From assembly GCF_005222225.1 (NCBI RefSeq), contig NZ_CP036536.1, forward strand, positions 458,001 to 522,000: DNA of 64,000 nt. Direction: 5' to 3'. The notes under the pieces were generated by a model, which saw nothing but the letters and a program-made list of their open reading frames with translations, was not told where the DNA came from and did not search any database. The stretch is from Salinimonas lutimaris (GTDB lineage: Bacteria > Pseudomonadota > Gammaproteobacteria > Enterobacterales > Alteromonadaceae). Shown here piece by piece: positions 1 through 64,000 of this stretch (the first letter of the stretch is position 1; each line of letters starts with the position of its first letter). The translations under genes were made by a program, and so were the position numbers.

Positions 1-1078
1 CCAGTGCATTTTCAATCCGGGCCTTAAGTACAATGGCTTCGATGTCATAATGGATACCTTGCTCTATTGAACCCCGTCCGGTTTCCATTGACTGAAGATA
101 TTGCTTAGCAGTCTGAGGGTTGCCCAGATCCAGTTGAGACAGAGCCATTAATTTATTTGCTGTATATATGGTATTTGGCAGCCTGATCCCCAACTGACGC
201 TGTATATCAATGACATCCTTTGCATAGGAAAATGCGAGAGCGTACTTTTCCTGAGCCCGGAAAAAAATAGCAAACTGGATTAAAGCAGTGATTTTAACTT
301 CTGTTAATTTTGTGCTTAATGCCAGCGCATTCAATTTTTTTAACGTATCCTCTGCTTCGCTGATATTTGACATTCTGAGCTGCGCACCAATCTGACAAGC
401 CAGCGCCCGGGCTGTAGACTCTGTATCTGATGTAGCTTCAGAGGACAAAAAGTTAACGGTTTTCTGACAATACTTCAGCTCGCCTTCTGTGTTTCCCAGC
501 CCGTACATTGAACGCGTCATGTCTGAATAAATATCAATGAGAGAATAGTCATACCAGTCATAAGCGGCTGTTGCCGGTGGGGCGATTTTCATAACGTTAT
601 AAAGCTCAATGATGGCATTGAAATAGCTGCCTTCGCCCTGATACGTCATCACCAGATAGTAACTGGCCAGCCGGCGTAGCCGGACCCAGTTATGGTTCGC
701 TGCAATCTGCTTGAGCTGATACAAGTCCTGTAATTTGGTTTGCGCGGACTCGCCGGAAAACCAGGTCCTGAGAATACGGCTTTCATGAAACAGGGCAGGG
801 AAGCGAGTCTGAAGGGCCTGCCAGTCAGCAGGCGTGGGTGTTATAGCGGGCTCACCCTGTCCGGCATTCAGCCAGACTGAATAGTAAACATAGCGCCCCA
901 GTGGGGTGGAGGTATCAAATTCTGCCTGTTTCAGGGCGGGAATAATTTCAGCATAAGGCAGGAGCATCACTTGCTGGCGCTTCTGCAGGTAGTCATCCAG
1001 AGTGGACGCCTGAGCCACTGAACACCACAAGGTACTTATTAAAAGTAACCACCGGCGAACAACCCTTAATCCCTTCAC
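1..1078 (-). CDS. Exported TPR-type protein, paralogue of the GGDEF protein upstream (partial, 3' end outside window)
   Basis: An open reading frame runs from a GTG at 1078 to the window edge with no stop, so the C-terminal part is missing. The start gives a basic n-region followed by a hydrophobic stretch (LLLISTLWCSVAQA) that looks like a cleavable signal peptide. The rest is helical, TPR-like sequence. It aligns by eye along its whole visible length with the complete neighbour at 1083-2903 (shared landmarks: LGRYVYYS/QGRYFYHS, LYQL..IA, AIIELYNV, IAPP, YDYSL). The two genes are 4 nt apart and probably cotranscribed. By analogy the missing end may carry a transmembrane helix and GGDEF domain, but this is not seen. 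Ribosome binding sequence is weak, so the exact start is uncertain. Confidence 0.75.
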   Translation of the reverse strand, partial: MKGLRVVRRWLLLISTLWCSVAQASTLDDYLQKRQQVMLLPYAEIIPALKQAEFDTSTPLGRYVYYSVWLNAGQGEPAITPTPADWQALQTRFPALFHESRILRTWFSGESAQTKLQDLYQLKQIAANHNWVRLRRLASYYLVMTYQGEGSYFNAIIELYNVMKIAPPATAAYDWYDYSLIDIYSDMTRSMYGLGNTEGELKYCQKTVNFLSSEATSDTESTARALACQIGAQLRMSNISEAEDTLKKLNALALSTKLTEVKITALIQFAIFFRAQEKYALAFSYAKDVIDIQRQLGIRLPNTIYTANKLMALSQLDLGNPQTAKQYLQSMETGRGSIEQGIHYDIEAIVLKARIENAL

Positions 1079-1082
1079 TCAC

Positions 1083-2903
1083 CTACTCAGCAGTAAATAC
1101 GCGGCTGTATGTACGGCTTTTCCCCTCTTTTTTAGCCCGATACAATAAAGAGTCACATAACGATAATACCGGCGTCATGTCTGTTTTATGTAAAACCTGT
1201 ACCAGCCCGCAGCTGAATTCAATGGCAAGCCCGGCACTGGATAAGCGATTATTGTCCTGCAGCAGTGTTTGTCGTGCCTGCTCGATTTTCTGAGTCGCAT
1301 CCTGTAAATTCGTATTGTTCATCATAATGATAAATTCTTCGCCACCGTAACGACCAACCACATCGTCTTTGCCAAAACGGTATTTGAACTGGCGGGCAAA
1401 ATCCATCAGCACTTTATCGCCTTTACTGTGGCCATAGTCGTCATTGATACTCTTAAAATTATCAATATCCACCATGGCAACACAGATGGAGCGGGACTTT
1501 TTGAGCGCACCAAGCTGACGACTGATTTTTTGCAGGGCATACCAGCGATTACTCACGCCGGTCAGTGTATCGATCTGCGCAAAGCTTTCCAGCTGGCGTT
1601 TATGCCGGAACAGACGCCAGACTAACAGGCCAGATGCAATGGCCAGTACTGATGTAAAAACAGCCAGTAACGTCATATTGTCAGACTTGGTTTTGTGTAA
1701 CTGACTTTGTAGTTTCAGGTAGGACAGGTGCTTTTCATCCAGTTCTCTGGTCAGGGCGTTAAGATGAATATCGTTAACAGTCTTGCCCCCTTTTCCCGCC
1801 AGGGCGCTGATCGTTTTTTCATAATATTCGGCCGCTTTATCATATTGCCTGAGTGACTCGGCAACTCTGGCTTTGATGATCAGTGCCTCATTTTCAAACA
1901 CACTTTTTGATCTGACACCTTGCCGGCTGTCATCCATTATCGTGAGATATCTGGCAGCGCTCTCAATATTACCCATTTCTAGCTGAGCTGCGCTCATCAG
2001 CATATAAATGATAAAGGCGTACCTTTTATTTTCTGCCTGTAACTGCTCGATGAGCTCAGCTGCTTTTTTAGCGTGGGTAAAGGTATCGGCATAATTTTTT
2101 CGAGCGTATTCTAAACCGGCCTGGCGCATGGATGAATACAGTTTTATGGTGGCTGAGTCAGTACTTGCAGCAAGCTGCTTCAGGCTATCGAGAGCCCGAC
2201 TAGCCTGCTGGGTATCCTGCATACCAATGTAAGCATCGACTCGACAGGTATAGGCGCTTGCATACAGCTGTGCATCGGAAGCAGCACTGGCTCTTAATTG
2301 TAAGTCGAGTTTGTCGCAGTAGGTAAGCTGCTCCTGATAATTTCGTAGTGCATACATGGAAAAAGCCATATCTGTATGCATCGAAAACAGAGAATAGTCA
2401 TAAGTCACGGGAAACGGTGGTGCGACCTGCGACAGCTGATGTATTTCAATAATGGCGCTCATCCAGTTTCCGTTGTCTGACAGGATACTGACAATATGCT
2501 TGCTGGCGAGCCGGGCAACTCTGACAAATTGCTGCTGTTCTGCTGCCTGTCTGATCTGATAAAGCTGTCTGAGTGTTTCTTTAACCGGTTTTTGGGCCCG
2601 GCTTATCGTAATGATTTGCTGTTCGTAATATAACTCCGGGAGCTCGTTTTTAAGCGCCCTCAGATCATCGGTGGATAGTTCAGATTGTTCAGCCGGCTGG
2701 CTATCAATGACGAGTACGGAATGATAAAAATAGCGGCCCTGCACCGTGTCGGTGTCAAAAACGGAAGTTTGTAAGGCATCTGCGCGCTCAGGCCCGGGCA
2801 GCGATAATATTTTACTGCGGGCGCTTAAATACTCCTCGCTCACCGAGGCCTGCACCACAATACAATAAAATAAGCTTGCAAACAGGCATACAAGTCTGGT
2901 CAT
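1083..2903 (-). CDS. TPR-sensor diguanylate cyclase (GGDEF domain)
   Basis: 606 residues. A signal peptide at 1-19 (MTRLVCLFASLFYCIVVQA) is followed by about 380 residues of helical TPR-like repeats predicted outside the cytoplasm, a transmembrane helix at about 410-430 and a C-terminal GGDEF domain. The domain has the usual DTLTGVSNR entry, the active-site GGEEF at 520-524 and the LYRAKKEGKS end, so it should make cyclic di-GMP from two GTP. The RxxD product-inhibition site expected just before the active loop reads GKDD here, so feedback inhibition through a canonical I-site is not expected. The TPR part presumably senses a periplasmic ligand or partner. It is first of two tandem paralogues. 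Function is well supported for the enzyme domain; the signal sensed is unknown. Confidence 0.88.
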   Translation of the reverse strand: MTRLVCLFASLFYCIVVQASVSEEYLSARSKILSLPGPERADALQTSVFDTDTVQGRYFYHSVLVIDSQPAEQSELSTDDLRALKNELPELYYEQQIITISRAQKPVKETLRQLYQIRQAAEQQQFVRVARLASKHIVSILSDNGNWMSAIIEIHQLSQVAPPFPVTYDYSLFSMHTDMAFSMYALRNYQEQLTYCDKLDLQLRASAASDAQLYASAYTCRVDAYIGMQDTQQASRALDSLKQLAASTDSATIKLYSSMRQAGLEYARKNYADTFTHAKKAAELIEQLQAENKRYAFIIYMLMSAAQLEMGNIESAARYLTIMDDSRQGVRSKSVFENEALIIKARVAESLRQYDKAAEYYEKTISALAGKGGKTVNDIHLNALTRELDEKHLSYLKLQSQLHKTKSDNMTLLAVFTSVLAIASGLLVWRLFRHKRQLESFAQIDTLTGVSNRWYALQKISRQLGALKKSRSICVAMVDIDNFKSINDDYGHSKGDKVLMDFARQFKYRFGKDDVVGRYGGEEFIIMMNNTNLQDATQKIEQARQTLLQDNNRLSSAGLAIEFSCGLVQVLHKTDMTPVLSLCDSLLYRAKKEGKSRTYSRVFTAE

Positions 2904-3217
2904 AGATTGATAAGAGTAAATGATGAACAGAGAAACAGTTAAAAGAGTCTTTGACTATATCGACAGTCATTTGCCAGTGAAAGGACTAATTTGTAAGTAT
3001 TTGGGATAATTCTTTTACCACGACAAACTGATTTGCATTTTATTAACTTATTGTTTAACAGGGTATTAGAAATATCTAATGCAAATAGTATCATGTCTTC
3101 CTCTTATTCTGACCATACAGTTTGTGGCAGTCATAAATAAGTCAGCAGGATGATTTTAACTTAGCGTCAATTTAACGCATAATATTCGCCTGAATGATTG
3201 AGTAATGGTTGTAGTTT
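2904..3217. other. Divergent intergenic region, GGDEF gene / dnaB
   Basis: This 314-bp AT-rich gap separates two divergent genes and must hold both promoters. A sigma-70-like candidate for dnaB is TTTAAC (3155-3160), 17 bp, CATAAT (3178-3183). A small palindrome, ATTAGA-AATA-TCTAAT, lies at 3065-3080. No reading frame, tRNA or terminator was seen. Confidence 0.5.
3155..3183 (+). promoter_or_regulatory. Candidate sigma-70 promoter of dnaB
   Basis: TTTAAC and CATAAT are spaced by 17 bp. The -10 matches 5 of 6 consensus bases and the -35 matches 3 of 6. It lies 34 bp before the dnaB start. Pattern-based only. Confidence 0.35.
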
Positions 3218-4606
3218 GTGAAAACCACGTCCCCTGATAAAGACCCTAGTATCGAAAAGCTGAAAGTGCCTCCTCACAGCGTAGAAGCAGAGCAGTCTGT
3301 ACTAGGCAGTATGCTGATTGATCCTGATACCTGGGATAAAGTGGCAGAAATTGTTTCAGAGCACGACTTTTACACTCGCACACATCAAATCATATTTCGG
3401 GCTATTGTTCGCCTGCTGGGGCGAAACGAGCCTATCGATCTTATCACGGTGTCAGAAGAGCTTGAACAACGTGATGAGCTTGAAGATGCCGGCGGCTTTG
3501 CGTATTTGGGGGAACTGGCAAAAAATACGCCGAGCTCAGCCAATGTGGTGTCTTATGCCAAAATTATCAGCGAGCGTGCGATCACCCGTGAGCTTATTGG
3601 GGTGGCGCACGAAATTGCCGAGATTGGCTATAATCCTGAAGGGCGCGAGAGTGCCGACATTCTGGATTTTGCAGAAAGCAAAGTATTTGAAATTGCCGAA
3701 AAACGCACCAGCGAAAATGATGGCCCGATGGGTATTAATCCGGTGCTGGCAAAAACCGTGGATCGGCTCGAAGCGCTGATCAAGACCGGTAAGGATGTGA
3801 CGGGGGTTACCACAGGATTTAGCGACCTGGATAAAAAAACCAGCGGACTGCAACCGTCTGATCTGGTTATTGTGGCGGCACGTCCCTCAATGGGTAAAAC
3901 CACATTTGCTATGAATCTGGTAGAAAATGCCATGCTGGCAGAAAATAAACCGGTATTAGTGTTCAGTCTTGAGATGCCGTCTGAGCAGCTGATGATGCGT
4001 ATGCTGGCCTCTCTTAGCCGGGTCGATCAGACCAAAATCCGTACCGCTCAGCTTGAAGATGAGGATTGGGCGCGTATCTCCAACACCATGGCGATGCTAA
4101 AAGACAAAGATTGTTTGTATATCGATGATTCATCAGGGCTTACGCCCATGGATGTACGCAGTCGCGCCCGCAAAATTGCCCGGGATAGGGGGGGGATCTC
4201 CATGATCATGGTCGATTACCTTCAGCTAATGCGGGTACCGTCTCTGGCTGATAACCGGACGCTGGAGATTGCCGAGATTTCCCGGTCATTAAAAGCATTG
4301 GCAAAAGAGCTGGAAGTGCCGGTAGTAGCGCTGTCTCAGCTAAACCGAAGCCTGGAGCAGCGAGCGGACAAACGGCCGGTAAACTCCGATCTCAGGGAGT
4401 CAGGCTCTATCGAGCAGGATGCTGACCTCATTATGTTTATTTATCGTGATGAGGTATATCACGAAAACAGTGAAGAGAAGGGTATTGCAGAAATAATTAT
4501 CGGTAAGCAGCGGAACGGACCCATTGGAACCTGTCGGTTGACTTTCCAGGGGCAGTTTTCCCGGTTTGATAATTATGCCGGTCCGGCTATCGCGGATGAA
4601 TATTAG
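3218..4606 (+). CDS. dnaB: Replicative DNA helicase DnaB
   Basis: 462 residues, the usual length for the family. The protein is the hexameric 5'-3' helicase that unwinds DNA at the replication fork and recruits DnaG primase. The N-terminal domain (about 15-120) begins with the typical VPPHSVEAEQSVLGSML. The RecA-like domain carries Walker A ARPSMGKTT at about 222-230, Walker B MVDYLQL near 330 and the conserved RESGSIEQDAD segment that supplies the arginine finger. No intein or truncation is present. The start is a GTG; family N-termini fit this position. It stands alone between a divergent promoter region and a bidirectional terminator shared with the convergent ompA-like gene. Confidence 0.97.
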   Translation: MKTTSPDKDPSIEKLKVPPHSVEAEQSVLGSMLIDPDTWDKVAEIVSEHDFYTRTHQIIFRAIVRLLGRNEPIDLITVSEELEQRDELEDAGGFAYLGELAKNTPSSANVVSYAKIISERAITRELIGVAHEIAEIGYNPEGRESADILDFAESKVFEIAEKRTSENDGPMGINPVLAKTVDRLEALIKTGKDVTGVTTGFSDLDKKTSGLQPSDLVIVAARPSMGKTTFAMNLVENAMLAENKPVLVFSLEMPSEQLMMRMLASLSRVDQTKIRTAQLEDEDWARISNTMAMLKDKDCLYIDDSSGLTPMDVRSRARKIARDRGGISMIMVDYLQLMRVPSLADNRTLEIAEISRSLKALAKELEVPVVALSQLNRSLEQRADKRPVNSDLRESGSIEQDADLIMFIYRDEVYHENSEEKGIAEIIIGKQRNGPIGTCRLTFQGQFSRFDNYAGPAIADEY

Positions 4607-4630
4607 AGGCAATCACTTGTAATAAATACA

Positions 4631-4657
4631 AAAAAGGCGCTTAACAAGCGCCTTTTT
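4631..4657. terminator. Bidirectional rho-independent terminator, dnaB / ompA-like gene
   Basis: A 12-bp perfect stem (AAAAAGGCGCTT / AAGCGCCTTTTT) with a 3-nt loop lies between convergent genes, with A-run and T-run flanks so it can work on both strands. Confidence 0.9.
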
Positions 4658-4679
4658 CTATACTGCAGGAAAAACGTAA

Positions 4680-5825
4680 TTAGTTACGTTCTTCTGGTAC
4701 TTCTACCATGGCAGTCACTCGAATGTGAATGCGACGGTTAATGCGGTTCGCTTCAGCTGTGTTTGAATCATCAATCAGCTGAGATTCACCAAAGCCTTCA
4801 GTCGTCAGACGAGATTCATCGATGCCGTACTCTTCAACCAGCACATTTTTGAATGCTTCAGCACGACGCTTAGACAGGTCCATGTTGTATGACTCTGAAC
4901 CTGGTGCAGACGCGTGGCCTTCGATTACAGCTTCAGTTTTGCCATAACGTTTGAAGAAGTTTGCAAACTCTTCAATATTCTCTGCATTTACATCAGTAAC
5001 ATCTGCACTGTTATGAGGGAACAGAACGCGCAGGGTATGAGTCACTTCTTCTTCTTCAAATACAGTACAGCCATCAGCGTCAACTTTGTCATTCATTGGC
5101 GTATCAGGACACATATCTTTGTCGTCTTTTACGCCGTCGTTGTCGCTGTCACCCACAATTTCACAACCGCGTGCATCTACTTCTGCACCTGCTGGTGTGT
5201 TAGGGCACTCATCAACACTGTTCATTACACCGTCGTTGTCAGAATCCTGATCAACCGGAGTAGCTGGTGCTGGTTCAGGCTGTGAAGACGCAGAACCGCC
5301 TAATGGGAAAACCACACCCAGCTTAGCGCTGTAGTCCGTGTAATCCTGACCAAAATCATAATAAGCAGCGATTTCAGTTACCAGCTTCACTTTGTCAGAA
5401 ATATCCCAGTGCTTACCAATACCTACATCAGCAAGGTTCAGGTTCTCATCAAAGTCCTGACGCTTGTAACCTGCGAATACGTACCACAGATCGTCAGGCA
5501 TGAAATACATAGCATCAACACCGTAAGAAACGCCAGATACACTGTCGTCACGGCCCAGAACCTGCTGGTAATCGATATCAAGCGCAGTTAATTCACCACG
5601 AATCGCCCAGTTTTCGTCAAAGCGCCAGCCATATTCGCCACCAAAACCAAAGCCATCGTCCATCAGGTCGTCTGCAGGCTTAGTCTCTTCAGCGTTGTAA
5701 TACATGCCATATAGGCCGATCCAGCTGTCGTACGCTTTACCAGAAGTATCTTCCTGAGCAAAACTGTTAGCTGACATTACAGCCAGGGCTACAGCAGCAA
5801 TATTGAATGTTTTTTTCATAGTCAC
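4680..5825 (-). CDS. OmpA-family outer membrane protein with thrombospondin type-3 repeats
   Basis: 381 residues. A signal peptide ends at about residue 23 (SANSFA-QED). Residues 24-180 alternate like an eight-stranded outer-membrane beta barrel. Residues about 193-260 hold two calcium-binding type-3 repeats (DSDNDGV with DECPNTP and DMCPDTP), an acidic linker common in Alteromonas, Shewanella and Pseudomonas OprF-like porins. Residues 265-375 are the OmpA peptidoglycan-binding domain (IEGHASAPGS, LSKRRAEA, NRRIHIRV). It anchors the outer membrane to the wall and may form a small pore. The second Met (MKK) is an alternative start two codons in. It is transcribed alone and ends at the terminator shared with dnaB. 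Confidence 0.93.
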   Translation of the reverse strand: MTMKKTFNIAAVALAVMSANSFAQEDTSGKAYDSWIGLYGMYYNAEETKPADDLMDDGFGFGGEYGWRFDENWAIRGELTALDIDYQQVLGRDDSVSGVSYGVDAMYFMPDDLWYVFAGYKRQDFDENLNLADVGIGKHWDISDKVKLVTEIAAYYDFGQDYTDYSAKLGVVFPLGGSASSQPEPAPATPVDQDSDNDGVMNSVDECPNTPAGAEVDARGCEIVGDSDNDGVKDDKDMCPDTPMNDKVDADGCTVFEEEEVTHTLRVLFPHNSADVTDVNAENIEEFANFFKRYGKTEAVIEGHASAPGSESYNMDLSKRRAEAFKNVLVEEYGIDESRLTTEGFGESQLIDDSNTAEANRINRRIHIRVTAMVEVPEERN

Positions 5826-5918
5826 ATCCTGTATAAAGTTGAGTGATAAACAGATTTTTTAGCTATGCACAGCGCATACCAGAAATTAAATCTTGCCCAT
5901 CGGGACACGATGAGAATG

Positions 5919-6359
5919 TTATCCGATCTTCCCTTGAAGTGTCGCAATGATACGCCGACTTCCCCCGTTATTGCGATGCTCGGCAAGGGTTATACCCTGC
6001 CACGTACCCAATTGCAATTTTCCATTTGCAACCGGCACCGTCAGTTCGCACCCCAACAGGCTTGATTTAATATGGGCAGGCATGTCGTCGCTGCCCTCAT
6101 AGGTATGCGTAAAGTAAGGTGTATTTTCTTTAACTGTATGATTGAACCAGCTTTCCAGATCACTTCTGACCGAAGGATCTGCATTTTCATTAATGGTGAG
6201 ACTGGCACTGGTATGCTGTAAAAACAAGTGGAGCAGGCCCACATCCAGCCTTTTGATATCAGGTAATGCCTGATTAACCTCATCGGTGATCAAATGAAAA
6301 CCGCGCTGAAAGCGCGGTAATACAATGGTTTCGCTGTGCCAGAATACGTTATTTGTCAA
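5919..6359 (-). CDS. yjbQ: YjbQ family protein (UPF0047)
   Basis: 146 residues, the standard size of this single-domain family. Signature segments are present: [19 protein letters not shown], the [16 protein letters not shown] loop and the [13 protein letters not shown] end, which contribute the conserved His and acidic residues of the putative active site. Family members have weak thiamine-phosphate synthase activity in some hosts, but the physiological role is not established. The start overlaps the 3' end of the cheX-type gene by 11 nt, so it is probably translationally coupled as the last gene of the rsd-zur-cheX-yjbQ operon. Confidence 0.93.
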
Positions 6360-6813
6360 AACAGATTTCCAGATAGGCCATGCCTACGTCACTTTGAAAT
6401 GGCATGATAAGCTTGGGACCATCAACCTGATGGCTGATGGTATGTTGCTTGCCTGACACTACCACCGGCGTGGCCATACCAAACTCATATCCTTTCTCTG
6501 ACAGGTCGCGCTTGGCATTCCCGCAAATCATATTGGTGACTTCACCTACCATGTCGCCAACTTCGGCATCAACAGTTTCCGGTCTCTCTCCAACCATGCG
6601 TTCCATAATAGTTAATGCCAGATTTTCATCGAAGGTGATCGACAATGAGCCTTTGACCTGAGGGCCAACCATCCCAATCAAGCCTGACACATCGCCTTTA
6701 GCAATATCTGACTGCTTTTTTTTCGGCTTACCCGGCGTCAGTGTGGTCTGCGCCATGGTTTCCATTACATTCAGGAGTCCGGCGATAAACGGGTTAACAA
6801 ATTCAGCATTCAT
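6349..6813 (-). CDS. CheX-like chemotaxis phosphatase-family protein
   Basis: 154 residues. The fold is that of CheX/CheC-type CheY-phosphate phosphatases: FVNPFI near the N-terminus, [13 protein letters not shown], and the helix [20 protein letters not shown], which has the E..N pattern of the catalytic helix. I chose the ATG at 6813, which lies inside the last codons of zur (11-nt overlap), because homologues begin MNAEF/MNVEF-like. An upstream in-frame Met exists at 6834 (MERTIT). Its presence in an operon with a sigma-factor regulator and a zinc regulator, away from che genes, means the target response regulator cannot be inferred. Confidence 0.85.
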
Positions 6814-7279
6814 GGTGATGGTGCGCTCCATTTTCTGTATTTTCTGCCTGCTGGCAGTCAGCGCACAATCCGTGCGCCTCAATCGTTTGTGTTGATACGG
6901 AAAAACCGTGGGCCTTAGCCTGATTATCAAGGGTTTCTTTCAGCCCTTCTGACTGAATTTCCGCCACATCACCACAACTGTCGCAAATAAGGAACTGTAC
7001 CGGATGATGACAACCAAAATGGTGACATGCTACAAAAGCATTGGTTGATTCAAGGCGATGAATAAAACCAAATTCCAGTAAAAAATCCAGGGCACGATAC
7101 ACCGTTGCCGGCTTGGCGCCAGACTCTGTTTCTTTTAATGCATCCAGCAATTCATAAGCGCCCATAGGACCATGTTTACTTAATAATATTTCGTAGACTT
7201 TTTCACGCAGCGGGGTAAACCGCGCTCCGCGCTGGTCACAATAAGCCCGCGCTTTATTGATTAACGTCGATTTATTCAT
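6803..7279 (-). CDS. zur: Zinc uptake regulator Zur (Fur family)
   Basis: 158 residues. Fur-family winged helix N-terminus (FTPLREKVYEILL; KPATVYRALDFLLEFGFIHRLES) and dimerisation domain with the two CxxC pairs of the structural zinc site (CDSCGD and CADC). CHHFGCHHPVQF matches Zur rather than Fur. It represses zinc-uptake genes when zinc is replete. The C-terminus ends with NGAHHHHEC, a histidine-rich tail that could bind metal. It lies 36 nt after rsd, and its stop overlaps the start of the CheX-like gene. Confidence 0.92.
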   Translation of the reverse strand: MNKSTLINKARAYCDQRGARFTPLREKVYEILLSKHGPMGAYELLDALKETESGAKPATVYRALDFLLEFGFIHRLESTNAFVACHHFGCHHPVQFLICDSCGDVAEIQSEGLKETLDNQAKAHGFSVSTQTIEAHGLCADCQQAENTENGAHHHHEC

Positions 7280-7315
7280 AATTTCGCGTATTCTTTGCTC
7301 GTGCCTATGATCAGT

Positions 7316-7795
7316 TTATTGATTCTGTTCTGTCTCAGCGATAGTTTTTTCGCCATGAGCCTCAAACATATGGCTGATTAACTGATCTTCAAGTTCGAAT
7401 CGCTGGGTCAGCACCTCACCTAACCGGGCAATCGCCTGTTCAAAGGCAGCCGCTTTTTCCAGCTGTATCTCGGCACTGAAATCGTCGTTAAACTGTAAGG
7501 CGGTATCGGTTGTATCTGCCAGCTGAGGATAGATCGTTTGTTTCAGTGTTTGTCCGGCTTTATCATCACTAACCAGTAAATCGTAGATTTTAAAGTGTCC
7601 GGCAGAGGTATAGTCAATCAGGTTGTCACAAAACACCGAAAGCTCTGCCTCTGCCGGGAGTGTACCCTGACGGGTGTTAATACCGGCCAGCCGGCAATAC
7701 TCTATCAGCAGAGCCTGTCTGGCGTGTAACCAATTATCGACAGTGGCCGACCGGCCGCCCCATTTTTCCCGGGTTTTTTCTAATTGATTTAACAC
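7316..7795 (-). CDS. rsd: Regulator of sigma D (Rsd/AlgQ family)
   Basis: 159 residues, typical of Rsd/AlgQ, the helical protein that binds sigma-70 region 4 and shifts RNA polymerase to alternative sigma factors. It begins MLNQLEKTREKWGG and shows VDNWLHARQALLIEYCRLAG, the family core. The start is a GTG with an AGGAG ribosome binding site 7 nt upstream. It is the first gene of the rsd-zur-cheX-yjbQ operon and divergent from nudC, so a stationary-phase promoter in the 7796-7968 gap would drive it. Confidence 0.92.
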   Translation of the reverse strand: MLNQLEKTREKWGGRSATVDNWLHARQALLIEYCRLAGINTRQGTLPAEAELSVFCDNLIDYTSAGHFKIYDLLVSDDKAGQTLKQTIYPQLADTTDTALQFNDDFSAEIQLEKAAAFEQAIARLGEVLTQRFELEDQLISHMFEAHGEKTIAETEQNQ

Positions 7796-7968
7796 CTTGC
7801 CTCTCCTGATTGCGATTTTTCAGCAGCTTGCGATAGCTAAAAAACAGTATAACACCGACGCGTCACAGCACAACTTCCACACGGGTAAACTGCCTGATCC
7901 CCCTTGTTTTATCATCGTTTGTGCTTTTATTATCAGGCTCAGTCGTAGCGCCAGTGGGTCAAAACATT

Positions 7969-8820
7969 ATGATGAATCCAACGCAGACAGAGGTTTTGAA
8001 TCAGTATTCAGGCCCCTGGCTGGTTTTTTCTAAAGACAAAATCCTGATTAATACCCAAACCGGAGAATTACCCCGTGAGAACTGGCAGACAATGCCTTTT
8101 CTGCACCATTATGCCAGCGAGGCTCGTCAGCTACCGCCTCTGGTATATCCGCCAGAAGTCGGACCGCAGGAGACCTTTGATGAGCCGTTGATGGTGGTGG
8201 ATGTCGGCAGTGAGCAGCTAGACTGTGAAGGGTGGCAGTGGACCTCTTTACGGCACCTGCTGACCACCGCATCGAAAGATGCATTCCGGGAGTATGCCCG
8301 TGCCTGGCAATATGTGCATTTTTTGCGAACGCATCGATATTGTGGACAGTGCGGAGCGACCACTAACCAGATTGACTGGGAAATGGCGCTGCAGTGTAAC
8401 CGTTGTGGTCATCGTACTTACCCACGGGTATCGCCCTGTATCATTGTAGCAATTTACAGCGGCTCAAAAATACTGCTGGCCAGGGGAGTACGACATAAAG
8501 AGCTTAATATGTACTCCACTTTGGCAGGCTTTGTCGAAAGCGGCGAAACGCTGGAGCAGGCTGTGCATCGTGAGGTCATGGAAGAAGTGGGCGTCAGGGT
8601 GAAAAATCTGAAGTATTTTGACAGTCAGCCCTGGCCGTTCCCCCATTCGCTGATGGTAGGGTTTATTGCAGAATATGCCGGTGGTGAGATTAACGTCGAT
8701 GATAACGAAATTGTTGATGCCTACTGGTTTGATACAGACGCATTGCCTAATACGCCACCGAAACTGTCTATTGCTGGCCGGCTGATTGAAGAGGTGGTGC
8801 GTACAAAGCGATCCAGCTGA
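7969..8820 (+). CDS. nudC: NAD(+)/NADH pyrophosphatase NudC
   Basis: 283 residues from the chosen ATG. A zinc ribbon (YCGQCG about 124-129 and CNRCG about 143-147) precedes the Nudix box GFVESGETLEQAVHREVMEE and the family-specific SQPWPFPHS motif, which together identify NudC. It cleaves NADH to NMNH and AMP and removes NAD caps from RNA. An in-frame GTG at 7921 would add 16 residues; I prefer the tandem ATGs at 7969/7972 because homologues start there, although the ribosome binding site is weak. It is divergent from rsd and followed by hemE with its own promoter. Confidence 0.93.
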   Translation: MMNPTQTEVLNQYSGPWLVFSKDKILINTQTGELPRENWQTMPFLHHYASEARQLPPLVYPPEVGPQETFDEPLMVVDVGSEQLDCEGWQWTSLRHLLTTASKDAFREYARAWQYVHFLRTHRYCGQCGATTNQIDWEMALQCNRCGHRTYPRVSPCIIVAIYSGSKILLARGVRHKELNMYSTLAGFVESGETLEQAVHREVMEEVGVRVKNLKYFDSQPWPFPHSLMVGFIAEYAGGEINVDDNEIVDAYWFDTDALPNTPPKLSIAGRLIEEVVRTKRSS

Positions 8821-8863
8821 TTAAAAAATTAATAAAATAAAAAAGTCTTAGTCGGGCGAATAT

Positions 8864-8872
8864 TGATATAAT
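8864..8872 (+). promoter_or_regulatory. Extended -10 promoter of hemE
   Basis: TGATATAAT has a perfect TATAAT (8867-8872) with the TGn extension, 37 bp before the hemE start. No good -35 is present, as is usual for extended -10 promoters. The region before it is AT-rich. Confidence 0.6.
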
Positions 8873-8909
8873 CCGCCCGCCCATTCACCCGTGCTAGTTT
8901 GAGGAATAT

Positions 8910-9998
8910 ATGTCACAGCAGCCAACAACGCCGACATCTGAATTAAAAAACGACCGTTATCTGCGTGCGTTGTCAAAGCAACCTGTTGATGCCACCCCGG
9001 TATGGATGATGCGTCAGGCCGGGCGCTATTTACCGGAATATAAAGCAACCCGCGCACAGGCTGGTGATTTCATGTCATTGTGTCGTAACGCCGAGCTAGC
9101 CTGTGAAGTGACCATGCAGCCATTGCGTCGCTTTGATCTTGACGCAGCAATTTTGTTTTCTGACATTCTGACTATTCCGGATGCGATGGGACTTGGGCTG
9201 TATTTTGAAGCCGGCGAGGGTCCTAAATTCAGTAACCCGATTCAAAGCCAGGCAGATGTTGATAAAATTGGCATCCCAGACCCGGAAGGCGAACTGCAAT
9301 ACGTGATGAATGCAGTGCGTACTATTCGTAAAGAGCTGAAAGGGGAAGTGCCGCTGATTGGTTTTTCCGGCAGCCCCTGGACACTTGCCACCTATATGAT
9401 TGAAGGTGGTTCCAGCAAAGCCTTTACCAAAATTAAAAAGATGGCATTTGCTCAGCCGGCCGTGCTGCATAAATTAATGGAAAAGCTGGCTGACTCTGTC
9501 ACCAGTTATCTTAATGCACAGATTGCAGCCGGCGCACAGTCGGTCATGATATTTGATACCTGGGGCGGAGTGCTGTCGCCACGCGATTATAATGAATTTT
9601 CGCTGCAGTATATGGCCCGCATTGTCGATGGTCTGACCCGCCACAATGACGGACGTAAAGTACCGGTCACTCTGTTTACCAAAAACGGCGGAATGTGGCT
9701 GGAAGACATTGCAGCAACCGGTTGTGATGCTGTGGGACTGGACTGGACTATCAATATTGATGAAGCCCGCCGTCGGATTGGCGACAAGGTGGCCTTGCAG
9801 GGCAACATGGATCCGTCCATGCTGTATGCCTCACCACAGCGGATTGAACAGGAAGTGGCTGATATTCTTGCCAGTTATGGGCAGGGAAGCGGTCATGTAT
9901 TTAATTTAGGTCATGGTATTCATCTGGATGTACCACCTGAAAATGCCGGTGTGTTTATCGATGCAGTCCATCGCCTGAGCAGACCTTATCACCGTTAA
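8910..9998 (+). CDS. hemE: Uroporphyrinogen decarboxylase HemE
   Basis: 362 residues (family about 354). It decarboxylates the four acetate side chains of uroporphyrinogen III to give coproporphyrinogen III in haem synthesis. The N-terminal signature [15 protein letters not shown] and the [12 protein letters not shown] loop with the conserved Asp are present, as are [17 protein letters not shown] and the C-terminal [20 protein letters not shown] at 8910 follows GAGGAATAT. The next gene starts 18 nt after the stop. hemH lies separately at 23.7 kb. Confidence 0.97.
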
Positions 9999-10016
9999 TT
10001 GTTAAGCAGAGTAAAC

Positions 10017-10547
10017 ATGAAACCCTGGGTGTATATAGCCTTGCTGATATTTATTGCAGTTGCAGGCTATCAGTTTGGACATTATCAGAATATGCTGGCG
10101 ACCAGTGACAAGGCCAAAGCCCAGCTGTTTAAAGACGTTCAGGATGAACCTTCAAAACCTGCTTTTAAAGTGGAAACACCGGCAGTCAGGCCATCCGTAA
10201 AAATGATGGATGAGCCGGTAGGGCAAACCTTGCGCGACTGGGAAGACTCCCGGGATGCGCTGACGCAGATGAGCGCGGCGGTAGCCAGTGTGCCGCTGCG
10301 GTTAAACGCTACCGAGCAAAAGCTGAAACAGTATTTTACGTTACACCCGGATGCCGAAACGTTGTTGTTGCATTCGGTACGCTGTGAACTTAAAGGCTGT
10401 GAACTAACCGGTCAGTTTGAAGGTTCTGGCGAAGAGCTGCAAAAACTGGTTGAGCCGCTCAGACAAAACTACACCAGCGCCTCTAACAGCATGTCTACGC
10501 AGAACAACATTACTCATTTTGTACTACAGGTAGGGGCGTCTATCTAG
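10017..10547 (+). CDS. Unknown membrane-anchored protein downstream of hemE
   Basis: 176 residues from the ATG at 10017 (an in-frame TTG at 9999 would add six). Residues 4-22 form one hydrophobic helix (WVYIALLIFIAVAGYQFG), uncleaved in appearance, so the protein is probably anchored in the inner membrane with a periplasmic body. The body has a charged, proline-rich linker, then a small domain with two cysteines (VRCELKGCELTGQFEG), which could form a disulfide in the periplasm. I do not recognise the family. It starts 18 nt after hemE and probably shares its transcript. It is convergent with queG, with 13 nt between the stops. Confidence 0.7.
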   Translation: MKPWVYIALLIFIAVAGYQFGHYQNMLATSDKAKAQLFKDVQDEPSKPAFKVETPAVRPSVKMMDEPVGQTLRDWEDSRDALTQMSAAVASVPLRLNATEQKLKQYFTLHPDAETLLLHSVRCELKGCELTGQFEGSGEELQKLVEPLRQNYTSASNSMSTQNNITHFVLQVGASI

Positions 10548-10560
10548 CGTGCCTTGTGCT

Positions 10561-11694
10561 TTAAGCGTCTCTGGGTAATCCTTTTTCCACGATTCTGGCC
10601 AGCCGGGCAGTATGCCGGCTACCGCCTCTGGCATCTGGCTGATGCCGCAGTAGGGCCCATTCTATATGAGGCCGAACCAACGCAGATGAGGTGGGCAGTG
10701 CTTGTTCAAGTGCATCAACCAGTGCCTGCGAAAAGCCAGCATTCCCCATGGCGACAGCCAGATTACGCTGCCATTTTTCAAACCCGATTCGGCGGATGGG
10801 TGAACCTTCGGTATTGGCCAGAAACTGTGATTCCGTCCAGCTGAACAAGGTGAGCAGCGATTGCCCGTGCAGCTGTTTTCGTGGCATAAAATCTTCTTCG
10901 GTGGTCACGCTGGCGTACCGATTCCAGGGGCAAACCAGCTGACAATCGTCGCACCCGTAAATCCGGTTACCCATTAAGGGGCGTAGTGACTCCGGGATAA
11001 TGCCATCGTATTCAATCGTCAAATAAGATATGCATTTGCGGGCATCTACCTGATAAGGTGCCACAATAGCGCCAGTTGGGCACATCGTCAGACAGGCGGT
11101 GCAGCTGCCACAGCCTTCTTCAACCGGTTCATCCACCGGCAAGGGTAAATTAATAAATAACTCGCCCAGAAAAAACCAGGAGCCGGCTTCACGGTTAATG
11201 GTCAGGCTGTGCTTGCCGGTCCAGCCCAGTCCGGCTTTCTCCGCAATAGCATGTTCCAGCACCGGGGCGGAGTCAACAAAAGGACGATACTGGGTATCGG
11301 CCAGGGCGCTTTCAATTTTCTGGCCCAGTTGTTTTAACCGTTTGCGCAACACTTTATGATAATCACGACCCAGCGCATAACGACTGATATACGCATGCTG
11401 ATCGTTTTTCAGGTTACGGGCGAACGAGGCGTCCGGCGGCAGATAATCCATTCTGACACTGATTACCCGCACTGTGCCGGGCAGCAGTTCGTCTGGCCTC
11501 GCTCTTTTCATACCGTGAGCCGCCATAAAATTCATTTCGCCGTGATAGCCGTTATCCAGCCATTGCTGTAGCGGTGCTTCGTGCTGATGCAGATCAATAT
11601 CACTGATGCCAACTTGCTGAAAGCCTAGCGCACGGCCCCAAGCCTTGATATCGTCTGTTAAACGACCTAAATCGATTGAATTAATTCCGGACAT
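10561..11694 (-). CDS. queG: Epoxyqueuosine reductase QueG
   Basis: 377 residues. The cobalamin- and iron-sulfur-dependent enzyme performs the last step of queuosine synthesis in tRNA. Two 4Fe-4S clusters are supplied by C195, C198, C201, C205, C221, C248, C251 and C255 (CGSCTACLTMCP and GCDDCQLVCP). The conserved Asp of RPFVDSAPVLE (about 141) matches the proposed proton donor. The gene is divergent from nnr with only 6 bp between the two start codons, so its promoter must lie within the 5' part of nnr. Confidence 0.95.
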   Translation of the reverse strand: MSGINSIDLGRLTDDIKAWGRALGFQQVGISDIDLHQHEAPLQQWLDNGYHGEMNFMAAHGMKRARPDELLPGTVRVISVRMDYLPPDASFARNLKNDQHAYISRYALGRDYHKVLRKRLKQLGQKIESALADTQYRPFVDSAPVLEHAIAEKAGLGWTGKHSLTINREAGSWFFLGELFINLPLPVDEPVEEGCGSCTACLTMCPTGAIVAPYQVDARKCISYLTIEYDGIIPESLRPLMGNRIYGCDDCQLVCPWNRYASVTTEEDFMPRKQLHGQSLLTLFSWTESQFLANTEGSPIRRIGFEKWQRNLAVAMGNAGFSQALVDALEQALPTSSALVRPHIEWALLRHQPDARGGSRHTARLARIVEKGLPRDA

Positions 11695-11700
11695 GCCAAC

Positions 11701-13200
11701 ATGTTAGATACACAATTGACCACAAGTTTATCATACAAACTGTTTCGCGCCGATGAGGTCAGAAACAATGAGCAGGAAGCCGCCAGCCAGTCAGGCTGTG
11801 AAATGTTTACACTGATGGAGCGCGCCGGTGAAGCAGTGTTTCGTCAGTGTCAGCATTTGTTACCTAATACCGATGTGTATCTGGTTCTGGTCGGGCAGGG
11901 GAATAACGCCGGCGATGGCTATATCGCGGCCAGTTATGCCAAACAGGCCGGAAAGCAGGTGCATGTTTGCGCGGTGGAGCCACAACGTACTCTGGATGGC
12001 GATGCCGGACGAGCCCAGGAGCGCTGGCTGGAAGCAGGTGGTACGATTGAGCGATTTGATGCCGCTTTGTTGAACAAAGCCGGCCTGGTCATCGATGCGT
12101 TACTGGGGACCGGTATCAATACCTATATTCGCAACGAATTTGCTGAAATTATTGATGCTGTCAATCAAAGTGACACGCCCGTAGTCAGTATCGATGTGCC
12201 CTCGGGCCTGGATGCCGACACCGGTCAGTCGATGGGGCGCTGTATTCAGGCAACCGTAACGGTTACGCTGGTAGGCATCAAGCCGGGACTGACCACCGGC
12301 GCGGGTAAACAGTCCTGCGGACGTCTGGTGTTTGAGGATTTAGGTATCTCCAAAGCGTTTGGCCAGCTGGCACGGCCGTTTGCCAGCTGGCTGGATATAC
12401 AACAGTTTATTGGACTGGGTCCCCGTGACGTGCACAGCCATAAAGGGTCGTACGGCCGGTTATTATGTGTGGGCGCTAACCGTGGTACCGCCGGGGCTAT
12501 CCGGCTGGCTGGTGAAGCGGCCTTACGTTCTGGCGCAGGCATGGTGCGCGCTTATGTTCACGAAAGTTCCGCGGTGCAGGTCAGTGCGGGCCGGCCTGAA
12601 CTAATGGTCACCAGTGAAGGGCTGGAGCAGGCGCTGGAATGGGCCAGTTGTGTGGTGATTGGCCCGGGGCTGGGTCAGGATGACTGGGCTCAGTTTACCT
12701 TTGAGACGGTGCTCAAGCATTGTCAAAGTGAGCAAAAGCCGGTGGTAATTGATGCCGATGCGCTGAACCTGCTGAGTCGGCAAGCCACAGCCTACACTCT
12801 GAACGATTGTATTTTAACACCGCATGCCGGAGAAGCCTCACGCTTACTAGGTGTATCGGTGGAGGATGTGGAAGGCGAACGCTTCAATTATGCAAAACAG
12901 TGTGCCCAGCGGTATCATGCTACCTGTGTGTTAAAAGGCGCCGGTACCATCATTGATAACGAAACCAGTGTGGCGGTATGCCGGCATGGTAATCCGGCCA
13001 TGGCAACCGCTGGCAGTGGCGATGTGTTAAGTGGCATACTAGGTGCATTGCTGGCCCAGGGGCTGAGCACTGAGATGGCCAGCCGGTATGGTGTTACCCT
13101 GCATGCAAAAGCGGGTGATGAGCTGGCTGAACTGTATGGTCAGCGTGGTATGATCGCCAGTGATTTATTTGATGCTGTCAGAGTGCTGATCAACCAGTAA
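11701..13200 (+). CDS. nnr: Bifunctional NAD(P)HX epimerase / ADP-dependent dehydratase
   Basis: 499 residues, YjeF type. The N-terminal half (1-220) is the epimerase with GQGNNAGDGY and DALLGTG. The C-terminal half (235-495) is the ribokinase-like dehydratase with GANRGTAGA, VIDADALNL, LTPHAGEASRLL and the ATAGSGDVLSG nucleotide-site motif. Together they repair hydrated NADH and NADPH. It begins the conserved block nnr-tsaE-amiB-mutL-miaA-hfq-hflX-hflKC. With the start 6 bp from that of queG, its promoter must overlap queG coding sequence. Confidence 0.95.
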   Translation: MLDTQLTTSLSYKLFRADEVRNNEQEAASQSGCEMFTLMERAGEAVFRQCQHLLPNTDVYLVLVGQGNNAGDGYIAASYAKQAGKQVHVCAVEPQRTLDGDAGRAQERWLEAGGTIERFDAALLNKAGLVIDALLGTGINTYIRNEFAEIIDAVNQSDTPVVSIDVPSGLDADTGQSMGRCIQATVTVTLVGIKPGLTTGAGKQSCGRLVFEDLGISKAFGQLARPFASWLDIQQFIGLGPRDVHSHKGSYGRLLCVGANRGTAGAIRLAGEAALRSGAGMVRAYVHESSAVQVSAGRPELMVTSEGLEQALEWASCVVIGPGLGQDDWAQFTFETVLKHCQSEQKPVVIDADALNLLSRQATAYTLNDCILTPHAGEASRLLGVSVEDVEGERFNYAKQCAQRYHATCVLKGAGTIIDNETSVAVCRHGNPAMATAGSGDVLSGILGALLAQGLSTEMASRYGVTLHAKAGDELAELYGQRGMIASDLFDAVRVLINQ

Positions 13201-13233
13201 CTCTGATATAACGTTTTAGGTAGTAAAAGAAAC

Positions 13234-13713
13234 ATGACAAACGTGCAGTACAGCCGCGTCGTGACCGAAGAGGCGCAAACTCAGGCGCTGGCTGTTGCTT
13301 TAGCCGGTGCGGTGAAAACACACCTGGATAAAGGCCTTATCATTTATTTAGAAGGCGATTTGGGCGCGGGTAAAACCACTTTCAGCCGCCATCTGATCCA
13401 GGCGCTGGGTCATTCAGGTAATGTTAAGAGCCCGACCTATACGCTGGTGGAACCTTACGAACTGGAAACGATGACGGTATACCACTTTGATTTATACCGG
13501 TTATCCGATCCTGAAGAGCTCGAGTTTATGGGAATTCGTGATTACTTCGGCCAGCGCACGGTGTGTCTGGTTGAGTGGCCCCAAAAAGGCGGGGAATTAC
13601 TGGCATCGCCTGATGTCATAATGAAGATTCAGCTGAATCAGGATGAACGCCAGATTACCCTGACTGCACCCAGTGAGGCCGGAGCTACGCTCCTTGCAGC
13701 CTGTCTGGCTTGA
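13234..13713 (+). CDS. tsaE: tRNA threonylcarbamoyladenosine biosynthesis ATPase TsaE
   Basis: 159 residues. A P-loop [12 protein letters not shown] at about 41-52, [12 protein letters not shown] and [22 protein letters not shown] are family signatures. TsaE works with TsaB and TsaD to put t6A on ANN-decoding tRNAs. It follows nnr by 33 nt, and its stop is 52 nt before amiB, as in most gammaproteobacteria. Confidence 0.95.
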
Positions 13714-13765
13714 TATATTCTATAAGCTGAGCCTAATAATAACGTCATTACGAAAAGGCGAAGTC

Positions 13766-15115
13766 ATGTTGCGCTTAATTACATTTGTATGCCTGATGCT
13801 TACCCTGGCAGGACCGGTTGCGGCAGCGCCTAACCCGATCGGCAGTGTGAGGGTGGCCCCGGCAGCGGATAAAACCCGGGTGGTGGTGGATTTATCTGCC
13901 GACACCGCATTTACCTATTTTTCATTGCATAATCCTGAACGTCTGGTGATTGATTTGCAAAATACCAGTGATGATCAGGACCTCAGCCTGCAGGGAGATA
14001 CCGGCTCACTGGTGCGCCGGGTTCGTTATTCTACGCCGAAGAATAGTCAGTCGGCCCGGCTTGTTATTGACCTGACCCGTCAGGCTGATCCCAATCTGTT
14101 TACGATTGCGCCATCAGGCGAATACGGACATCGTCTGGTCATTGACCTGAATGACAGCCAGCCTGGTAACGCTGCGGTCTCTGCCGCAGGCAATACCGCT
14201 GAGGCGGTACGCATGGACAGCACCAGTAATCAGCGGGATCGGGATATTATTGTTGCCATTGATGCCGGTCACGGAGGCAATGACCCGGGCTCTATTGGCC
14301 CGTCCGGTACGTATGAAAAACATATTACACTGAGTATTGCCCGCAAACTGGCTGCGTTATTTGACGCGGAGCCCGGTATGCGTTCAGTGCTGGTACGAGA
14401 TGGTGACTATTACATTTACCCGACTAAACGGCCTGAGATTGCACGTAAGAAGAAAGCAGATTTACTGATCTCTATTCACGCCGATGCATTTAGCCAACCG
14501 GAGCCACGTGGTGGCTCGGTCTGGGTGTTGTCCATGCGCCGGGCAGACTCGGAACTGGGGCGCTGGCTGGAAAAAACCGAGCAACATTCTGAGTTACTCG
14601 GGGGGGCGGCTGAAGTGATTTCTGACAATGCCAGTGAACGCTATCTGGCAGAAACCATTATTGGTTTGTCGATGGACCATTCCATGTCGGCCAGTTATGA
14701 TCTGAGCAAAAAAGTCATTGGCGAGATGAAACAGGTGACCCGGCTGCACAAACGCTCTCCACAGGCTGCCAGCTTTGCCGTGCTCACCGCGCCAGACATT
14801 CCGTCGATTCTGGTAGAGGTGGGATTCATCTCTAACCCGCAGGAAGAAAAAAACCTGTTGTGGGACACTTATCGTGAACGGCTCGCCCGCTCTATGTTTA
14901 ATGCCACCAAAAGCTACTTCAAACAGGTACCGCCAGATGGTACGCTATGGGCATCTCAAAGGGACCGTAATCGAACCCATCGGGTACAAAGCGGAGAGTC
15001 CTTGTCCTTACTGGCCCAACGTTACAATGTTAAGGTCAGCAGCATTAAAGAAGCCAATAATTTACGCAGTGATGTGGTACGCATCGGTCAGGTTCTGACT
15101 ATCCCCAGAACCTGA
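13766..15115 (+). CDS. amiB: N-acetylmuramoyl-L-alanine amidase AmiB with C-terminal LysM
   Basis: 449 residues from the ATG at 13766, preceded by AAGGCGAAG. An in-frame start 93 nt upstream would overlap tsaE and bury the signal peptide, so it is rejected. Order: signal peptide 1-20, AMIN domain about 25-130 (septal targeting), Amidase_3 catalytic domain about 160-390 with zinc ligands in DAGHGGNDPG, the Glu of GTYEKH and SIHADAF, then one LysM repeat at about 405-448 (VQSGESLSLLAQRYNV). It cleaves the amide bond between MurNAc and the peptide to split daughter cells, normally activated by EnvC or NlpD. The LysM tail is shared with Vibrio and Alteromonas AmiB and absent from E. coli AmiA/AmiC. 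Confidence 0.95.
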   Translation: MLRLITFVCLMLTLAGPVAAAPNPIGSVRVAPAADKTRVVVDLSADTAFTYFSLHNPERLVIDLQNTSDDQDLSLQGDTGSLVRRVRYSTPKNSQSARLVIDLTRQADPNLFTIAPSGEYGHRLVIDLNDSQPGNAAVSAAGNTAEAVRMDSTSNQRDRDIIVAIDAGHGGNDPGSIGPSGTYEKHITLSIARKLAALFDAEPGMRSVLVRDGDYYIYPTKRPEIARKKKADLLISIHADAFSQPEPRGGSVWVLSMRRADSELGRWLEKTEQHSELLGGAAEVISDNASERYLAETIIGLSMDHSMSASYDLSKKVIGEMKQVTRLHKRSPQAASFAVLTAPDIPSILVEVGFISNPQEEKNLLWDTYRERLARSMFNATKSYFKQVPPDGTLWASQRDRNRTHRVQSGESLSLLAQRYNVKVSSIKEANNLRSDVVRIGQVLTIPRT

Positions 15116-15151
15116 CCTGTCATACCGTGCTACCAAGCAAGAGAGAGCATT

Positions 15152-16975
15152 TTGCCCATTCAGTTATTACCAGCGCGGCTGGCTAACCAAATTGCTGCCG
15201 GAGAAGTGGTCGAACGACCGGCTTCGGTGGTCAAGGAACTTGTGGAAAACAGCCTGGATGCGGGTGCTACGCGGATTGAGCTGGATATTGAGCGGGGCGG
15301 CCATAAGCGGGTGCGCCTGCGAGATAACGGCTGCGGTATCAGCAGAGAGGAACTGCAACTGGCGCTAAGCCGGCATGCTACCAGTAAAATTGCCACGCTG
15401 GATGATTTGGAAAGTATATTGTCGCTGGGGTTTCGCGGTGAAGCGCTGGCCAGTATCAGCTCGGTCAGCCGCTTAACGCTGACCTCTAAACCGGCCGAAC
15501 AGGAGCAGGCCTGGCAGGCCAGCTGTGAAGGCCGGGACATGGCAGTCACGGTTAATCCGGCCGCGCATCCTGATGGCACGACTATCGATGTGGCTGATTT
15601 ATTTTATAACACGCCGGCGCGCAGAAAGTTCCTGCGCACTGAAAAAACCGAGTTTCAGCACATCGAAGAGGTGGTTAAGCGAATCGCGCTAAGCCATCCT
15701 CAGGTCAGCTTTACCCTCAAACATAACAGTAAGGTTGTGCGTCGCTTTGCTGCGGTTGCCAAAGATAAGTTTAGTCAGCGCATCGCTCAGGTGGTAGGCC
15801 AGAAGTTTATCGACAATGCCAGTCACCTGACCCTGGATTATCAGGGCATGGCCATTGAAGCCTGGCTGGGTGACCGGCAGGTGATGCGAAGCAGCAATGA
15901 CTGCCAGTACAGCTTTGTGAATAACCGGGGCATGCGCGACAAACTAATACTTCACGCTATTCGTCAGGCCTATGAATCTGCCTGGGGAGAGCTTGAGCAG
16001 CCTTCCTTTGTTTTCTACCTGACGATTTCGCCCAAAGATGTGGATGTGAATGTTCACCCGGCAAAGCACGAGGTTCGCTTTCAGCAAAGCCGGCTGGTGC
16101 ATGACTTTATTTGTAAGGCGGTGTATGACGCGCTGATACAGGATCACGGTGAGCGAACCCCGACCGACAGCCCGCTGTTTGATGACAGCGATGTCAGCCA
16201 TGATTATATCCGCCCGCTTGCGTCGGTATCTTCCACCCAACGGTCGGCCAACGTGCCAACCTGTGACAAGAGCGCTGACCTGCCTGTTTCTGCGGGTGCT
16301 AATTCTGCTGCGGGTCATTATCAACCGGTCAGTCACTCGCCGGCAGCACGTTCTGGTGGCGGTGGCGCAGGAGGTCGTCGTGCGCATACCTCAGGGGTCA
16401 GTGATGCGTATCAGGCCAATTATAATCAGTTAATGACGCCAAACAGCGACACAGAAGGGGCTCAAACCCATGCGCTGAACCTGATTGCCCTGAATCAGCG
16501 TCACCGGCTGGTTATTGACCAGGATAATGCCTGGTTGGTTGATGCCGCAGACCTGCAAGCCGGCTGGTGGAAAACCATGTTAGACTTTGGTCGTACCTCG
16601 CAACCGTTGCTGATGCCTGTAGCCATTGACAGCACTGGTGTGAGCGAATCGGTTGTTGGTTTACTGAATGACCTCGGATTTGTTGTTAACCGGGCAGCTG
16701 GCAAACTACGTCTACAGCAGGTTCCCGCCGGGTGCCGTCATTTGCCGTGGGTATCGCTGTTTGCCGAATTGGTGAGTTTACCGGCTACCTCTGCAGAGGA
16801 GCTGGCCCAACAGATACCACTAACGGCAAGTGCGACAGATGCCACATTGCTGACACTGACCTGGCAATGGTTTGATGGATTATCCCTGACCGAACGGTGG
16901 GAACGGGTGCATGAGTTTGGTAAATTGCAGCCGCTAAGCCAGTTAATAAAAAAGTGGGATGAACCTGATGAGTGA
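15152..16975 (+). CDS. mutL: DNA mismatch repair protein MutL
   Basis: 607 residues. The GHKL ATPase N-terminus ([29 protein letters not shown]) is followed by a variable low-complexity linker (about 360-430) and the C-terminal dimerisation domain. The endonuclease motif DQHAxxERxxYE is absent, as in MutH-containing gammaproteobacteria. The start is TTG: the sequence then reads [19 protein letters not shown], colinear with E. coli MutL. It overlaps miaA by 8 nt. Confidence 0.96.
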
Positions 16976-17903
16976 TGGCACGTCAACTGCATTACCCGTG
17001 ATTGCGATTATGGGGCCGACTGCCTCGGGTAAAACCGGGCTGGCACTGGAGATGGCCGGTCACGTGAACTGCGAAATCATCAGTGTGGATTCTGCGCTGG
17101 TGTATAAAGGAATGGATATTGGCACAGCCAAGCCTACTGCGCAGGAACAGGCGCAGGCGCGACACTGGCTCATCGACATTATTGATCCGCTGCAGGCCTA
17201 CTCTGTAGCCGAGTTTTGCAATGATGCAACGCGCCTGATTGGCGAGATTCACGGCCGTGGCAATGTACCGGTTCTGGCGGGTGGCACAATGATGTATTTC
17301 AATGCCTTGATAAATGGTATTTCGCCCCTACCTAAGTCAGACGACGGCATCAGGGATGAGATAAATCGCGAAGCACAGGCAGTAGGGTGGCAGGCATTAC
17401 ATGCTCAGCTTGCTCAGATTGATCCGGTCAGTGCACAGCGAATTCATCCTAATGATCCCCAACGTCTGACCCGGGCATTAGAGGTATTTCGTTGCTCAGG
17501 CCGTACCCTGACCGACTGGCAGCGCCAGAAAGGGCAGGCATGTCCTTACGACATTACCCAGTTTGCGATTGCGCCAGAGGATCGCGCTGTTCTGCATGAA
17601 AGGATCGCTCAGCGATTTGATATTATGCTGGAGCAGGGTTTCATCAGCGAAGTTGAAAAATTATATAGCCGGGGTGATCTTCATGAAGATTTACCTTCTA
17701 TACGTTCAGTAGGCTACCGGCAAGCCTGGCAGTATCTGAACGGTGATCTAACGTACGCGCAAATGCGCGAACGCGGTATTATTGCCACAAGACAGTTAGC
17801 AAAGCGTCAGCTGACGTGGTTGCGGGGATGGGAGTCGCTGCAATGGCTGGATACATTTGCTAACGATAATCTGGCAAAAATTTTGGCGAAAGTCGCACTC
17901 TAA
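16968..17903 (+). CDS. miaA: tRNA dimethylallyltransferase MiaA
   Basis: 311 residues. Walker A GPTASGKT at about 16-23, [17 protein letters not shown] and [10 protein letters not shown] are family signatures. It prenylates A37 of tRNAs that read UNN codons. I chose the ATG at 16968 (MSDGTST), which overlaps the mutL stop and matches the MSD start of E. coli MiaA, over the ATG at 16959, which lacks room for a ribosome binding site. Confidence 0.95.
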
Positions 17904-17932
17904 TGCTGTGAGTGTGGTATACATTAGACGTA

Positions 17933-17955
17933 GTGACATTTAATGAATATGTCAC
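17933..17955 (+). promoter_or_regulatory. Inverted repeat in the hfq leader
   Basis: GTGACAT (17933-17939) and ATGTCAC (17949-17955) are perfect 7-bp arms with a 9-nt AT-rich loop, 27 bp before the hfq start. It could be a hairpin in the miaA-hfq transcript or an operator. Function is not shown by sequence. Confidence 0.45.
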
Positions 17956-17973
17956 GTCAATAATAAAAACTAA

Positions 17974-18237
<264 letters not shown>

Positions 18238-18254
18238 TTTAAAAGGTACATTGC

Positions 18255-19544
18255 TTGTTTGACCGTTATGAAGCCGGTGAACGGGCTGTACTTGTTCATG
18301 TCAATTTTACAGACGAAAATACGAAGGAAGAGCTGACAGAACTGGAACTGTTGGTGAATTCTGCGGGGGTAGATGCTGTCGATGTACTGACAACGTCTCG
18401 TAGTGCCCCGCACGCCAAGTATTTTGTCGGTTCGGGTAAAGCGGAAGAAATCGCCGCTGCCGTAAAGGCCAATGAAGCTAACGTGGTTATTTTTAACCAT
18501 GCGCTGTCACCCTCACAGGAACGTAACCTGGAAACGATCTGCAAGTGCAGGGTACTCGACAGAACGGGTCTTATTCTGGATATATTTGCCCAGCGGGCCA
18601 GAACCCATGAAGGTAAACTTCAGGTGGAACTTGCCCAGCTTCGTCATATTTCTACCCGCCTGATTCGGGGCTGGACTCACCTTGAACGCCAAAAAGGCGG
18701 GATCGGTCTGCGCGGACCCGGTGAGACTCAGCTTGAAACCGACCGTCGTCTGCTTCGGGGCAGAATTAAAACCATTCTGCGCCGCCTTGAAAAAGTGCAA
18801 AAACAGCGTGAACAAGGGCGCCGCTCACGAAAACGTGCTGAAATTCCGACGCTATCGTTAGTGGGTTACACTAACGCCGGCAAATCCACGCTGTTTAATC
18901 AGATTACCAATGCGCATGTGTACGCAGCGGATCAGCTGTTTGCCACCTTGGACCCTACCTTGCGAAAAATTGATTTGCAGGACGTAGGGCCGGCTATTAT
19001 GGCTGATACTGTTGGGTTTATCCGTCATCTGCCCCATGATTTGGTGGCAGCGTTTAAAGCAACACTTCAGGAAACCCAGGAAGCTGATCTGCTACTTCAT
19101 GTTGTAGATGTATCAGATGCCCGCTATCGTGAAACGATGGACGAGGTTAATGTGGTTCTGGATGAAATTGAAGCTGGTGAAACACAACAGTTAATTATCT
19201 GTAATAAGATTGATAATCTTGAGGGTGTTGAGCCGCGTATAGACAGAGACGACAATGGCGTACCTATCAGGGTTTGGGTTTCTGCCCATAAGGCACAGGG
19301 ACTCGACCTGTTAAGTCAGGCACTTACAGACTGTCTGGCTGAAAACATGGTAAGCTATACGTTACGTATTCCTCCGGCGCAAAGTCGGTTGCGTGGTGTA
19401 CTTTATGAACTAAACTGCATAGCCAGTGAATCCTACGCACAGGATGGCGACTGGGTAGTGGATGTGAAAATGCCCGTAACTGACTGGAACAAGCTGGAAA
19501 AGCGGCTTGAAACCGGAATCTCCGGCTTTGTCGTTCACCATTAG
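18255..19544 (+). CDS. hflX: Ribosome-associated GTPase HflX
   Basis: 429 residues. The N-terminal domain (KAPH-like APHAKYFVGSGKAEEI, LDRTGLILDIFAQRA) and the linker GGIGLRGPGETQLETDRR are diagnostic. G-domain motifs are G1 GYTNAGKST about 203-211, G3 DTVGF and G4 NKID. It splits stalled 70S ribosomes under stress. The start is TTG at 18255 with AAAAGGT upstream, giving MFDRYEAGE, colinear with E. coli HflX MFDRYDAGE. It is 17 nt after hfq. Confidence 0.96.
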   Translation: MFDRYEAGERAVLVHVNFTDENTKEELTELELLVNSAGVDAVDVLTTSRSAPHAKYFVGSGKAEEIAAAVKANEANVVIFNHALSPSQERNLETICKCRVLDRTGLILDIFAQRARTHEGKLQVELAQLRHISTRLIRGWTHLERQKGGIGLRGPGETQLETDRRLLRGRIKTILRRLEKVQKQREQGRRSRKRAEIPTLSLVGYTNAGKSTLFNQITNAHVYAADQLFATLDPTLRKIDLQDVGPAIMADTVGFIRHLPHDLVAAFKATLQETQEADLLLHVVDVSDARYRETMDEVNVVLDEIEAGETQQLIICNKIDNLEGVEPRIDRDDNGVPIRVWVSAHKAQGLDLLSQALTDCLAENMVSYTLRIPPAQSRLRGVLYELNCIASESYAQDGDWVVDVKMPVTDWNKLEKRLETGISGFVVHH

Positions 19545-19621
19545 CATAAGCAATGGCGGTGTAACGGATAACGCAACGGCAAAGTGAAACTAAATCTATA
19601 ACCACTTTATGGAGTATTAGC

Positions 19622-20779
19622 ATGGCTTGGAATGAGCCGGGTGGCAACAAGAATAATGACCCCTGGAAAAATCGTGGCGGTCGCGATCAGGGCCCGCCAG
19701 ATTTGGATGATGTATTCAAAAATCTGTTTGGCAAATTCAGTAAAATGGGTGGCGGCTCGAATGGCGGCTCTGGTAAAAGCATGGGTAAGCTGGGTATCGG
19801 CTTGCTGGTGGGCTTACTGGTTGTTATTTGGTTTATCAGTGGCTTCTACACCATCAAAGAAGCTGAACGCGGCGTGGTACTTCGGTTTGGTGAATATTAC
19901 ACCGAGGTGGAGCCGGGTCTACGCTGGAAACCTACATTTATTGATAAAGTCATGCCGGTTGACGTGCAGTCAATCCGCGACCAGGCCTCTTCTGGCTCTA
20001 TGCTGACCGAAGATGAAAACGTGGTTCGGGTGCAGATGGAAATGCAATATCGGGTAGTTGACCCCTATCGCTGGACATTTGCGGTAATAAATCCGGAAAC
20101 GACACTGAGTCAGGCGCTGGACAGCGCGATTCGTTATGTGGTTGGTCACTCTGAAATGGATGACGTACTGACAGACGGCCGTGAAGTCACGCGTCAGCGT
20201 GTTTGGGAAGAATTGCAGGCGATTCTGGAACCATACAATATGGGTGTAACCATTATTGATATGAACTTCCGTGATGCACGTCCGCCCGAACAGGTCAAAG
20301 ATGCCTTTGATGATGCCATTGCTGCTCAGGAAGATGAACAGCGCTTTATTCGAGAAGCTGAAGCCTATGCCCGTGAAATTGAACCACGTGCCCGCGGTCG
20401 AGCTAATCGCATGAACGAAGAAGCTCAGGCGTACAAAGAACGGGTAATTCTGGAAGCCCAGGGTGAAGTAGCCCGGTTTGAAGTATTACTGCCACAGTTT
20501 GAGAATGCACCGCGTGTGACCCGTGACCGGATTTATCTGGAAACCATGGAAGAAGTCTTTGGCAATACCAGCAAGATTCTGGTCGACAGTCAAAATGGCA
20601 ACAGCATGATGTACCTGCCGCTGGACAAAATGATGGAGCGTAGCAGAAGCAACGCGACAGGCAACATGAACAATTTGCTGCCAAATCTGCAAGTACCTGA
20701 CTTACAGGGTGACCAAAGCGGTAACTCGTCACCATCAAGCTCAGGGCTGCGTAACAGCCGCTTTAACGGAGGAGAATAA
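19622..20779 (+). CDS. hflK: FtsH protease modulator HflK
   Basis: 385 residues. A glycine-rich cytoplasmic N-terminus (MAWNEPGGN...) precedes one transmembrane helix at about 60-80 and an SPFH/band 7 domain with GVVLRFGEY and the long coiled-coil region EAQAYKERVILEAQGE. With HflC it forms the large periplasmic cage around FtsH. It is 3 nt from hflC, and the ribosome binding site of hflC (GGAGGAG) overlaps the hflK end. Confidence 0.96.
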   Translation: MAWNEPGGNKNNDPWKNRGGRDQGPPDLDDVFKNLFGKFSKMGGGSNGGSGKSMGKLGIGLLVGLLVVIWFISGFYTIKEAERGVVLRFGEYYTEVEPGLRWKPTFIDKVMPVDVQSIRDQASSGSMLTEDENVVRVQMEMQYRVVDPYRWTFAVINPETTLSQALDSAIRYVVGHSEMDDVLTDGREVTRQRVWEELQAILEPYNMGVTIIDMNFRDARPPEQVKDAFDDAIAAQEDEQRFIREAEAYAREIEPRARGRANRMNEEAQAYKERVILEAQGEVARFEVLLPQFENAPRVTRDRIYLETMEEVFGNTSKILVDSQNGNSMMYLPLDKMMERSRSNATGNMNNLLPNLQVPDLQGDQSGNSSPSSSGLRNSRFNGGE

Positions 20780-20782
20780 CGC

Positions 20783-21673
20783 ATGAAGAATTTGTTGGTA
20801 ATTGTGCTTATTCTGGTTGTTGCGCTGGCCTCAGGCTCACTGTTTGTGGTGCGCGAAGGTGAAAGAGCGATTGTTATCCAGTTTGGTAAAGTGGAACGTG
20901 ATGCAAGCGGTGAAACCAAGGTTTTTGAGCCTGGGTTACACCCTAAACTGCCGTTTATTGATTCAGTGAAAAAGCTGGATGCCCGCATTCAGACACTGGA
21001 TGATTCACCGGATCGGTTTGTCACATCAGAGAAAAAAGACCTGATTGTTGATTCGTATGTGAAATGGCGGATTGAAGACTTTGCCCGTTACTACCTGTCA
21101 ACCGGTGGTGGCAATAAGCTTCAGGCTGAAGCCCTGCTGAAACAGAAGGTTAACAACGGTCTGCGTTCTGAGTTTGGTACTCGTACCATTCGCCAAATTG
21201 TATCTGGTGAGCGCTCTGCGCTAATGAACCAGGCAATGGAACAGGCGTCCACGTCGTCCGATGAACTGGGTATTGAAATTGTTGATGTGCGCGTGAAGCA
21301 AATCAATTTGCCTACTGAGGTCAGTAACTCTATCTTCCAGCGTATGCGTGCAGAGCGTGCTGCGGTTGCCCGTGAACATCGTTCAGAAGGTAAAGAGCAG
21401 GCTGATGTTATTCGTGCAGACATTGACGCAAAAGTCACTGTTATGCTGGCTGATGCAGAGCGAAATGCGCGTCAGGTACGTGGTGAGGGGGATGCTTCTG
21501 CCGCACAGATTTACGCCTCTGCGTATTCTAAAAATGCCGATTTTTATAGCTTCCTGCGCAGTATGGATGCCTATAAGAAGAGCTTTAATAGCAAGCAGGA
21601 CGTATTGGTTGTCGCCCCGGACAGTGAGTTCTTCCGCTATATGAACAACAATGCCGGAGATAAGCGTAACTAA
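20783..21673 (+). CDS. hflC: FtsH protease modulator HflC
   Basis: 296 residues. One N-terminal transmembrane helix (NLLVIVLILVVALASGSLFV), a band 7 domain beginning VREGERAIVIQFGKV, and the conserved QADVIRADIDAKVTVMLADAE coiled coil. It partners HflK in the same operon. The operon ends at a strong terminator directly downstream. Confidence 0.96.
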   Translation: MKNLLVIVLILVVALASGSLFVVREGERAIVIQFGKVERDASGETKVFEPGLHPKLPFIDSVKKLDARIQTLDDSPDRFVTSEKKDLIVDSYVKWRIEDFARYYLSTGGGNKLQAEALLKQKVNNGLRSEFGTRTIRQIVSGERSALMNQAMEQASTSSDELGIEIVDVRVKQINLPTEVSNSIFQRMRAERAAVAREHRSEGKEQADVIRADIDAKVTVMLADAERNARQVRGEGDASAAQIYASAYSKNADFYSFLRSMDAYKKSFNSKQDVLVVAPDSEFFRYMNNNAGDKRN

Positions 21674-21693
21674 GCTTGTCAGGTAAGAAAAAC

Positions 21694-21725
21694 AAAAACC
21701 AGTGCATGTGCGCTGGTTTTTTTTT
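21694..21725 (+). terminator. Rho-independent terminator after hflC
   Basis: Stem AAAACCAGTGC / GCGCTGGTTTT (one G-T pair) with loop ATGT is followed by a run of T. It closes the nnr-hflC block. Confidence 0.88.
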
Positions 21726-21738
21726 GTCCTGAGTGCCT

Positions 21739-21781
21739 CTTTAATAACGATTTTTTTACAAGGTGTGCGTCGTTATTAAAG
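21739..21781. repeat. Perfect 12-bp inverted repeat upstream of the AbgT-family gene
   Basis: CTTTAATAACGA at 21739-21750 is the exact reverse complement of TCGTTATTAAAG at 21770-21781, with a 19-nt spacer. It lies between the hflC terminator and the transporter start, and a TACAAT hexamer follows at 21788-21793. This is the longest perfect palindrome I noticed outside terminators and could be an operator or a leader hairpin. Confidence 0.75.
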
Positions 21782-21884
21782 TTACGCTACAATTTCGCCT
21801 TTAAAAATATAATAAGACTGCTTTAAGCAGGCCGCAAACGGGCTGCTATTCGGTCAGATAATTAAAAACGACAGAGGTATCAGG

Positions 21885-23483
21885 TTGTCTTCTCATCAAT
21901 CTCAAAACCGTTCTGCTTATGAAGAGCAGGCGCAAAGTGGCGTATTTGCCCGCTTTCTTGCGACCGTAGAATGGCTGGGTAATTTGCTTCCCCACCCGGT
22001 CACCTTATTTGCTATTTTATCAGTGATGATCGTGCTACTTAGCGGCATTCTTGGCTATTTTGATGTCACTGTGATGGATCCCCGGCCCGAAGGTGCCAAA
22101 GGACGCAGCGCTGACGGAGTGATAAGTGTTGTGTCGCTGGTCAGTGCTGAAGGACTACAACGCATTGTGACCGGTCTGGTTACCAACTTTACCGGATTTG
22201 CCCCCCTGGGCACGGTACTGGTGGCGCTGCTGGGGGTCTCGGTGGCGGAGCATTCCGGCTTGTTGTCAGCCGCGATGCGCGCCCTGGTCATGAATGCTTC
22301 AAAGCGGGTTGTGACGGTGGCAATTGTGTTTGCCGGCATCATTTCAAACACTGCATCAGAGCTGGGCTATGTGGTGCTGATACCGCTGGCGGCAATGATT
22401 TTTCATTCATTGGGTCGACATCCCTTGGCCGGACTGGCAGCAGCGTTTGCCGGGGTGTCAGCCGGATACAGTGCTAACCTGTTACTGGGCACGGTGGACC
22501 CGCTGCTGGCCGGAATCACCGAACCGGCTGCGCGGATGATTGACCCGGATTATGTGGTCGGCCCGGAAGTGAACTGGTATTTCATGTTTATCAGCACCTT
22601 TGTCGTTGCCATTATGGGTGCAGTGGTGACCGAAAAAATTGTTGAACCCCGGTTGGGTAAGTTTGATGAAAGTCAGGCGCCGGAAGGACTGGAAAAGCAA
22701 CAGATGAATGCGCCGACTGCGCTGGAGAAAAAAGCACTGCGCTGGGCTGGTGTGGCATTCGCTGTGACCTGTGGTGTACTGGCCCTGACCATTGTGCCGG
22801 AAAACGGCATACTGCGTCATCCGGAAACCGGCGAGGTGGCAGGAAGCCCGTTCCTGAAAGGCATCGTTGCGTTTATCTTTATTACCTTTGCTATTCCCGG
22901 TTTTGTCTACGGCCGTATCGCAGGCACCATGAAAAATGACAAAGACGTTATCAATGCGATGTCTAAAAGCATGGGCTCAATGGGGCTGTATATTACCCTG
23001 GTATTTTTTGCTGCCCAGTTTGTAGCGTTTTTCAAATGGACCAATCTGGGCACCGTACTGGCGGTGAAAGGTGCAGCTTTTCTGCAGTCAGCCGGTCTTG
23101 ACGGCCCTTCGGTGTTTATTCTTTTTATCTTTATGTGCGGCCTGGTTAATTTGTCCTTAGGCAGCGCTTCAGCCCAGTGGGCGGTAACCGCGCCAATTTT
23201 TGTACCTATGCTGATGCTGCTGGGTTACGCGCCAGAGGTGATTCAGGCGGCTTACCGTATTGGTGACTCTGTCACAAACGTAATATCCCCGATGATGAGT
23301 TACTTCGGACTGATTCTGGCTATGGCAGCCCGTTATCGTAAAGACCTGGGCATGGGCACACTGATTGCCATGATGTTACCTTACTCAATGGTATTTATTG
23401 TCGGCTGGACCTTGCTGTTTTATGTGTGGGTATTCCTGCTGGGCATGCCGGTAGGGCCGGGCGCAGCGACCTACTACCAGTAA
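21885..23483 (+). CDS. AbgT-family transporter (p-aminobenzoyl-glutamate / antimetabolite efflux type)
   Basis: 532 residues with a hydrophobic pattern of about 11-13 membrane segments and two hairpins. Family signatures include LLPHPVTLFAIL near the N-terminus, NTASELGYVVLIPLAAMIF, the GxxxGYSANLLLGTVDPLLAGI segment and NLSLGSASAQWAVTAPIFVPMLM. AbgT proteins import p-aminobenzoyl-glutamate (AbgT) or export sulfonamides (MtrF); sequence alone does not separate these. The start is TTG at 21885 with AGAGGT upstream. It stands alone between two terminators. No aminobenzoyl-glutamate hydrolase genes are adjacent. Confidence 0.9.
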   Translation: MSSHQSQNRSAYEEQAQSGVFARFLATVEWLGNLLPHPVTLFAILSVMIVLLSGILGYFDVTVMDPRPEGAKGRSADGVISVVSLVSAEGLQRIVTGLVTNFTGFAPLGTVLVALLGVSVAEHSGLLSAAMRALVMNASKRVVTVAIVFAGIISNTASELGYVVLIPLAAMIFHSLGRHPLAGLAAAFAGVSAGYSANLLLGTVDPLLAGITEPAARMIDPDYVVGPEVNWYFMFISTFVVAIMGAVVTEKIVEPRLGKFDESQAPEGLEKQQMNAPTALEKKALRWAGVAFAVTCGVLALTIVPENGILRHPETGEVAGSPFLKGIVAFIFITFAIPGFVYGRIAGTMKNDKDVINAMSKSMGSMGLYITLVFFAAQFVAFFKWTNLGTVLAVKGAAFLQSAGLDGPSVFILFIFMCGLVNLSLGSASAQWAVTAPIFVPMLMLLGYAPEVIQAAYRIGDSVTNVISPMMSYFGLILAMAARYRKDLGMGTLIAMMLPYSMVFIVGWTLLFYVWVFLLGMPVGPGAATYYQ

Positions 23484-23507
23484 AATCTGTGGTTATGCAC
23501 CCCGGAT

Positions 23508-23537
23508 AAAGAGGCAGCCAGAGGCTGCCTCTTTTTG
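23508..23537 (+). terminator. Rho-independent terminator after the AbgT-family gene
   Basis: Perfect 12-bp stem AAAGAGGCAGCC / GGCTGCCTCTTT with loop AGA, then T-rich sequence. Confidence 0.92.
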
Positions 23538-23632
23538 TTTGAGGTTCATTGATAGACGTGCTCGATATTATCAATCTGTCGCTGAGATAGCGATTAACGC
23601 GAATGTAACGATCAAATTTGCCTGACAAAAGG

Positions 23633-23638
23633 TATAAT
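23633..23638 (+). promoter_or_regulatory. Candidate -10 element for hemH
   Basis: A perfect TATAAT lies 32 bp before the hemH start codon. No convincing -35 is present at the usual spacing, so this is only a candidate. Confidence 0.35.
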
Positions 23639-23669
23639 TAATACAAAGACATCAACAGGTTGAAGAGCA

Positions 23670-24746
23670 ATGAAGTTTAAGGGCAATTCTCAGTTTTCGC
23701 ATGCACAGCAGGACAAACTGGGTGTACTGATCACCAACTTAGGGACACCGGAAAGTCCTACTGCGACAGCCCTGAAACCCTATCTGAAGCAATTTTTGTC
23801 TGATCCGCGGGTGGTGGAAGTGCCCCGGGCTATCTGGTGGTTTATTCTCAACGGTGTGATTCTGAATTTCAGGCCCAAGCGCTCGGCCGAAGCCTACGCC
23901 AGTGTGTGGACCGAGCAGGGCTCTCCATTGCTGGCCATTACCAAAAACCAGCACAGTGCGCTGGCACAGCGGTGCCGGCAAGCTTACGGTGATGAGGTGG
24001 TCATTGAATATGCCATGCGCTACGGCAATCCATCGATTGAGTCGGCGATTGATAAGCTCATTGATCAAGGCGCCAGAAAGCTGGTTGTGCTGCCGCTTTA
24101 CCCTCAGTACTGTGCTTCTACCACCGCCTCCACCTTTGATGCCCTGTCAGCGGACTTTACCCGACGGCGCTGGATCCCGGAGCTGCGTTTTATTACTCAG
24201 TATCATGATAATCCGGCTTATATTGATGCGCTGGCCAATAAAGTGAAAGCCCACTGGGAAACCCATGGACGAGCCGACAAACTGCTGATGTCCTATCACG
24301 GTATTCCCAAGCGTTATCTGCTCAACGGCGACCCGTATCACTGCCAGTGCTATAAAACAACGCGCCTGCTGGCTGAGCGGCTGGGGTTGCAGGAAAATGA
24401 GTATATGACAACTTTTCAGTCCCGTTTTGGTCGGGAAGAGTGGTTAACGCCGTATACAGACGAAACAATGAAAGCCCTGCCGGGCCAAGGGGTCTCATCT
24501 GTGCAGGTGGTGTGCCCGGGATTTTCTGCTGATTGTCTTGAAACCATTGAAGAAATTGGCGAGGAAAACAAAGAGTATTTTATGGAAGCGGGCGGCAAGC
24601 GGTATGAATATATCGATGCGCTGAACAGCGATGATGAACATATGGACATGCTCTTTGACCTAATCAAACAGAATCTACAGGGCTGGCAGCTGGATAAAGA
24701 TCCGCAAAGCCGGCAAGCCCGTGCCCAGGCTTTGGGCGCAAATTAA
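23670..24746 (+). CDS. hemH: Ferrochelatase HemH
   Basis: 358 residues. It inserts Fe(II) into protoporphyrin IX, the last haem step. Signatures: GVLITNLGTPESP at the N-terminus, the catalytic His in LLMSYHGIPKRYL, CQCYKTTRLLAERLGL and the metal-site Glu in CPGFSADCLETIEEIGEENK. Standard soluble bacterial length. It is probably cotranscribed with the following DUF4112 gene, which starts 20 nt after the stop. Confidence 0.97.
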   Translation: MKFKGNSQFSHAQQDKLGVLITNLGTPESPTATALKPYLKQFLSDPRVVEVPRAIWWFILNGVILNFRPKRSAEAYASVWTEQGSPLLAITKNQHSALAQRCRQAYGDEVVIEYAMRYGNPSIESAIDKLIDQGARKLVVLPLYPQYCASTTASTFDALSADFTRRRWIPELRFITQYHDNPAYIDALANKVKAHWETHGRADKLLMSYHGIPKRYLLNGDPYHCQCYKTTRLLAERLGLQENEYMTTFQSRFGREEWLTPYTDETMKALPGQGVSSVQVVCPGFSADCLETIEEIGEENKEYFMEAGGKRYEYIDALNSDDEHMDMLFDLIKQNLQGWQLDKDPQSRQARAQALGAN

Positions 24747-24765
24747 ACCTAACTCAGGAGTTGCT

Positions 24766-25215
24766 ATGACCGATGCAGGAAATCATGATGATGAACAACA
24801 GTCTGCCCCGACTATTCCTGCGTCGTTGCAAAAAGCGCAGCATCTGGCCAATCTGCTGGATACCTCTTTTACGCTTCCCGTAGTCAATTACCGGATTGGT
24901 CTTGATGGCATCATTGGTCTGATTCCTGTAGTCGGCGATGTGGTAACCGCAGGCATCGCGCTGCGTATTATCTTATATGCAAAGCAAATGGGGATGCCGG
25001 ATCGCCTGCTCAAAAAAATGTTTCGCAATACTGCGCTGGACTTTCTGCTCGGACTTATTCCGATAATCGGCAGTATTGCCGACTTCTTTTACAAATCTAA
25101 CCGCCGTAACGTCAAGCTGATGGAAATGTGGTGGCTGCACAGCAATGAACAGGCCCTGAAAAAACAGGTCGATCAAAGCCTGGAGCAGTGGGCATCGCAG
25201 CACTTCATTGAGTAA
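24766..25215 (+). CDS. DUF4112 membrane protein
   Basis: 149 residues from the ATG at 24766, preceded by AGGAG; longer in-frame starts would overlap hemH. After a polar N-terminus come two hydrophobic hairpins with the family motif GLDGIIGLIPVVGDVVTAG and GLIPIIGSIADFFYKSN, a pseudo-repeat of GLIPxxG. DUF4112 has no established function. Position after hemH suggests cotranscription, not a known role in haem synthesis. Confidence 0.88.
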   Translation: MTDAGNHDDEQQSAPTIPASLQKAQHLANLLDTSFTLPVVNYRIGLDGIIGLIPVVGDVVTAGIALRIILYAKQMGMPDRLLKKMFRNTALDFLLGLIPIIGSIADFFYKSNRRNVKLMEMWWLHSNEQALKKQVDQSLEQWASQHFIE

Positions 25216-25334
25216 TAATGTGTTTAAGTCTAGCTAATAATCAAACTGACTAATCGCTTTATGTTGCCCTTGCGTAGGCACTAACACACTGTGTGTGACC
25301 CTTCGTACCCTACAACAAAGGAGCAGTATTAAGG

Positions 25335-26978
25335 ATGAAAGCCTCTGATCTTTTCGTCAAAGCGCTGGAAGCTGAAGGTGTGGAATATATCTTTGGTATC
25401 CCAGGTGAAGAAAATCTCGATCTTCTTGAATCTATTCGTTCTTCCTCTATCAAACTGGTGTTGACCCGCCACGAACAGGGCGCAGGTTTTATGGCCGCGA
25501 CCTACGGGCGCCTGACCGGCAAAGTTGGTGTGTGTTTATCGACTCTGGGACCGGGAGCAACCAATCTGGTTACCCCTGCCGCTTACGCACAGCTTGGCGC
25601 CATGCCCATGCTGATGATTACCGGACAAAAGCCGATCAAAACCTCTAAACAGGGACGGTTTCAGGTGATTGACGTGGTGGACATGCTGCGCCCGGTTACC
25701 AAATATACCACGCAGGTTGTCAGCGGCGAGCGTATTCCCTCAGCGATTCGCGAAGCATTCAGGATTGCCCATGAAGAGCGCCCTGGCGCAGTGCATATTG
25801 AATTACCTGAAGATATTGCAGCTGAGCAAACTACCACGCCGCTGTTAAAGCCAAGCCTGTCCCGACGTCCGATTGCGGAGTACAAAGCGATTAACCGGGC
25901 CGTTGAGATGATTGAACAGGCCACCTCGCCACTATTACTTATCGGGGCAGGGGCCAATCGCAAGCTGACCGCTAAAATGCTACGTGAGTTTGTCGATAAA
26001 ACCGGGATTCCCTTTGTGACCACCCAAATGGGTAAGGGCGTCTTAAATGAAAGTGATAAGTTATTTGCCGGCAACACGGCATTGTCTGACGGCGATTTTG
26101 TCCACCGGGCGATAGACCGGGCAGATCTTATTATCAATGTGGGCCATGATGTGGTGGAAAAGCCCCCGTTCTTTATGCATCACGATGAGCAAAAACAGGT
26201 AATTCATGTCAATTTTGACTCAGCCGCGGTAGATCCGGTTTATTTCCCTCAGCTTGAAGTGGTCGGTGATATAGCCAACAGCATCTGGCAGATAAAGGAA
26301 AAAGTCAGTCCGCAGTCTGACTGGAAGCTGGATTTTTACAAAGATGTGCACGAAGCCTATGTGCAGCATCGTGGGGAAGCCGAAGATGATGACCGGTTTC
26401 CGGTACTGCCCGAGCGGTTTGTACGTGATGTGCGTAAAGTGATGCCAGAAGATGGCATTGTGACGCTGGATAATGGTGTATACAAAATCTGGTTTGCCCG
26501 AAACTATGCCGCTTACAGTCCTAATACTTTACTGCTGGATAATGCTCTGGCAAGTATGGGCGCAGGCCTGCCTTCTGCCATCGGTGCCAAGCTGGTGCAT
26601 CCCGATGTGCCCGTGATGGCCGTATGCGGGGACGGCGGCTTTATGATGAACAGCCAGGAAATTGAAACAGCGGTTCGCCTGAAACTGGATCTGGTCGTGG
26701 TGATTCTGCGCGATGATGCCTATGGCATGATCAAATGGAAGCAAGCACATATGCAGTTGGATGAATTCGGCCTGGATTATGGCAACCCTGATTTTGTGAA
26801 ATATGCCGAAAGCTATGGTGCACATGGCTGGCGTATTGAGCAAACCAGCGATGTGGCCGGCATCATTGAACACTGTCTGAAAACCCCCGGTGTGCATGTT
26901 ATTGACTGCCCGGTGGACTACAGCCTGAACGATGAAACACTTAACAGAACGATTAAAAAATTAAGCCAAAATCTGTAA
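25335..26978 (+). CDS. Acetolactate synthase-like ThDP-dependent enzyme
   Basis: 547 residues with the three domains of ThDP enzymes. The catalytic Glu is E47 (LTRHEQGAGF), and the ThDP/metal motif GDG at 432-434 pairs with D460 in place of the usual Asn, as in catabolic AlsS. Signatures of pyruvate-using carboligases are present (GIPGEENLDLL, LGPGATNLVTP, MLMITGQKP). The predicted reaction is condensation of two pyruvates to acetolactate, but no small regulatory subunit or acetolactate decarboxylase is adjacent. Instead an aldehyde dehydrogenase starts 12 nt downstream, so another decarboxylation or carboligation with an aldehyde product is possible. ATG follows AAAGGAGCAG further upstream. 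Confidence 0.85.
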   Translation: MKASDLFVKALEAEGVEYIFGIPGEENLDLLESIRSSSIKLVLTRHEQGAGFMAATYGRLTGKVGVCLSTLGPGATNLVTPAAYAQLGAMPMLMITGQKPIKTSKQGRFQVIDVVDMLRPVTKYTTQVVSGERIPSAIREAFRIAHEERPGAVHIELPEDIAAEQTTTPLLKPSLSRRPIAEYKAINRAVEMIEQATSPLLLIGAGANRKLTAKMLREFVDKTGIPFVTTQMGKGVLNESDKLFAGNTALSDGDFVHRAIDRADLIINVGHDVVEKPPFFMHHDEQKQVIHVNFDSAAVDPVYFPQLEVVGDIANSIWQIKEKVSPQSDWKLDFYKDVHEAYVQHRGEAEDDDRFPVLPERFVRDVRKVMPEDGIVTLDNGVYKIWFARNYAAYSPNTLLLDNALASMGAGLPSAIGAKLVHPDVPVMAVCGDGGFMMNSQEIETAVRLKLDLVVVILRDDAYGMIKWKQAHMQLDEFGLDYGNPDFVKYAESYGAHGWRIEQTSDVAGIIEHCLKTPGVHVIDCPVDYSLNDETLNRTIKKLSQNL

Positions 26979-26990
26979 AAGGAGCAAGCC

Positions 26991-28421
26991 ATGTTGAATG
27001 AGAGCTATCCCTACTATCTGGCCAACGAAGCCGTTTTTGCGAATCAGGATTTAGAAGTAACTAATAAATATACGGGTAAAGTGGCGACCAAAGTGGCTAA
27101 GGCCGGCGCCGATGTGATTGACCAGGCCATCGCTGCGGCCGAAAAAGCACAACCTGCGATGACCGCGTTAACCCCTTTTGAACGTAAAGCTGTGCTGGAT
27201 CACTGTATCAAGCGTTTTGAAGAACGTGCAGATGAGCTGGCCCAGGCGCTGTGTATCGAGGCGGGAAAGCCCATTAAAGACGCCCGGGGTGAAGTCACCC
27301 GGCTTATTGATACTTTTCGTATAGCCTCGGAAGAGAGCGTGCGGATTAACGGTGAAGTGGTCAATTTGGAAATCTCCGAGCGAGCCAGAGGCTATCAGGG
27401 CATGACCAAAAAAGTTCCGATTGGTCCCTGTTCATTTATCTCGCCGTTTAATTTTCCGCTGAATCTGACTGCGCACAAGGTCGCCCCGGCTATTGCGGCC
27501 GGGTGTACCTTTGTGCTCAAACCGGCTTCGCGTACGCCCATTGGTGCGCTGATTATCGGTGAGGTACTGGCAGAAACCGACCTGCCTAAAGGCGCGTTTT
27601 CCATTCTACCCTGTAGCCGCGATGGTGCCGATCTGTTTACCACGGATGAGCGTCTTAAATTGCTCAGCTTTACCGGCTCGCCGGATGTGGGCTGGGAGCT
27701 TAAAGCCAAAGCCGGTAAAAAACCGGTGGTACTTGAATTAGGTGGCAACGCAGCCTGTGTGGTGGATGAAGATGCAGATATTGATGATGCAATCAATCGC
27801 ATTATTGTTGGTGCGTATTACCAGTCAGGACAAAGCTGCATCAGTGTGCAGCGGCTACTGGTGCATGAATCTTTGTACGATAAGTTTAAGGAAAAATACG
27901 TCAGCCGGGTGGCGGATCTCATCTCGGGCGACCCCAGCGATGAAGATACATTCATCGGACCGATGATTGCCGAGTCTGAAGCAGAACGCCTGGAAAACTG
28001 GATAAATGCAGCAAAAGAGCAGGGCGCAAGTGTGCTGTGTGGCGGTAAACGAAATGGCCCGATGCTTGAGGCTACCGTGCTTGAGAATGTACCTGAAGAT
28101 TGCGATGTCAGCGCTGAGGAAGCTTTTGGTCCGGTCTCGGTTCTATATAAATTCAGTACCTATGATGAGGCCCTGGCTGAGGTGAATAATAGCCGGTATG
28201 GACTGCAGGCGGGTATTTTCACCCGTGACATTTACAAAATTCAGCAAGCCTGGGATGAGCTGGAAGTTGGTGGGGTTATCATTGGGGATGTGCCCAGCTG
28301 GCGGGTAGACAATATGCCGTATGGCGGGATTAAAGACTCCGGTCTTGGCCGTGAGGGGATTCGATATGCCATTGAAGATATGACTGAAACCCGCTTGCTG
28401 GTGATCCGACGCCCTCAGTAG
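26991..28421 (+). CDS. NAD(P)-dependent aldehyde dehydrogenase
   Basis: 476 residues, full-length ALDH superfamily. Catalytic Cys283 (GQSCISVQR) and general-base Glu249 (LELGGNAACVV) are in place, as are the SPFNFPLNLT cofactor segment, FTGSPDVG and the C-terminal PYGGIKDSGLGREG. It resembles the lactaldehyde/GapN-like group rather than betaine or semialdehyde enzymes, but substrate cannot be read from sequence. ATG follows AAAGGAGC and lies 12 nt after the ThDP enzyme, a tight two-gene operon. Confidence 0.9.
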   Translation: MLNESYPYYLANEAVFANQDLEVTNKYTGKVATKVAKAGADVIDQAIAAAEKAQPAMTALTPFERKAVLDHCIKRFEERADELAQALCIEAGKPIKDARGEVTRLIDTFRIASEESVRINGEVVNLEISERARGYQGMTKKVPIGPCSFISPFNFPLNLTAHKVAPAIAAGCTFVLKPASRTPIGALIIGEVLAETDLPKGAFSILPCSRDGADLFTTDERLKLLSFTGSPDVGWELKAKAGKKPVVLELGGNAACVVDEDADIDDAINRIIVGAYYQSGQSCISVQRLLVHESLYDKFKEKYVSRVADLISGDPSDEDTFIGPMIAESEAERLENWINAAKEQGASVLCGGKRNGPMLEATVLENVPEDCDVSAEEAFGPVSVLYKFSTYDEALAEVNNSRYGLQAGIFTRDIYKIQQAWDELEVGGVIIGDVPSWRVDNMPYGGIKDSGLGREGIRYAIEDMTETRLLVIRRPQ

Positions 28422-28426
28422 CGCGG

Positions 28427-28792
28427 TCAGGCGCTGGTTACCGCGTACTGTTCCAGCAGGGAGAGCGGTACCACATCCAGCGCCCTGATATTGGTTGCAC
28501 TCAGATTCACTTTGGGTGCAACACCTATGCGTTGCGCTTCCAGCCAGCGATTAGCGCACAAGCACCAGCGGTCGCCGGCTTTTAAACCAGGAAACTGTAA
28601 TTCAGGTCGTGGGGTGATGAGGTCATTTCCCTTACGGGCCGACAAGACTAAGAAAGTGTCATCCATAATGGCGCACACGCTGTGATTTCCCTTGTCCGAC
28701 ACAGGTACATAACAAAACCCTTCCCGTGTGAAGCCGGTATTTCCACAACATAACTGTAGTGCTTTTCCATAGACATTTTTTGCGTTTGCCAT
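28427..28792 (-). CDS. DUF2237 family protein
   Basis: 121 residues from the ATG at 28792, chosen because AAGGA lies 5 nt upstream; an earlier Met at 28807 lacks one. The family pattern is clear: VYGKALQLCCGNTGFTREGFC, then DTFLVLSARKGNDL, FPGLKAGDRWCLCANRW and ATNIRALDVVPL. Conserved cysteines suggest metal binding or redox activity, but the role is unknown. It is convergent with the aldehyde dehydrogenase (5 nt between stops). Confidence 0.88.
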   Translation of the reverse strand: MANAKNVYGKALQLCCGNTGFTREGFCYVPVSDKGNHSVCAIMDDTFLVLSARKGNDLITPRPELQFPGLKAGDRWCLCANRWLEAQRIGVAPKVNLSATNIRALDVVPLSLLEQYAVTSA

Positions 28793-28894
28793 AACATCCT
28801 TTTGCATAGTTAAACGCGATTACCAACCGTAGCGTATAGAATTTAAAAATAGTAAACAATAAATTAAAGTAAATTTAATGTTTGAGGTCAGTCT

Positions 28895-29656
28895 ATGTTA
28901 GATAAAAGCGTAATAAGTCCTTCTGCGGCTTCAAAAAATCTGTCTGACGAAGAGATTGCCCGGTTTGATGCCCTGGCAGAATCCTGGTGGGATCCGAAGG
29001 GAAAATATAAAACCGCACTGGCATTTAATGCAGCCAGAGTCGATGTCATGCGTCGGCAGATTGGTGCGCATTTTGGTATTGATGACACACTTGAACAACC
29101 GTTATCCGGGTTAACTCTACTGGATGTTGGCTGTGGGGGTGGTCTGATTAGTGAGCCTATGGCTCGCGCGGGGGCCAACGTGACCGGGATTGATGCCAGT
29201 GCTGTGAGTATAGAAGTGGCAAAACGTCATGCACAACATAATGGCGTGACCGTTAACTATGAGCACTTACTGGCTTCCCAGATTAGCCGGCAGCAGCAAT
29301 ATGATGTGGTGATCAATGCAGAGGTGGTCGAGCATGTCCCGGATCAACCGGCTCTTATCCAGGATTGCGCCCGGCTGGTCAAACCCGGCGGTATGCTGAT
29401 TCTGGCCACCCTGAACCGCACAGTACGCAGTTATATCATTGCCATTATCGGCGCTGAATATGTCATGCGATATCTGCCGGCAGGCACGCACAGCTGGAAA
29501 AAATTTGTCAAACCTGCCGAACTGACAGACTGGGTCGGCCCCGGCTTTACCCTGCAGTATGAAACCGGCATGAAGTTAAATCCGCTGTCAGGCCACTGGT
29601 CGCTGACCAGCAGTACCGCGGTCAATTATCTGCAATGCTACTATTCACAAAAATAA
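28895..29656 (+). CDS. ubiG: UbiG-like SAM-dependent O-methyltransferase
   Basis: 253 residues. The N-terminal ARFDALAESWWDPKGKYK matches UbiG (the WWDP motif), as do LLDVGCGGGLISEPMARAGANVTGID (SAM motif I region), EVVEHVPD, LVKPGGMLILATLNRT and SYIIAIIGAEYVMRYLPAGTHSW. UbiG makes both O-methylations of ubiquinone synthesis. The ALAFNAARVDVMRRQI segment departs from the usual PLHxxNPxRL, so an orphan paralogue with another substrate is possible. It stands alone with an AT-rich upstream region and is not next to other ubi genes or gyrA. Confidence 0.82.
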   Translation: MLDKSVISPSAASKNLSDEEIARFDALAESWWDPKGKYKTALAFNAARVDVMRRQIGAHFGIDDTLEQPLSGLTLLDVGCGGGLISEPMARAGANVTGIDASAVSIEVAKRHAQHNGVTVNYEHLLASQISRQQQYDVVINAEVVEHVPDQPALIQDCARLVKPGGMLILATLNRTVRSYIIAIIGAEYVMRYLPAGTHSWKKFVKPAELTDWVGPGFTLQYETGMKLNPLSGHWSLTSSTAVNYLQCYYSQK

Positions 29657-29734
29657 TGGCCGGATCTGTCGGATGATAATTTGACTGCCAGCCTGTGCTG
29701 TTTAATCTAAGGATCTTGATACAGGAGAAACAGC

Positions 29735-30349
29735 ATGATTATTTACGAAACCAAAACTGCGCCAAATCCCCGTCGGGTCAGAATGTTTCTGGCGGAGAAG
29801 GGCGTCGCACAAGATGTTGAATATGTACAGCTGGATTTACAAAAAGGAGAAAACCTGAGCGCGCAGATGCGGGCTAAAAATCCACTGGGTAAGGTACCGG
29901 TACTGGAACTTGATGATGGTACCTGTATTGCTGAAACTGATGCCATTTGCACGTATTTTGAAAATACCATTGCTGAGCCTCCCCTGATGGGCGTGGATGC
30001 TAAAGACAAGGCCGTGGTGTCGATGTGGCAACGCCAGGTTGAGCTGGCTTTAATGCTACAGGTTGGCATGTGTTTTCAGCACACCACCGGGTACTTTAAG
30101 GACCGGATGGTTCCGATTGCTGAATACGGTAAAGAAGCCGGGATCAATGCCGCCAAGTATCTGAATATCCTTGAACGTCGCCTGGAGTTGTGTCCTTTTA
30201 TCGCCGGCGAGCGCTTCACTATTGCTGATATCACCGCATTATGTGCTATCGACTTTGCCCGGGTGGTGGATATTCGTCTGGATGATAAGCATACCAATCT
30301 GAAAAAATGGTACGACACTGTCAGTAGCCGGCCGAGTGCCCGCGCATGA
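29735..30349 (+). CDS. Glutathione S-transferase family protein (first of pair)
   Basis: 204 residues. An N-terminal thioredoxin-fold domain (TAPNPRRVRMFLAEKG, NPLGKVPVLELDDG, the glutathione-binding ETDAICTYFE) is followed by a helical domain with the RFTIADITALCAIDFA N-capping motif. A Ser/Cys catalytic position is not obvious: the site after T8 reads APNPRR. It overlaps the next transferase by 4 nt (ATGA), so the two are made together. A TTGACT hexamer at 29681-29686 may be its -35. Substrate unknown. Confidence 0.9.
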   Translation: MIIYETKTAPNPRRVRMFLAEKGVAQDVEYVQLDLQKGENLSAQMRAKNPLGKVPVLELDDGTCIAETDAICTYFENTIAEPPLMGVDAKDKAVVSMWQRQVELALMLQVGMCFQHTTGYFKDRMVPIAEYGKEAGINAAKYLNILERRLELCPFIAGERFTIADITALCAIDFARVVDIRLDDKHTNLKKWYDTVSSRPSARA

Positions 30350-31002
30350 CCATTAGTCTGTATACCTCACCCACCCCGAATGGCTGGAAGGCATCAGTGG
30401 CATTAGAAGAGATGCAGCTGGACTATCAGGTACGCAGTGTGGACTTAAGAAAAGGTGAGCAGAAAACACCTGAGTTTCTGGCCCTGAACCCAAACGGGCG
30501 TATTCCGGTGATGGTTGATCACGGTAACCAGGATTTTGTGGTATTTGAGTCTGGTGCGATTTTGCTGTATCTGGGGCAGTTAACCGGCAAGCTGTGGCCG
30601 GATAACGCCAGACAGCAAAGTCAGGTGACGCAGTGGCTGATGTTTCAGATGGGCGGAATTGGCCCTATGATGGGACAGGCCAATGTTTTCTACCGGTATA
30701 TGGAAGAGCAGATCCCCACCGCTATCAGCCGATATCAGAACGAGGGACGGCGCTTGTTTGAGGTACTCAACACACATCTGTCAGACCATGAATATCTGGT
30801 GGACGATTATAGTATTGCCGATATCGCCAACTGGTGCTGGGTCAGAACCTACAAATGGTCTGGTATATCAATGGACGGGCTTGACCATCTTCATCGGTGG
30901 AAAAACAGCATTGAGGCCCGGCCTGCCGCCAGACGCGGTGTTGAAGTGCCGCATAAAATTGTGCCTGAGTCCGTGGCCCGGGCCGGACGCACACTTATCT
31001 GA
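30346..31002 (+). CDS. Glutathione S-transferase family protein (second of pair, Ure2p/YghU-like)
   Basis: 218 residues. The thioredoxin-fold domain begins LYTSPTPNGWKASVALEEM, with NG in the position of the Ure2p-like/YfcG group, then NPNGRIPVMVDHG and FESGAILLYLG. The helical domain has YSIADIANWCWVRTYKWSG, also typical of that group, whose bacterial members have disulfide-bond reductase activity. The ATG overlaps the stop of the first transferase. It is convergent with the DNA ligase gene, 9 nt between stops. Confidence 0.9.
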   Translation: MTISLYTSPTPNGWKASVALEEMQLDYQVRSVDLRKGEQKTPEFLALNPNGRIPVMVDHGNQDFVVFESGAILLYLGQLTGKLWPDNARQQSQVTQWLMFQMGGIGPMMGQANVFYRYMEEQIPTAISRYQNEGRRLFEVLNTHLSDHEYLVDDYSIADIANWCWVRTYKWSGISMDGLDHLHRWKNSIEARPAARRGVEVPHKIVPESVARAGRTLI

Positions 31003-31011
31003 TCAGGCTGG

Positions 31012-32583
31012 CTATTCTATCATAGTCAGCACGGTGTCCAGCGTGTCTGCCTCAGCAGCGGGTTTGTCCCAGCGTATCCGGTGGAACCGGGGAAAGCGCA
31101 GGGCAACCCCGGATTTGTGCCGGTTAGACGGGTGCGCGGCATCAAAAGCCACTTCTATAACCAGTGATTTGGCCAGTTCTCTGACTGGCCCGAAGCGGCC
31201 GGTGGTATTTCGCCGTACCCAGTTATCCAGCTTTTTCAGCTCTTCATCAGTAAAGCCCGAGTAGGCTTTTCCAATTGGTAGCAGGGTATCTCCCTGCCAT
31301 GCCCCGAAGGTGAAATCTGAATAAAAGCTAGAACGTTTGCCATGGCCACGCTGTGCATACATCAGTACGGCATCGACCAGCCGAGGTTCCCGCTTCCATT
31401 TAAACCACTGGCCTTTAGGACGCCCCGGCACATACAGGCTGTCGCGGCGCTTGAGCATGAGTCCTTCTACCGCGGTATCCTGACAGGCCTCCGCGTAACG
31501 CTGGCGCAGTTCAGCTAAGGTACTGGCGGGTAATTGCCCGGACAGGTGTAACCGGTCGCTGCTACTATTTTTAAGGTATTTTTGTAATGCGGCGCGGCGT
31601 TCATCAAGCGGCTGTTGATGATAATCCTGATGCTGATCAGCTAAAATATCGTAGGCAATCAAACCGGCTGGCAACTCGCTCATCAGCTTTTTAGTAGGTT
31701 TCTTTTTATTCAGCCGTTGTTGCAACTGATTAAAGCTTTCTACCTTTTTGCCCTGCATTACCAGCAGTTCACCGTCAATAACACCATGCTCGGTCACGGT
31801 TTCCAGTAAATCAGGAAATGCACCGCTGATATCATCACCGGTACGACTGAACAGCGCCTTGCCGTGCCGCGTACACACCAGCTGAACACGAATACCATCA
31901 TATTTGTGCTCCACTTGCCATTGTGCAGGCGACAGGTTTTCCAGCGTAGTCTCATCTACCGGGTGCGCCAGCATGACCGGGTGGAAGGTCACCCGCTGTG
32001 AGATATCCGGCTTTTCTGCCAGGCCTTCCAGCCAGTGCAACAATTCTGTATAGGGCGGCTCAACCCCATGCCAGAGCGCTTCAATGTCGGTTACGGGTTT
32101 ATCGCCATAGCGGGCCAGAATCTGTTTAACTGTCCGGGCTGACACCCCAATGCGCAGGCCTCGGGTTCCCAGTTTAATCAGCGCCCAGCGCTGTGCTGCA
32201 TTCATCTGGTTCAGATAATCCACCAGCAAAGGCTTAACCTCTGTGCGTTTTGCCTGCATAAAATCATCTACAATCTGCGCCAGGCCGGGCAGGGAGGCAG
32301 GCTTCGCCGAGGTGTCGGGCCACAGGTGCGCCACGGTCTCACTCATTTCCCCTACATAGTCGTAACTTAAATCAAACAGGACCGGATCGATGCGCTCCAG
32401 CATCAGCTGTTTAATCGTATTGCGCTTGAAAAAATCAAAGCGCAGGGTACCGGCCATGGCAGCCAGCGCCCAACCCCGGTCGGGGTCGGGGGTTTGTTTA
32501 AGATAGTCGGTTATCAGTGCCGATTTTGCGTTGTGGCTACTGGTAAAATACAGCTGCTCAAGTAAATCGCTGAATGCTTCCAT
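31012..32583 (-). CDS. ATP-dependent DNA ligase of the Lhr-Core repair cluster
   Basis: 523 residues. An N-terminal helical DNA-binding domain (1-200) precedes the nucleotidyltransferase domain with nucleophile Lys227 in HKYDGIR (motif I), DGELLV (motif III), EGLMLKRRDSLY (motif IV) and WFKWKRE (motif V), then an OB fold. The C-terminal family matches the ligase that accompanies the Lhr-Core helicase in Pseudomonas putida and Mycobacterium-like clusters ('cisplatin damage response' ligases). It seals nicks with ATP, separate from the essential NAD-dependent LigA. Its ATG overlaps the stop of the nuclease gene by one base (TAATG). Confidence 0.92.
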   Translation of the reverse strand: MEAFSDLLEQLYFTSSHNAKSALITDYLKQTPDPDRGWALAAMAGTLRFDFFKRNTIKQLMLERIDPVLFDLSYDYVGEMSETVAHLWPDTSAKPASLPGLAQIVDDFMQAKRTEVKPLLVDYLNQMNAAQRWALIKLGTRGLRIGVSARTVKQILARYGDKPVTDIEALWHGVEPPYTELLHWLEGLAEKPDISQRVTFHPVMLAHPVDETTLENLSPAQWQVEHKYDGIRVQLVCTRHGKALFSRTGDDISGAFPDLLETVTEHGVIDGELLVMQGKKVESFNQLQQRLNKKKPTKKLMSELPAGLIAYDILADQHQDYHQQPLDERRAALQKYLKNSSSDRLHLSGQLPASTLAELRQRYAEACQDTAVEGLMLKRRDSLYVPGRPKGQWFKWKREPRLVDAVLMYAQRGHGKRSSFYSDFTFGAWQGDTLLPIGKAYSGFTDEELKKLDNWVRRNTTGRFGPVRELAKSLVIEVAFDAAHPSNRHKSGVALRFPRFHRIRWDKPAAEADTLDTVLTMIE

Positions 32584-33605
32584 TACCCGGTTTCCTCTTC
32601 ATCATAACCAATCAGCGACAAGGCTTTAGCGTGATATCCCATTTGCTGTGCCTGATGAACCAGCGCATCTTCGCGACCATGGGTCACCCAGACTTCCTTT
32701 GGGTTGACTTCAGAAATAGTTTGCAGCAATTCCGGCCAGTCGCAGTGGTCAGAGATAATCAGCGGCAGCTCCACCTGTTTTTGTCGGGCCCGGGCGCGAA
32801 TCTGCATCCAGCCAGATGCCATGACTGTGCGCACATCGGGCAACGAACGGGACCACCGGTCGGCCAGGGCGGAGGGTGGCGCCAGCACAATTTCGCCAGC
32901 CAGGGCGCTTTTGTCAGTCACATCGTTTACCGCAATCAGCTCACCCAAATCGATGCCCTGCTGCTGATATAATTCACACAGTCTGATTTGCGCGCCGTGC
33001 AGGTAAACCGGTTTGTGATAACCGGCATGGCGCAGAGCCAGAATCACGCGCTGACATTTACCTAAAGCATAAGCCCCGACCAAATGACATCGGTGGGGAA
33101 AAACGGCCAGCGAATGCAGCAGTTTATTAATTTCCTGCTCAATAGGCGGATGCGTAAATACGGGCAGGGCAAAGGTTGCTTCTGTGATCAGCACATCACA
33201 AGGCACAACTTTAAATAACGGGCAGGTGGGATCGTCCCGTCGCTTGTAATCACCGGAGATAACCAGCCGGCTACCGCGATATTCCAGCAGGGCCTGGGCC
33301 GAGCCCAGAATATGCCCGGCGGGAAACAAGGTCAGCAAGACCGGATCGTCCGGGTCGCCCAGCGTTACCGTCTGTTCATAATCCAGCGGCTGTGGATCGC
33401 TGGCCATTTCCTCTCCGTAACGGGTGGTCATAATCGCCAGCGTCTGCGCGGTGGCATACACCCGCTGGTGACCCGCGCGGGCGTGGTCAGCGTGGCCGTG
33501 CGTCACAATGGCACAGGCCACTGGCAGCATTGGGTCGATATACACATCAGCCGGCCGGCAATACAACCCGGCTTCTTCTGTCCTTATCCAGTCTTGTGGA
33601 TGCAC
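32583..33605 (-). CDS. Metallo-beta-lactamase/beta-CASP exonuclease of the Lhr-Core repair cluster
   Basis: 340 residues. The metal-binding motif H36-G-H38-A-D40-H41 (VTHGHADHARAG), FPAGHILGSAQ, VISGDYKRRDDPTC and the C-terminal VTHGRE belong to the MBL/beta-CASP nuclease fold used in DNA and RNA processing (SNM1-like). In this conserved neighbourhood the protein is the ligase-associated DNA exonuclease. It is first of the minus-strand pair, divergent from the helicase across 154 bp, and translationally coupled to the ligase. Confidence 0.9.
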   Translation of the reverse strand: MHPQDWIRTEEAGLYCRPADVYIDPMLPVACAIVTHGHADHARAGHQRVYATAQTLAIMTTRYGEEMASDPQPLDYEQTVTLGDPDDPVLLTLFPAGHILGSAQALLEYRGSRLVISGDYKRRDDPTCPLFKVVPCDVLITEATFALPVFTHPPIEQEINKLLHSLAVFPHRCHLVGAYALGKCQRVILALRHAGYHKPVYLHGAQIRLCELYQQQGIDLGELIAVNDVTDKSALAGEIVLAPPSALADRWSRSLPDVRTVMASGWMQIRARARQKQVELPLIISDHCDWPELLQTISEVNPKEVWVTHGREDALVHQAQQMGYHAKALSLIGYDEEETG

Positions 33606-33759
33606 CCTGACCTCCTGAACCTGACATAATATTAATCCTGTGTGAGGTATACGGCACGGGCATCAAATAAGTTGATTAAGTTAAACTAACCTTAAAGAAT
33701 TTTCGTTTGTATAAAGCAGCAGCAATGTCTATGACGTTACTGCATTTTTTTAATGACGA

Positions 33760-36240
33760 TTGCGAGGTAGACTTATTCTTCCGTCTTGTTTTTCCCGCTG
33801 GTTTGAACACCGCGGCTGGCAGCTCAGGGATTATCAGCAGCAAATGCTGGAGCAGGTTCCGCAGCAGCCGGCTACTTTGCTGATTGCCCCCACCGGAGCA
33901 GGTAAAACACTGTCTGGTTTTCTGCCCTCGCTGGTAGATCTGTATCAGCAGCCAGCAACAGGCTTACACACCCTGTATATTTCGCCGCTAAAAGCTCTGA
34001 CACAGGATATTCACCGTAACCTGTTGCAACCGGTGGAAGAAATCGGGCTGGATATCACGATTGAAACCCGTACCGGCGATACGCCATCGCATAAGCGACA
34101 GCGGCAACGGCGAAAGCCACCGAATATTCTGCTGACCACGCCTGAGTCCCTGATGTTGCTATTGTCCTACGCAGACGCAGATAAAATCTTTGCCAGGCTG
34201 CGCACGGTGATTATTGATGAGGCCCATTCTCTGGTGGCCAACAAGCGAGGTGATTTTACCGCGCTGGCGCTGGCCCGGTTACAAGCTTTGTCACCGCAAA
34301 TGCGCCGGATTGGGTTGTCAGCTACAGTAGCTCAGCCTCCGGCGCTGGCCGGCTGGCTGGGAGTCACCGGTACCCCGGCCAGCATCATTCAGGTGCAGGC
34401 GCCGGTTAAGCCGGATATCACCATGCTGCATTCAGCCTCGCGCATGCCGTTTGGTGGCTTTATGGCCAAATATGCCATAGGTGATATTTATACGCACATT
34501 CAACAGGCCGGCACTACCCTGGTGTTTGTGAATACCCGAGCGCAGTCAGAGCTGGTCTTTCAGATGTTGTGGGAAGAAAACCGCGCAGGCCTGCCAATCG
34601 CACTGTATCACGGCTCGTTAAGCAAAGAGCAGCGGCGTAAAACCGAAGCCATGATGGCCAGTGGTCAGTTACGCGCGATTGTCTGTACCTCGGCGCTTGA
34701 GCTGGGTATTGACTGGGGCAATGTGGAACTGGTGATTCAGGTGGGCGCGCCCAAAGGGGTTAGCCGGCTATTACAACGTATCGGGCGGGCCAATCATCGG
34801 CTTGATGAACCTAGTCGCGCCTTATTGGTGCCGGCCAACCGTTTTGAGGCGCTGGAATGTCAGGCGGCGATGGATGCGATTGCCCGCAATGAGCTGGATG
34901 GCGAACAGCCGCAACCCGGGGCGATGGATATTCTGCCTCAGTTTATTCTTAACTGTGCCTGTTCGGCTCCGGCGGATCCTGAGGTGATTTATCAGCAGGT
35001 GCTCGATGCCGCGCCCTATCAGGGTACTGAACGGGATGAGTTTAATAAATTATGGCAGTTCACTGTGGATGGCGGATATGCCCTACAGGCCTACGAGCGC
35101 TACCAGCGCATGATACAAAACGAAGATAGACTGTGGGTGCCAGCTTCCAAACGTATCATCCAGCGTCATCGGCAGAATATCGGGACTATTGTCGAGGCGG
35201 GCCGGCTCAAGGTTAAACGTATCCGACGTGGTAATCAGGGTAAAATCATTGGCGAGGTGGAGGAGTACTTTGCCCAGCAGCTGGTGGCCGGAGATACTTT
35301 TTTGTTTGCCGGTGAAGTGCTGCGCTTTGAAGCCATCCGGGATATGCAGCTGCACGCCCGGCCAGCTAAAGGCGGTGAGCCAAAAATTCCCAGTTATGCC
35401 GGTGGTCAGTTACCGCTTTCCACCTTTCTGGCAGAGGGCGTCAGACAGCTGTTAAATGATCAGCCACGCTGGGCAAGTCTGCCGCAACAGGTGCGCGAAT
35501 GGTTGCAGCTGCAACAACAGTTTTCGGTCATTCCACATCCAGAGCAGGTGCTCATTGAACAGTTTGAGCATCGCAAGGCCATGGTCACCCTGTATTATAC
35601 CTTTGAAGGACGCAAGGCAAACCAGACCCTGGGTATGCTTGTGACCAAGCGTATGGAAAAACTGGGGCTCAAGCCCCTGTCGTTCAGCGTGACTGACTAC
35701 GGGCTATCGGTCAGCGCCTTGCGCCGGATCACCACCGAGCATATAGAGAAACTGTTCTCGCCGGATATACTGGGCGATGAGCTGGAAGACTGGATGCTGC
35801 AGGCTCCTATGCTGAAGCGGTCGTTCCGGCATGTAGCGGTCGTCAGCGGCTTAACCGAACAGCGTTTTCACAGCAGTCAGAAAACCATGAAGCAGGTAAC
35901 CTTTTCGACAGATCTGATCTATGACACGCTGCGCGAATATGATCCTGACCACATTTTGTTGAGCGTGACCCGGGCTGATGCGGAGCGTGAACTGCTCGAT
36001 CTGAAGCGGCTGGCTGGCCTGCTCATTCGGTTTGTGGGTAAAACCCGGCTGGTGGATTTAGACAAAGTTTCACCCATGGCCATTCCTATTGTACTGAATG
36101 TGCGCTCCGAGCAGGTTAAGGGAGCCGGTGCACATGCAATGATGGAGCAGGCGGACCTGTATGCAGAAGCCGAAGCCATGCTTGATGAGGTTAAAGCGCT
36201 GCTGGGCGGGCAAAGTAATCAATCTGAAACAGGAGAGTAA
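33760..36240 (+). CDS. Lhr-like DEAH-box 3'-5' DNA helicase (ligase-associated)
   Basis: 826 residues, Lhr-Core size. Motif I APTGAGKTLSGF, motif II DEAH (IIDEAHSLV), motif III SAT, motif VI QRIGRANHR, then winged-helix and Lhr beta-barrel domains. It translocates 3'-5' on single-stranded DNA. The start is uncertain: coordinates use an in-frame TTG at 33760 with poor ribosome binding sequence. A GAGGT at 33764-33768 sits 6 nt before an ATT at 33775, which would begin ILPSCFSRWFEHRGW, close to where homologues begin. It is followed with no gap by the phosphoesterase. Confidence 0.92.
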   Translation: MRGRLILPSCFSRWFEHRGWQLRDYQQQMLEQVPQQPATLLIAPTGAGKTLSGFLPSLVDLYQQPATGLHTLYISPLKALTQDIHRNLLQPVEEIGLDITIETRTGDTPSHKRQRQRRKPPNILLTTPESLMLLLSYADADKIFARLRTVIIDEAHSLVANKRGDFTALALARLQALSPQMRRIGLSATVAQPPALAGWLGVTGTPASIIQVQAPVKPDITMLHSASRMPFGGFMAKYAIGDIYTHIQQAGTTLVFVNTRAQSELVFQMLWEENRAGLPIALYHGSLSKEQRRKTEAMMASGQLRAIVCTSALELGIDWGNVELVIQVGAPKGVSRLLQRIGRANHRLDEPSRALLVPANRFEALECQAAMDAIARNELDGEQPQPGAMDILPQFILNCACSAPADPEVIYQQVLDAAPYQGTERDEFNKLWQFTVDGGYALQAYERYQRMIQNEDRLWVPASKRIIQRHRQNIGTIVEAGRLKVKRIRRGNQGKIIGEVEEYFAQQLVAGDTFLFAGEVLRFEAIRDMQLHARPAKGGEPKIPSYAGGQLPLSTFLAEGVRQLLNDQPRWASLPQQVREWLQLQQQFSVIPHPEQVLIEQFEHRKAMVTLYYTFEGRKANQTLGMLVTKRMEKLGLKPLSFSVTDYGLSVSALRRITTEHIEKLFSPDILGDELEDWMLQAPMLKRSFRHVAVVSGLTEQRFHSSQKTMKQVTFSTDLIYDTLREYDPDHILLSVTRADAERELLDLKRLAGLLIRFVGKTRLVDLDKVSPMAIPIVLNVRSEQVKGAGAHAMMEQADLYAEAEAMLDEVKALLGGQSNQSETGE

Positions 36241-36954
36241 GTGGTTAAAGATAATGCCTGGCTAACCAGACAGGTGGCTGAAAAACGAATTATGCCGGCC
36301 CGGTTTGGCGGTAAAACCTGGTTACTGGATGCCGCTGGTACGGCTTACCTGCCAGAGGCTGACTGGCTGGTGGTGTCTGATTTACATCTGGAAAAAGGTA
36401 GTTACCTGCGCTGCTATGGTAACCCGGTGCCGCAACTGGACAGTCAGGCGACCTTGCACCGCCTGTCACGGATAATAACGGACTATCAGCCGGAGGTAGT
36501 CATCTGTCTGGGCGACAGTTTTCATGATATCGGTAGTGTGTCGCGCATGCAGGACGCGGACAAAGCGCTGCTGGCATCTTTAATCCATCAGGTGCCACGA
36601 TGGTGCTGGGTGTTGGGTAATCATGATCCGGCTATTCCTGAGTCTGTCGGCGGTGAGCGTCACGCCCGTTTATTACAAGACACTGTGGGTTTGTGCCATG
36701 AGCCTGAAGAGCACTGGCCGGCAGCGGAGTATCAGCTGATAGGACACTTTCATCCGAAAACCCGCATTCGACAAGGGCGGCATGTGTATCGCGGAAAGAG
36801 CTTCTTAATTGGCCAGAACCTGATGATTATGCCTGCCTTCGGGCAATACACCGGCGGCCTGTGGATTGACGATGAGGTAGTAACCTCCCTGATACCCGCC
36901 AGCACCCGACAGGCATTTATGTTATATGACAACTGCATTGTCAGACAGGCATAA
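36241..36954 (+). CDS. pdeM: Ligase-associated metallophosphoesterase PdeM
   Basis: 237 residues. Calcineurin-type motifs in order: SDLHLEKG (DxH), CLGDSFHD (GDxxH), VLGNHD (GNHD), and GHFHPKTR (GHxH). Homologues in the Lhr-Core cassette are manganese-dependent phosphodiesterases that act on DNA. The start is GTG immediately after the helicase stop, with CAGGAGAG upstream. It completes the four-protein cassette with helicase, nuclease and ligase. Confidence 0.92.
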   Translation: MVKDNAWLTRQVAEKRIMPARFGGKTWLLDAAGTAYLPEADWLVVSDLHLEKGSYLRCYGNPVPQLDSQATLHRLSRIITDYQPEVVICLGDSFHDIGSVSRMQDADKALLASLIHQVPRWCWVLGNHDPAIPESVGGERHARLLQDTVGLCHEPEEHWPAAEYQLIGHFHPKTRIRQGRHVYRGKSFLIGQNLMIMPAFGQYTGGLWIDDEVVTSLIPASTRQAFMLYDNCIVRQA

Positions 36955-36981
36955 AAAAGGGCGCTTATCAGCGCCCTTTTT
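36954..36981. terminator. Bidirectional terminator, pdeM / aguB
   Basis: Stem AAAAAGGGCGC / GCGCCCTTTTT with a 6-nt loop between convergent genes; A and T runs on both sides. Confidence 0.9.
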
Positions 36982-36993
36982 ATTTTTGTAAAA

Positions 36994-37887
36994 TCAGTCC
37001 CGCCACCGTTTGGTGATGTCGTCATAGGCATCAATGCGGCGGTCCCGGAAATAAGGCCAGATGCGTTTTACTTTTTCAGTACGCGCCATATCCAGCTCTA
37101 CCATCAGTGTCTGCTCTTCATCTTTACCAGCCAGCGCCAGTATCTCGCCCTGAGGGCCGGCAATAAAGCTCTGGCCCCAGAACTGAATACCCGGATCGCC
37201 GTCTACCGGTGAGGCTTCAAAGCCGGTCCGGTTGGCGACAATTACCGGCACCGAGTTGGCTACCGCGTGAGAGCGCTGAATGGTTTGCCAGGCACCGGCC
37301 TGACGTTCCTGCTCATCCTGGGTGTCAGTTACATCCCAGCCAATAGCAGTCGGGTAGAACAGCAGGTCCGCGCCCCGCATCGCCATTAAACGGGCCGCTT
37401 CTGGGTACCACTGGTCCCAGCACACCAGTACACCCAGTTTACCCACACTGGTCTGAATAGGCTCAAAGCCCATATCACCAGGAGTAAAATAAAACTTCTC
37501 GTAAAAGCCCGGGTCGTCGGGAATATGCATCTTGCGGTATTTACCCGCAATTTCACGGCTGCGGTCAAAAACCACAGCGGTGTTGTGATAAAGCCCTGAA
37601 CCACGCTTTTCAAATAAACTGGTTACCAGCACAATATTATACTTTTCAGCCACTTCGCCAAAAAAGTCAGTGGCCGGGCCAGGGATCGGCTCAGCCAGAT
37701 CAAACGCTTCTGTGTCTTCGGTCTGGCAAAAGTACAAGGTACTGTGCAGCTCCTGTAATAAAATACATTCACAGCCATCAGCTGCCAGCTGGGCAATCTG
37801 ATCCGCACTTTTCTGCCAGTTTGTCATTTTGTCATTATCTGCCACAGCCTGCTGTACCAGACCGACTTTTAGCATCTTAGACGCCAT
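36994..37887 (-). CDS. aguB: N-carbamoylputrescine amidase AguB
   Basis: 297 residues, nitrilase superfamily. The Glu-Lys-Cys triad appears as LLQELHS, YRKMHIPDD and VLVCWDQWYPEAAR. SLFEKRGSGLYHNTAVV and GDMGFEPIQT identify the carbamoylputrescine branch. It converts N-carbamoylputrescine to putrescine, ammonia and CO2. It overlaps aguA by 11 nt and forms a two-gene operon for putrescine from agmatine. Confidence 0.95.
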   Translation of the reverse strand: MASKMLKVGLVQQAVADNDKMTNWQKSADQIAQLAADGCECILLQELHSTLYFCQTEDTEAFDLAEPIPGPATDFFGEVAEKYNIVLVTSLFEKRGSGLYHNTAVVFDRSREIAGKYRKMHIPDDPGFYEKFYFTPGDMGFEPIQTSVGKLGVLVCWDQWYPEAARLMAMRGADLLFYPTAIGWDVTDTQDEQERQAGAWQTIQRSHAVANSVPVIVANRTGFEASPVDGDPGIQFWGQSFIAGPQGEILALAGKDEEQTLMVELDMARTEKVKRIWPYFRDRRIDAYDDITKRWRD

Positions 37888-38935
37888 AGATAGACACTCC
37901 TTTTTGAAGTTGTGAAAGCACCTGCCCAGTCAGTGTATGTTGAGGCACCTGCATAGATATACAATGTAAACTACCGTACTGCTGAACCAGTACCGAGCAT
38001 TCCACCGGCACAATAGTATGCCTGGGAAAGGCTTGCTGGAGCACACTGATTGCATCGGCATCTTCTGGTTGCTGATAGACCGGCGCCAGCACATGATCGT
38101 TACAAATCAGGAAATTAGCATAGGAGGCAGGCAACCGCTCTGCGTCAGCATTGACCATGTGCGGCAGGGGTAAACGAAACTGATGGTGCTCAGGCAAACG
38201 CGTGGCGCATTCATCACACAAGGCTTTTAAGCCTGCATAATGACTGTCATCCGGACGGTTATCACAGGCCTGAATGACCAGGCCCGCATCCGGGGTAAAG
38301 CGCACCAGTGTGTCAACATGTCCGTCGGTATCATCACCTTCTAAATGGCCATGCTCAAAAATGGTGACTTTTGATGCGCCCAGCGCCTGTACAAAGGTAC
38401 TGGTGTAGTCAGCCAGGCTGGTATCCCCATTACGTTTGGGATTCAGTAAGCACTGAGCGGTGGACAGTAAATGGCCGTGCTGGTCAATTTCCAGCGCCCC
38501 GCCTTCGGCAATCAGCTCGCAGGTTTGCAATGGCAAACGGCACAAGCCGGCCAGATAGCGCTGATTGGCCTGATTATCCAAAGCCGCATCAAATTTACCA
38601 CCCCAGCCGTTAAAGCCAAATTCCACCGGATAGTTCCCCGCCTCAGACGAACAGGTTAAAAAGCCATAATCCCGCATCCAGGTATCGTTGTACTGGCCTG
38701 GCACCAGCAATACCCGGGCACCGGCAGGCAGCTGCGCCTGAATATCCTGTGCCTGGTGCGGCTGACAAAGCAAAATAACCGCGGCGCCGGCCTGGTTAAC
38801 TGCATCGATCACCTGCAGATAAGTGGCGCGGGCCTCTTCCAGCCACGGCGCCCAGTCAGTTTGCTCGTGTGGCCATGCCAGCATTACAGCATCAGCACGT
38901 TCCCATTCGGGGATGAGCGAGGTTGCGTGTGTCAT
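37877..38935 (-). CDS. aguA: Agmatine deiminase AguA
   Basis: 352 residues. It hydrolyses agmatine to N-carbamoylputrescine. Family motifs: VMLAWPHEQTDW at the N-terminus, DTWMRDYGF, the EGGALEIDQHGHLL region, EHGHLEGDDTDGHVDT (catalytic His and Asp) and the nucleophile Cys in GSLHCISMQVPQ. Upstream gene of aguB; a short AT-rich region at 38936-39055 precedes it. Confidence 0.95.
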   Translation of the reverse strand: MTHATSLIPEWERADAVMLAWPHEQTDWAPWLEEARATYLQVIDAVNQAGAAVILLCQPHQAQDIQAQLPAGARVLLVPGQYNDTWMRDYGFLTCSSEAGNYPVEFGFNGWGGKFDAALDNQANQRYLAGLCRLPLQTCELIAEGGALEIDQHGHLLSTAQCLLNPKRNGDTSLADYTSTFVQALGASKVTIFEHGHLEGDDTDGHVDTLVRFTPDAGLVIQACDNRPDDSHYAGLKALCDECATRLPEHHQFRLPLPHMVNADAERLPASYANFLICNDHVLAPVYQQPEDADAISVLQQAFPRHTIVPVECSVLVQQYGSLHCISMQVPQHTLTGQVLSQLQKGVSIYGV

Positions 38936-39055
38936 TCAGCTATCCATTAATTCATCGTGCCGGTAGCCACCGGCATCGGGTTTACAATAAAGGCGGATTA
39001 TACCGTCAGTTCCGGCGCTTAAAAAAGCGTTCATCGTTATTTGGCCGCTGTCAGC

Positions 39056-39760
39056 CTAAACAAGGTGTCGGCCACCATCAAGATGTAGCGTCCGGCCGGT
39101 GATATAGTCACTGTTCATAATGTACTCAACTGTACTGACCGCTTCCTGGGGGCCCGGTGCCGGTGCCAGCAATTGTTTATGCTGAGCTTTTTGACGGCTG
39201 CTGGCATCATCATTGGCGGTAAACATCAGCAGCGCCGGGGCAATGCTGTTGACCTTGGCCTGGTCGGCCAGCAATGTGGCAAAGGATAATGTCATATTGT
39301 CTAACGCGGCTTTGCTGGCTGCATAGGCAATCTGTCTGGGATGGCCGGTGCGGGTGACAAAATCGGTCATGTGAATAATGTCACTTAGCCCCTGGTGCCC
39401 CAGCAGTGTCTGTAAACCTAGATTGATCTGGTAGGGAGCGGACACATGGACCTGCATCATCTTGGCCATAAGTGCTGCCGGGTCTTGATTATCCTGCTCC
39501 TTATCCCAATCTGAGGCATTATGAATAATGGCTCTGAGTGCGCTGGTATGGTCTTTTACCGCGCTAATTAGCGCGCTGATCCCTTCATTGGTCGCAAAAT
39601 CAGCCTGTAAAGTCGTTGCTCCAGCCTGTTGCAGGCGGGTTAGTGCAGATTTTGGGCGGCGGTATGTTACAATGACGGGAATGTCTCTGGCCATAAAGTG
39701 TTCGGCCAGAGACAGGCCGATCCGCTGGGTCGCGCCGGTGATTAATACGGGGGCACGCAT
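39056..39760 (-). CDS. folM: Dihydromonapterin reductase FolM (SDR family)
   Basis: 234 residues. Short-chain dehydrogenase with the nucleotide-binding TGATQRIG, NAS motif (HNASDWDK) and catalytic YAASKAALDN. The arginine-rich turn after the first strand (TYRRPKSA) favours NADPH. FolM makes tetrahydromonapterin, often the cofactor of phenylalanine hydroxylase. Divergent pairing with folE supports a pterin role over a generic SDR. Confidence 0.9.
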   Translation of the reverse strand: MRAPVLITGATQRIGLSLAEHFMARDIPVIVTYRRPKSALTRLQQAGATTLQADFATNEGISALISAVKDHTSALRAIIHNASDWDKEQDNQDPAALMAKMMQVHVSAPYQINLGLQTLLGHQGLSDIIHMTDFVTRTGHPRQIAYAASKAALDNMTLSFATLLADQAKVNSIAPALLMFTANDDASSRQKAQHKQLLAPAPGPQEAVSTVEYIMNSDYITGRTLHLDGGRHLV

Positions 39761-39933
39761 GGTAGCTCCGGGTTCTGAAAATTATGATTACGCGTGGTGG
39801 TACTATAGTGGTTTACCCTGCGTTGATACTAGTCAGGCATGTGCGTTAATTTATTTTCATACTATGATTTAAATTGCACGGTTTATTCTGATTGGTCGTA
39901 AAATTACGTTATGTTGTTGAATTGGATATTAAG

Positions 39934-40623
39934 ATGTTAGCGAAAGAAGCGGTGGTAGTGCGCGATGCGCTTGAGCCAGCTATCTCAAAAGAAGCACAAA
40001 TCGTACGTCAGGCTTTACTCGACAAAGGTCTGGAAACGCCGATGGTGGAAAACCACCTGTCGGACGATGAAAAGCGGGCGAGAATCACCGCGGCCATGGC
40101 CGACATCATGGATACGCTGGGATTGGACCGCACCGATGACAGCCTGATCGACACGCCAAAACGTATTGCCAAAATGTATGTTGATGAAATTTTTGGTGGG
40201 CTGGATTATAGCAAGTTTCCGAAAATCACTCAGATCGAAAATAAAATGGATATCCAGCAGCCGGTGCAGGTGAGTGATATCAATCTGACCAGTACATGCG
40301 AACATCATTTTGTGACGATCGATGGCACGGCAACCGTTGCCTATATCCCCAAAGAGACAGTGCTGGGGTTATCTAAAATTAATCGGCTGGTGGGCTTTTT
40401 TGCCCAGCGACCACAGGTGCAGGAGCGTCTGACCCAACAGGTGATGGTTGCTATTCAGGCGCTAACCGGGTCTCAGGATGTAGCAGTAACAATAAACGCC
40501 ACCCACTATTGCGTGAAAGCGCGGGGAATCCGTGACACCAACTCTTTTACTCGTACCAGCGCTCTGGGCGGGCAGTTTAATACCGATGCCAATTTGCGTC
40601 GGGAATTTTTCAGCCAGCCGTAA
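39934..40623 (+). CDS. folE: GTP cyclohydrolase I FolE
   Basis: 229 residues from the ATG at 39934, chosen for the GGAT 8 nt upstream; a longer in-frame start at 39892 has no support. Zinc ligands are the Cys and His of TSTCEHHF and the Cys of [26 protein letters not shown] and [11 protein letters not shown] are highly conserved. It makes dihydroneopterin triphosphate for folate and pterins. About 15 residues of extra N-terminus compared with E. coli. A small palindrome (CGTAA-AA-TTACG, 39897-39908) lies in the upstream region shared with folM. Confidence 0.95.
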
Positions 40624-40649
40624 ATTGGCTGGCTTCAGATTCTGGTGGT

Positions 40650-40677
40650 AAGAAGCGCTAGCGAAACAGCGCTTCTT
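40650..40677. terminator. Hairpin between convergent folE and zinc-ribbon gene
   Basis: AAGAAGCGCT (40650-40659) and AGCGCTTCTT (40668-40677) form a perfect 10-bp stem with an 8-nt loop. It overlaps the last codons of the minus-strand gene. There is no clear T run, so termination is likely only as a weak or rho-assisted site. Confidence 0.5.
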
Positions 40678-40942
40678 CATCTGCCTCACTGATCACCAGA
40701 TTAATCATCTCATTCATGCCGTCTGCTGGCACAATTTCCAGTTTGGTGTCACAGCTGTAGCAATTTGCATACTGCGCTAAGTACATATTACAAATTTCGC
40801 TGCCAGCGATAGCATTAATATAGCCACATTGCGGGCACATGTATTCGTGTAACGACGAACTTTGCATGGCAATTCCTTGATAGAGTGCGGCCAGTGAGGC
40901 AGGGTCGGCGCCCCTGGCTGTGCTGTTAAGCAACATTTCCAT
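40658..40942 (-). CDS. Small zinc-ribbon-like protein, family not recognised
   Basis: 94 residues. Two cysteine pairs, CPQCGYI near residue 36 and CYSCDTKLE near residue 62, are spaced for a zinc ribbon, with an extra Cys (EICNMY) between. The N-terminus is helical and the C-terminus acidic (ISEADEEALFR). No catalytic motif is visible. The composition and regular codon use support a real gene, as does an AAGGAA ribosome binding site before the ATG. It lies between folE (convergent) and the amylosucrase terminator. Function unknown. Confidence 0.75.
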   Translation of the reverse strand: MEMLLNSTARGADPASLAALYQGIAMQSSSLHEYMCPQCGYINAIAGSEICNMYLAQYANCYSCDTKLEIVPADGMNEMINLVISEADEEALFR

Positions 40943-41034
40943 TGAGTATTCCTTCCTTTCAGCTTACAAAAAATGAACCATGTTTTATTAATGTAGGTCA
41001 GTTACGCGGATTCGCCACAAATAAAGAGCATAAA

Positions 41035-41057
41035 AAAACCGGGCAGAGCCCGGTTTT
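41035..41057 (-). terminator. Rho-independent terminator of the amylosucrase gene
   Basis: Stem AAAACCGGGC / GCCCGGTTTT with a 3-nt loop. Read on the minus strand it is followed by seven T, so it ends the amylosucrase transcript. A second hairpin lies just before it at 41070-41100. Confidence 0.88.
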
Positions 41058-41111
41058 AAAGGGGGAGGCAGGTCATCCGATGTGCTACCGGATGCCACCT
41101 GAGTGACCCGT

Positions 41112-43061
41112 TTAGTCGACCAGCCACCAGCGTTGTTGGTAACCATCAAGATTCAGGCTGGATTCGTGTCCCTTAAGAACGTCACCACTCAGTAAATCGG
41201 TAGCCTCTGCATTACCGATGATGTGTGTCAGGTCACCAGAGACCTGCTGCGGCTGCTCAGAAAAGTTAGCTATAACCAGCATTTTCTGACCTTGCTGATT
41301 ATCCCGCAGGTAGGCAAAACAATGCTGATTGCCGGTATCGAGAATCTGGGTGCGACTCTGGCCAAAAATCGGATTGGCTTTACGAATAGCCAGCATATCT
41401 TTAAGGGTATTAAATACCCGTACCTTGCACTGGTCTTCCAGCGACAGTCCCGCTGGCTGGGTCAGGGCTTTTTCAATATCTTCACTGCTCACCGGCACCC
41501 GGTTTACCCAGCGATCGTCATGACGTTTAGCCGGATCGTCCAGGTAAGAGTGGTCGTTCAGCAGGCCAAGTTCATCACTGGAGTACAGCAGCGGAATGCC
41601 ACCAATGCTAAATGAAATACCATAAAGCAGTTTAATGCGTGCAATCGCGGTGTCGATTTCGTGCTGATCCTGACTTTGCAGGGCATGCTCAAGGCCACAC
41701 AGTGAGGCCAGGGTGCCACACACCCGGCAATCGCCATTAGACGGATTTTCGGCGAACGGCACACCGTTGGCAAATGAACCATCAAACCGGCCAGTATAAA
41801 ACTGATTCAGGAAGAACCGGTGATCGTGCGGGTTCACGCCAATTTCCCAGGCCATCGCATCATCAAACGTCCAGCCGATATCATCGTGGCAACGGATGTA
41901 GTTCACCCAGGTAGTATCCTGAGGAATACTGAAGCTTTTTTGCATAGAGCGGGTCAGCAACCGGGTTTTACGGGTTGCCAGGCTATTCCATAACAAGGCC
42001 ATCAGCAGCGGGTTGTAAGACAACTGACACTCATCTTTACGGACATATTTAATGACTTCATCAGGATGAACAATAGCTTCGGACTTAAAGACCACGGCCG
42101 GTGCTACGATTTGCAGACAGCTGTTAAAGGCTTGAATCAGGGTATGTGCTTTGTCCTGATTTTCACAATCCGTGCCCATTTCCTTCCAGATAAATGCCAG
42201 CGCATCCAACCGCAGCGCAGTTGCGCCAAGATTTGCCAGAAACAGCATTTCTGAAGTGATGGCATTAAACACTTCCGGATTGCTGTAATTCAGATCCCAC
42301 TGAAAGCTGTTAAAGGTGGTCCAGACCCACTTGTCCATCTGCTCATTAAAGGTAAAGCTGCCCCGGCGCACCTGTGGAAAAATCTCACGCAGGGTATGCT
42401 CGAACTGATCCGGAATGTTTCTATCGTCAAACAGGTAATAATAATTCTGGTACTGCGGATCACCAGCCAGTGCCGCTTTGGCCCAACGATGTTCATCTGA
42501 TGTGTGGTTAAACACAAAGTCCAGCACCAGCTTAATGCCTTCTTTTTGCAGCGCGTCAGCCAGTTTTTCAAGATCCGCCGTCGTACCCAGGGTCGGGTTC
42601 ACTTTACGGTAATCCGACACCGCATAACCACCGTCTGAGTCGCCTTCGGGCGCATCGTATAATGGCATCAGATGCAGATAGGTTATGCCCAGTTCTTTAA
42701 AGTAGGGAATTTTGTCGTGCAAGTCGTTCAGGGTCGGGCCCATCAGGTCAACATAGCAAGCCATGCCCGCTTCATTTTCACTACGGTACCAAAGCGGGTC
42801 AGCCAGCGTGGCCTGATCCTGACTTTTCAATGCCGCTTTGCGTTTACTGAAGCCTTCGATGAGCACCTGCACAAGTTGCTGCAGGTGAAAATAGCAGTCG
42901 TACTGATGCCCGTACACATGTGTATATTGCTCAAACAGACGATTAAAGTGGATGTCCAGACGTTCTATAAATAGTGCAGCGTCGCGCTTTGACAAGGCAC
43001 TTAAGTCCATCGACGCTTTTATGCGATGCAGGCATGTTTGACTGTCGGCGGCATAATTCAT
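41112..43061 (-). CDS. Amylosucrase (GH13)
   Basis: 649 residues. It moves glucose from sucrose onto an alpha-1,4-glucan, releasing fructose. The catalytic residues fall at Asp286 (LRLDALAF), Glu328 (KSEAIVHPDE) and Asp393 (RCHDDIGW), exactly the numbering of Neisseria polysaccharea amylosucrase, and the N-terminal helical domain (1-90) of that family is present. DGGYAVSDYRKVNP and DFVFNHTSDEH are the usual GH13 regions. Amylosucrase is known from Alteromonas macleodii. The gene is divergent from an MFS transporter that may bring in sucrose. Transcription ends at 41035-41057. Confidence 0.93.
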   Translation of the reverse strand: MNYAADSQTCLHRIKASMDLSALSKRDAALFIERLDIHFNRLFEQYTHVYGHQYDCYFHLQQLVQVLIEGFSKRKAALKSQDQATLADPLWYRSENEAGMACYVDLMGPTLNDLHDKIPYFKELGITYLHLMPLYDAPEGDSDGGYAVSDYRKVNPTLGTTADLEKLADALQKEGIKLVLDFVFNHTSDEHRWAKAALAGDPQYQNYYYLFDDRNIPDQFEHTLREIFPQVRRGSFTFNEQMDKWVWTTFNSFQWDLNYSNPEVFNAITSEMLFLANLGATALRLDALAFIWKEMGTDCENQDKAHTLIQAFNSCLQIVAPAVVFKSEAIVHPDEVIKYVRKDECQLSYNPLLMALLWNSLATRKTRLLTRSMQKSFSIPQDTTWVNYIRCHDDIGWTFDDAMAWEIGVNPHDHRFFLNQFYTGRFDGSFANGVPFAENPSNGDCRVCGTLASLCGLEHALQSQDQHEIDTAIARIKLLYGISFSIGGIPLLYSSDELGLLNDHSYLDDPAKRHDDRWVNRVPVSSEDIEKALTQPAGLSLEDQCKVRVFNTLKDMLAIRKANPIFGQSRTQILDTGNQHCFAYLRDNQQGQKMLVIANFSEQPQQVSGDLTHIIGNAEATDLLSGDVLKGHESSLNLDGYQQRWWLVD

Positions 43062-43173
43062 TTCGACTCTCCTGAACTGGCTAAGACGGAGCCAGACAAC
43101 GGTAAAAATTGGGTCTGCGCTTACAATTAATTCACATAACTGTTTACACAGTACTAAACTCTTGCTAATTTAT

Positions 43174-43187
43174 CTTAAACGATTAAG
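43174..43187. promoter_or_regulatory. LacI-type operator candidate between amylosucrase and MFS genes
   Basis: CTTAAACGATTAAG is palindromic at 12 of 14 positions with a central CG, the form used by LacI/GalR-family sugar repressors. It lies in the 295-bp divergent intergenic region. No repressor gene is in the window. The rest of this gap is AT-rich and holds no gene. Confidence 0.4.
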
Positions 43188-43356
43188 TTAAAAGTTCCAA
43201 CATATTTGTTTGCTTTAGACTAACGTTGTAGAGCGTAACTTTCCTGATTTTAAGATAAGCTTAATAACAGAAAAGTACACCTGTAATGATAAAAATATGT
43301 AAACGACTTATCTGTTTAGTCAGTGAGCAGGGCAGAGTCACAACGAGGCCATTTCG

Positions 43357-44625
43357 ATGTATCAGTCAAACAGTTACTTTATCCGGTGGTTAACCTATCT
43401 GATGTTCATGATGTTCGCCATGACATCAGACTCGGTGGGGGAGATCATCAAAGAAGTGAAAGTGGCATTTGATGTCACCAATGCGCAGGCTAGCCTGATG
43501 CATTCGCTGCCTATGCTGGGTATTGCGATGTCGGGTTTGTTTCTGGGTTTTCTGGCCGATAAGCTGGGGCGCAAAACTACCATTATAATGGGGCTGAGCG
43601 TATTTGGCCTGGCCTGTTATGCGTTTCTGGTGGCTAACGATTTTATTTTTATCGTCAGCCTGATGACCTTGTCAGGTATTGCAGTGGGGATTTTTAAAAC
43701 CGGGGCGCTGGCGCTGATCGGGGATATTTCCAGTTCCACCAAACAGCACACAGCGACCATGAACGGGGCTGAGGCATTTTTTGGTGTAGGCGCAATTATC
43801 GGTCCGTTGATTGTAGCCTGGCTTATTCATCAGGGTGTGGCCTGGCAATATTTGTATGTTATCGCAGGCGGCATCTGTACTGTACTGATTATTGTGGCTG
43901 TACTGGTGCGCTATCCTCAGTATGTGCGCAATAATAAGCAGGAAGTTGAACAGGTTTCACTGTTGCAGTCCTTCAAGCTGCTAAAGAGCCCTTATGCACT
44001 GGGGTTTTCAGTTGGCGCATTCTTATATGTGGCCGCTGAAAGCGCGATTTATGTATGGATGCCCAGCTATCTGGTATGTGATGCCACCTCTTTGCGGGCA
44101 ACGTATGACTGCTATACCAGTGAAAGCGCTCGCCAGCTGGCCATTTATTCTGTCACCGCTTTCTTTGTGCTGCGCGCGCTGGGCCGGTTTGTTGGTATCT
44201 GGATGATGTCACGACTGAACTGGGCTTTGGTGCTGATGTTATTCAGTGGCGCTATTGTACTGTGTTTCACACTAGGCTTAGCAGGCGGCAAACAAGTGGC
44301 GCTGTACCTGTTCCCGTTAACCGGTATCTTTATGTCAGTGATCTACCCGACGTTTAATTCTAAAGGCATTAGCTGTTTTCCGAAGCATCAGCACGGCAGT
44401 GTGGCCGGCGTAATTCTGTTTTTCACCGCTGCCGGCGCCGCCGCAGGCCCCTTCATCATGGGTGTGGTCAGCGATGCCATGGGTGGTGATGCAAAATACG
44501 GCTTTATGGTCGCCACCGGGTTTGCTTCACTGCTGTTTGTTGGCTTGCTGTACAACTACCTGGCGAATCCGACAACCCGGCGCCTGGCTGAAATTGAAGC
44601 CGAGGATTACGGGGTAACGCACTAG
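43357..44625 (+). CDS. MFS transporter, possibly for sucrose or another sugar
   Basis: 422 residues, 12 predicted membrane helices. The loop 2-3 signature GFLADKLGRKTT is a clear MFS motif A, and FNSKGISCFPKHQHGSVAG lies in the second half. A cytoplasmic loop (RYPQYVRNNKQEVEQ) splits the halves. The divergent amylosucrase and the shared LacI-like palindrome suggest a sugar substrate, but this rests on context. It ends at the terminator shared with gloA2. Confidence 0.85.
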   Translation: MYQSNSYFIRWLTYLMFMMFAMTSDSVGEIIKEVKVAFDVTNAQASLMHSLPMLGIAMSGLFLGFLADKLGRKTTIIMGLSVFGLACYAFLVANDFIFIVSLMTLSGIAVGIFKTGALALIGDISSSTKQHTATMNGAEAFFGVGAIIGPLIVAWLIHQGVAWQYLYVIAGGICTVLIIVAVLVRYPQYVRNNKQEVEQVSLLQSFKLLKSPYALGFSVGAFLYVAAESAIYVWMPSYLVCDATSLRATYDCYTSESARQLAIYSVTAFFVLRALGRFVGIWMMSRLNWALVLMLFSGAIVLCFTLGLAGGKQVALYLFPLTGIFMSVIYPTFNSKGISCFPKHQHGSVAGVILFFTAAGAAAGPFIMGVVSDAMGGDAKYGFMVATGFASLLFVGLLYNYLANPTTRRLAEIEAEDYGVTH

Positions 44626-44656
44626 ATAACTCTGTCTTCTCATACGTTGTATCAAA

Positions 44657-44680
44657 AAAGCCCGCTTTCCAGCGGGCTTT
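44657..44680. terminator. Bidirectional terminator, MFS gene / gloA2
   Basis: Perfect 10-bp stem AAAGCCCGCT / AGCGGGCTTT with loop TTCC, between convergent genes, A run upstream and T run downstream. Confidence 0.88.
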
Positions 44681-44682
44681 GT

Positions 44683-45066
44683 TTATAGCTCGTATAACTC
44701 CAGCGGCAGGGCATCCGGATCGGCAAAAAAAGTAAATCGTTTATTGGTGTACTCATCAACCCGTACCGGTTCCACTTCAATGCCATGTTGCTGCAGATGG
44801 GCAATAGCGGCATTCAGGTTATCAACCCGAAAAGCCAGATGACGAAGCCCCTGCGCTTCAGGACGGCTAGGCCGTGCCGGTGCACCGGGAAATGAAAACA
44901 GTTCGACCTGAGTACCGTCTGGCAGGGCCAGATCACACTTATAGGAATCTCTGGCCTCCCGGTAGTTTTCATCAATCACCTTAAAACCCAGTACATTGAC
45001 GTAAAAATGTTTAGACACAGGGTAATCACTACAAATTACCGCCACGTGGTGGATCCCGCGTAACAT
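44683..45066 (-). CDS. gloA2: VOC-family protein GloA2 (YaeR-like)
   Basis: 127 residues. A glyoxalase/vicinal oxygen chelate protein. It is close to E. coli YaeR by eye: IHHVAVICSDYPVSKHFY, ENYREARDSYKCDLAL, VELFSFPGAPARPSRPEA, GLRHLAF and KRFTFFADPDALPLELYE. The His/Glu metal ligands are retained. Its substrate is not established. It stands alone on the minus strand. Confidence 0.9.
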   Translation of the reverse strand: MLRGIHHVAVICSDYPVSKHFYVNVLGFKVIDENYREARDSYKCDLALPDGTQVELFSFPGAPARPSRPEAQGLRHLAFRVDNLNAAIAHLQQHGIEVEPVRVDEYTNKRFTFFADPDALPLELYEL

Positions 45067-45249
45067 ACGCTACCTCATTGTCAAAAAAACGGTGCAGGTG
45101 GTCTTATCCTGACTGTCCTGCGTATGGCATTAGGCAAAACAACACCTGCTGCTGTCTGTGGTATAGCCTAGCATAGACGGGGCTGCCAAAGGGCTGCAAC
45201 AGAACGTGTTGTTATTTATCTTCATCGAATTGAAAGGCAGTATGAATCG

Positions 45250-45915
45250 ATGCTTAATCAGAATTACACGCTACCTGTAGTCGTTGATGGCAGTACGCTG
45301 ACCTGGGAAGCGTCGCCAGCGGCCAGTGTTTGGCGTAAAAAACTAGAACGACAGGCAGCAGAAACCGGCATGGCCACCTCCATTGTTCGATACGAGGCCG
45401 GTGCGCGGTTTGAGACGCATGAACACCCCAATGGTGAGGAAATCTTTGTCCTTAGCGGCGTATTCAGTGATGAGACTGGCGATTACCCGGCGGGCACCTA
45501 CATCCGTAATCCGGCAGGAACGGCCCATGCCCCTTTTTCAATCGATGGCTGCGAGATTTTTGTCAAACTGTGTTATTTCGAGCCCGGCGACAGTCAACTG
45601 CTGCGTATAGACAGTCACAAAGCTGGCTGGCAGCAGGGTATGGATAACCTGCAAAAAATACTGCCTCTGCATCAGTTTAACCAAGAGGTGACCCAACTGG
45701 TTGCGCTGGACAGCGGAGCGCGCTGGCGTCCGGTCGTTCCTGATTTTGGCTTTGAGGCGCTGGTTATCAGTGGTGATATCTGGCTGGAGGACAAACCGTT
45801 ACCGGCGATGAGCTGGATTCGTTTACCCGCCGGTCAGCAGCCGGTATTTGAGGTGCGCGGCAATGCGGCGCAGTTACTGGTCAAAACTGGCCATTTACCT
45901 GGAGAGAAAAAATGA
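45250..45915 (+). CDS. ChrR-type double cupin protein
   Basis: 221 residues with two cupin modules. The first holds the metal ligands (THEHPNGEEIFVL and GTAHAPF), as in the ChrR C-terminal cupin that senses reactive oxygen together with an ECF sigma factor. The ChrR zinc-binding anti-sigma N-terminus is absent and the second cupin (RPVVPDFGFEALV) is degenerate. It therefore may be a stand-alone enzyme or sensor. It overlaps the lipocalin gene by 4 nt (ATGA). Confidence 0.82.
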   Translation: MLNQNYTLPVVVDGSTLTWEASPAASVWRKKLERQAAETGMATSIVRYEAGARFETHEHPNGEEIFVLSGVFSDETGDYPAGTYIRNPAGTAHAPFSIDGCEIFVKLCYFEPGDSQLLRIDSHKAGWQQGMDNLQKILPLHQFNQEVTQLVALDSGARWRPVVPDFGFEALVISGDIWLEDKPLPAMSWIRLPAGQQPVFEVRGNAAQLLVKTGHLPGEKK

Positions 45916-46454
45916 AACTGTGGCTTATAGTCTGCCTTGGGGCGCTGATGATGGGCGGCTGTACCAGCAAACCTGACAATGTGACTCCTGTGACCGGCTT
46001 CGACAGTGAGCGCTATTTGGGCGACTGGTATGAAATTGCCCGTCTGGATCACAGCTTTGAAGAAGGGCTGGATAATGTCACTGCCAGCTACAGTAAACTG
46101 GATGATGGCGGTATCAGGGTCATCAATCGTGGTTACAACGCCGAAGAAGGGCAGTGGGACAAAGCGCAGGGCAAGGCCTATTTTGTAAATGAACCGACTA
46201 CCGGGTGGCTCAAGGTTTCTTTTTTTGGTCCGTTTTACGCCAGTTATATTGTTGCCGAACTGGACCGGCAGAATTATCAGTGGTCGCTGGTGACCGGGCC
46301 GGATAAAGATTATCTGTGGATCTTGTCGCGTACCCGCACACTCCCTGAAGCGGTGAAACGTCAGTTGATAGAAAAAGCGGCAGCGCTGGGTTATGACACC
46401 GAGGCACTGATCTTTGTGAAACACGATAGGGATAATCCCGCCCTGACCCGGTAA
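45912..46454 (+). CDS. blc: Outer-membrane lipoprotein lipocalin Blc
   Basis: 180 residues. A lipoprotein signal with lipobox LMMGGC gives Cys17 as the lipidated residue, with no Asp at +2, so sorting to the outer membrane is expected. The lipocalin motif is GDWYEIARLDHSFEEGLDNV; the later VAELDRQNYQWSLVTGPDKDYLWILSRT is typical of Blc. It binds fatty acids or lysophospholipids during membrane stress. Translationally coupled to the cupin gene. Confidence 0.93.
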   Translation: MKLWLIVCLGALMMGGCTSKPDNVTPVTGFDSERYLGDWYEIARLDHSFEEGLDNVTASYSKLDDGGIRVINRGYNAEEGQWDKAQGKAYFVNEPTTGWLKVSFFGPFYASYIVAELDRQNYQWSLVTGPDKDYLWILSRTRTLPEAVKRQLIEKAAALGYDTEALIFVKHDRDNPALTR

Positions 46455-46498
46455 TGGTGTTATACTCCGGCCGTTTTTTATGAGTAAGGAAATGTCCG

Positions 46499-47062
46499 GT
46501 GATTGAAGAAAAAGTGCAGGCGAGAGCCAATCAGGTTTGTGAACTGTGTGGCAGCGACAGCGAGCTGAGTATGTATGAAGTGCCTTATTCGCCTGTACAG
46601 GGTGTTGATGCACACATACTGACCTGTGGCATCTGTCATACCCAGCTGACCGGTGAGGCAACGCCTGATGACAAACACTGGCGCTGCCTGTCTGATGCGA
46701 TGTGGTCACCCGTGCCGGCGGTGCAGGTCGTTTCTTATCGTATGCTAAAAGCGTTTGAGTCAGAAACCTGGGCGCAGGATCTGCTGGCTATGCTTTACCT
46801 GGACGATGATCTGATTCAGTGGGCAGAAGCCAAACTGGTTGTGGATAACAAAGCCCCTACACTGGATGTTAACGGCACAGCACTGGCGACGGGCGATACC
46901 GTGCATCTGGTTAAAGATCTGAATGTTAAAGGAGCAGGCTTTACCGCCAAGCGTGGCACGGTGGTACGTAACATCGGGTTAAGTGATAATCCGGAGCATA
47001 TTGAAGGTAAGGTTAACGGTACCCGTATTGTGATCATTGCCGCCTATACCAAGAAAGCATAA
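46499..47062 (+). CDS. PhnA-domain protein with N-terminal zinc ribbon
   Basis: 187 residues. N-terminal cysteines CELCGSD and CGICH form a treble-clef/zinc-ribbon, and the last 70 residues are a PhnA domain ([24 protein letters not shown]...). The family was once linked to phosphonates, but that role was withdrawn and the function is unknown. Start is GTG at 46499 with AAGGAAA upstream; the nearby ATG is out of frame and stops after four codons. It lies between blc and pyrC. Confidence 0.85.
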
Positions 47063-47103
47063 CCGCCAATGTGGCCCGACAAGATGCGGGCAACCGGCTT
47101 TTA

Positions 47104-47118
47104 GGGCATACTATGCCC
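47104..47118. promoter_or_regulatory. Palindrome in the pyrC upstream region
   Basis: GGGCATA-C-TATGCCC is a perfect 7-bp inverted repeat with 1-bp centre, 34 bp before the pyrC start. As RNA the loop is too tight for a good hairpin, so an operator is the more likely reading. Confidence 0.45.
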
Positions 47119-47151
47119 ACTTCAACAGGCAGTAGAAAAAGGCACCCTTTC

Positions 47152-48195
47152 ATGCAATCCATTACTTTGCGCACACCTGATGACTGGCATCTGCATTTTC
47201 GTGATGGCGATATGCTCAGTGAAACTGTACCGGCCACCGCCCGCTGTTTTGCCCGGGCGATTGTCATGCCCAATCTGGTTCCACCCGTGGTCAATGCACA
47301 GCAGGCAACCGCGTACCGGCAGCGTATAGAAGCAGCCCGTCCGCCAGGCAGTCAGTTTGAACCCTTGATGACCCTGTATCTGACCAATACCACCAGTGCG
47401 GCCGACATTCACGAAGCAAAAGCTGCGGGGGTAACAGCCTGTAAGCTGTATCCGGCGGGCGCCACCACCAACTCAGATGCTGCGGTGACCGGAATTGAAG
47501 CCATGTATCCGGTATTCGAGGCTATGCAGGAAGCGGGTATGCCGCTGTTGATTCACGGTGAGGTCACTGACAGCCATATTGATATCTTTGACCGTGAAAA
47601 AGTGTTTATCGATGAAAAGATGATTCCGATTGTCGAGGCATTTCCTAACCTTAAAGTGGTGTTTGAGCACATTACCACGGCAGATGCCGCGCAGTTTGTG
47701 TTGCAGGCCAATGCCAATGTGGCTGCCACCATCACGCCCCAGCATCTGTTATTAAACCGTAACGATTTACTGGTCGGCGGGGTGCGTCCACATAACTACT
47801 GTCTGCCTGTATTAAAACGGAATACGCACCAGAAAGCGCTTCGCGATGTGGTGGCCAGCGGATCGACAAAATTCTTTCTGGGAACGGACTCTGCACCCCA
47901 CGCCCGACACAAAAAGGAAAATGCCTGTGGTTGCGCCGGCTGCTACAGCGCCTGGAGCGCTATTGAGCTGTATGCAGAAGTATTTGAACAGTTAGGTGCG
48001 ATTGACCGGCTGGAAGGCTTTGCCAGTGAATTTGGTCCGGATTTTTATGGCTTGCCACGCAATCAGGGGACCATTACGCTGGTTAAGCAACAATGGCAGG
48101 TACCCGAAGAAGTACAGTTGCCTGACGGTACCGCGATGGTGCCGTTTTTTGCTGGCCAGACCCTGAACTGGAAGCTGGAAACCGCACTGGCATAA
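47152..48195 (+). CDS. pyrC: Dihydroorotase PyrC (class II)
   Basis: 347 residues from the ATG at 47152. The metal site is [11 protein letters not shown] (HxH), the carbamylated Lys of [25 protein letters not shown] and the Asp of [11 protein letters not shown]. It closes carbamoyl-aspartate to dihydroorotate in pyrimidine synthesis. Longer in-frame starts at 47071 and 47113 would add residues not seen in E. coli PyrC. The start has AAAAAGG upstream. It ends at a terminator before dbpA. Confidence 0.95.
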
Positions 48196-48215
48196 TGCTG
48201 TTCAGTGCATAAAAC

Positions 48216-48250
48216 TTGCCTGCTGCGACCTGGTCGGGGCAGGTTTTTTT
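48216..48250 (+). terminator. Rho-independent terminator after pyrC
   Basis: CCTGC...GACC pairs with GGTC...GCAGG (two internal mismatches) and is followed by seven T. Confidence 0.75.
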
Positions 48251-48298
48251 ATTTTAAAAACAGCGATTCATCGCTTTGGTAAAAAGAGTGCTTTTATT

Positions 48299-49684
48299 AT
48301 GAGTAACCCCTTGTTTAATCAGCTGGCCATGCCTGAAGCTATCAGCGGCGCCCTGGCCGGTGCCGGCATGGCCACCATGACGCAGGTGCAGGCCCAGACC
48401 CTGCCGGACTCACTGGCTGGCCGTGATGTTCTGGTGCAGGCCAGCACCGGGTCGGGTAAAACCATCGCCTTTGCGGTGGCCGGCCTGAGCAAGGTGGACC
48501 CGACCGACTATGCTACCCAGATGCTGGTGATGTGCCCGACCCGGGAACTGGCAGAACAGGTTGGTGAACAGATTCGTCTGGTGGGGCGGCAAATGCCGAA
48601 CCTGAAAGTACTGACCCTGTGCGGTGGCGTGGCCATGGGGCCACAAATTCAGTCGCTCAAACACGGAGCTGCTGTAATTGTGGCCACGCCTGGACGGTTG
48701 CTTGAACATGTAGCAAAACGCCGGATTTCGCTGGCCAATGTTAAGGTTCGGGTGCTCGATGAAGCTGACCGGATGCTGGATATGGGCTTTGCTGAGGATA
48801 TTGCGACGTTATTTGCCCAAACCCCTGTCACTGCCCAGACGTTGTTTTTCTCTGCTACCTATACGGCACCGGTGGAAGCTCAGGCGCAGCGCTATCTGAC
48901 CGATCCTGTGGTACACCGTCAGCCCGAACAGGATTTACAGCGCCCGGATATTGCCGAACTGGTATACCGGGTGGATGAGGCCAACCGGATGCATGCCTTG
49001 AAAGGGATTTTGTCAGAAGCTCAGCCGCATAAAGCCATCGTGTTCTGTAATACCCGGGTGCAGGTAACAGAAGTGCAGGATGCACTGGCGTATGAAGGTT
49101 TTGCAGCTAAAGCGCTGCAGGGCGACCTGACCCAGCAGCAACGCACTGAGGTGCTGATGCAATTTGCCAGCGACAGTCTGCAGGTGCTGGTTGCCACCGA
49201 TGTGGCTGCCCGTGGTCTGGATATCAAAGACGTGGATTGTGTGATTGTGTATAACGTCAGTGAGGAAGCTGAAGTGCATATTCACCGGATTGGCCGTACC
49301 GGTCGGGCCGGCGCCAAAGGGCAGGCGTTTACGTTGTGCAGCGAAGCAGAAGAACAGAAACTGGGTCGCATTGAAGATCTGCAAGGTGAACCGTTTAAAC
49401 GTAAAGGGTTCCAGAGCCTGCGTTTTCATGCCAACCGCATCCTTACGCCAGAATTTCAGTGTCTGGCCATAGCGGCTGGCAAAAAACAAAAATTGCGGCC
49501 GGGAGACTTTCTGGGTTCACTGACCAAGGACGCCGAAATCCCCGGTGAGGACATTGGTAAAATCAGTGTGACCAATCAGGTCAGTTATGTGGCGGTTAAG
49601 CAGCGTAGTGTGAAAAAGGCGCTGAAGCTGTTTCGTGAAGGAAAAATCAAAGGTAAGCGCGTCAGAGCCCGCAAACTGAGTTAA
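48299..49684 (+). CDS. dbpA: ATP-dependent RNA helicase DbpA
   Basis: 461 residues. DEAD-box motifs: Q motif (MTQVQAQTLP), motif I ASTGSGKT, Ia PTRELAEQ, II VLDEADRM, III FSAT, VI HRIGRTGRAG. The C-terminal RNA-binding domain (RPGDFLGSLTKDAEIPGEDIGKI, KIKGKRVRARKL) binds hairpin 92 of 23S rRNA and separates DbpA from other DEAD helicases. It acts in 50S assembly. The following ACT gene is 9 nt away and likely cotranscribed. Confidence 0.95.
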   Translation: MSNPLFNQLAMPEAISGALAGAGMATMTQVQAQTLPDSLAGRDVLVQASTGSGKTIAFAVAGLSKVDPTDYATQMLVMCPTRELAEQVGEQIRLVGRQMPNLKVLTLCGGVAMGPQIQSLKHGAAVIVATPGRLLEHVAKRRISLANVKVRVLDEADRMLDMGFAEDIATLFAQTPVTAQTLFFSATYTAPVEAQAQRYLTDPVVHRQPEQDLQRPDIAELVYRVDEANRMHALKGILSEAQPHKAIVFCNTRVQVTEVQDALAYEGFAAKALQGDLTQQQRTEVLMQFASDSLQVLVATDVAARGLDIKDVDCVIVYNVSEEAEVHIHRIGRTGRAGAKGQAFTLCSEAEEQKLGRIEDLQGEPFKRKGFQSLRFHANRILTPEFQCLAIAAGKKQKLRPGDFLGSLTKDAEIPGEDIGKISVTNQVSYVAVKQRSVKKALKLFREGKIKGKRVRARKLS

Positions 49685-49693
49685 GGAGACTGC

Positions 49694-50095
49694 ATGGCTG
49701 GTGAAACCGACCTGAATACCTTACTGGCTACATTACAGCCGGTGGCCGAGGAGACCGAGTACCGCTTTTGCTCGGTCAGCCCTGAACGTTTCAGTCAGCT
49801 GCCGGTGCGTTCGGTTAAAGGCTTTTTTCGTGAAGCAGAAGGGGTGACGGTGATCATCAGTGCGCAGGATGCCCAGATTTATGGCATACCCGGTGAAGGA
49901 CCGTTTGCCTGCATTACCTGTCATGTTCATTCCAGCCTCGAGGCAGTGGGTCTGACGGCGGCCATGTCAGCAGCCCTGACCGGGCAGGGAATTTCAGCTA
50001 ATGTGGTGGCCGGGTTTTACCATGATCATGTGTTTGTGGCCAGTGCGGATGCCCAGCGTGCGGTGCAGTGCTTGTCACAACTGAGTAAGTCATAA
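49694..50095 (+). CDS. ACT-domain protein (DUF2241 type)
   Basis: 133 residues. The family pattern is two ACT-like halves: RFCSVSPERFSQLPVRSVKGFFREAEGVTVI, then FACITCHVHSSLEAVGLTAAMSAAL and VVAGFYHDHVFVA. ACT domains usually bind amino acids or nucleobases as regulators, but this family has no proven ligand. ATG follows AAGGAGACTGC and dbpA. A terminator overlaps the stop. Confidence 0.88.
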   Translation: MAGETDLNTLLATLQPVAEETEYRFCSVSPERFSQLPVRSVKGFFREAEGVTVIISAQDAQIYGIPGEGPFACITCHVHSSLEAVGLTAAMSAALTGQGISANVVAGFYHDHVFVASADAQRAVQCLSQLSKS

Positions 50096-50122
50096 AAAAC
50101 GGGAGCCTGAGCTCCCGTTTTT
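50095..50122. terminator. Bidirectional terminator, ACT-domain gene / M13 peptidase gene
   Basis: Perfect 12-bp stem AAAAACGGGAGC / GCTCCCGTTTTT with a 4-nt loop between convergent genes. Confidence 0.92.
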
Positions 50123-50133
50123 GTGTGACCGGA

Positions 50134-52200
50134 TTACCAGATTTTTACCCGTTCTTCCGGTGGCAGATAAAGCGCATCATCCTTGCTTACATCAAAGGCT
50201 TCATAAAACTCCGGTACATTTCTGACCGCCCCGTTGGCGCGAAACTCAGAGGGCGCATGCGGATTGGTTTGCACCAGCGTACGCAGTGACTCGTCACGGT
50301 ACTTGTTGATCCACACCTGACCAAAGCCGATAAAGACCCGCTGGTCGCCGGTGAATCCGTCCATCATGGGGGCTTGCTTGCCATCCAGTGACATGTGATA
50401 GGCTTTCAGGGCAATGCTGATACCACCCAGGTCACCGATATTCTCACCCAGGGTAAACTCACCGTTAACGTTCAGATCAGGCAGAGCTTCAAAATTATTG
50501 TATTGCTCGACCAGCATACCGGTGCGGGCTTCAAACTCTTCGCGATCGGTATCGGTCCACCAGTTGCGCAGCACACCGTCCCCGTCAAAGGTTGAGCCTG
50601 AGTCGTCAAATCCGTGGCCAATTTCATGCCCGATTACCGCGCCGATACCGCCATAGTTCACTGCATCCTCAGCATTCATATCAAAAAACGGGGGTTGCAG
50701 TATGGCAGCCGGGAATACAATCTCGTTTTCAGGCGGGCTGTAGTAAGCATTAACGGTTTGCGGCGTCATGCCCCATTCGTGATCCCATATCGGACCGCCT
50801 TGTTTTTCCAGCAGTTCAGCATAGCGAACTTCGGCAACACGACGGATGTTACCGAATAAATCGTTGGCTTCCACCTCCAGAGCAGAATAGTCTTTCCATT
50901 TGTCCGGATAACCGATTTTCACCGAAAACTTAGACAGTTTATCCAGCGCCTGTTTACGGGTCTCATCCGTCATCCAGTCCAGCTTCTCAATACTGGTTTT
51001 ATAGGCGGCAATCAGGTTATCCACCATCACTTCCATGCGCTGCTTTGCTTCTGGCGGAAAATGCTGGTCAACATACACTTTGCCGATAATTTCACCCACG
51101 GTGCCGTTTAGCAAATCAACCCCACGACGCCATTGCGGACGCTGTTCTTCCACACCCTGAAGTTTTTTACCGTAGAACGCAAAGTTCTCTGCATCGAGTT
51201 CGGCGTTCAGGCGGCCTGCAACCGCAGTCAGCATGTGCCACTTAGCGAAGGTTTTCCAGGTTTCAAGGTCAGTGTCCTGCAGCAGATCATTAAGGGCCTG
51301 CATATACTCGGTTTGCATAACCACCAGGCCATCCAGATCCGTCAGTTCCAGGTCGGCTAAAAACACATCCCAGTTAAAGTCTGGCATGATCTCTTTCAGT
51401 TTAGCCGGCTCTACCTTGTTGTAGTTACTGGCCCAGTCGCGGGTCTGCTCTTTTTTCATATGCAGACCGGCAATAGTGGTTTCCAGTTCCATAATGGTTT
51501 TGGCACTTTCTGCCGGCTTGTCGAACCCGGCCAGAGTAAACATTTTTTCAATATGCGCCACGTAGTCTTTGCGCAGCTGCACCGACTTTTCATCATCTTT
51601 TACATAATATTCGCGCTCCGGCAAGCCCAGCCCGCTTTGCCAGGCATAAATCATGTAGGTTTCAGGTGACTTGAAGTCAACATACTGCCCCAGCGAAAAC
51701 GGCGTACCGTAACCATACTTGTTAGCATAGGCAAAGTAGGCTGCCAGCTTGTCGTAAGAATCGATCGCGTTAATTTTCGCCAGATCCGATTCAATGGGGG
51801 TTAAGCCGATTTTGTTGCGGGTTTCCATGTCCATGTAGGACTGATAGAAGTCTCCGACTTTCTGCTCATCAGAGCCTTTTTCAAAATCGCCGTCGGCAGA
51901 GGACTTGATGATTTCCAGCACGTCTTCCTGAGACTCATCACGCAGGATCTGAAACGCACCGTACGAGGATTTATCCGCCGGAATCTCGGTATTGGCCAGC
52001 CATTTACCATTTACATAGCGGTAAAAGTCATCGCCGGGCTTAACCGAGGTATCCATGTTTTCGGTCACAATGCCGGAGGTCAGTTGTTTTTGCTCTTGTT
52101 CTGTTTGCGCGGCGGGCTCGCTGGTCTTCTGGGTTTCTGCCTGCTGGCCGCAGCCGGTCAGTGCCAACAGCACAGACAAACTTAAAAGGGTCTTTTTCAT
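50134..52200 (-). CDS. pepO: M13 (PepO/neprilysin) family metallopeptidase lipoprotein
   Basis: 688 residues. The signal ends in lipobox LTGCGQQ, so it is lipid-anchored at Cys18, probably periplasmic. The N-terminal M13 domain starts VKPGDDFYRYVNGKWL; the catalytic domain has NAYYSPPENEIVFPA, zinc motif VIGHEIGHGFDD (HExxH) and the third ligand in ENIGDLGG. It cleaves peptides on the amino side of hydrophobic residues. It is alone on the minus strand, divergent from the RraA-like gene. Confidence 0.94.
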   Translation of the reverse strand: MKKTLLSLSVLLALTGCGQQAETQKTSEPAAQTEQEQKQLTSGIVTENMDTSVKPGDDFYRYVNGKWLANTEIPADKSSYGAFQILRDESQEDVLEIIKSSADGDFEKGSDEQKVGDFYQSYMDMETRNKIGLTPIESDLAKINAIDSYDKLAAYFAYANKYGYGTPFSLGQYVDFKSPETYMIYAWQSGLGLPEREYYVKDDEKSVQLRKDYVAHIEKMFTLAGFDKPAESAKTIMELETTIAGLHMKKEQTRDWASNYNKVEPAKLKEIMPDFNWDVFLADLELTDLDGLVVMQTEYMQALNDLLQDTDLETWKTFAKWHMLTAVAGRLNAELDAENFAFYGKKLQGVEEQRPQWRRGVDLLNGTVGEIIGKVYVDQHFPPEAKQRMEVMVDNLIAAYKTSIEKLDWMTDETRKQALDKLSKFSVKIGYPDKWKDYSALEVEANDLFGNIRRVAEVRYAELLEKQGGPIWDHEWGMTPQTVNAYYSPPENEIVFPAAILQPPFFDMNAEDAVNYGGIGAVIGHEIGHGFDDSGSTFDGDGVLRNWWTDTDREEFEARTGMLVEQYNNFEALPDLNVNGEFTLGENIGDLGGISIALKAYHMSLDGKQAPMMDGFTGDQRVFIGFGQVWINKYRDESLRTLVQTNPHAPSEFRANGAVRNVPEFYEAFDVSKDDALYLPPEERVKIW

Positions 52201-52299
52201 GTCGTTTCCTTAACGGATGTTTTCACCGCCGGTACCCTGACTGACGGTCTTCTTATTGTCTTTAATTAAATACCATGCCAGACACGGCAAAAACATCAT

Positions 52300-52331
52300 T
52301 TATGTTCAAAATACATAAGTTGTAACAACTT
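52300..52331. promoter_or_regulatory. Overlapping palindromes between the M13 peptidase and RraA-like genes
   Basis: TTATGT (52300-52305) / ACATAA (52313-52318), and AAGTTG (52317-52322) TAA CAACTT (52326-52331). Both sit in the 184-bp divergent gap and could be operators. Confidence 0.4.
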
Positions 52332-52384
52332 AAACGGGGGGCACTGATATAGTAAAAATTCATCAACTAAAACGGAGCGTTACC

Positions 52385-52999
52385 ATGACCCCTGATTATA
52401 CCTGTGTCAGTACCTGCGAATATGCCGATGCCCTGCCTCGCGAACAGTTTATGGACTATGCCATTCACCCGTTGTGGCAACCGGCGCCAGCGATTGCCGG
52501 GCCTGCTTATACAGTGCGCTGTGAGCCAGGCGACCATCTGATGCTGCATGCGGCTATTTACCGGGCTGCGCCAGGAGATATCATCGTGGTACAGGCTGAT
52601 GATCAGTACGCGCTGGCCGGAGGCAATGTCTGCGCTATTGCCCAGTCCAGAGGCATTAAGGGGTTTGTGCTTGATGGCGTTATCCGGGACATTGGCGAGA
52701 TTCGCCAGATGCAGTTTCCGGTGTATGGCCGGGGGGTTATCCCTAAACCCGGTGCCAAGCAGTCGGTCACACCCTTAAATCAACCGGTGGATTGCGGTGG
52801 TGTCCGTGTAAACCCTGGTGATATCATTGTGGCCGACCAGGAAGGTATCGCCGTTATTCCGGCTGACAAAGCCAGTGAGGCACTGCACATTGCCCGGGCA
52901 CGAGCGGATAAAGATAGCGCGGTGACTCTGCAGCAATGGCAGGCCGACCATTATCAAAAAGTGCAGTCTAGCCTCGAAAAACTGGGGTTTACTGAGTAG
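52385..52999 (+). CDS. RraA-like family protein
   Basis: 204 residues. Core motifs PAPAIAGPAYTVRCEPGDH, GGNVCAIAQSRGIKGFVLDGVIRD and the GDIIVADQEGIAVIP end. The family contains RraA, which inhibits RNase E, and class II aldolases for 4-hydroxy-4-methyl-2-oxoglutarate. The aldolase-type Arg and Asp (VLDGVIRD) are kept, so it could be either; the extra length over E. coli RraA (161) favours the aldolase-like group. It is 14 nt before the ABC transporter and may share its transcript. Confidence 0.85.
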   Translation: MTPDYTCVSTCEYADALPREQFMDYAIHPLWQPAPAIAGPAYTVRCEPGDHLMLHAAIYRAAPGDIIVVQADDQYALAGGNVCAIAQSRGIKGFVLDGVIRDIGEIRQMQFPVYGRGVIPKPGAKQSVTPLNQPVDCGGVRVNPGDIIVADQEGIAVIPADKASEALHIARARADKDSAVTLQQWQADHYQKVQSSLEKLGFTE

Positions 53000-53013
53000 C
53001 CAAGAGTAAAACT

Positions 53014-54855
53014 ATGTTCTCATTTTTCGAACGGCTGACCCAGCCGTTTCCCGATTCACCTCCCTCACAGCCGCCTGCCGGTATCGTGGCTTTTTGTCGC
53101 CACTACAGCCAGGGCATGTGGAAAATTATTGCTATTGTGTCGGTGCTCAGCGCTCTGGTTGCCGTGCTGGAAGTGGCGCTGTTTGGCTTTTTAGGCCAGA
53201 TGGTGGACTGGTTTGCCGAGCAGGACCGAACGACGTTTTTGCAAAACGAGAAATGGACACTCATCGGGATGGGGCTTACCGTGCTGGTCTTAATTCCCGG
53301 AGCGATTCTGCTACGCTCGCTATTTTCCAGACAATCGCTGATGGGCAATTACCCGATGCGTATTCGCTGGCAAGCGCACCGTTATTTGCTCAGCCAGAGT
53401 CTGAGCTTTTTCCATAATGAATTTGCCGGCCGGGTGGCCACCAAGGTCATGCAGACTTCACTGGCTGTGCGTGAAACCGTCACCAAAGTGCTGGATCTGC
53501 TGGTTTACATCAGTGTCTATTTTATCTCGATGGTAGTACTGATTTTCAGCACCGACTGGCGTCTGGCAGTGCCTCTGCTTGTCTGGTTTGTCGTGTATGT
53601 GTGCATTTTACGGGCGCTGGTGCCGCGTTTGAAAAAAGTATCGCAGCGTCAGGCCGATGCGCGCTCCATTATGACCGGCCGGATTGTGGACAGCTACACC
53701 AATATTTCCACCGTAAAGCTGTTTTCTCACAGTCGCCGTGAAGCCGACTATGCCCGCGAAGGCATGGATGAGTTCCTACATACCGTGTATCCGCAAATGC
53801 GTCTGGTGACGGTACTTGAATTTTGTGTGGAAATGGCCAATGCAGTACTGATTTTTGTTATCGGAGCGCTGTCGGTGTATCTGTGGATGCAGCAGATTGT
53901 CTCACCCGGTGATATTGCGGTAGCCATTAGCCTGTGTTTACGGTTAAACGGCATGTCGCACTGGATCATGTGGGAAGTGACCTCGCTGTTTGAAAACCTG
54001 GGAACTGTGCAGGATGGCATCAATACGCTGTCGCAGCCGGTGGCGGTGACCGATAAACCTCAGGCACAGAACCTGGCCATCAGTGGCGGAAAAATTGATT
54101 TTGAGCAGGTGCATTTTGGTTATGCCGGCGCGGATAATCAGCAAATTGAGGTCTTTAATGATCTGAATATCAATATTGCTCCGGGCGAAAAAGTGGGCCT
54201 GGTCGGACGCTCCGGCGCCGGTAAGTCCACGCTGGTAAATCTGCTGATGCGCTTTTACGATATCCACAGTGGTACTATCCGCATCGACGGTTTTGCTATT
54301 GATGAAGTGGGGCAGGAGAGCCTGCGTGAAAAGATCAGTATGGTGACCCAGGACACCTCACTGATGCATCGTTCGGTACGCGACAACATCATGTATGGCC
54401 GCACTACGGCCACCGAGGAGGAAATAGTGGCTGCTGCTAAACAGGCAGAAGCCCATGAGTTTATTCTGACCCTGACCGATAACGAGGGCCGGACCGGCTA
54501 TGATGCGCATGTGGGGGAACGGGGTGTGAAATTGTCCGGTGGCCAGCGTCAGCGTATTGCCATTGCCCGGGTGTTGCTCAAAGATGCACCGATTCTGGTG
54601 CTGGATGAAGCCACCTCAGCACTTGACTCGGAAGTGGAAGCGGCTATTCAGGAGTGTCTGAATTCAGTGATGGAAAATAAAACCGTGCTGGCCATTGCGC
54701 ATCGATTGTCCACCATTGCCCAGATGGATCGCCTGCTGGTGCTGGACAAAGGTCGGGTGGTAGAGTCGGGCACGCACAGTGAACTGGTGGCGCGTAATGG
54801 TATTTATGCCAAACTGTGGGCACACCAGACCGGCGGGTTTATCGGCGTAGAGTGA
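53014..54855 (+). CDS. ABC exporter, fused membrane and ATPase domains (MsbA-like half-transporter)
   Basis: 613 residues. The transmembrane domain (about 25-340, six helices) precedes a nucleotide-binding domain with Walker A GRSGAGKST, Q-loop, signature LSGGQRQRIAIAR, Walker B ILVLDEATSALD and H-loop IAHRLSTI. It works as a homodimer exporting lipids, peptides or drugs; the substrate is not readable. No partner gene follows. Confidence 0.93.
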   Translation: MFSFFERLTQPFPDSPPSQPPAGIVAFCRHYSQGMWKIIAIVSVLSALVAVLEVALFGFLGQMVDWFAEQDRTTFLQNEKWTLIGMGLTVLVLIPGAILLRSLFSRQSLMGNYPMRIRWQAHRYLLSQSLSFFHNEFAGRVATKVMQTSLAVRETVTKVLDLLVYISVYFISMVVLIFSTDWRLAVPLLVWFVVYVCILRALVPRLKKVSQRQADARSIMTGRIVDSYTNISTVKLFSHSRREADYAREGMDEFLHTVYPQMRLVTVLEFCVEMANAVLIFVIGALSVYLWMQQIVSPGDIAVAISLCLRLNGMSHWIMWEVTSLFENLGTVQDGINTLSQPVAVTDKPQAQNLAISGGKIDFEQVHFGYAGADNQQIEVFNDLNINIAPGEKVGLVGRSGAGKSTLVNLLMRFYDIHSGTIRIDGFAIDEVGQESLREKISMVTQDTSLMHRSVRDNIMYGRTTATEEEIVAAAKQAEAHEFILTLTDNEGRTGYDAHVGERGVKLSGGQRQRIAIARVLLKDAPILVLDEATSALDSEVEAAIQECLNSVMENKTVLAIAHRLSTIAQMDRLLVLDKGRVVESGTHSELVARNGIYAKLWAHQTGGFIGVE

Positions 54856-54924
54856 TTTGGTATACAGGAGGCGGGCGTGAGTCAGGCAGTAAGCAAAACG
54901 CTGCTTTTTACGCCGACAAAACCC

Positions 54925-54952
54925 TTGTATCTGGCGGGATGTTAAGTATAAT
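54925..54952 (+). promoter_or_regulatory. Promoter of the tRNA-Trp-secE-nusG transcript
   Basis: TTGTAT (54925-54930), 16 bp, TATAAT (54947-54952, perfect). It lies about 90 nt before the tRNA. Confidence 0.65.
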
Positions 54953-55044
54953 GCGCATCCCTCCTTGCGAATCCGCACTTTCCTTAGATAAGACGCTAAA
55001 TTCTCAAGGGTAATGTAAGTTTATTGCCGCATTGTCGGTGCCAC

Positions 55045-55121
55045 AGGGGTGTAGTTCGAATTGGTAGAACAGCGGTCTCCAAAACCGATGGTTGGGGGTT
55101 CGAGTCCCTCCACCCCTGCCA
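55045..55121 (+). tRNA. tRNA-Trp (anticodon CCA)
   Basis: 77 nt including an encoded 3' CCA. The acceptor AGGGGTG pairs with CACCCCT, D-stem GTTC/GAAC, anticodon loop CTCCAAA, and T-arm with loop TTCGAGT. The D-stem 11-24 pair is U-A, unlike the U-G of E. coli tRNA-Trp. The first anticodon-stem pair, 27-43, is a G/A mismatch. It lies before secE, as do tRNA genes in many gammaproteobacteria. Confidence 0.95.
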
Positions 55122-55180
55122 GATTAAGTGTTCTGTGACTGGTACACAGATAAACGACGCAGTATTGCTAGGATCGTAAC

Positions 55181-55558
55181 ATGAGCGAAAAAACGGAAAA
55201 TTCGTCCAACCCGTTGGACATGTTTAAATGGGTAATCGTCTTTGCGCTGCTGGCTGGCGTGATTACCGCAAACTATATCTACGGTGAACTTTCCGTACTG
55301 TACCGGGCAATCGGTGCGGTCGTGCTTGTCGCTATTGCGGGCTTTATTGCGGCGACAACTGAAAAAGGTAGTGCCTTCATTACGTTCGCGAAAGACTCGC
55401 GAATGGAAGTTCGCAAAGTAGTCTGGCCAACCCGTCAGGAAACTAATCAGACTACATTAATTGTCATGGTGGCGACACTGGTAATGGGCCTGATCCTGTG
55501 GGGTCTGGATGGCATTCTGGTGCGCCTGGTTAGTTTTATTACTGGAATCGGAGCATAA
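55181..55558 (+). CDS. secE: Preprotein translocase subunit SecE
   Basis: 125 residues with three predicted membrane helices, the long gammaproteobacterial form. The conserved cytoplasmic segment before helix 3 reads RMEVRKVVWPTRQETNQTT. It stabilises SecY. It is 3 nt from nusG. Confidence 0.96.
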   Translation: MSEKTENSSNPLDMFKWVIVFALLAGVITANYIYGELSVLYRAIGAVVLVAIAGFIAATTEKGSAFITFAKDSRMEVRKVVWPTRQETNQTTLIVMVATLVMGLILWGLDGILVRLVSFITGIGA

Positions 55559-55561
55559 CGT

Positions 55562-56107
55562 ATGTCTGAAGAATCAAAGAAAAGATGGTACGTCGTACAG
55601 GCTTACTCCCAGTATGAGTCACGGGTTAAGAAAACCCTGCTTGAATACATCAAGATGCACGAAATGGAAGAGCACTTTGGTCAGGTTTTGGTACCTACCG
55701 AAGAAGTGGTTGAAATGCGTGCTGGTCAGAAGCGTAAATCAGAGCGTAAGTTCTACCCGGGTTACGTACTGGTAGAAATGGACATGAATGAAGATTCATG
55801 GCACCTGGTTAAGTCTGTACCGCGGGTACTTGGCTTTATTGGCGGTACATCTGACCGTCCTATGCCAATCTCTCAGCGTGAAGCAGATGCGATTCTGAAC
55901 CGCCTTGAAGAGTCGGTTGATAAGCCAAAGCCAAAAACATTGTTCGAGCCGGGCGAAGTGGTACGTGTTACCGATGGTCCGTTTGCCGATTTCAATGGTG
56001 TGGTAGAAGAAGTCGATTACGAGAAGAGCCGAGTGAAAGTATCGGTGCTTATTTTCGGTCGTTCTACCCCGGTCGACCTGGAATTTGGTCAGGTCGAAAA
56101 AGGCTAG
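55562..56107 (+). CDS. nusG: Transcription termination/antitermination factor NusG
   Basis: 181 residues. NGN domain ([42 protein letters not shown]) then a linker and the KOW domain ([19 protein letters not shown]). It couples RNA polymerase with Rho and ribosomes. A strong terminator follows, instead of rplK. Confidence 0.97.
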
Positions 56108-56125
56108 GCGACTTATCGCTGGGAC

Positions 56126-56155
56126 AAAAAAACGCGGCTTTTGCCGCGTTTTTTT
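56126..56155. terminator. Bidirectional terminator, nusG / fbpC
   Basis: Perfect 13-bp stem AAAAAAACGCGGC / GCCGCGTTTTTTT with loop TTTT between convergent genes. Confidence 0.95.
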
Positions 56156-56169
56156 ATGCCTGGCTGTAG

Positions 56170-57183
56170 CTAGCGCTGAAACGCAGCCAGTGCATGGGTT
56201 GAGTCTACCTGAACATGTACGCGTTGTGCTGGGCTAAATACGTGTTCGTGGGATACCCGGGCCTTAACTTGCGTACCCGGCGCATCATCCAGAGCAACCG
56301 CGCATAGCCTGGAGCCGCCTTCAAAGCGCACCCATTCAACGGTACCATTAGCCGCATTGGTGTCGCACAGACGCACATCATCCGGGCGCAGCAATAAGTC
56401 TACCTCGCCGCTGGCATTATCAATGGCAATCCCTGGCGTGGCGCCAATACAGGTGCTGACAGCACCGTCACGCAGTGTTCCCGGTACAAAGCTGGCATCC
56501 CCCAGAAACTGGGCCACAAAGCGGCTGGCAGGCTTAGAAAAGCAATTTTCGGGGCTGTCAATCTGGGCCAGTACTCCTTTATTCAGTACACCAACCCGAT
56601 CCCCGATGGACAACGCTTCATCCTGGTCGTGGGTGACCCAGATGGCCGGGACGCCGGCGGTTTTTAACGCTGCCCGAATCTCCCAGCGCAGGCTGTCTTT
56701 CAGTGCCGCATCCAAATTTGATAAAGGCTCATCCAGCAGCACAAAGTCAGGCTCATGCGCCAGCGTACGGGCCAGTGCCACCCGTTGTTTCTGCCCGCCG
56801 GAAAGCTGGTCAGGCCGGGATTGGCGAAAGTCATTCAGACCCAGCAGATTGAGCCAGTGATCCGCCAGACCGGTGTCTTTTAAGCGAAAACACACATTTT
56901 GCTCAACAGTGAGGTGAGGAAACAGGGCAAAATCCTGAAATACCATACCCACACTACGCTTTTCCGGCGGCACCTGTTTATTCACAGCCGCCTGCCACTT
57001 GCCCATGGAAATCGTACCGCCGCTGATCGGAATCAGTCCGGCCAGCGCCTGCAAAATAGTGGTTTTACCACAGCCGGTAGGGCCAACCAGCATGAGTATT
57101 TCATCCTTACCCAGAGTCAGATCAAGCTGATTGACCACCAGGGTATCGCCATATCTGACGGACAGATCACTTACGGTCAGCAT
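56170..57183 (-). CDS. fbpC: Ferric iron ABC transporter ATPase FbpC
   Basis: 337 residues. Walker A GPTGCGKTT, signature LSGGQKQRVALART, Walker B FVLLDEPLSNLD, H-loop VTHDQDEA, then a TOBE-like C-terminal domain (LLLRPDDVRL). It powers import of Fe3+ delivered by FbpA through FbpB. It is the last gene of the minus-strand fur-boxed operon and is 10 nt after fbpB. Confidence 0.92.
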   Translation of the reverse strand: MLTVSDLSVRYGDTLVVNQLDLTLGKDEILMLVGPTGCGKTTILQALAGLIPISGGTISMGKWQAAVNKQVPPEKRSVGMVFQDFALFPHLTVEQNVCFRLKDTGLADHWLNLLGLNDFRQSRPDQLSGGQKQRVALARTLAHEPDFVLLDEPLSNLDAALKDSLRWEIRAALKTAGVPAIWVTHDQDEALSIGDRVGVLNKGVLAQIDSPENCFSKPASRFVAQFLGDASFVPGTLRDGAVSTCIGATPGIAIDNASGEVDLLLRPDDVRLCDTNAANGTVEWVRFEGGSRLCAVALDDAPGTQVKARVSHEHVFSPAQRVHVQVDSTHALAAFQR

Positions 57184-57193
57184 AGTGTCAGGG

Positions 57194-58708
57194 TTACTCC
57201 TTATTGAGCTTTAATTTATTACCGCCTTCACCGGTCAGCATAATCATCAGGCCCAGCCCGGACAGCAGCACCAGCATCAGACCGGGAATCGCCGCCGTGC
57301 CAAAATAGCCGGCTTCATACACATTCCACATGTAAGTGGCCAGTGTCTCAAACTCGTTAGGGCGCAGCATCAGGGTGGCTGGCAGTTCGCGCATCACTTC
57401 TAAAAACACCAGCGCTGCTCCGGCCACCATGCCCCGATAGGTCAGTGGCAGGGTTACACGCCGGAAGGCCTCTTTAGGCGAGGCGCCCAGTACCCGGGCC
57501 GCTTTTACCAGCGACGGGTCGAGCCGTTCGGCGGTGGTTCGCACCGAGCCCACTGCCAGCGGCAAATACCGAAGTACATAGGCGATCACCAGCATGGCGA
57601 TAGTCTGGTACAAAAACGGGAAGTATTTTAAGCCGGTGTATAGCAGGGCGGTGCCCATCACCACGCCGGGTACACCAAAACCAAAATAGGTGACCCGTTC
57701 CATCAGCCTGCCGGCCAGTCCGTGCGTCGCTGCATGGGCTACAGGAATAGCCACGCACACAGCAACCACGGCTGCCAGTAATGATACATAGGCCGAATTA
57801 AAGGCATAGGTCATATCAAAATCGCCAGCGCCATCTCGAATCAGCCACAAGGTGAACATACCCAGCGGTATCACAATTGCCAGCAAGACCCAGGGCATGC
57901 TGGCCAGTAACATAAGGTTACGCTGCCAGGGTTTGGGGTACAGCCAGAGTTGCCGCCCGGGACGTTCTTTGCCACCTTTGACCGAAGACTCAATGGCCAG
58001 TACCACACCCACAAAGACCAGCAACTGAATCGATAACATAGCGGCCTGGGGTAACCCGAATGAGTTGTATTCGACAAAAATAACCCGGGTAAAGGTATCC
58101 AGCCGCAAGATAGCGGGTGTGCCGAAATCTGACAGGGCATACAGCGCTGCCAGTAGTGCTCCGGCGGCAATCGCACGCATAATTCGGGGCAGTACAATCT
58201 TTATCAGACTGGCAGGCAGTGACATGCCCAGAGTACGGGCGGCATTAACCATGCTGCCGTCCAGACTCAGCAATGACGCCCGGGTGGTCATCATAACAAA
58301 CGGGTAGGTATAAATAGACATGACCAGCGCTGTGCCCCACAGGCCACTGATGGGCGGAGTACTAATGCCGGTTAGCTGTTCAATCTCGCCATTGTGGCCA
58401 AACGCAAAGTACAGGGTAAAGGCCCCGATATACGATGGCATAGCCAGCGGCGAGGCAAGCAATATCAGCCAGAAACGCTGCCAGGGCAGATTGACATAGG
58501 TGGTGAGTATGGCTAGCGGTACACCCAGTAACACCGAGCCGGCGATGGTCAGCACGACCAGGGCGGTGGTGTTGCCCAGTACCCGCAGGTTATGCGTGTC
58601 AAACATAGCGCTGGCATCAGATGCCAGCGAAAACAGCACGCTGAGCGGTAGTACCGCCAGCAGTGCAATAACTAATGCAAATGGATAAGATTTAGGGATG
58701 TGCCTCAC
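57194..58708 (-). CDS. fbpB: Ferric iron ABC transporter permease FbpB
   Basis: 504 residues, a fused double permease of about 12 membrane helices. Two EAA-type loops are visible: TLGMSLPASLIKIVLPRI in the first half and VLGASPKEAFRRVTLPLT in the second, where FbpC docks. It overlaps fbpA by 4 nt. The family covers iron and related polyvalent oxyanion importers; fbpA and the Fur box indicate iron. Confidence 0.92.
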   Translation of the reverse strand: MRHIPKSYPFALVIALLAVLPLSVLFSLASDASAMFDTHNLRVLGNTTALVVLTIAGSVLLGVPLAILTTYVNLPWQRFWLILLASPLAMPSYIGAFTLYFAFGHNGEIEQLTGISTPPISGLWGTALVMSIYTYPFVMMTTRASLLSLDGSMVNAARTLGMSLPASLIKIVLPRIMRAIAAGALLAALYALSDFGTPAILRLDTFTRVIFVEYNSFGLPQAAMLSIQLLVFVGVVLAIESSVKGGKERPGRQLWLYPKPWQRNLMLLASMPWVLLAIVIPLGMFTLWLIRDGAGDFDMTYAFNSAYVSLLAAVVAVCVAIPVAHAATHGLAGRLMERVTYFGFGVPGVVMGTALLYTGLKYFPFLYQTIAMLVIAYVLRYLPLAVGSVRTTAERLDPSLVKAARVLGASPKEAFRRVTLPLTYRGMVAGAALVFLEVMRELPATLMLRPNEFETLATYMWNVYEAGYFGTAAIPGLMLVLLSGLGLMIMLTGEGGNKLKLNKE

Positions 58709-59739
58709 AAAACGCCTACTTCACGCATCAATCCCAATGTTGGTCGTAAATCGGCCAGTTTGCGTAAATCCAGCTCAGGCGGAGTCAGACTGGCCATTGG
58801 CGGTAACCCCTGCGGAGCCTTGACCCCGTTAACCAGCGGAATCTCATACGCTTCTGAAGACAGATAAGCCTGAACCTCAGCAGATAACAGATAACGCATA
58901 AAGTTAAACGGCAGATCACCGTCAGTGAGGGACAATATGCCAGAGGCATTAACCAGACAGCCGGCATCGCCCCTGGTAAACGCCAGGTCTACATTAGCAT
59001 CCGGTTTACCCGCCTTAAGGCGTAATGTGTAGTAGTGGTTGGCAAAGCCAAGGTCGACTTCACCGCGCTCCACGGCCATCACCACGCCCAGTTCCCCGGC
59101 ATACTTGGTGGCGTGACGATTGACGCCGCGTAACCAGTTGGCGGTGGCTTTTTCGCCTTCTAAAATCCGCATAGCAGTAACAAACGACTGAAACGATGCG
59201 TAAGCCGGCGCCCAGCCAATCGACAGATCACTGTCGGCCAGGGCCATAATACTGTCAGGGATTTTGTCCGCGCTGAGTCGCTCGGTATTGTAGGGTAAGG
59301 TACGCACACGCCCGGTTACCGGCGTCCAGCTGGGATACTGAAAGCCGTCCTTAAGCTGACTGCTGATATCAGCCGGCAAGGGTTTAGCCAGGCCTGCATC
59401 AGTAATAAGTCCGATGGACCCGGTGTCTACCGCCCAGAACAAATCTGCCCGCTTAACCCCAGCCTGCGCTTCAGCTATCAGGGTATTGGCCAGAGCAGCG
59501 GTTGCACCCCGGCGAATTTCCAGATTGAGCTTCGGATTGCGCTGACGGATGGCCTGCAATACATTTTCGTACAGACCACCTTCACCACGACCCAGATATA
59601 ATGTCAGATCCCCAGCTAACTCGGGCAGGTTGTTAACTGACACGGCTGAAGCAACAGCAGCTTCACTGCGGGCGCCAAACGGCAAAGCCGATAATGCACC
59701 GGCAGCCGCCAGCGATTGCAGAAAGGTTCTACGCTGCAT
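58705..59739 (-). CDS. fbpA: Periplasmic ferric iron-binding protein FbpA (FutA-like)
   Basis: 344 residues. A Tat-type signal starts QRRTFLQSLAAAG (twin arginine), so it may be exported folded. The iron-binding tyrosine pair is Y236-Y237 in FANHYYTLR, as in FbpA/FutA proteins, and LTLYLGRGEGGLYENVLQA matches the ferric-binding N-lobe. It hands Fe3+ to FbpBC. It starts 13 nt after the end of the unknown first gene. Confidence 0.92.
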   Translation of the reverse strand: MQRRTFLQSLAAAGALSALPFGARSEAAVASAVSVNNLPELAGDLTLYLGRGEGGLYENVLQAIRQRNPKLNLEIRRGATAALANTLIAEAQAGVKRADLFWAVDTGSIGLITDAGLAKPLPADISSQLKDGFQYPSWTPVTGRVRTLPYNTERLSADKIPDSIMALADSDLSIGWAPAYASFQSFVTAMRILEGEKATANWLRGVNRHATKYAGELGVVMAVERGEVDLGFANHYYTLRLKAGKPDANVDLAFTRGDAGCLVNASGILSLTDGDLPFNFMRYLLSAEVQAYLSSEAYEIPLVNGVKAPQGLPPMASLTPPELDLRKLADLRPTLGLMREVGVL

Positions 59740-59752
59740 ATAACACTAATCC

Positions 59753-60556
59753 TTAAAACACGTCTTTGCGGTTTTGTTCTGCTTCAACCAGCAGCTTTCT
59801 GGCCTTGGCAAGTTTATTTTTCATCGTTTCAACAATGCTGCGCACTTTATCTACGCTGGTTTTACCATCAAGCGCCTGTGGCAACGTGACGTTGAAGTCT
59901 TTTTCCAGATCTTCAACCAGGTCAGCATCCTGTTCAATCAGGGCGCCTTCAATACCTTCAAAACGTTGCAGGTAGGCATCATGTACCATGGTAGTGGCCA
60001 CTTCGGTTAACTGCTCAGCATATTTAGCCACGACCTTATCCAGACGTTTCTCAATATCGTCAATCACAGCCGGCGCGGTGGTAGGTTCCTGCTCGGTGGT
60101 CTGAACCTTGGCAATCACACCTTTATCCTGATAATGGGCTGCCACTTTAACCGCCCCCAGCGCCTGCCATAAAGCCTGATTCAGTTTTGACTGCTCAGCG
60201 CGCAGTGTGGCGACATCAGCACCTTCTTCAATGGCGGTTTTCATGCCATAAATGCCTTGCCAGATGGTCGCGTAAATCGGAATGTATTGTGTTTCGATTG
60301 CCGAGTGGAAGTTTACTTCTTCCCAGTAATCAATCAACTGTTGCGTATCGGTTTGTTTACCTTTCTTTGTATAGGTGGTCACCACACCGTCATATTTTTC
60401 TACCAGCCAGCTCACTTCTTCGCTGTATTCGCCTAAGTGCGCTTTCAAGTGATTAACCTGATCGGTCACTACGCCATTAGCGCTAACAACAGTAGGCAGG
60501 GCGGTCAGGGAGAGGCCAAACGCAATGCTGGCAAGAAGGGTCTTTGCTGTTTTCAT
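59753..60556 (-). CDS. Unrecognised exported helical protein, first gene of the Fur-boxed iron operon
   Basis: 267 residues. A signal peptide ends at about 26 (LPTVVSA-NG). The mature protein is highly charged and helical, with no transmembrane segment. Landmarks are YWEEVNFHSAIETQYIP (acidic and His residues, a possible metal site), QALWQALGAVKVAAHYQDKG and a coiled-coil C-terminus ending RKDVF. I do not recognise the family. Position directly under the Fur box and before fbpA argues for a periplasmic iron-related role such as binding or delivery, but this is inference. It is the first gene of the operon and 13 nt before fbpA. Confidence 0.78.
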   Translation of the reverse strand: MKTAKTLLASIAFGLSLTALPTVVSANGVVTDQVNHLKAHLGEYSEEVSWLVEKYDGVVTTYTKKGKQTDTQQLIDYWEEVNFHSAIETQYIPIYATIWQGIYGMKTAIEEGADVATLRAEQSKLNQALWQALGAVKVAAHYQDKGVIAKVQTTEQEPTTAPAVIDDIEKRLDKVVAKYAEQLTEVATTMVHDAYLQRFEGIEGALIEQDADLVEDLEKDFNVTLPQALDGKTSVDKVRSIVETMKNKLAKARKLLVEAEQNRKDVF

Positions 60557-60586
60557 TATTCGGTTCCGTTGATTATTTATTCGATA

Positions 60587-60609
60587 AAAATGATACTTAT
60601 TATCATTTT
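60587..60609. promoter_or_regulatory. Fur box for the iron operon
   Basis: AAAATGATA-CTTAT-TATCATTTT has perfect 9-bp arms and fits the 7-1-7 Fur consensus (TGATACT-T-ATTATCA, one mismatch to TGATAAT-N-ATTATCA). It overlaps the -10 and spacer of the operon promoter, the right place for repression by Fe-Fur. Confidence 0.85.
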
Positions 60610-60618
60610 GCTAGTAAA
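60590..60618 (-). promoter_or_regulatory. Promoter of the fbp operon
   Basis: On the minus strand: TTTACT (60618-60613), 17 bp, TATCAT (60595-60590), 34 nt before the start codon of the first gene. Five of six -10 bases match. Confidence 0.65.
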
Positions 60619-60755
60619 GCGCTGAACTCGTGTCTTGCTTTTTATTCATATAGGGTTCATCTGCAGCAGATCATCGCTCAGGCCCAAAAATGCCTACTGC
60701 ACAGACACTATAAGAGAATAAGAGCACTTTATTGCAAATTTTCCTGGGATTGGGC

Positions 60756-60784
60756 TTGCGAGGTATGACTAATTGTTGTACATT
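60756..60784 (+). promoter_or_regulatory. Promoter of rplK-rplA
   Basis: TTGCGA (60756-60761), 17 bp, TACATT (60779-60784), 91 bp before rplK. A separate promoter is needed because nusG ends in a terminator and the fbp operon runs the other way. The rest of the 60619-60755 gap is AT-rich and shows no gene. Confidence 0.55.
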
Positions 60785-60874
60785 ACGCGCCCTTTTAAAC
60801 GGAACGGGAAGCCTACTAAGCAAATAATCTCGATATTTGCGAGGCGTTTGACCCAAACACGAGAGCATTGAGAA

Positions 60875-61303
60875 ATGGCAAAGAAAGTAACAGGCTTAAT
60901 CAAGCTACAGGTTGCGGCAGGTGCTGCTAACCCAAGTCCACCAGTTGGTCCTGCACTGGGTCAGCATGGTGTTAACATCATGGAATTCTGTAAAGCTTTC
61001 AACGCGAAAACCGAAAGCTTAGAGAAGGGTGCTCCGGTACCAGTAGAAATTACTGTATACGAAGACCGTTCTTTCACATTCGTAACAAAAACGCCTCCTG
61101 CTTCATTCCTGCTGAAAAAAGCGGCTGGAATCAAGAGCGGTTCAGGCCGTCCTAACACTGAGAAAGTGGGTACAGTTACCCGTGCTCAATTGGAAGAAAT
61201 TGCCAAGACTAAAGAGCCGGACCTGACTGCAGCTTCTCTGGACGCAGCAGTACGCACAATTGCGGGTTCTGCTCGCGCAATGGGCTTGAACGTAGAGGAC
61301 TAA
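60875..61303 (+). CDS. rplK: 50S ribosomal protein L11
   Basis: 142 residues, standard. N-terminal [32 protein letters not shown] and the C-terminal rRNA-binding domain are intact. It sits at the GTPase-associated centre and is needed for RelA activation. Followed 4 nt later by rplA. Codon use is that of a highly expressed gene. Confidence 0.98.
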
Positions 61304-61307
61304 TCGA

Positions 61308-62003
61308 ATGGCTAAATTAACTAAACGCGCTCGCATCATTCGCGAAAAAGTTGACGCAGGTAAAGAGTACGATATCGCTGAAGCGGTAGCGCTGCTTAAA
61401 GAACTAGCCACGGCTAAGTTCCCTGAAAGTGTTGACGTTGCTGTTAACCTTGGTATCGATGCTAAGAAATCTGACCAGAACGTTCGTGGTGCAACTGTAC
61501 TGCCAAACGGTACTGGTAAAGATGTTCGCGTAGCAGTATTTACTCAAGGCGCAAACGCAGATGCCGCTAAAGAAGCCGGTGCCGACATCGTTGGTATGGA
61601 TGACCTGGCTGAACAGGTTAAGAAAGGCGAAATGAACTTTGACGTAGTAGTTGCCAGCCCAGACGCGATGCGTGTTGTTGGTCAGCTAGGTCAAATCTTA
61701 GGTCCACGTGGCCTGATGCCTAACCCTAAAACTGGCACAGTAACACCAGACGTAGCGACTGCAGTTAAAAATGCAAAAGCGGGTCAGGTTCGTTACCGCA
61801 ACGACAAAAACGGTATTATCCACGCCAGCGTTGGTAAGATCGCGTTTGAAGCTGATCAAATCAAAGAAAACGTTGAAGCATTACTGGAAGCACTGAAGAA
61901 AGCTAAGCCTTCTTCTGCCAAAGGTACTTATATCAAGAAGGTAAGCCTGAGCACCACTATGGGCGCTGGCGTATCTGTTGATAAAGCAAGCGTTGGTCAG
62001 TAA
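61308..62003 (+). CDS. rplA: 50S ribosomal protein L1
   Basis: 231 residues. Signatures [13 protein letters not shown], the [16 protein letters not shown] segment and [19 protein letters not shown]. It forms the L1 stalk and represses its own mRNA in relatives. It ends 308 nt before rplJ, with the L10 leader between. Confidence 0.98.
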
Positions 62004-62051
62004 GACTTATTTGCTAATGCTGCGGCGTTAGCTCTCTTAAGGTTTTGGGTT

Positions 62052-62180
62052 GGAGCTGTAAACAAGCAGTGCTTAATTGCAGCTCCCGTCCTAGACCGCA
62101 GGCGCAAAACAGTGAAAGAGGTAAGAGAACTTTCACATTCAATGTTTTGCTTAATTTAATAGCCTGCGCAGACGGTGGTT
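62052..62180 (+). ncRNA. L10 leader (rplJ-rplL autoregulatory RNA)
   Basis: GGAGCTG (62052-62058) pairs with CAGCTCC (62080-62086). CCGTC (62086-62090) pairs with GACGG (62171-62175) and GCAGGC (62098-62103) with GCCTGC (62162-62167), with AGACC and AGACG at the junctions, the L10-binding arrangement of E. coli. An inner stem GCAAAACA / TGTTTTGC (62104-62111, 62143-62150) adds a further hairpin. L10(L12)4 binding here represses translation of rplJL. Confidence 0.85.
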
Positions 62181-62311
62181 TGACTCAGACTCTCTGGGTA
62201 AAAAACACCGTAGAGCGGTATCAACGGCAATAGCCTGAGATATCAATCTGTGAACCCTGATGTGGCTAGGCAATAGTTGTGTAGTGCATCAGATACAAAG
62301 AGGTGAACTCA

Positions 62312-62830
62312 GTGGCACTAGGTTTAGCAGCAAAGAAAGAGATCGTAGCAGAGGTATCCGATGTTGCATCTCAAGCTCTATCCGTTGCCGTCGCTGAATA
62401 CCGTGGTTTGGAAGTTGCTGAACTGACAGAACTGCGCGTTAAAGCCCGTGAACAAGGTGTATACCTGAAAGTTGTTCGCAACACACTGGCTAAACGTGCT
62501 CTGGCAGAAAGCAAATTCGCTGACATTGACAGCGCTCTGACTGGTCCTCTTATCTATGGCTTCTCTATGGAGGCACCAGGTGGTGCAGCACGTCTTTTTA
62601 AAGACTTTGCTAAGTCAAACGATAAGCTGAAAGTTACAGCTCTATCAATCGGCAGCGGTCTGCTTGGTCCAGAAAAACTGGACGCAGTGGCATCACTTCC
62701 GACTCGCGACGAAGCGCTTGCGAAACTACTTGCAACCTTCAAAGCACCGGTTGGCAAATTCGTTCGGACTATCAACGAAGTACCTACCAAATTTGTGCGC
62801 GTATTGGCGGCGATCAAAGACGAAAAATAA
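62312..62830 (+). CDS. rplJ: 50S ribosomal protein L10
   Basis: 172 residues from the GTG at 62312, with GAGGTGA 5 nt upstream and the same MAL start as E. coli; the in-frame GTG at 62303 is rejected. It anchors the L7/L12 stalk. Signatures [16 protein letters not shown] and [16 protein letters not shown]. Preceded by its own leader RNA. Confidence 0.97.
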
Positions 62831-62886
62831 TTTTCGTTTTTGGCATATTGATTTTTTTAACGTATTAAACCCAGGAGTTTAGAGAA

Positions 62887-63264
62887 ATGGCTCTAACCAA
62901 AGAAGATATCTTGAACGCGATTGCTGAAATGCCAGTTATGGAACTGGTTGAGCTAATCGAAGCAGCTGAAGAAAAATTCGGCGTTGAAGCAACTGCAGCT
63001 GTTGCAGTAGCTGGTCCTGCTGCTGGCGGCGAAGCTGCTGCTGCAGAAGAAAAGACTGAGTTCGACGTTGTAATGACTTCATTCGGCGCGAACAAAGTTG
63101 CAGTAATCAAAGCAGTTCGCGGCGCGACTGGTCTTGGCCTGAAAGAAGCGAAAGAAGTTGTTGAATCAGCTCCTAAAGCTATCAAAGAAGGCGTAAGCAA
63201 AGACGAAGCTGAAGCACTGAAGAAAGAGCTTGAAGAAGCTGGTGCAGAAGTTGAAGTTAAGTAA
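62887..63264 (+). CDS. rplL: 50S ribosomal protein L7/L12
   Basis: 125 residues. N-terminal dimerisation helices, an Ala/Gly-rich hinge (about 38-52) and the C-terminal factor-binding domain ([24 protein letters not shown]). It recruits translation GTPases. Start ATG follows CCAGGAG. A terminator/attenuator follows. Confidence 0.98.
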
Positions 63265-63298
63265 TCTGAACTAATCAGATTACCTGCCTGAAACGGCT

Positions 63299-63331
63299 AG
63301 GCTGGTGGTTTTTTAGACCACCAGCCTTTTT
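63299..63331 (+). terminator. Terminator/attenuator between rplL and rpoB
   Basis: Perfect 11-bp stem AGGCTGGTGGT / ACCACCAGCCT with a 7-nt loop and a T run. In E. coli partial termination here sets the rplL to rpoB ratio; the same arrangement is seen. The remaining 214 bp before rpoB hold a small TGTCTG/CAGACA hairpin and no gene. Confidence 0.88.
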
Positions 63332-63545
63332 GCGCTGTGGGGTACACAGTTTTTGCCCTTTGCTTGTTCCCCGTAAAGCGCACCCGGACCACCAAATAAA
63401 AAGCATCAAACCAATAAGTTAACTATTCATTTGGTTAAATTTTGTTGTATGCTGGTGAAATTGCCCGGGAAAAGGGTTGTGGAAGTTTGTTGTCTGGTCG
63501 TCTCAGACAGCAGGTTGGGTCATAAATCAGCAGGCTGAGGAACCC

Positions 63546-64000
63546 ATGGTTTACTCTTATAGCGAAAAGAAACGTATCCGTAAGGATTTTGGCAAACGCC
63601 CACAGGTACTGGAGATCCCATACCTTCTTTCAATTCAGCTAGATTCTTTCAAAAAATTTATTGAGACTGATCCTGATGCTCAATATGGTTTGGAAGCAGC
63701 ATTTCGTTCAGTTTTTCCAATTAAAAGCTACTCAGGTAACTCGGAGCTTCAATTTGTAAGCTACCGCCTGGGTGAACCAGTGTTCGACGTCAACGAATGT
63801 CAAATTCGTGGTGTCACATTTTCTGCTCCGTTAAGAGTAAAACTACGTTTAGTTCTTTTTGATAAAGAAGCCGCCCCCGGTACCGTAAAAGATATTAAAG
63901 AACAAGAAGTGTACATGGGTGAAATTCCGTTAATGACGGAAAACGGCACCTTTGTTATCAACGGTACTGAACGTGTTATCGTATCGCAGCTACACCGTTC
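63546..64000 (+). CDS. rpoB: DNA-directed RNA polymerase beta subunit RpoB (5' part only)
   Basis: The first 151 codons are visible: [19 protein letters not shown] and later [22 protein letters not shown], typical of the beta N-terminus. The frame runs off the window. ATG at 63546 has GAGGA upstream. No changes are visible; the rifampicin region lies outside. Confidence 0.98.

Follow-up and report, generated by a model that had tools for sequence, protein, structure and literature searches.

A putative soluble FTR1-type periplasmic module encoded at the head of an FbpABC ferric iron importer operon in Salinimonas lutimaris

The four-gene iron operon and its conservation

The window, a stretch of 64,000 nucleotides of the Salinimonas lutimaris genome, contains a compact four-gene unit on the reverse strand, arranged in the order X-fbpA-fbpB-fbpC. 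The first gene of the operon (59753..60556, −) encodes an apparently exported helical protein of 267 residues, which we call X. The gene for the ferric-binding protein FbpA (58705..59739, −), which bears a Tat-type RR signal and an ANHYYTLRLK motif, begins 13 nt after the end of X. It overlaps by 4 nt with fbpB (57194..58708, −), encoding a two-module ABC permease in which PF00528 is matched twice. A gap of 10 nt separates fbpB from fbpC (56170..57183, −), which encodes an ABC ATPase with a TOBE domain (PF00005, PF08402). The joint presence of a ferric-binding protein with a Tyr-Tyr motif, a two-module permease, and an ATPase identifies the operon as FbpABC-type. Compared with PDB sequences, FbpA has only ferric-binding proteins as its best relatives (7w3w, E 1e-44; 3wae, 4e-40; HitA 6iwf, 1e-31). 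A preliminary description of the locus had proposed that an exported helical protein heads an FbpABC operon, and this is borne out by an open reading frame that occupies exactly 59753-60556 on the reverse strand, by its Sec-like N-terminus, and by an all-helix structural model.

A Fur-box-like palindrome, CAAAATGATAATAAGTATC, is located upstream of X (60592..60610, −). It agrees with GATAATGATAATCATTATC at 15 of 19 positions, a score equalled in 0 of 200 shuffles. Of 24 other loci, 13 have a comparable site ahead of X, equalled by no more than 2 of 200 shuffles; the site is kept in approximately half of the relatives, and elsewhere the similarity is lower or does not exceed chance. In the window, a promoter-like sequence overlaps the site, but it is no better than chance predicts.

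The operon (56170-60556) is inserted between nusG (55562-56107) and rplK (60875-61303), on the strand opposite to them, and interrupts the nusG-rplKAJL-rpoBC block, whose genes are usually contiguous. Three loci from Salinimonas and Alteromonas indica (L001-L003) show this insertion too, and it is missing from L004 and more distant relatives.

Genome searches identified 25 further full-length homologues of X, with identities of 28-72% among the set. Directly downstream of every one of them (25/25) are fbpA, fbpB, and fbpC, in this order. The loci span at least seven families, and the genes flanking the cassette are unrelated between lineages. Because the order within the cassette is fixed while its flanks differ, conservation is that of the four genes as a unit. 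The protein is annotated as a "hypothetical protein" in Pseudoalteromonas, which has the same operon. X occurs in 13 of 119 Alteromonadaceae genomes, and FbpA (E ≤ 1e-20) is found in the same 13. Among 369 gammaproteobacterial genomes, X is present in nine, and exactly these nine encode FbpA detected at E < 1e-100, the next-best FbpA of that set having an E value of 8e-41. The neighborhood analysis suggested in the preliminary description thus ties X to one clade of FbpA, and no homologues located away from iron genes were encountered. Outside the clade, the three FbpABC loci closest to it (L119-L121) contain fbpABC and no X; L119 is weaker evidence for the absence of X because its contig ends upstream of fbpA. 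Pairwise distances of X and FbpA are correlated with r = 0.93, compared with 0.91 for fbpA and fbpB, and since the pairs are not independent, the correlation serves as supporting evidence only. The FbpA proteins of the clade (26/26) all carry the Tat-type RR motif together with ANHYYTLRLK or a version differing in one letter. Export of X and of FbpA to the periplasm therefore probably proceeds by separate routes.

At one of the loci (L122, genome G652), a gene for an azurin/plastocyanin-type cupredoxin (L122:3946-4398, −; PF00127, E 7e-25) follows fbpC on the same strand after 35 nt. The arrangement was seen in this genome only, and the cupredoxin is a possible redox partner.

Architecture of X and its relationship to FTR1 permeases

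X is composed of a signal peptide, an N-terminal helical bundle, and a C-terminal helical bundle. The signal peptide (residues 1-26; 60479..60556, −), read by eye from the N-terminus MKTAKTLLASIAFGLSLTALPTVVSANG, appears to be of the Sec type, with an AxA-type cleavage site at about A26/N27 and no lipobox cysteine; this part of the protein is poorly conserved and has low pLDDT. The N-terminal bundle (residues 27-150; 60107..60478, −) is specific to the X family, and its residues Y44, Y62, H84, E88, and Y95 are invariant in the alignment of 25 X proteins. The C-terminal bundle (residues 151-267; 59756..60106, −) contains the signature Y195-x3-F199-E200-x2-E203-x6-D210-x7-E218 (59903..59974, −), a carboxylate-rich candidate iron site that is invariant across the 25 X proteins. 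The AlphaFold2 model, calculated from a six-sequence alignment, is of moderate quality (mean pLDDT 78, pTM 0.57) and contains ten helices arranged in two helical halves. The preliminary description had pointed to acidic and histidine residues in the stretch YWEEVNFHSAIE. The stretch is real and encloses the His/Glu pair H84-S-A-I-E88 (60293..60307, −), whereas the acidic signature that X and iron permeases have in common is found elsewhere, at Y195-E218. Comparison of the N- and C-terminal halves of X by hhalign gave a probability of 40% (E 3e-4), which is no more than suggestive of an internal duplication; the profile similarity of the N-terminal half to the first repeat of FetM or to the C-terminal half of X itself is only weak.

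Searches of Pfam, NCBIfam, PHROGs, and PDB sequences provided no credible family match for X, and hence no confident match to a family unrelated to iron. The earlier statement that X belongs to no recognized family holds for these four collections, but not for its C-terminal half, which has relatives among FTR1 permeases, as described below. No X was found in the phage records searched. A match to designed ankyrin repeats in the PDB (4e-6) was rejected as a composition artefact, each copy of the repeat being insignificant alone, and matches to designed chlorophyll proteins were dismissed on the same grounds. Matches to DUF7399 and cytochrome b562 in a few homologues were weak and inconsistent, and we consider them generic helical similarity. 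Fold searches yielded nothing beyond helical bundles of a generic kind (NarX-type sensors, vinculin, and b562-fused receptors), none of which stood clearly above the rest.

It is very unlikely that X is a divergent imelysin or EfeM protein (peptidase family M75), which would combine helical bundles with HxxE and ExxE-D-E sites as in EfeUOB uptake. Imelysins are built of two four-helix bundles and contain a GxHxxE motif (PMC3143127), and EfeM/EfeO proteins have an ExxE-D-E metal site (PMC9174327). These motifs resemble E200xxE203...D210...E218 and H84/E88 of X, and the Foldseek search returned weak matches to EfeM and Algp7 (7q1g, probability 0.23; 3at7, probability 0.38). However, X does not match the Pfam model of the family (PF09375) at E ≤ 1, and its hhalign probability against imelysin-type and EfeO-type alignments is below 1%. 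Furthermore, the sequence N82-F-H84-S-A-I-E88 represents HxxxE rather than HxxE, and the glycine of the imelysin motif is missing.

FTR1/FetM proteins are iron transporters (PMC10783030, PMC7285068). With X alone as the query, weak matches (2e-5 to 2e-4) were obtained in open reading frames of about 663 residues, one of which (L019) is a cytochrome c-FTR1 permease. A profile built from 25 X sequences (A2) was run over 398 Pseudomonadota genomes, and matched five X orthologues and otherwise only open reading frames of 625-807 residues, with E values down to 7e-14. The latter carry RExxE membrane segments, and many of them coincide with places matched by the FTR1 family PF03239. Judged by sequence, they are FTR1 permeases of the FetM and cytochrome c types. 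The stretch matching X is positioned just before the first membrane segment, and FetM-type proteins contain at least two copies of the C-terminal domain of X. In the FetM-type proteins L086, L088, and L090, residues ~30-130 and 210-390 hold two, perhaps three, such copies in tandem.

Profile-profile comparison of X with the cytochrome c-FTR1 proteins gave a probability of 97% (E 5e-11) over 105 columns, and in the comparison with the FetM type two distinct repeats reached 97% and 96%. For the reciprocal search, we used a profile of 12 FTR1 domains (A4), which includes no X sequence, the domain boundaries having originally been located using X. X was the top match in 17 of 17 X-bearing genomes, with E values from 7e-12 to 2e-19 (2e-17 in the genome of the window); the best match other than X in any genome had an E value of 0.009. 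Among the 2373 open reading frames of the retrieved loci, this profile recovered all 25 X proteins and nothing else. When X and the FTR1 domains are aligned, Y195, F199, E200, E203, and E218 (X numbering) are invariant, and D210 is conserved in at least 90% of the sequences. Both the reciprocal homology and the Y-x3-F-E-x2-E-x6-D-x7-E signature indicate, at the level of sequence, that residues 151-267 of X and the juxtamembrane periplasmic domain of the long FTR1/FetM permeases are homologous. The Pfam release searched contains no model of this helical domain. X itself is not an FTR1 permease, as it lacks both a PF03239 match and the transmembrane FTR1 domain, and is predicted to be soluble. 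A genome search identified no FTR1 protein anywhere in the genome of the window, and X is therefore not a copy of a local FTR1 protein.

Proposed role of X in periplasmic iron handling

We propose that X is probably a soluble, stand-alone FTR1-type periplasmic module with an extra N-terminal bundle, which acts as the fourth component of a Fur-regulated FbpABC ferric importer. Since X always travels with the fbpABC operon, its most likely place is in periplasmic iron handling ahead of FbpA, and its most likely function is that of an iron-binding donor to FbpA. The obligate linkage to the fbpABC clade and the homology to the FTR1 periplasmic domain lend good support to the suggestion of the preliminary description that X is a partner of FbpA in iron uptake. 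Under iron limitation, the repression by Fur would be lifted and the operon expressed. X would be exported by the Sec route, and FbpA, already folded, by the Tat route. In the periplasm, X may capture iron at the carboxylate site formed by E200, E203, D210, and E218, probably with the help of H84 and E88 from the N-terminal bundle. Subsequently, it would hand the iron, in ferric form, to the Tyr-Tyr site of FbpA, from which FbpBC would import it. Several points count against this proposal: the H84/E88 pair belongs to the N-terminal half of X, which has no clear counterpart in FTR1 proteins, the structural model behind a joint site of the invariant residues is of moderate quality, and the Fur-box match is weak or at chance level in approximately half of the relatives.

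It is unlikely that X renders FbpABC import oxidation-coupled, in that the module would oxidize Fe2+, or accept iron from an oxidase, and load Fe3+ onto FbpA. If this were true, a single periplasmic iron-loading module would work for FTR1, a secondary permease, as well as for an ABC importer, two unrelated machines. It is likewise unlikely that X is a ferroxidase or redox module that binds Fe2+ at a carboxylate/His site, promotes the oxidation of this iron, and supplies FbpA with Fe3+. An ordinary ferric importer would thereby become Fe2+-fed, much like FTR1 permeases coupled to iron oxidation. Ferritin-like ferroxidases typically have carboxylate-rich sites accompanied by histidines within helical bundles. 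The homologous domain is found in oxidase-dependent iron transporters, one class of which has it behind a c-type cytochrome in the same chain, and the cupredoxin gene downstream of fbpC at L122 offers a hint in the same direction. Nevertheless, the ferritin-like two-iron signature (paired Glu and ExxH) was not seen in X when inspected by eye, X contains no cytochrome or copper motif, and the cupredoxin accompanies only one of the loci examined.

Alternatively, X could act without contacting iron, as a structural or assembly partner that, for example, docks FbpA on FbpB or senses iron-loaded FbpA; the FTR1 domain would likewise be a docking or gating element. The residues common to X and FTR1 could then be structural, and similar helical bundles form periplasmic sensor domains (NarX, KinB, and others), a likeness that may only reflect a common arrangement. 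We nevertheless consider this unlikely, because the strictly conserved positions of X are mostly Glu, Asp, His, and Tyr instead of residues of a hydrophobic core. Moreover, the conservation spans FTR1 and ABC systems, of which iron is the only evident common element.

Among the elements of this system, FbpABC importers are already known, as are FutA-type proteins exported by Tat (PMC6254336) and permeases of the FetM/FTR1 kind (PMC10783030, PMC7285068). We found no description of X in the open-access literature searched, where absence is no proof that none exists, and no established function of the FTR1 periplasmic helical domain in the literature searched. Therein, a soluble FTR1-type module as an obligate fourth component of FbpABC was likewise not found. 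Because the module occurs free, soluble, and obligately with an ABC ferric importer, its job appears separable from the FTR1 channel. This job would be common to two unrelated transporters, and X is a small soluble protein in which it could be tested directly.

Comparison with known iron transport systems

FbpA, FbpB, and FbpC of the operon are, by sequence, members of the FbpABC/HitABC/FutABC importers, and FbpA has their Tyr-Tyr motif. In contrast to other importers of this group, the studied clade always has a fourth gene, X, in the leading position. The Tat-type signal of the clade FbpA proteins has a counterpart in FutA (Trichodesmium Tery_3377, PMC6254336).

EfeO/EfeM and imelysins are helical periplasmic proteins of iron-uptake systems, as X is proposed to be; their acidic ExxE-D-E and His-Glu sites resemble residues of X in sequence, and EfeO accompanies a short FTR1 protein, EfeU. 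However, they have no detectable sequence relationship to X, and the spacing of their motifs differs. As no relationship to EfeO or imelysins could be shown in sequence, we treat the resemblance as an analogy. The fold of P19/FetP is different and β-rich, whereas X is all helical and is matched by no such Pfam family. What X has in common with P19/FetP is being a soluble periplasmic partner of an iron transporter (PMC10783030).

The long FTR1 permeases, FetM of the FetMP system and cytochrome c-FTR1, have the juxtamembrane helical domain and the signature in common with residues 151-267 of X. Unlike these permeases, X is devoid of the transmembrane FTR1 domain, the RExxE segments, and the cytochrome; it adds an N-terminal bundle of its own with the H84/E88 pair, and appears to serve an ABC importer.
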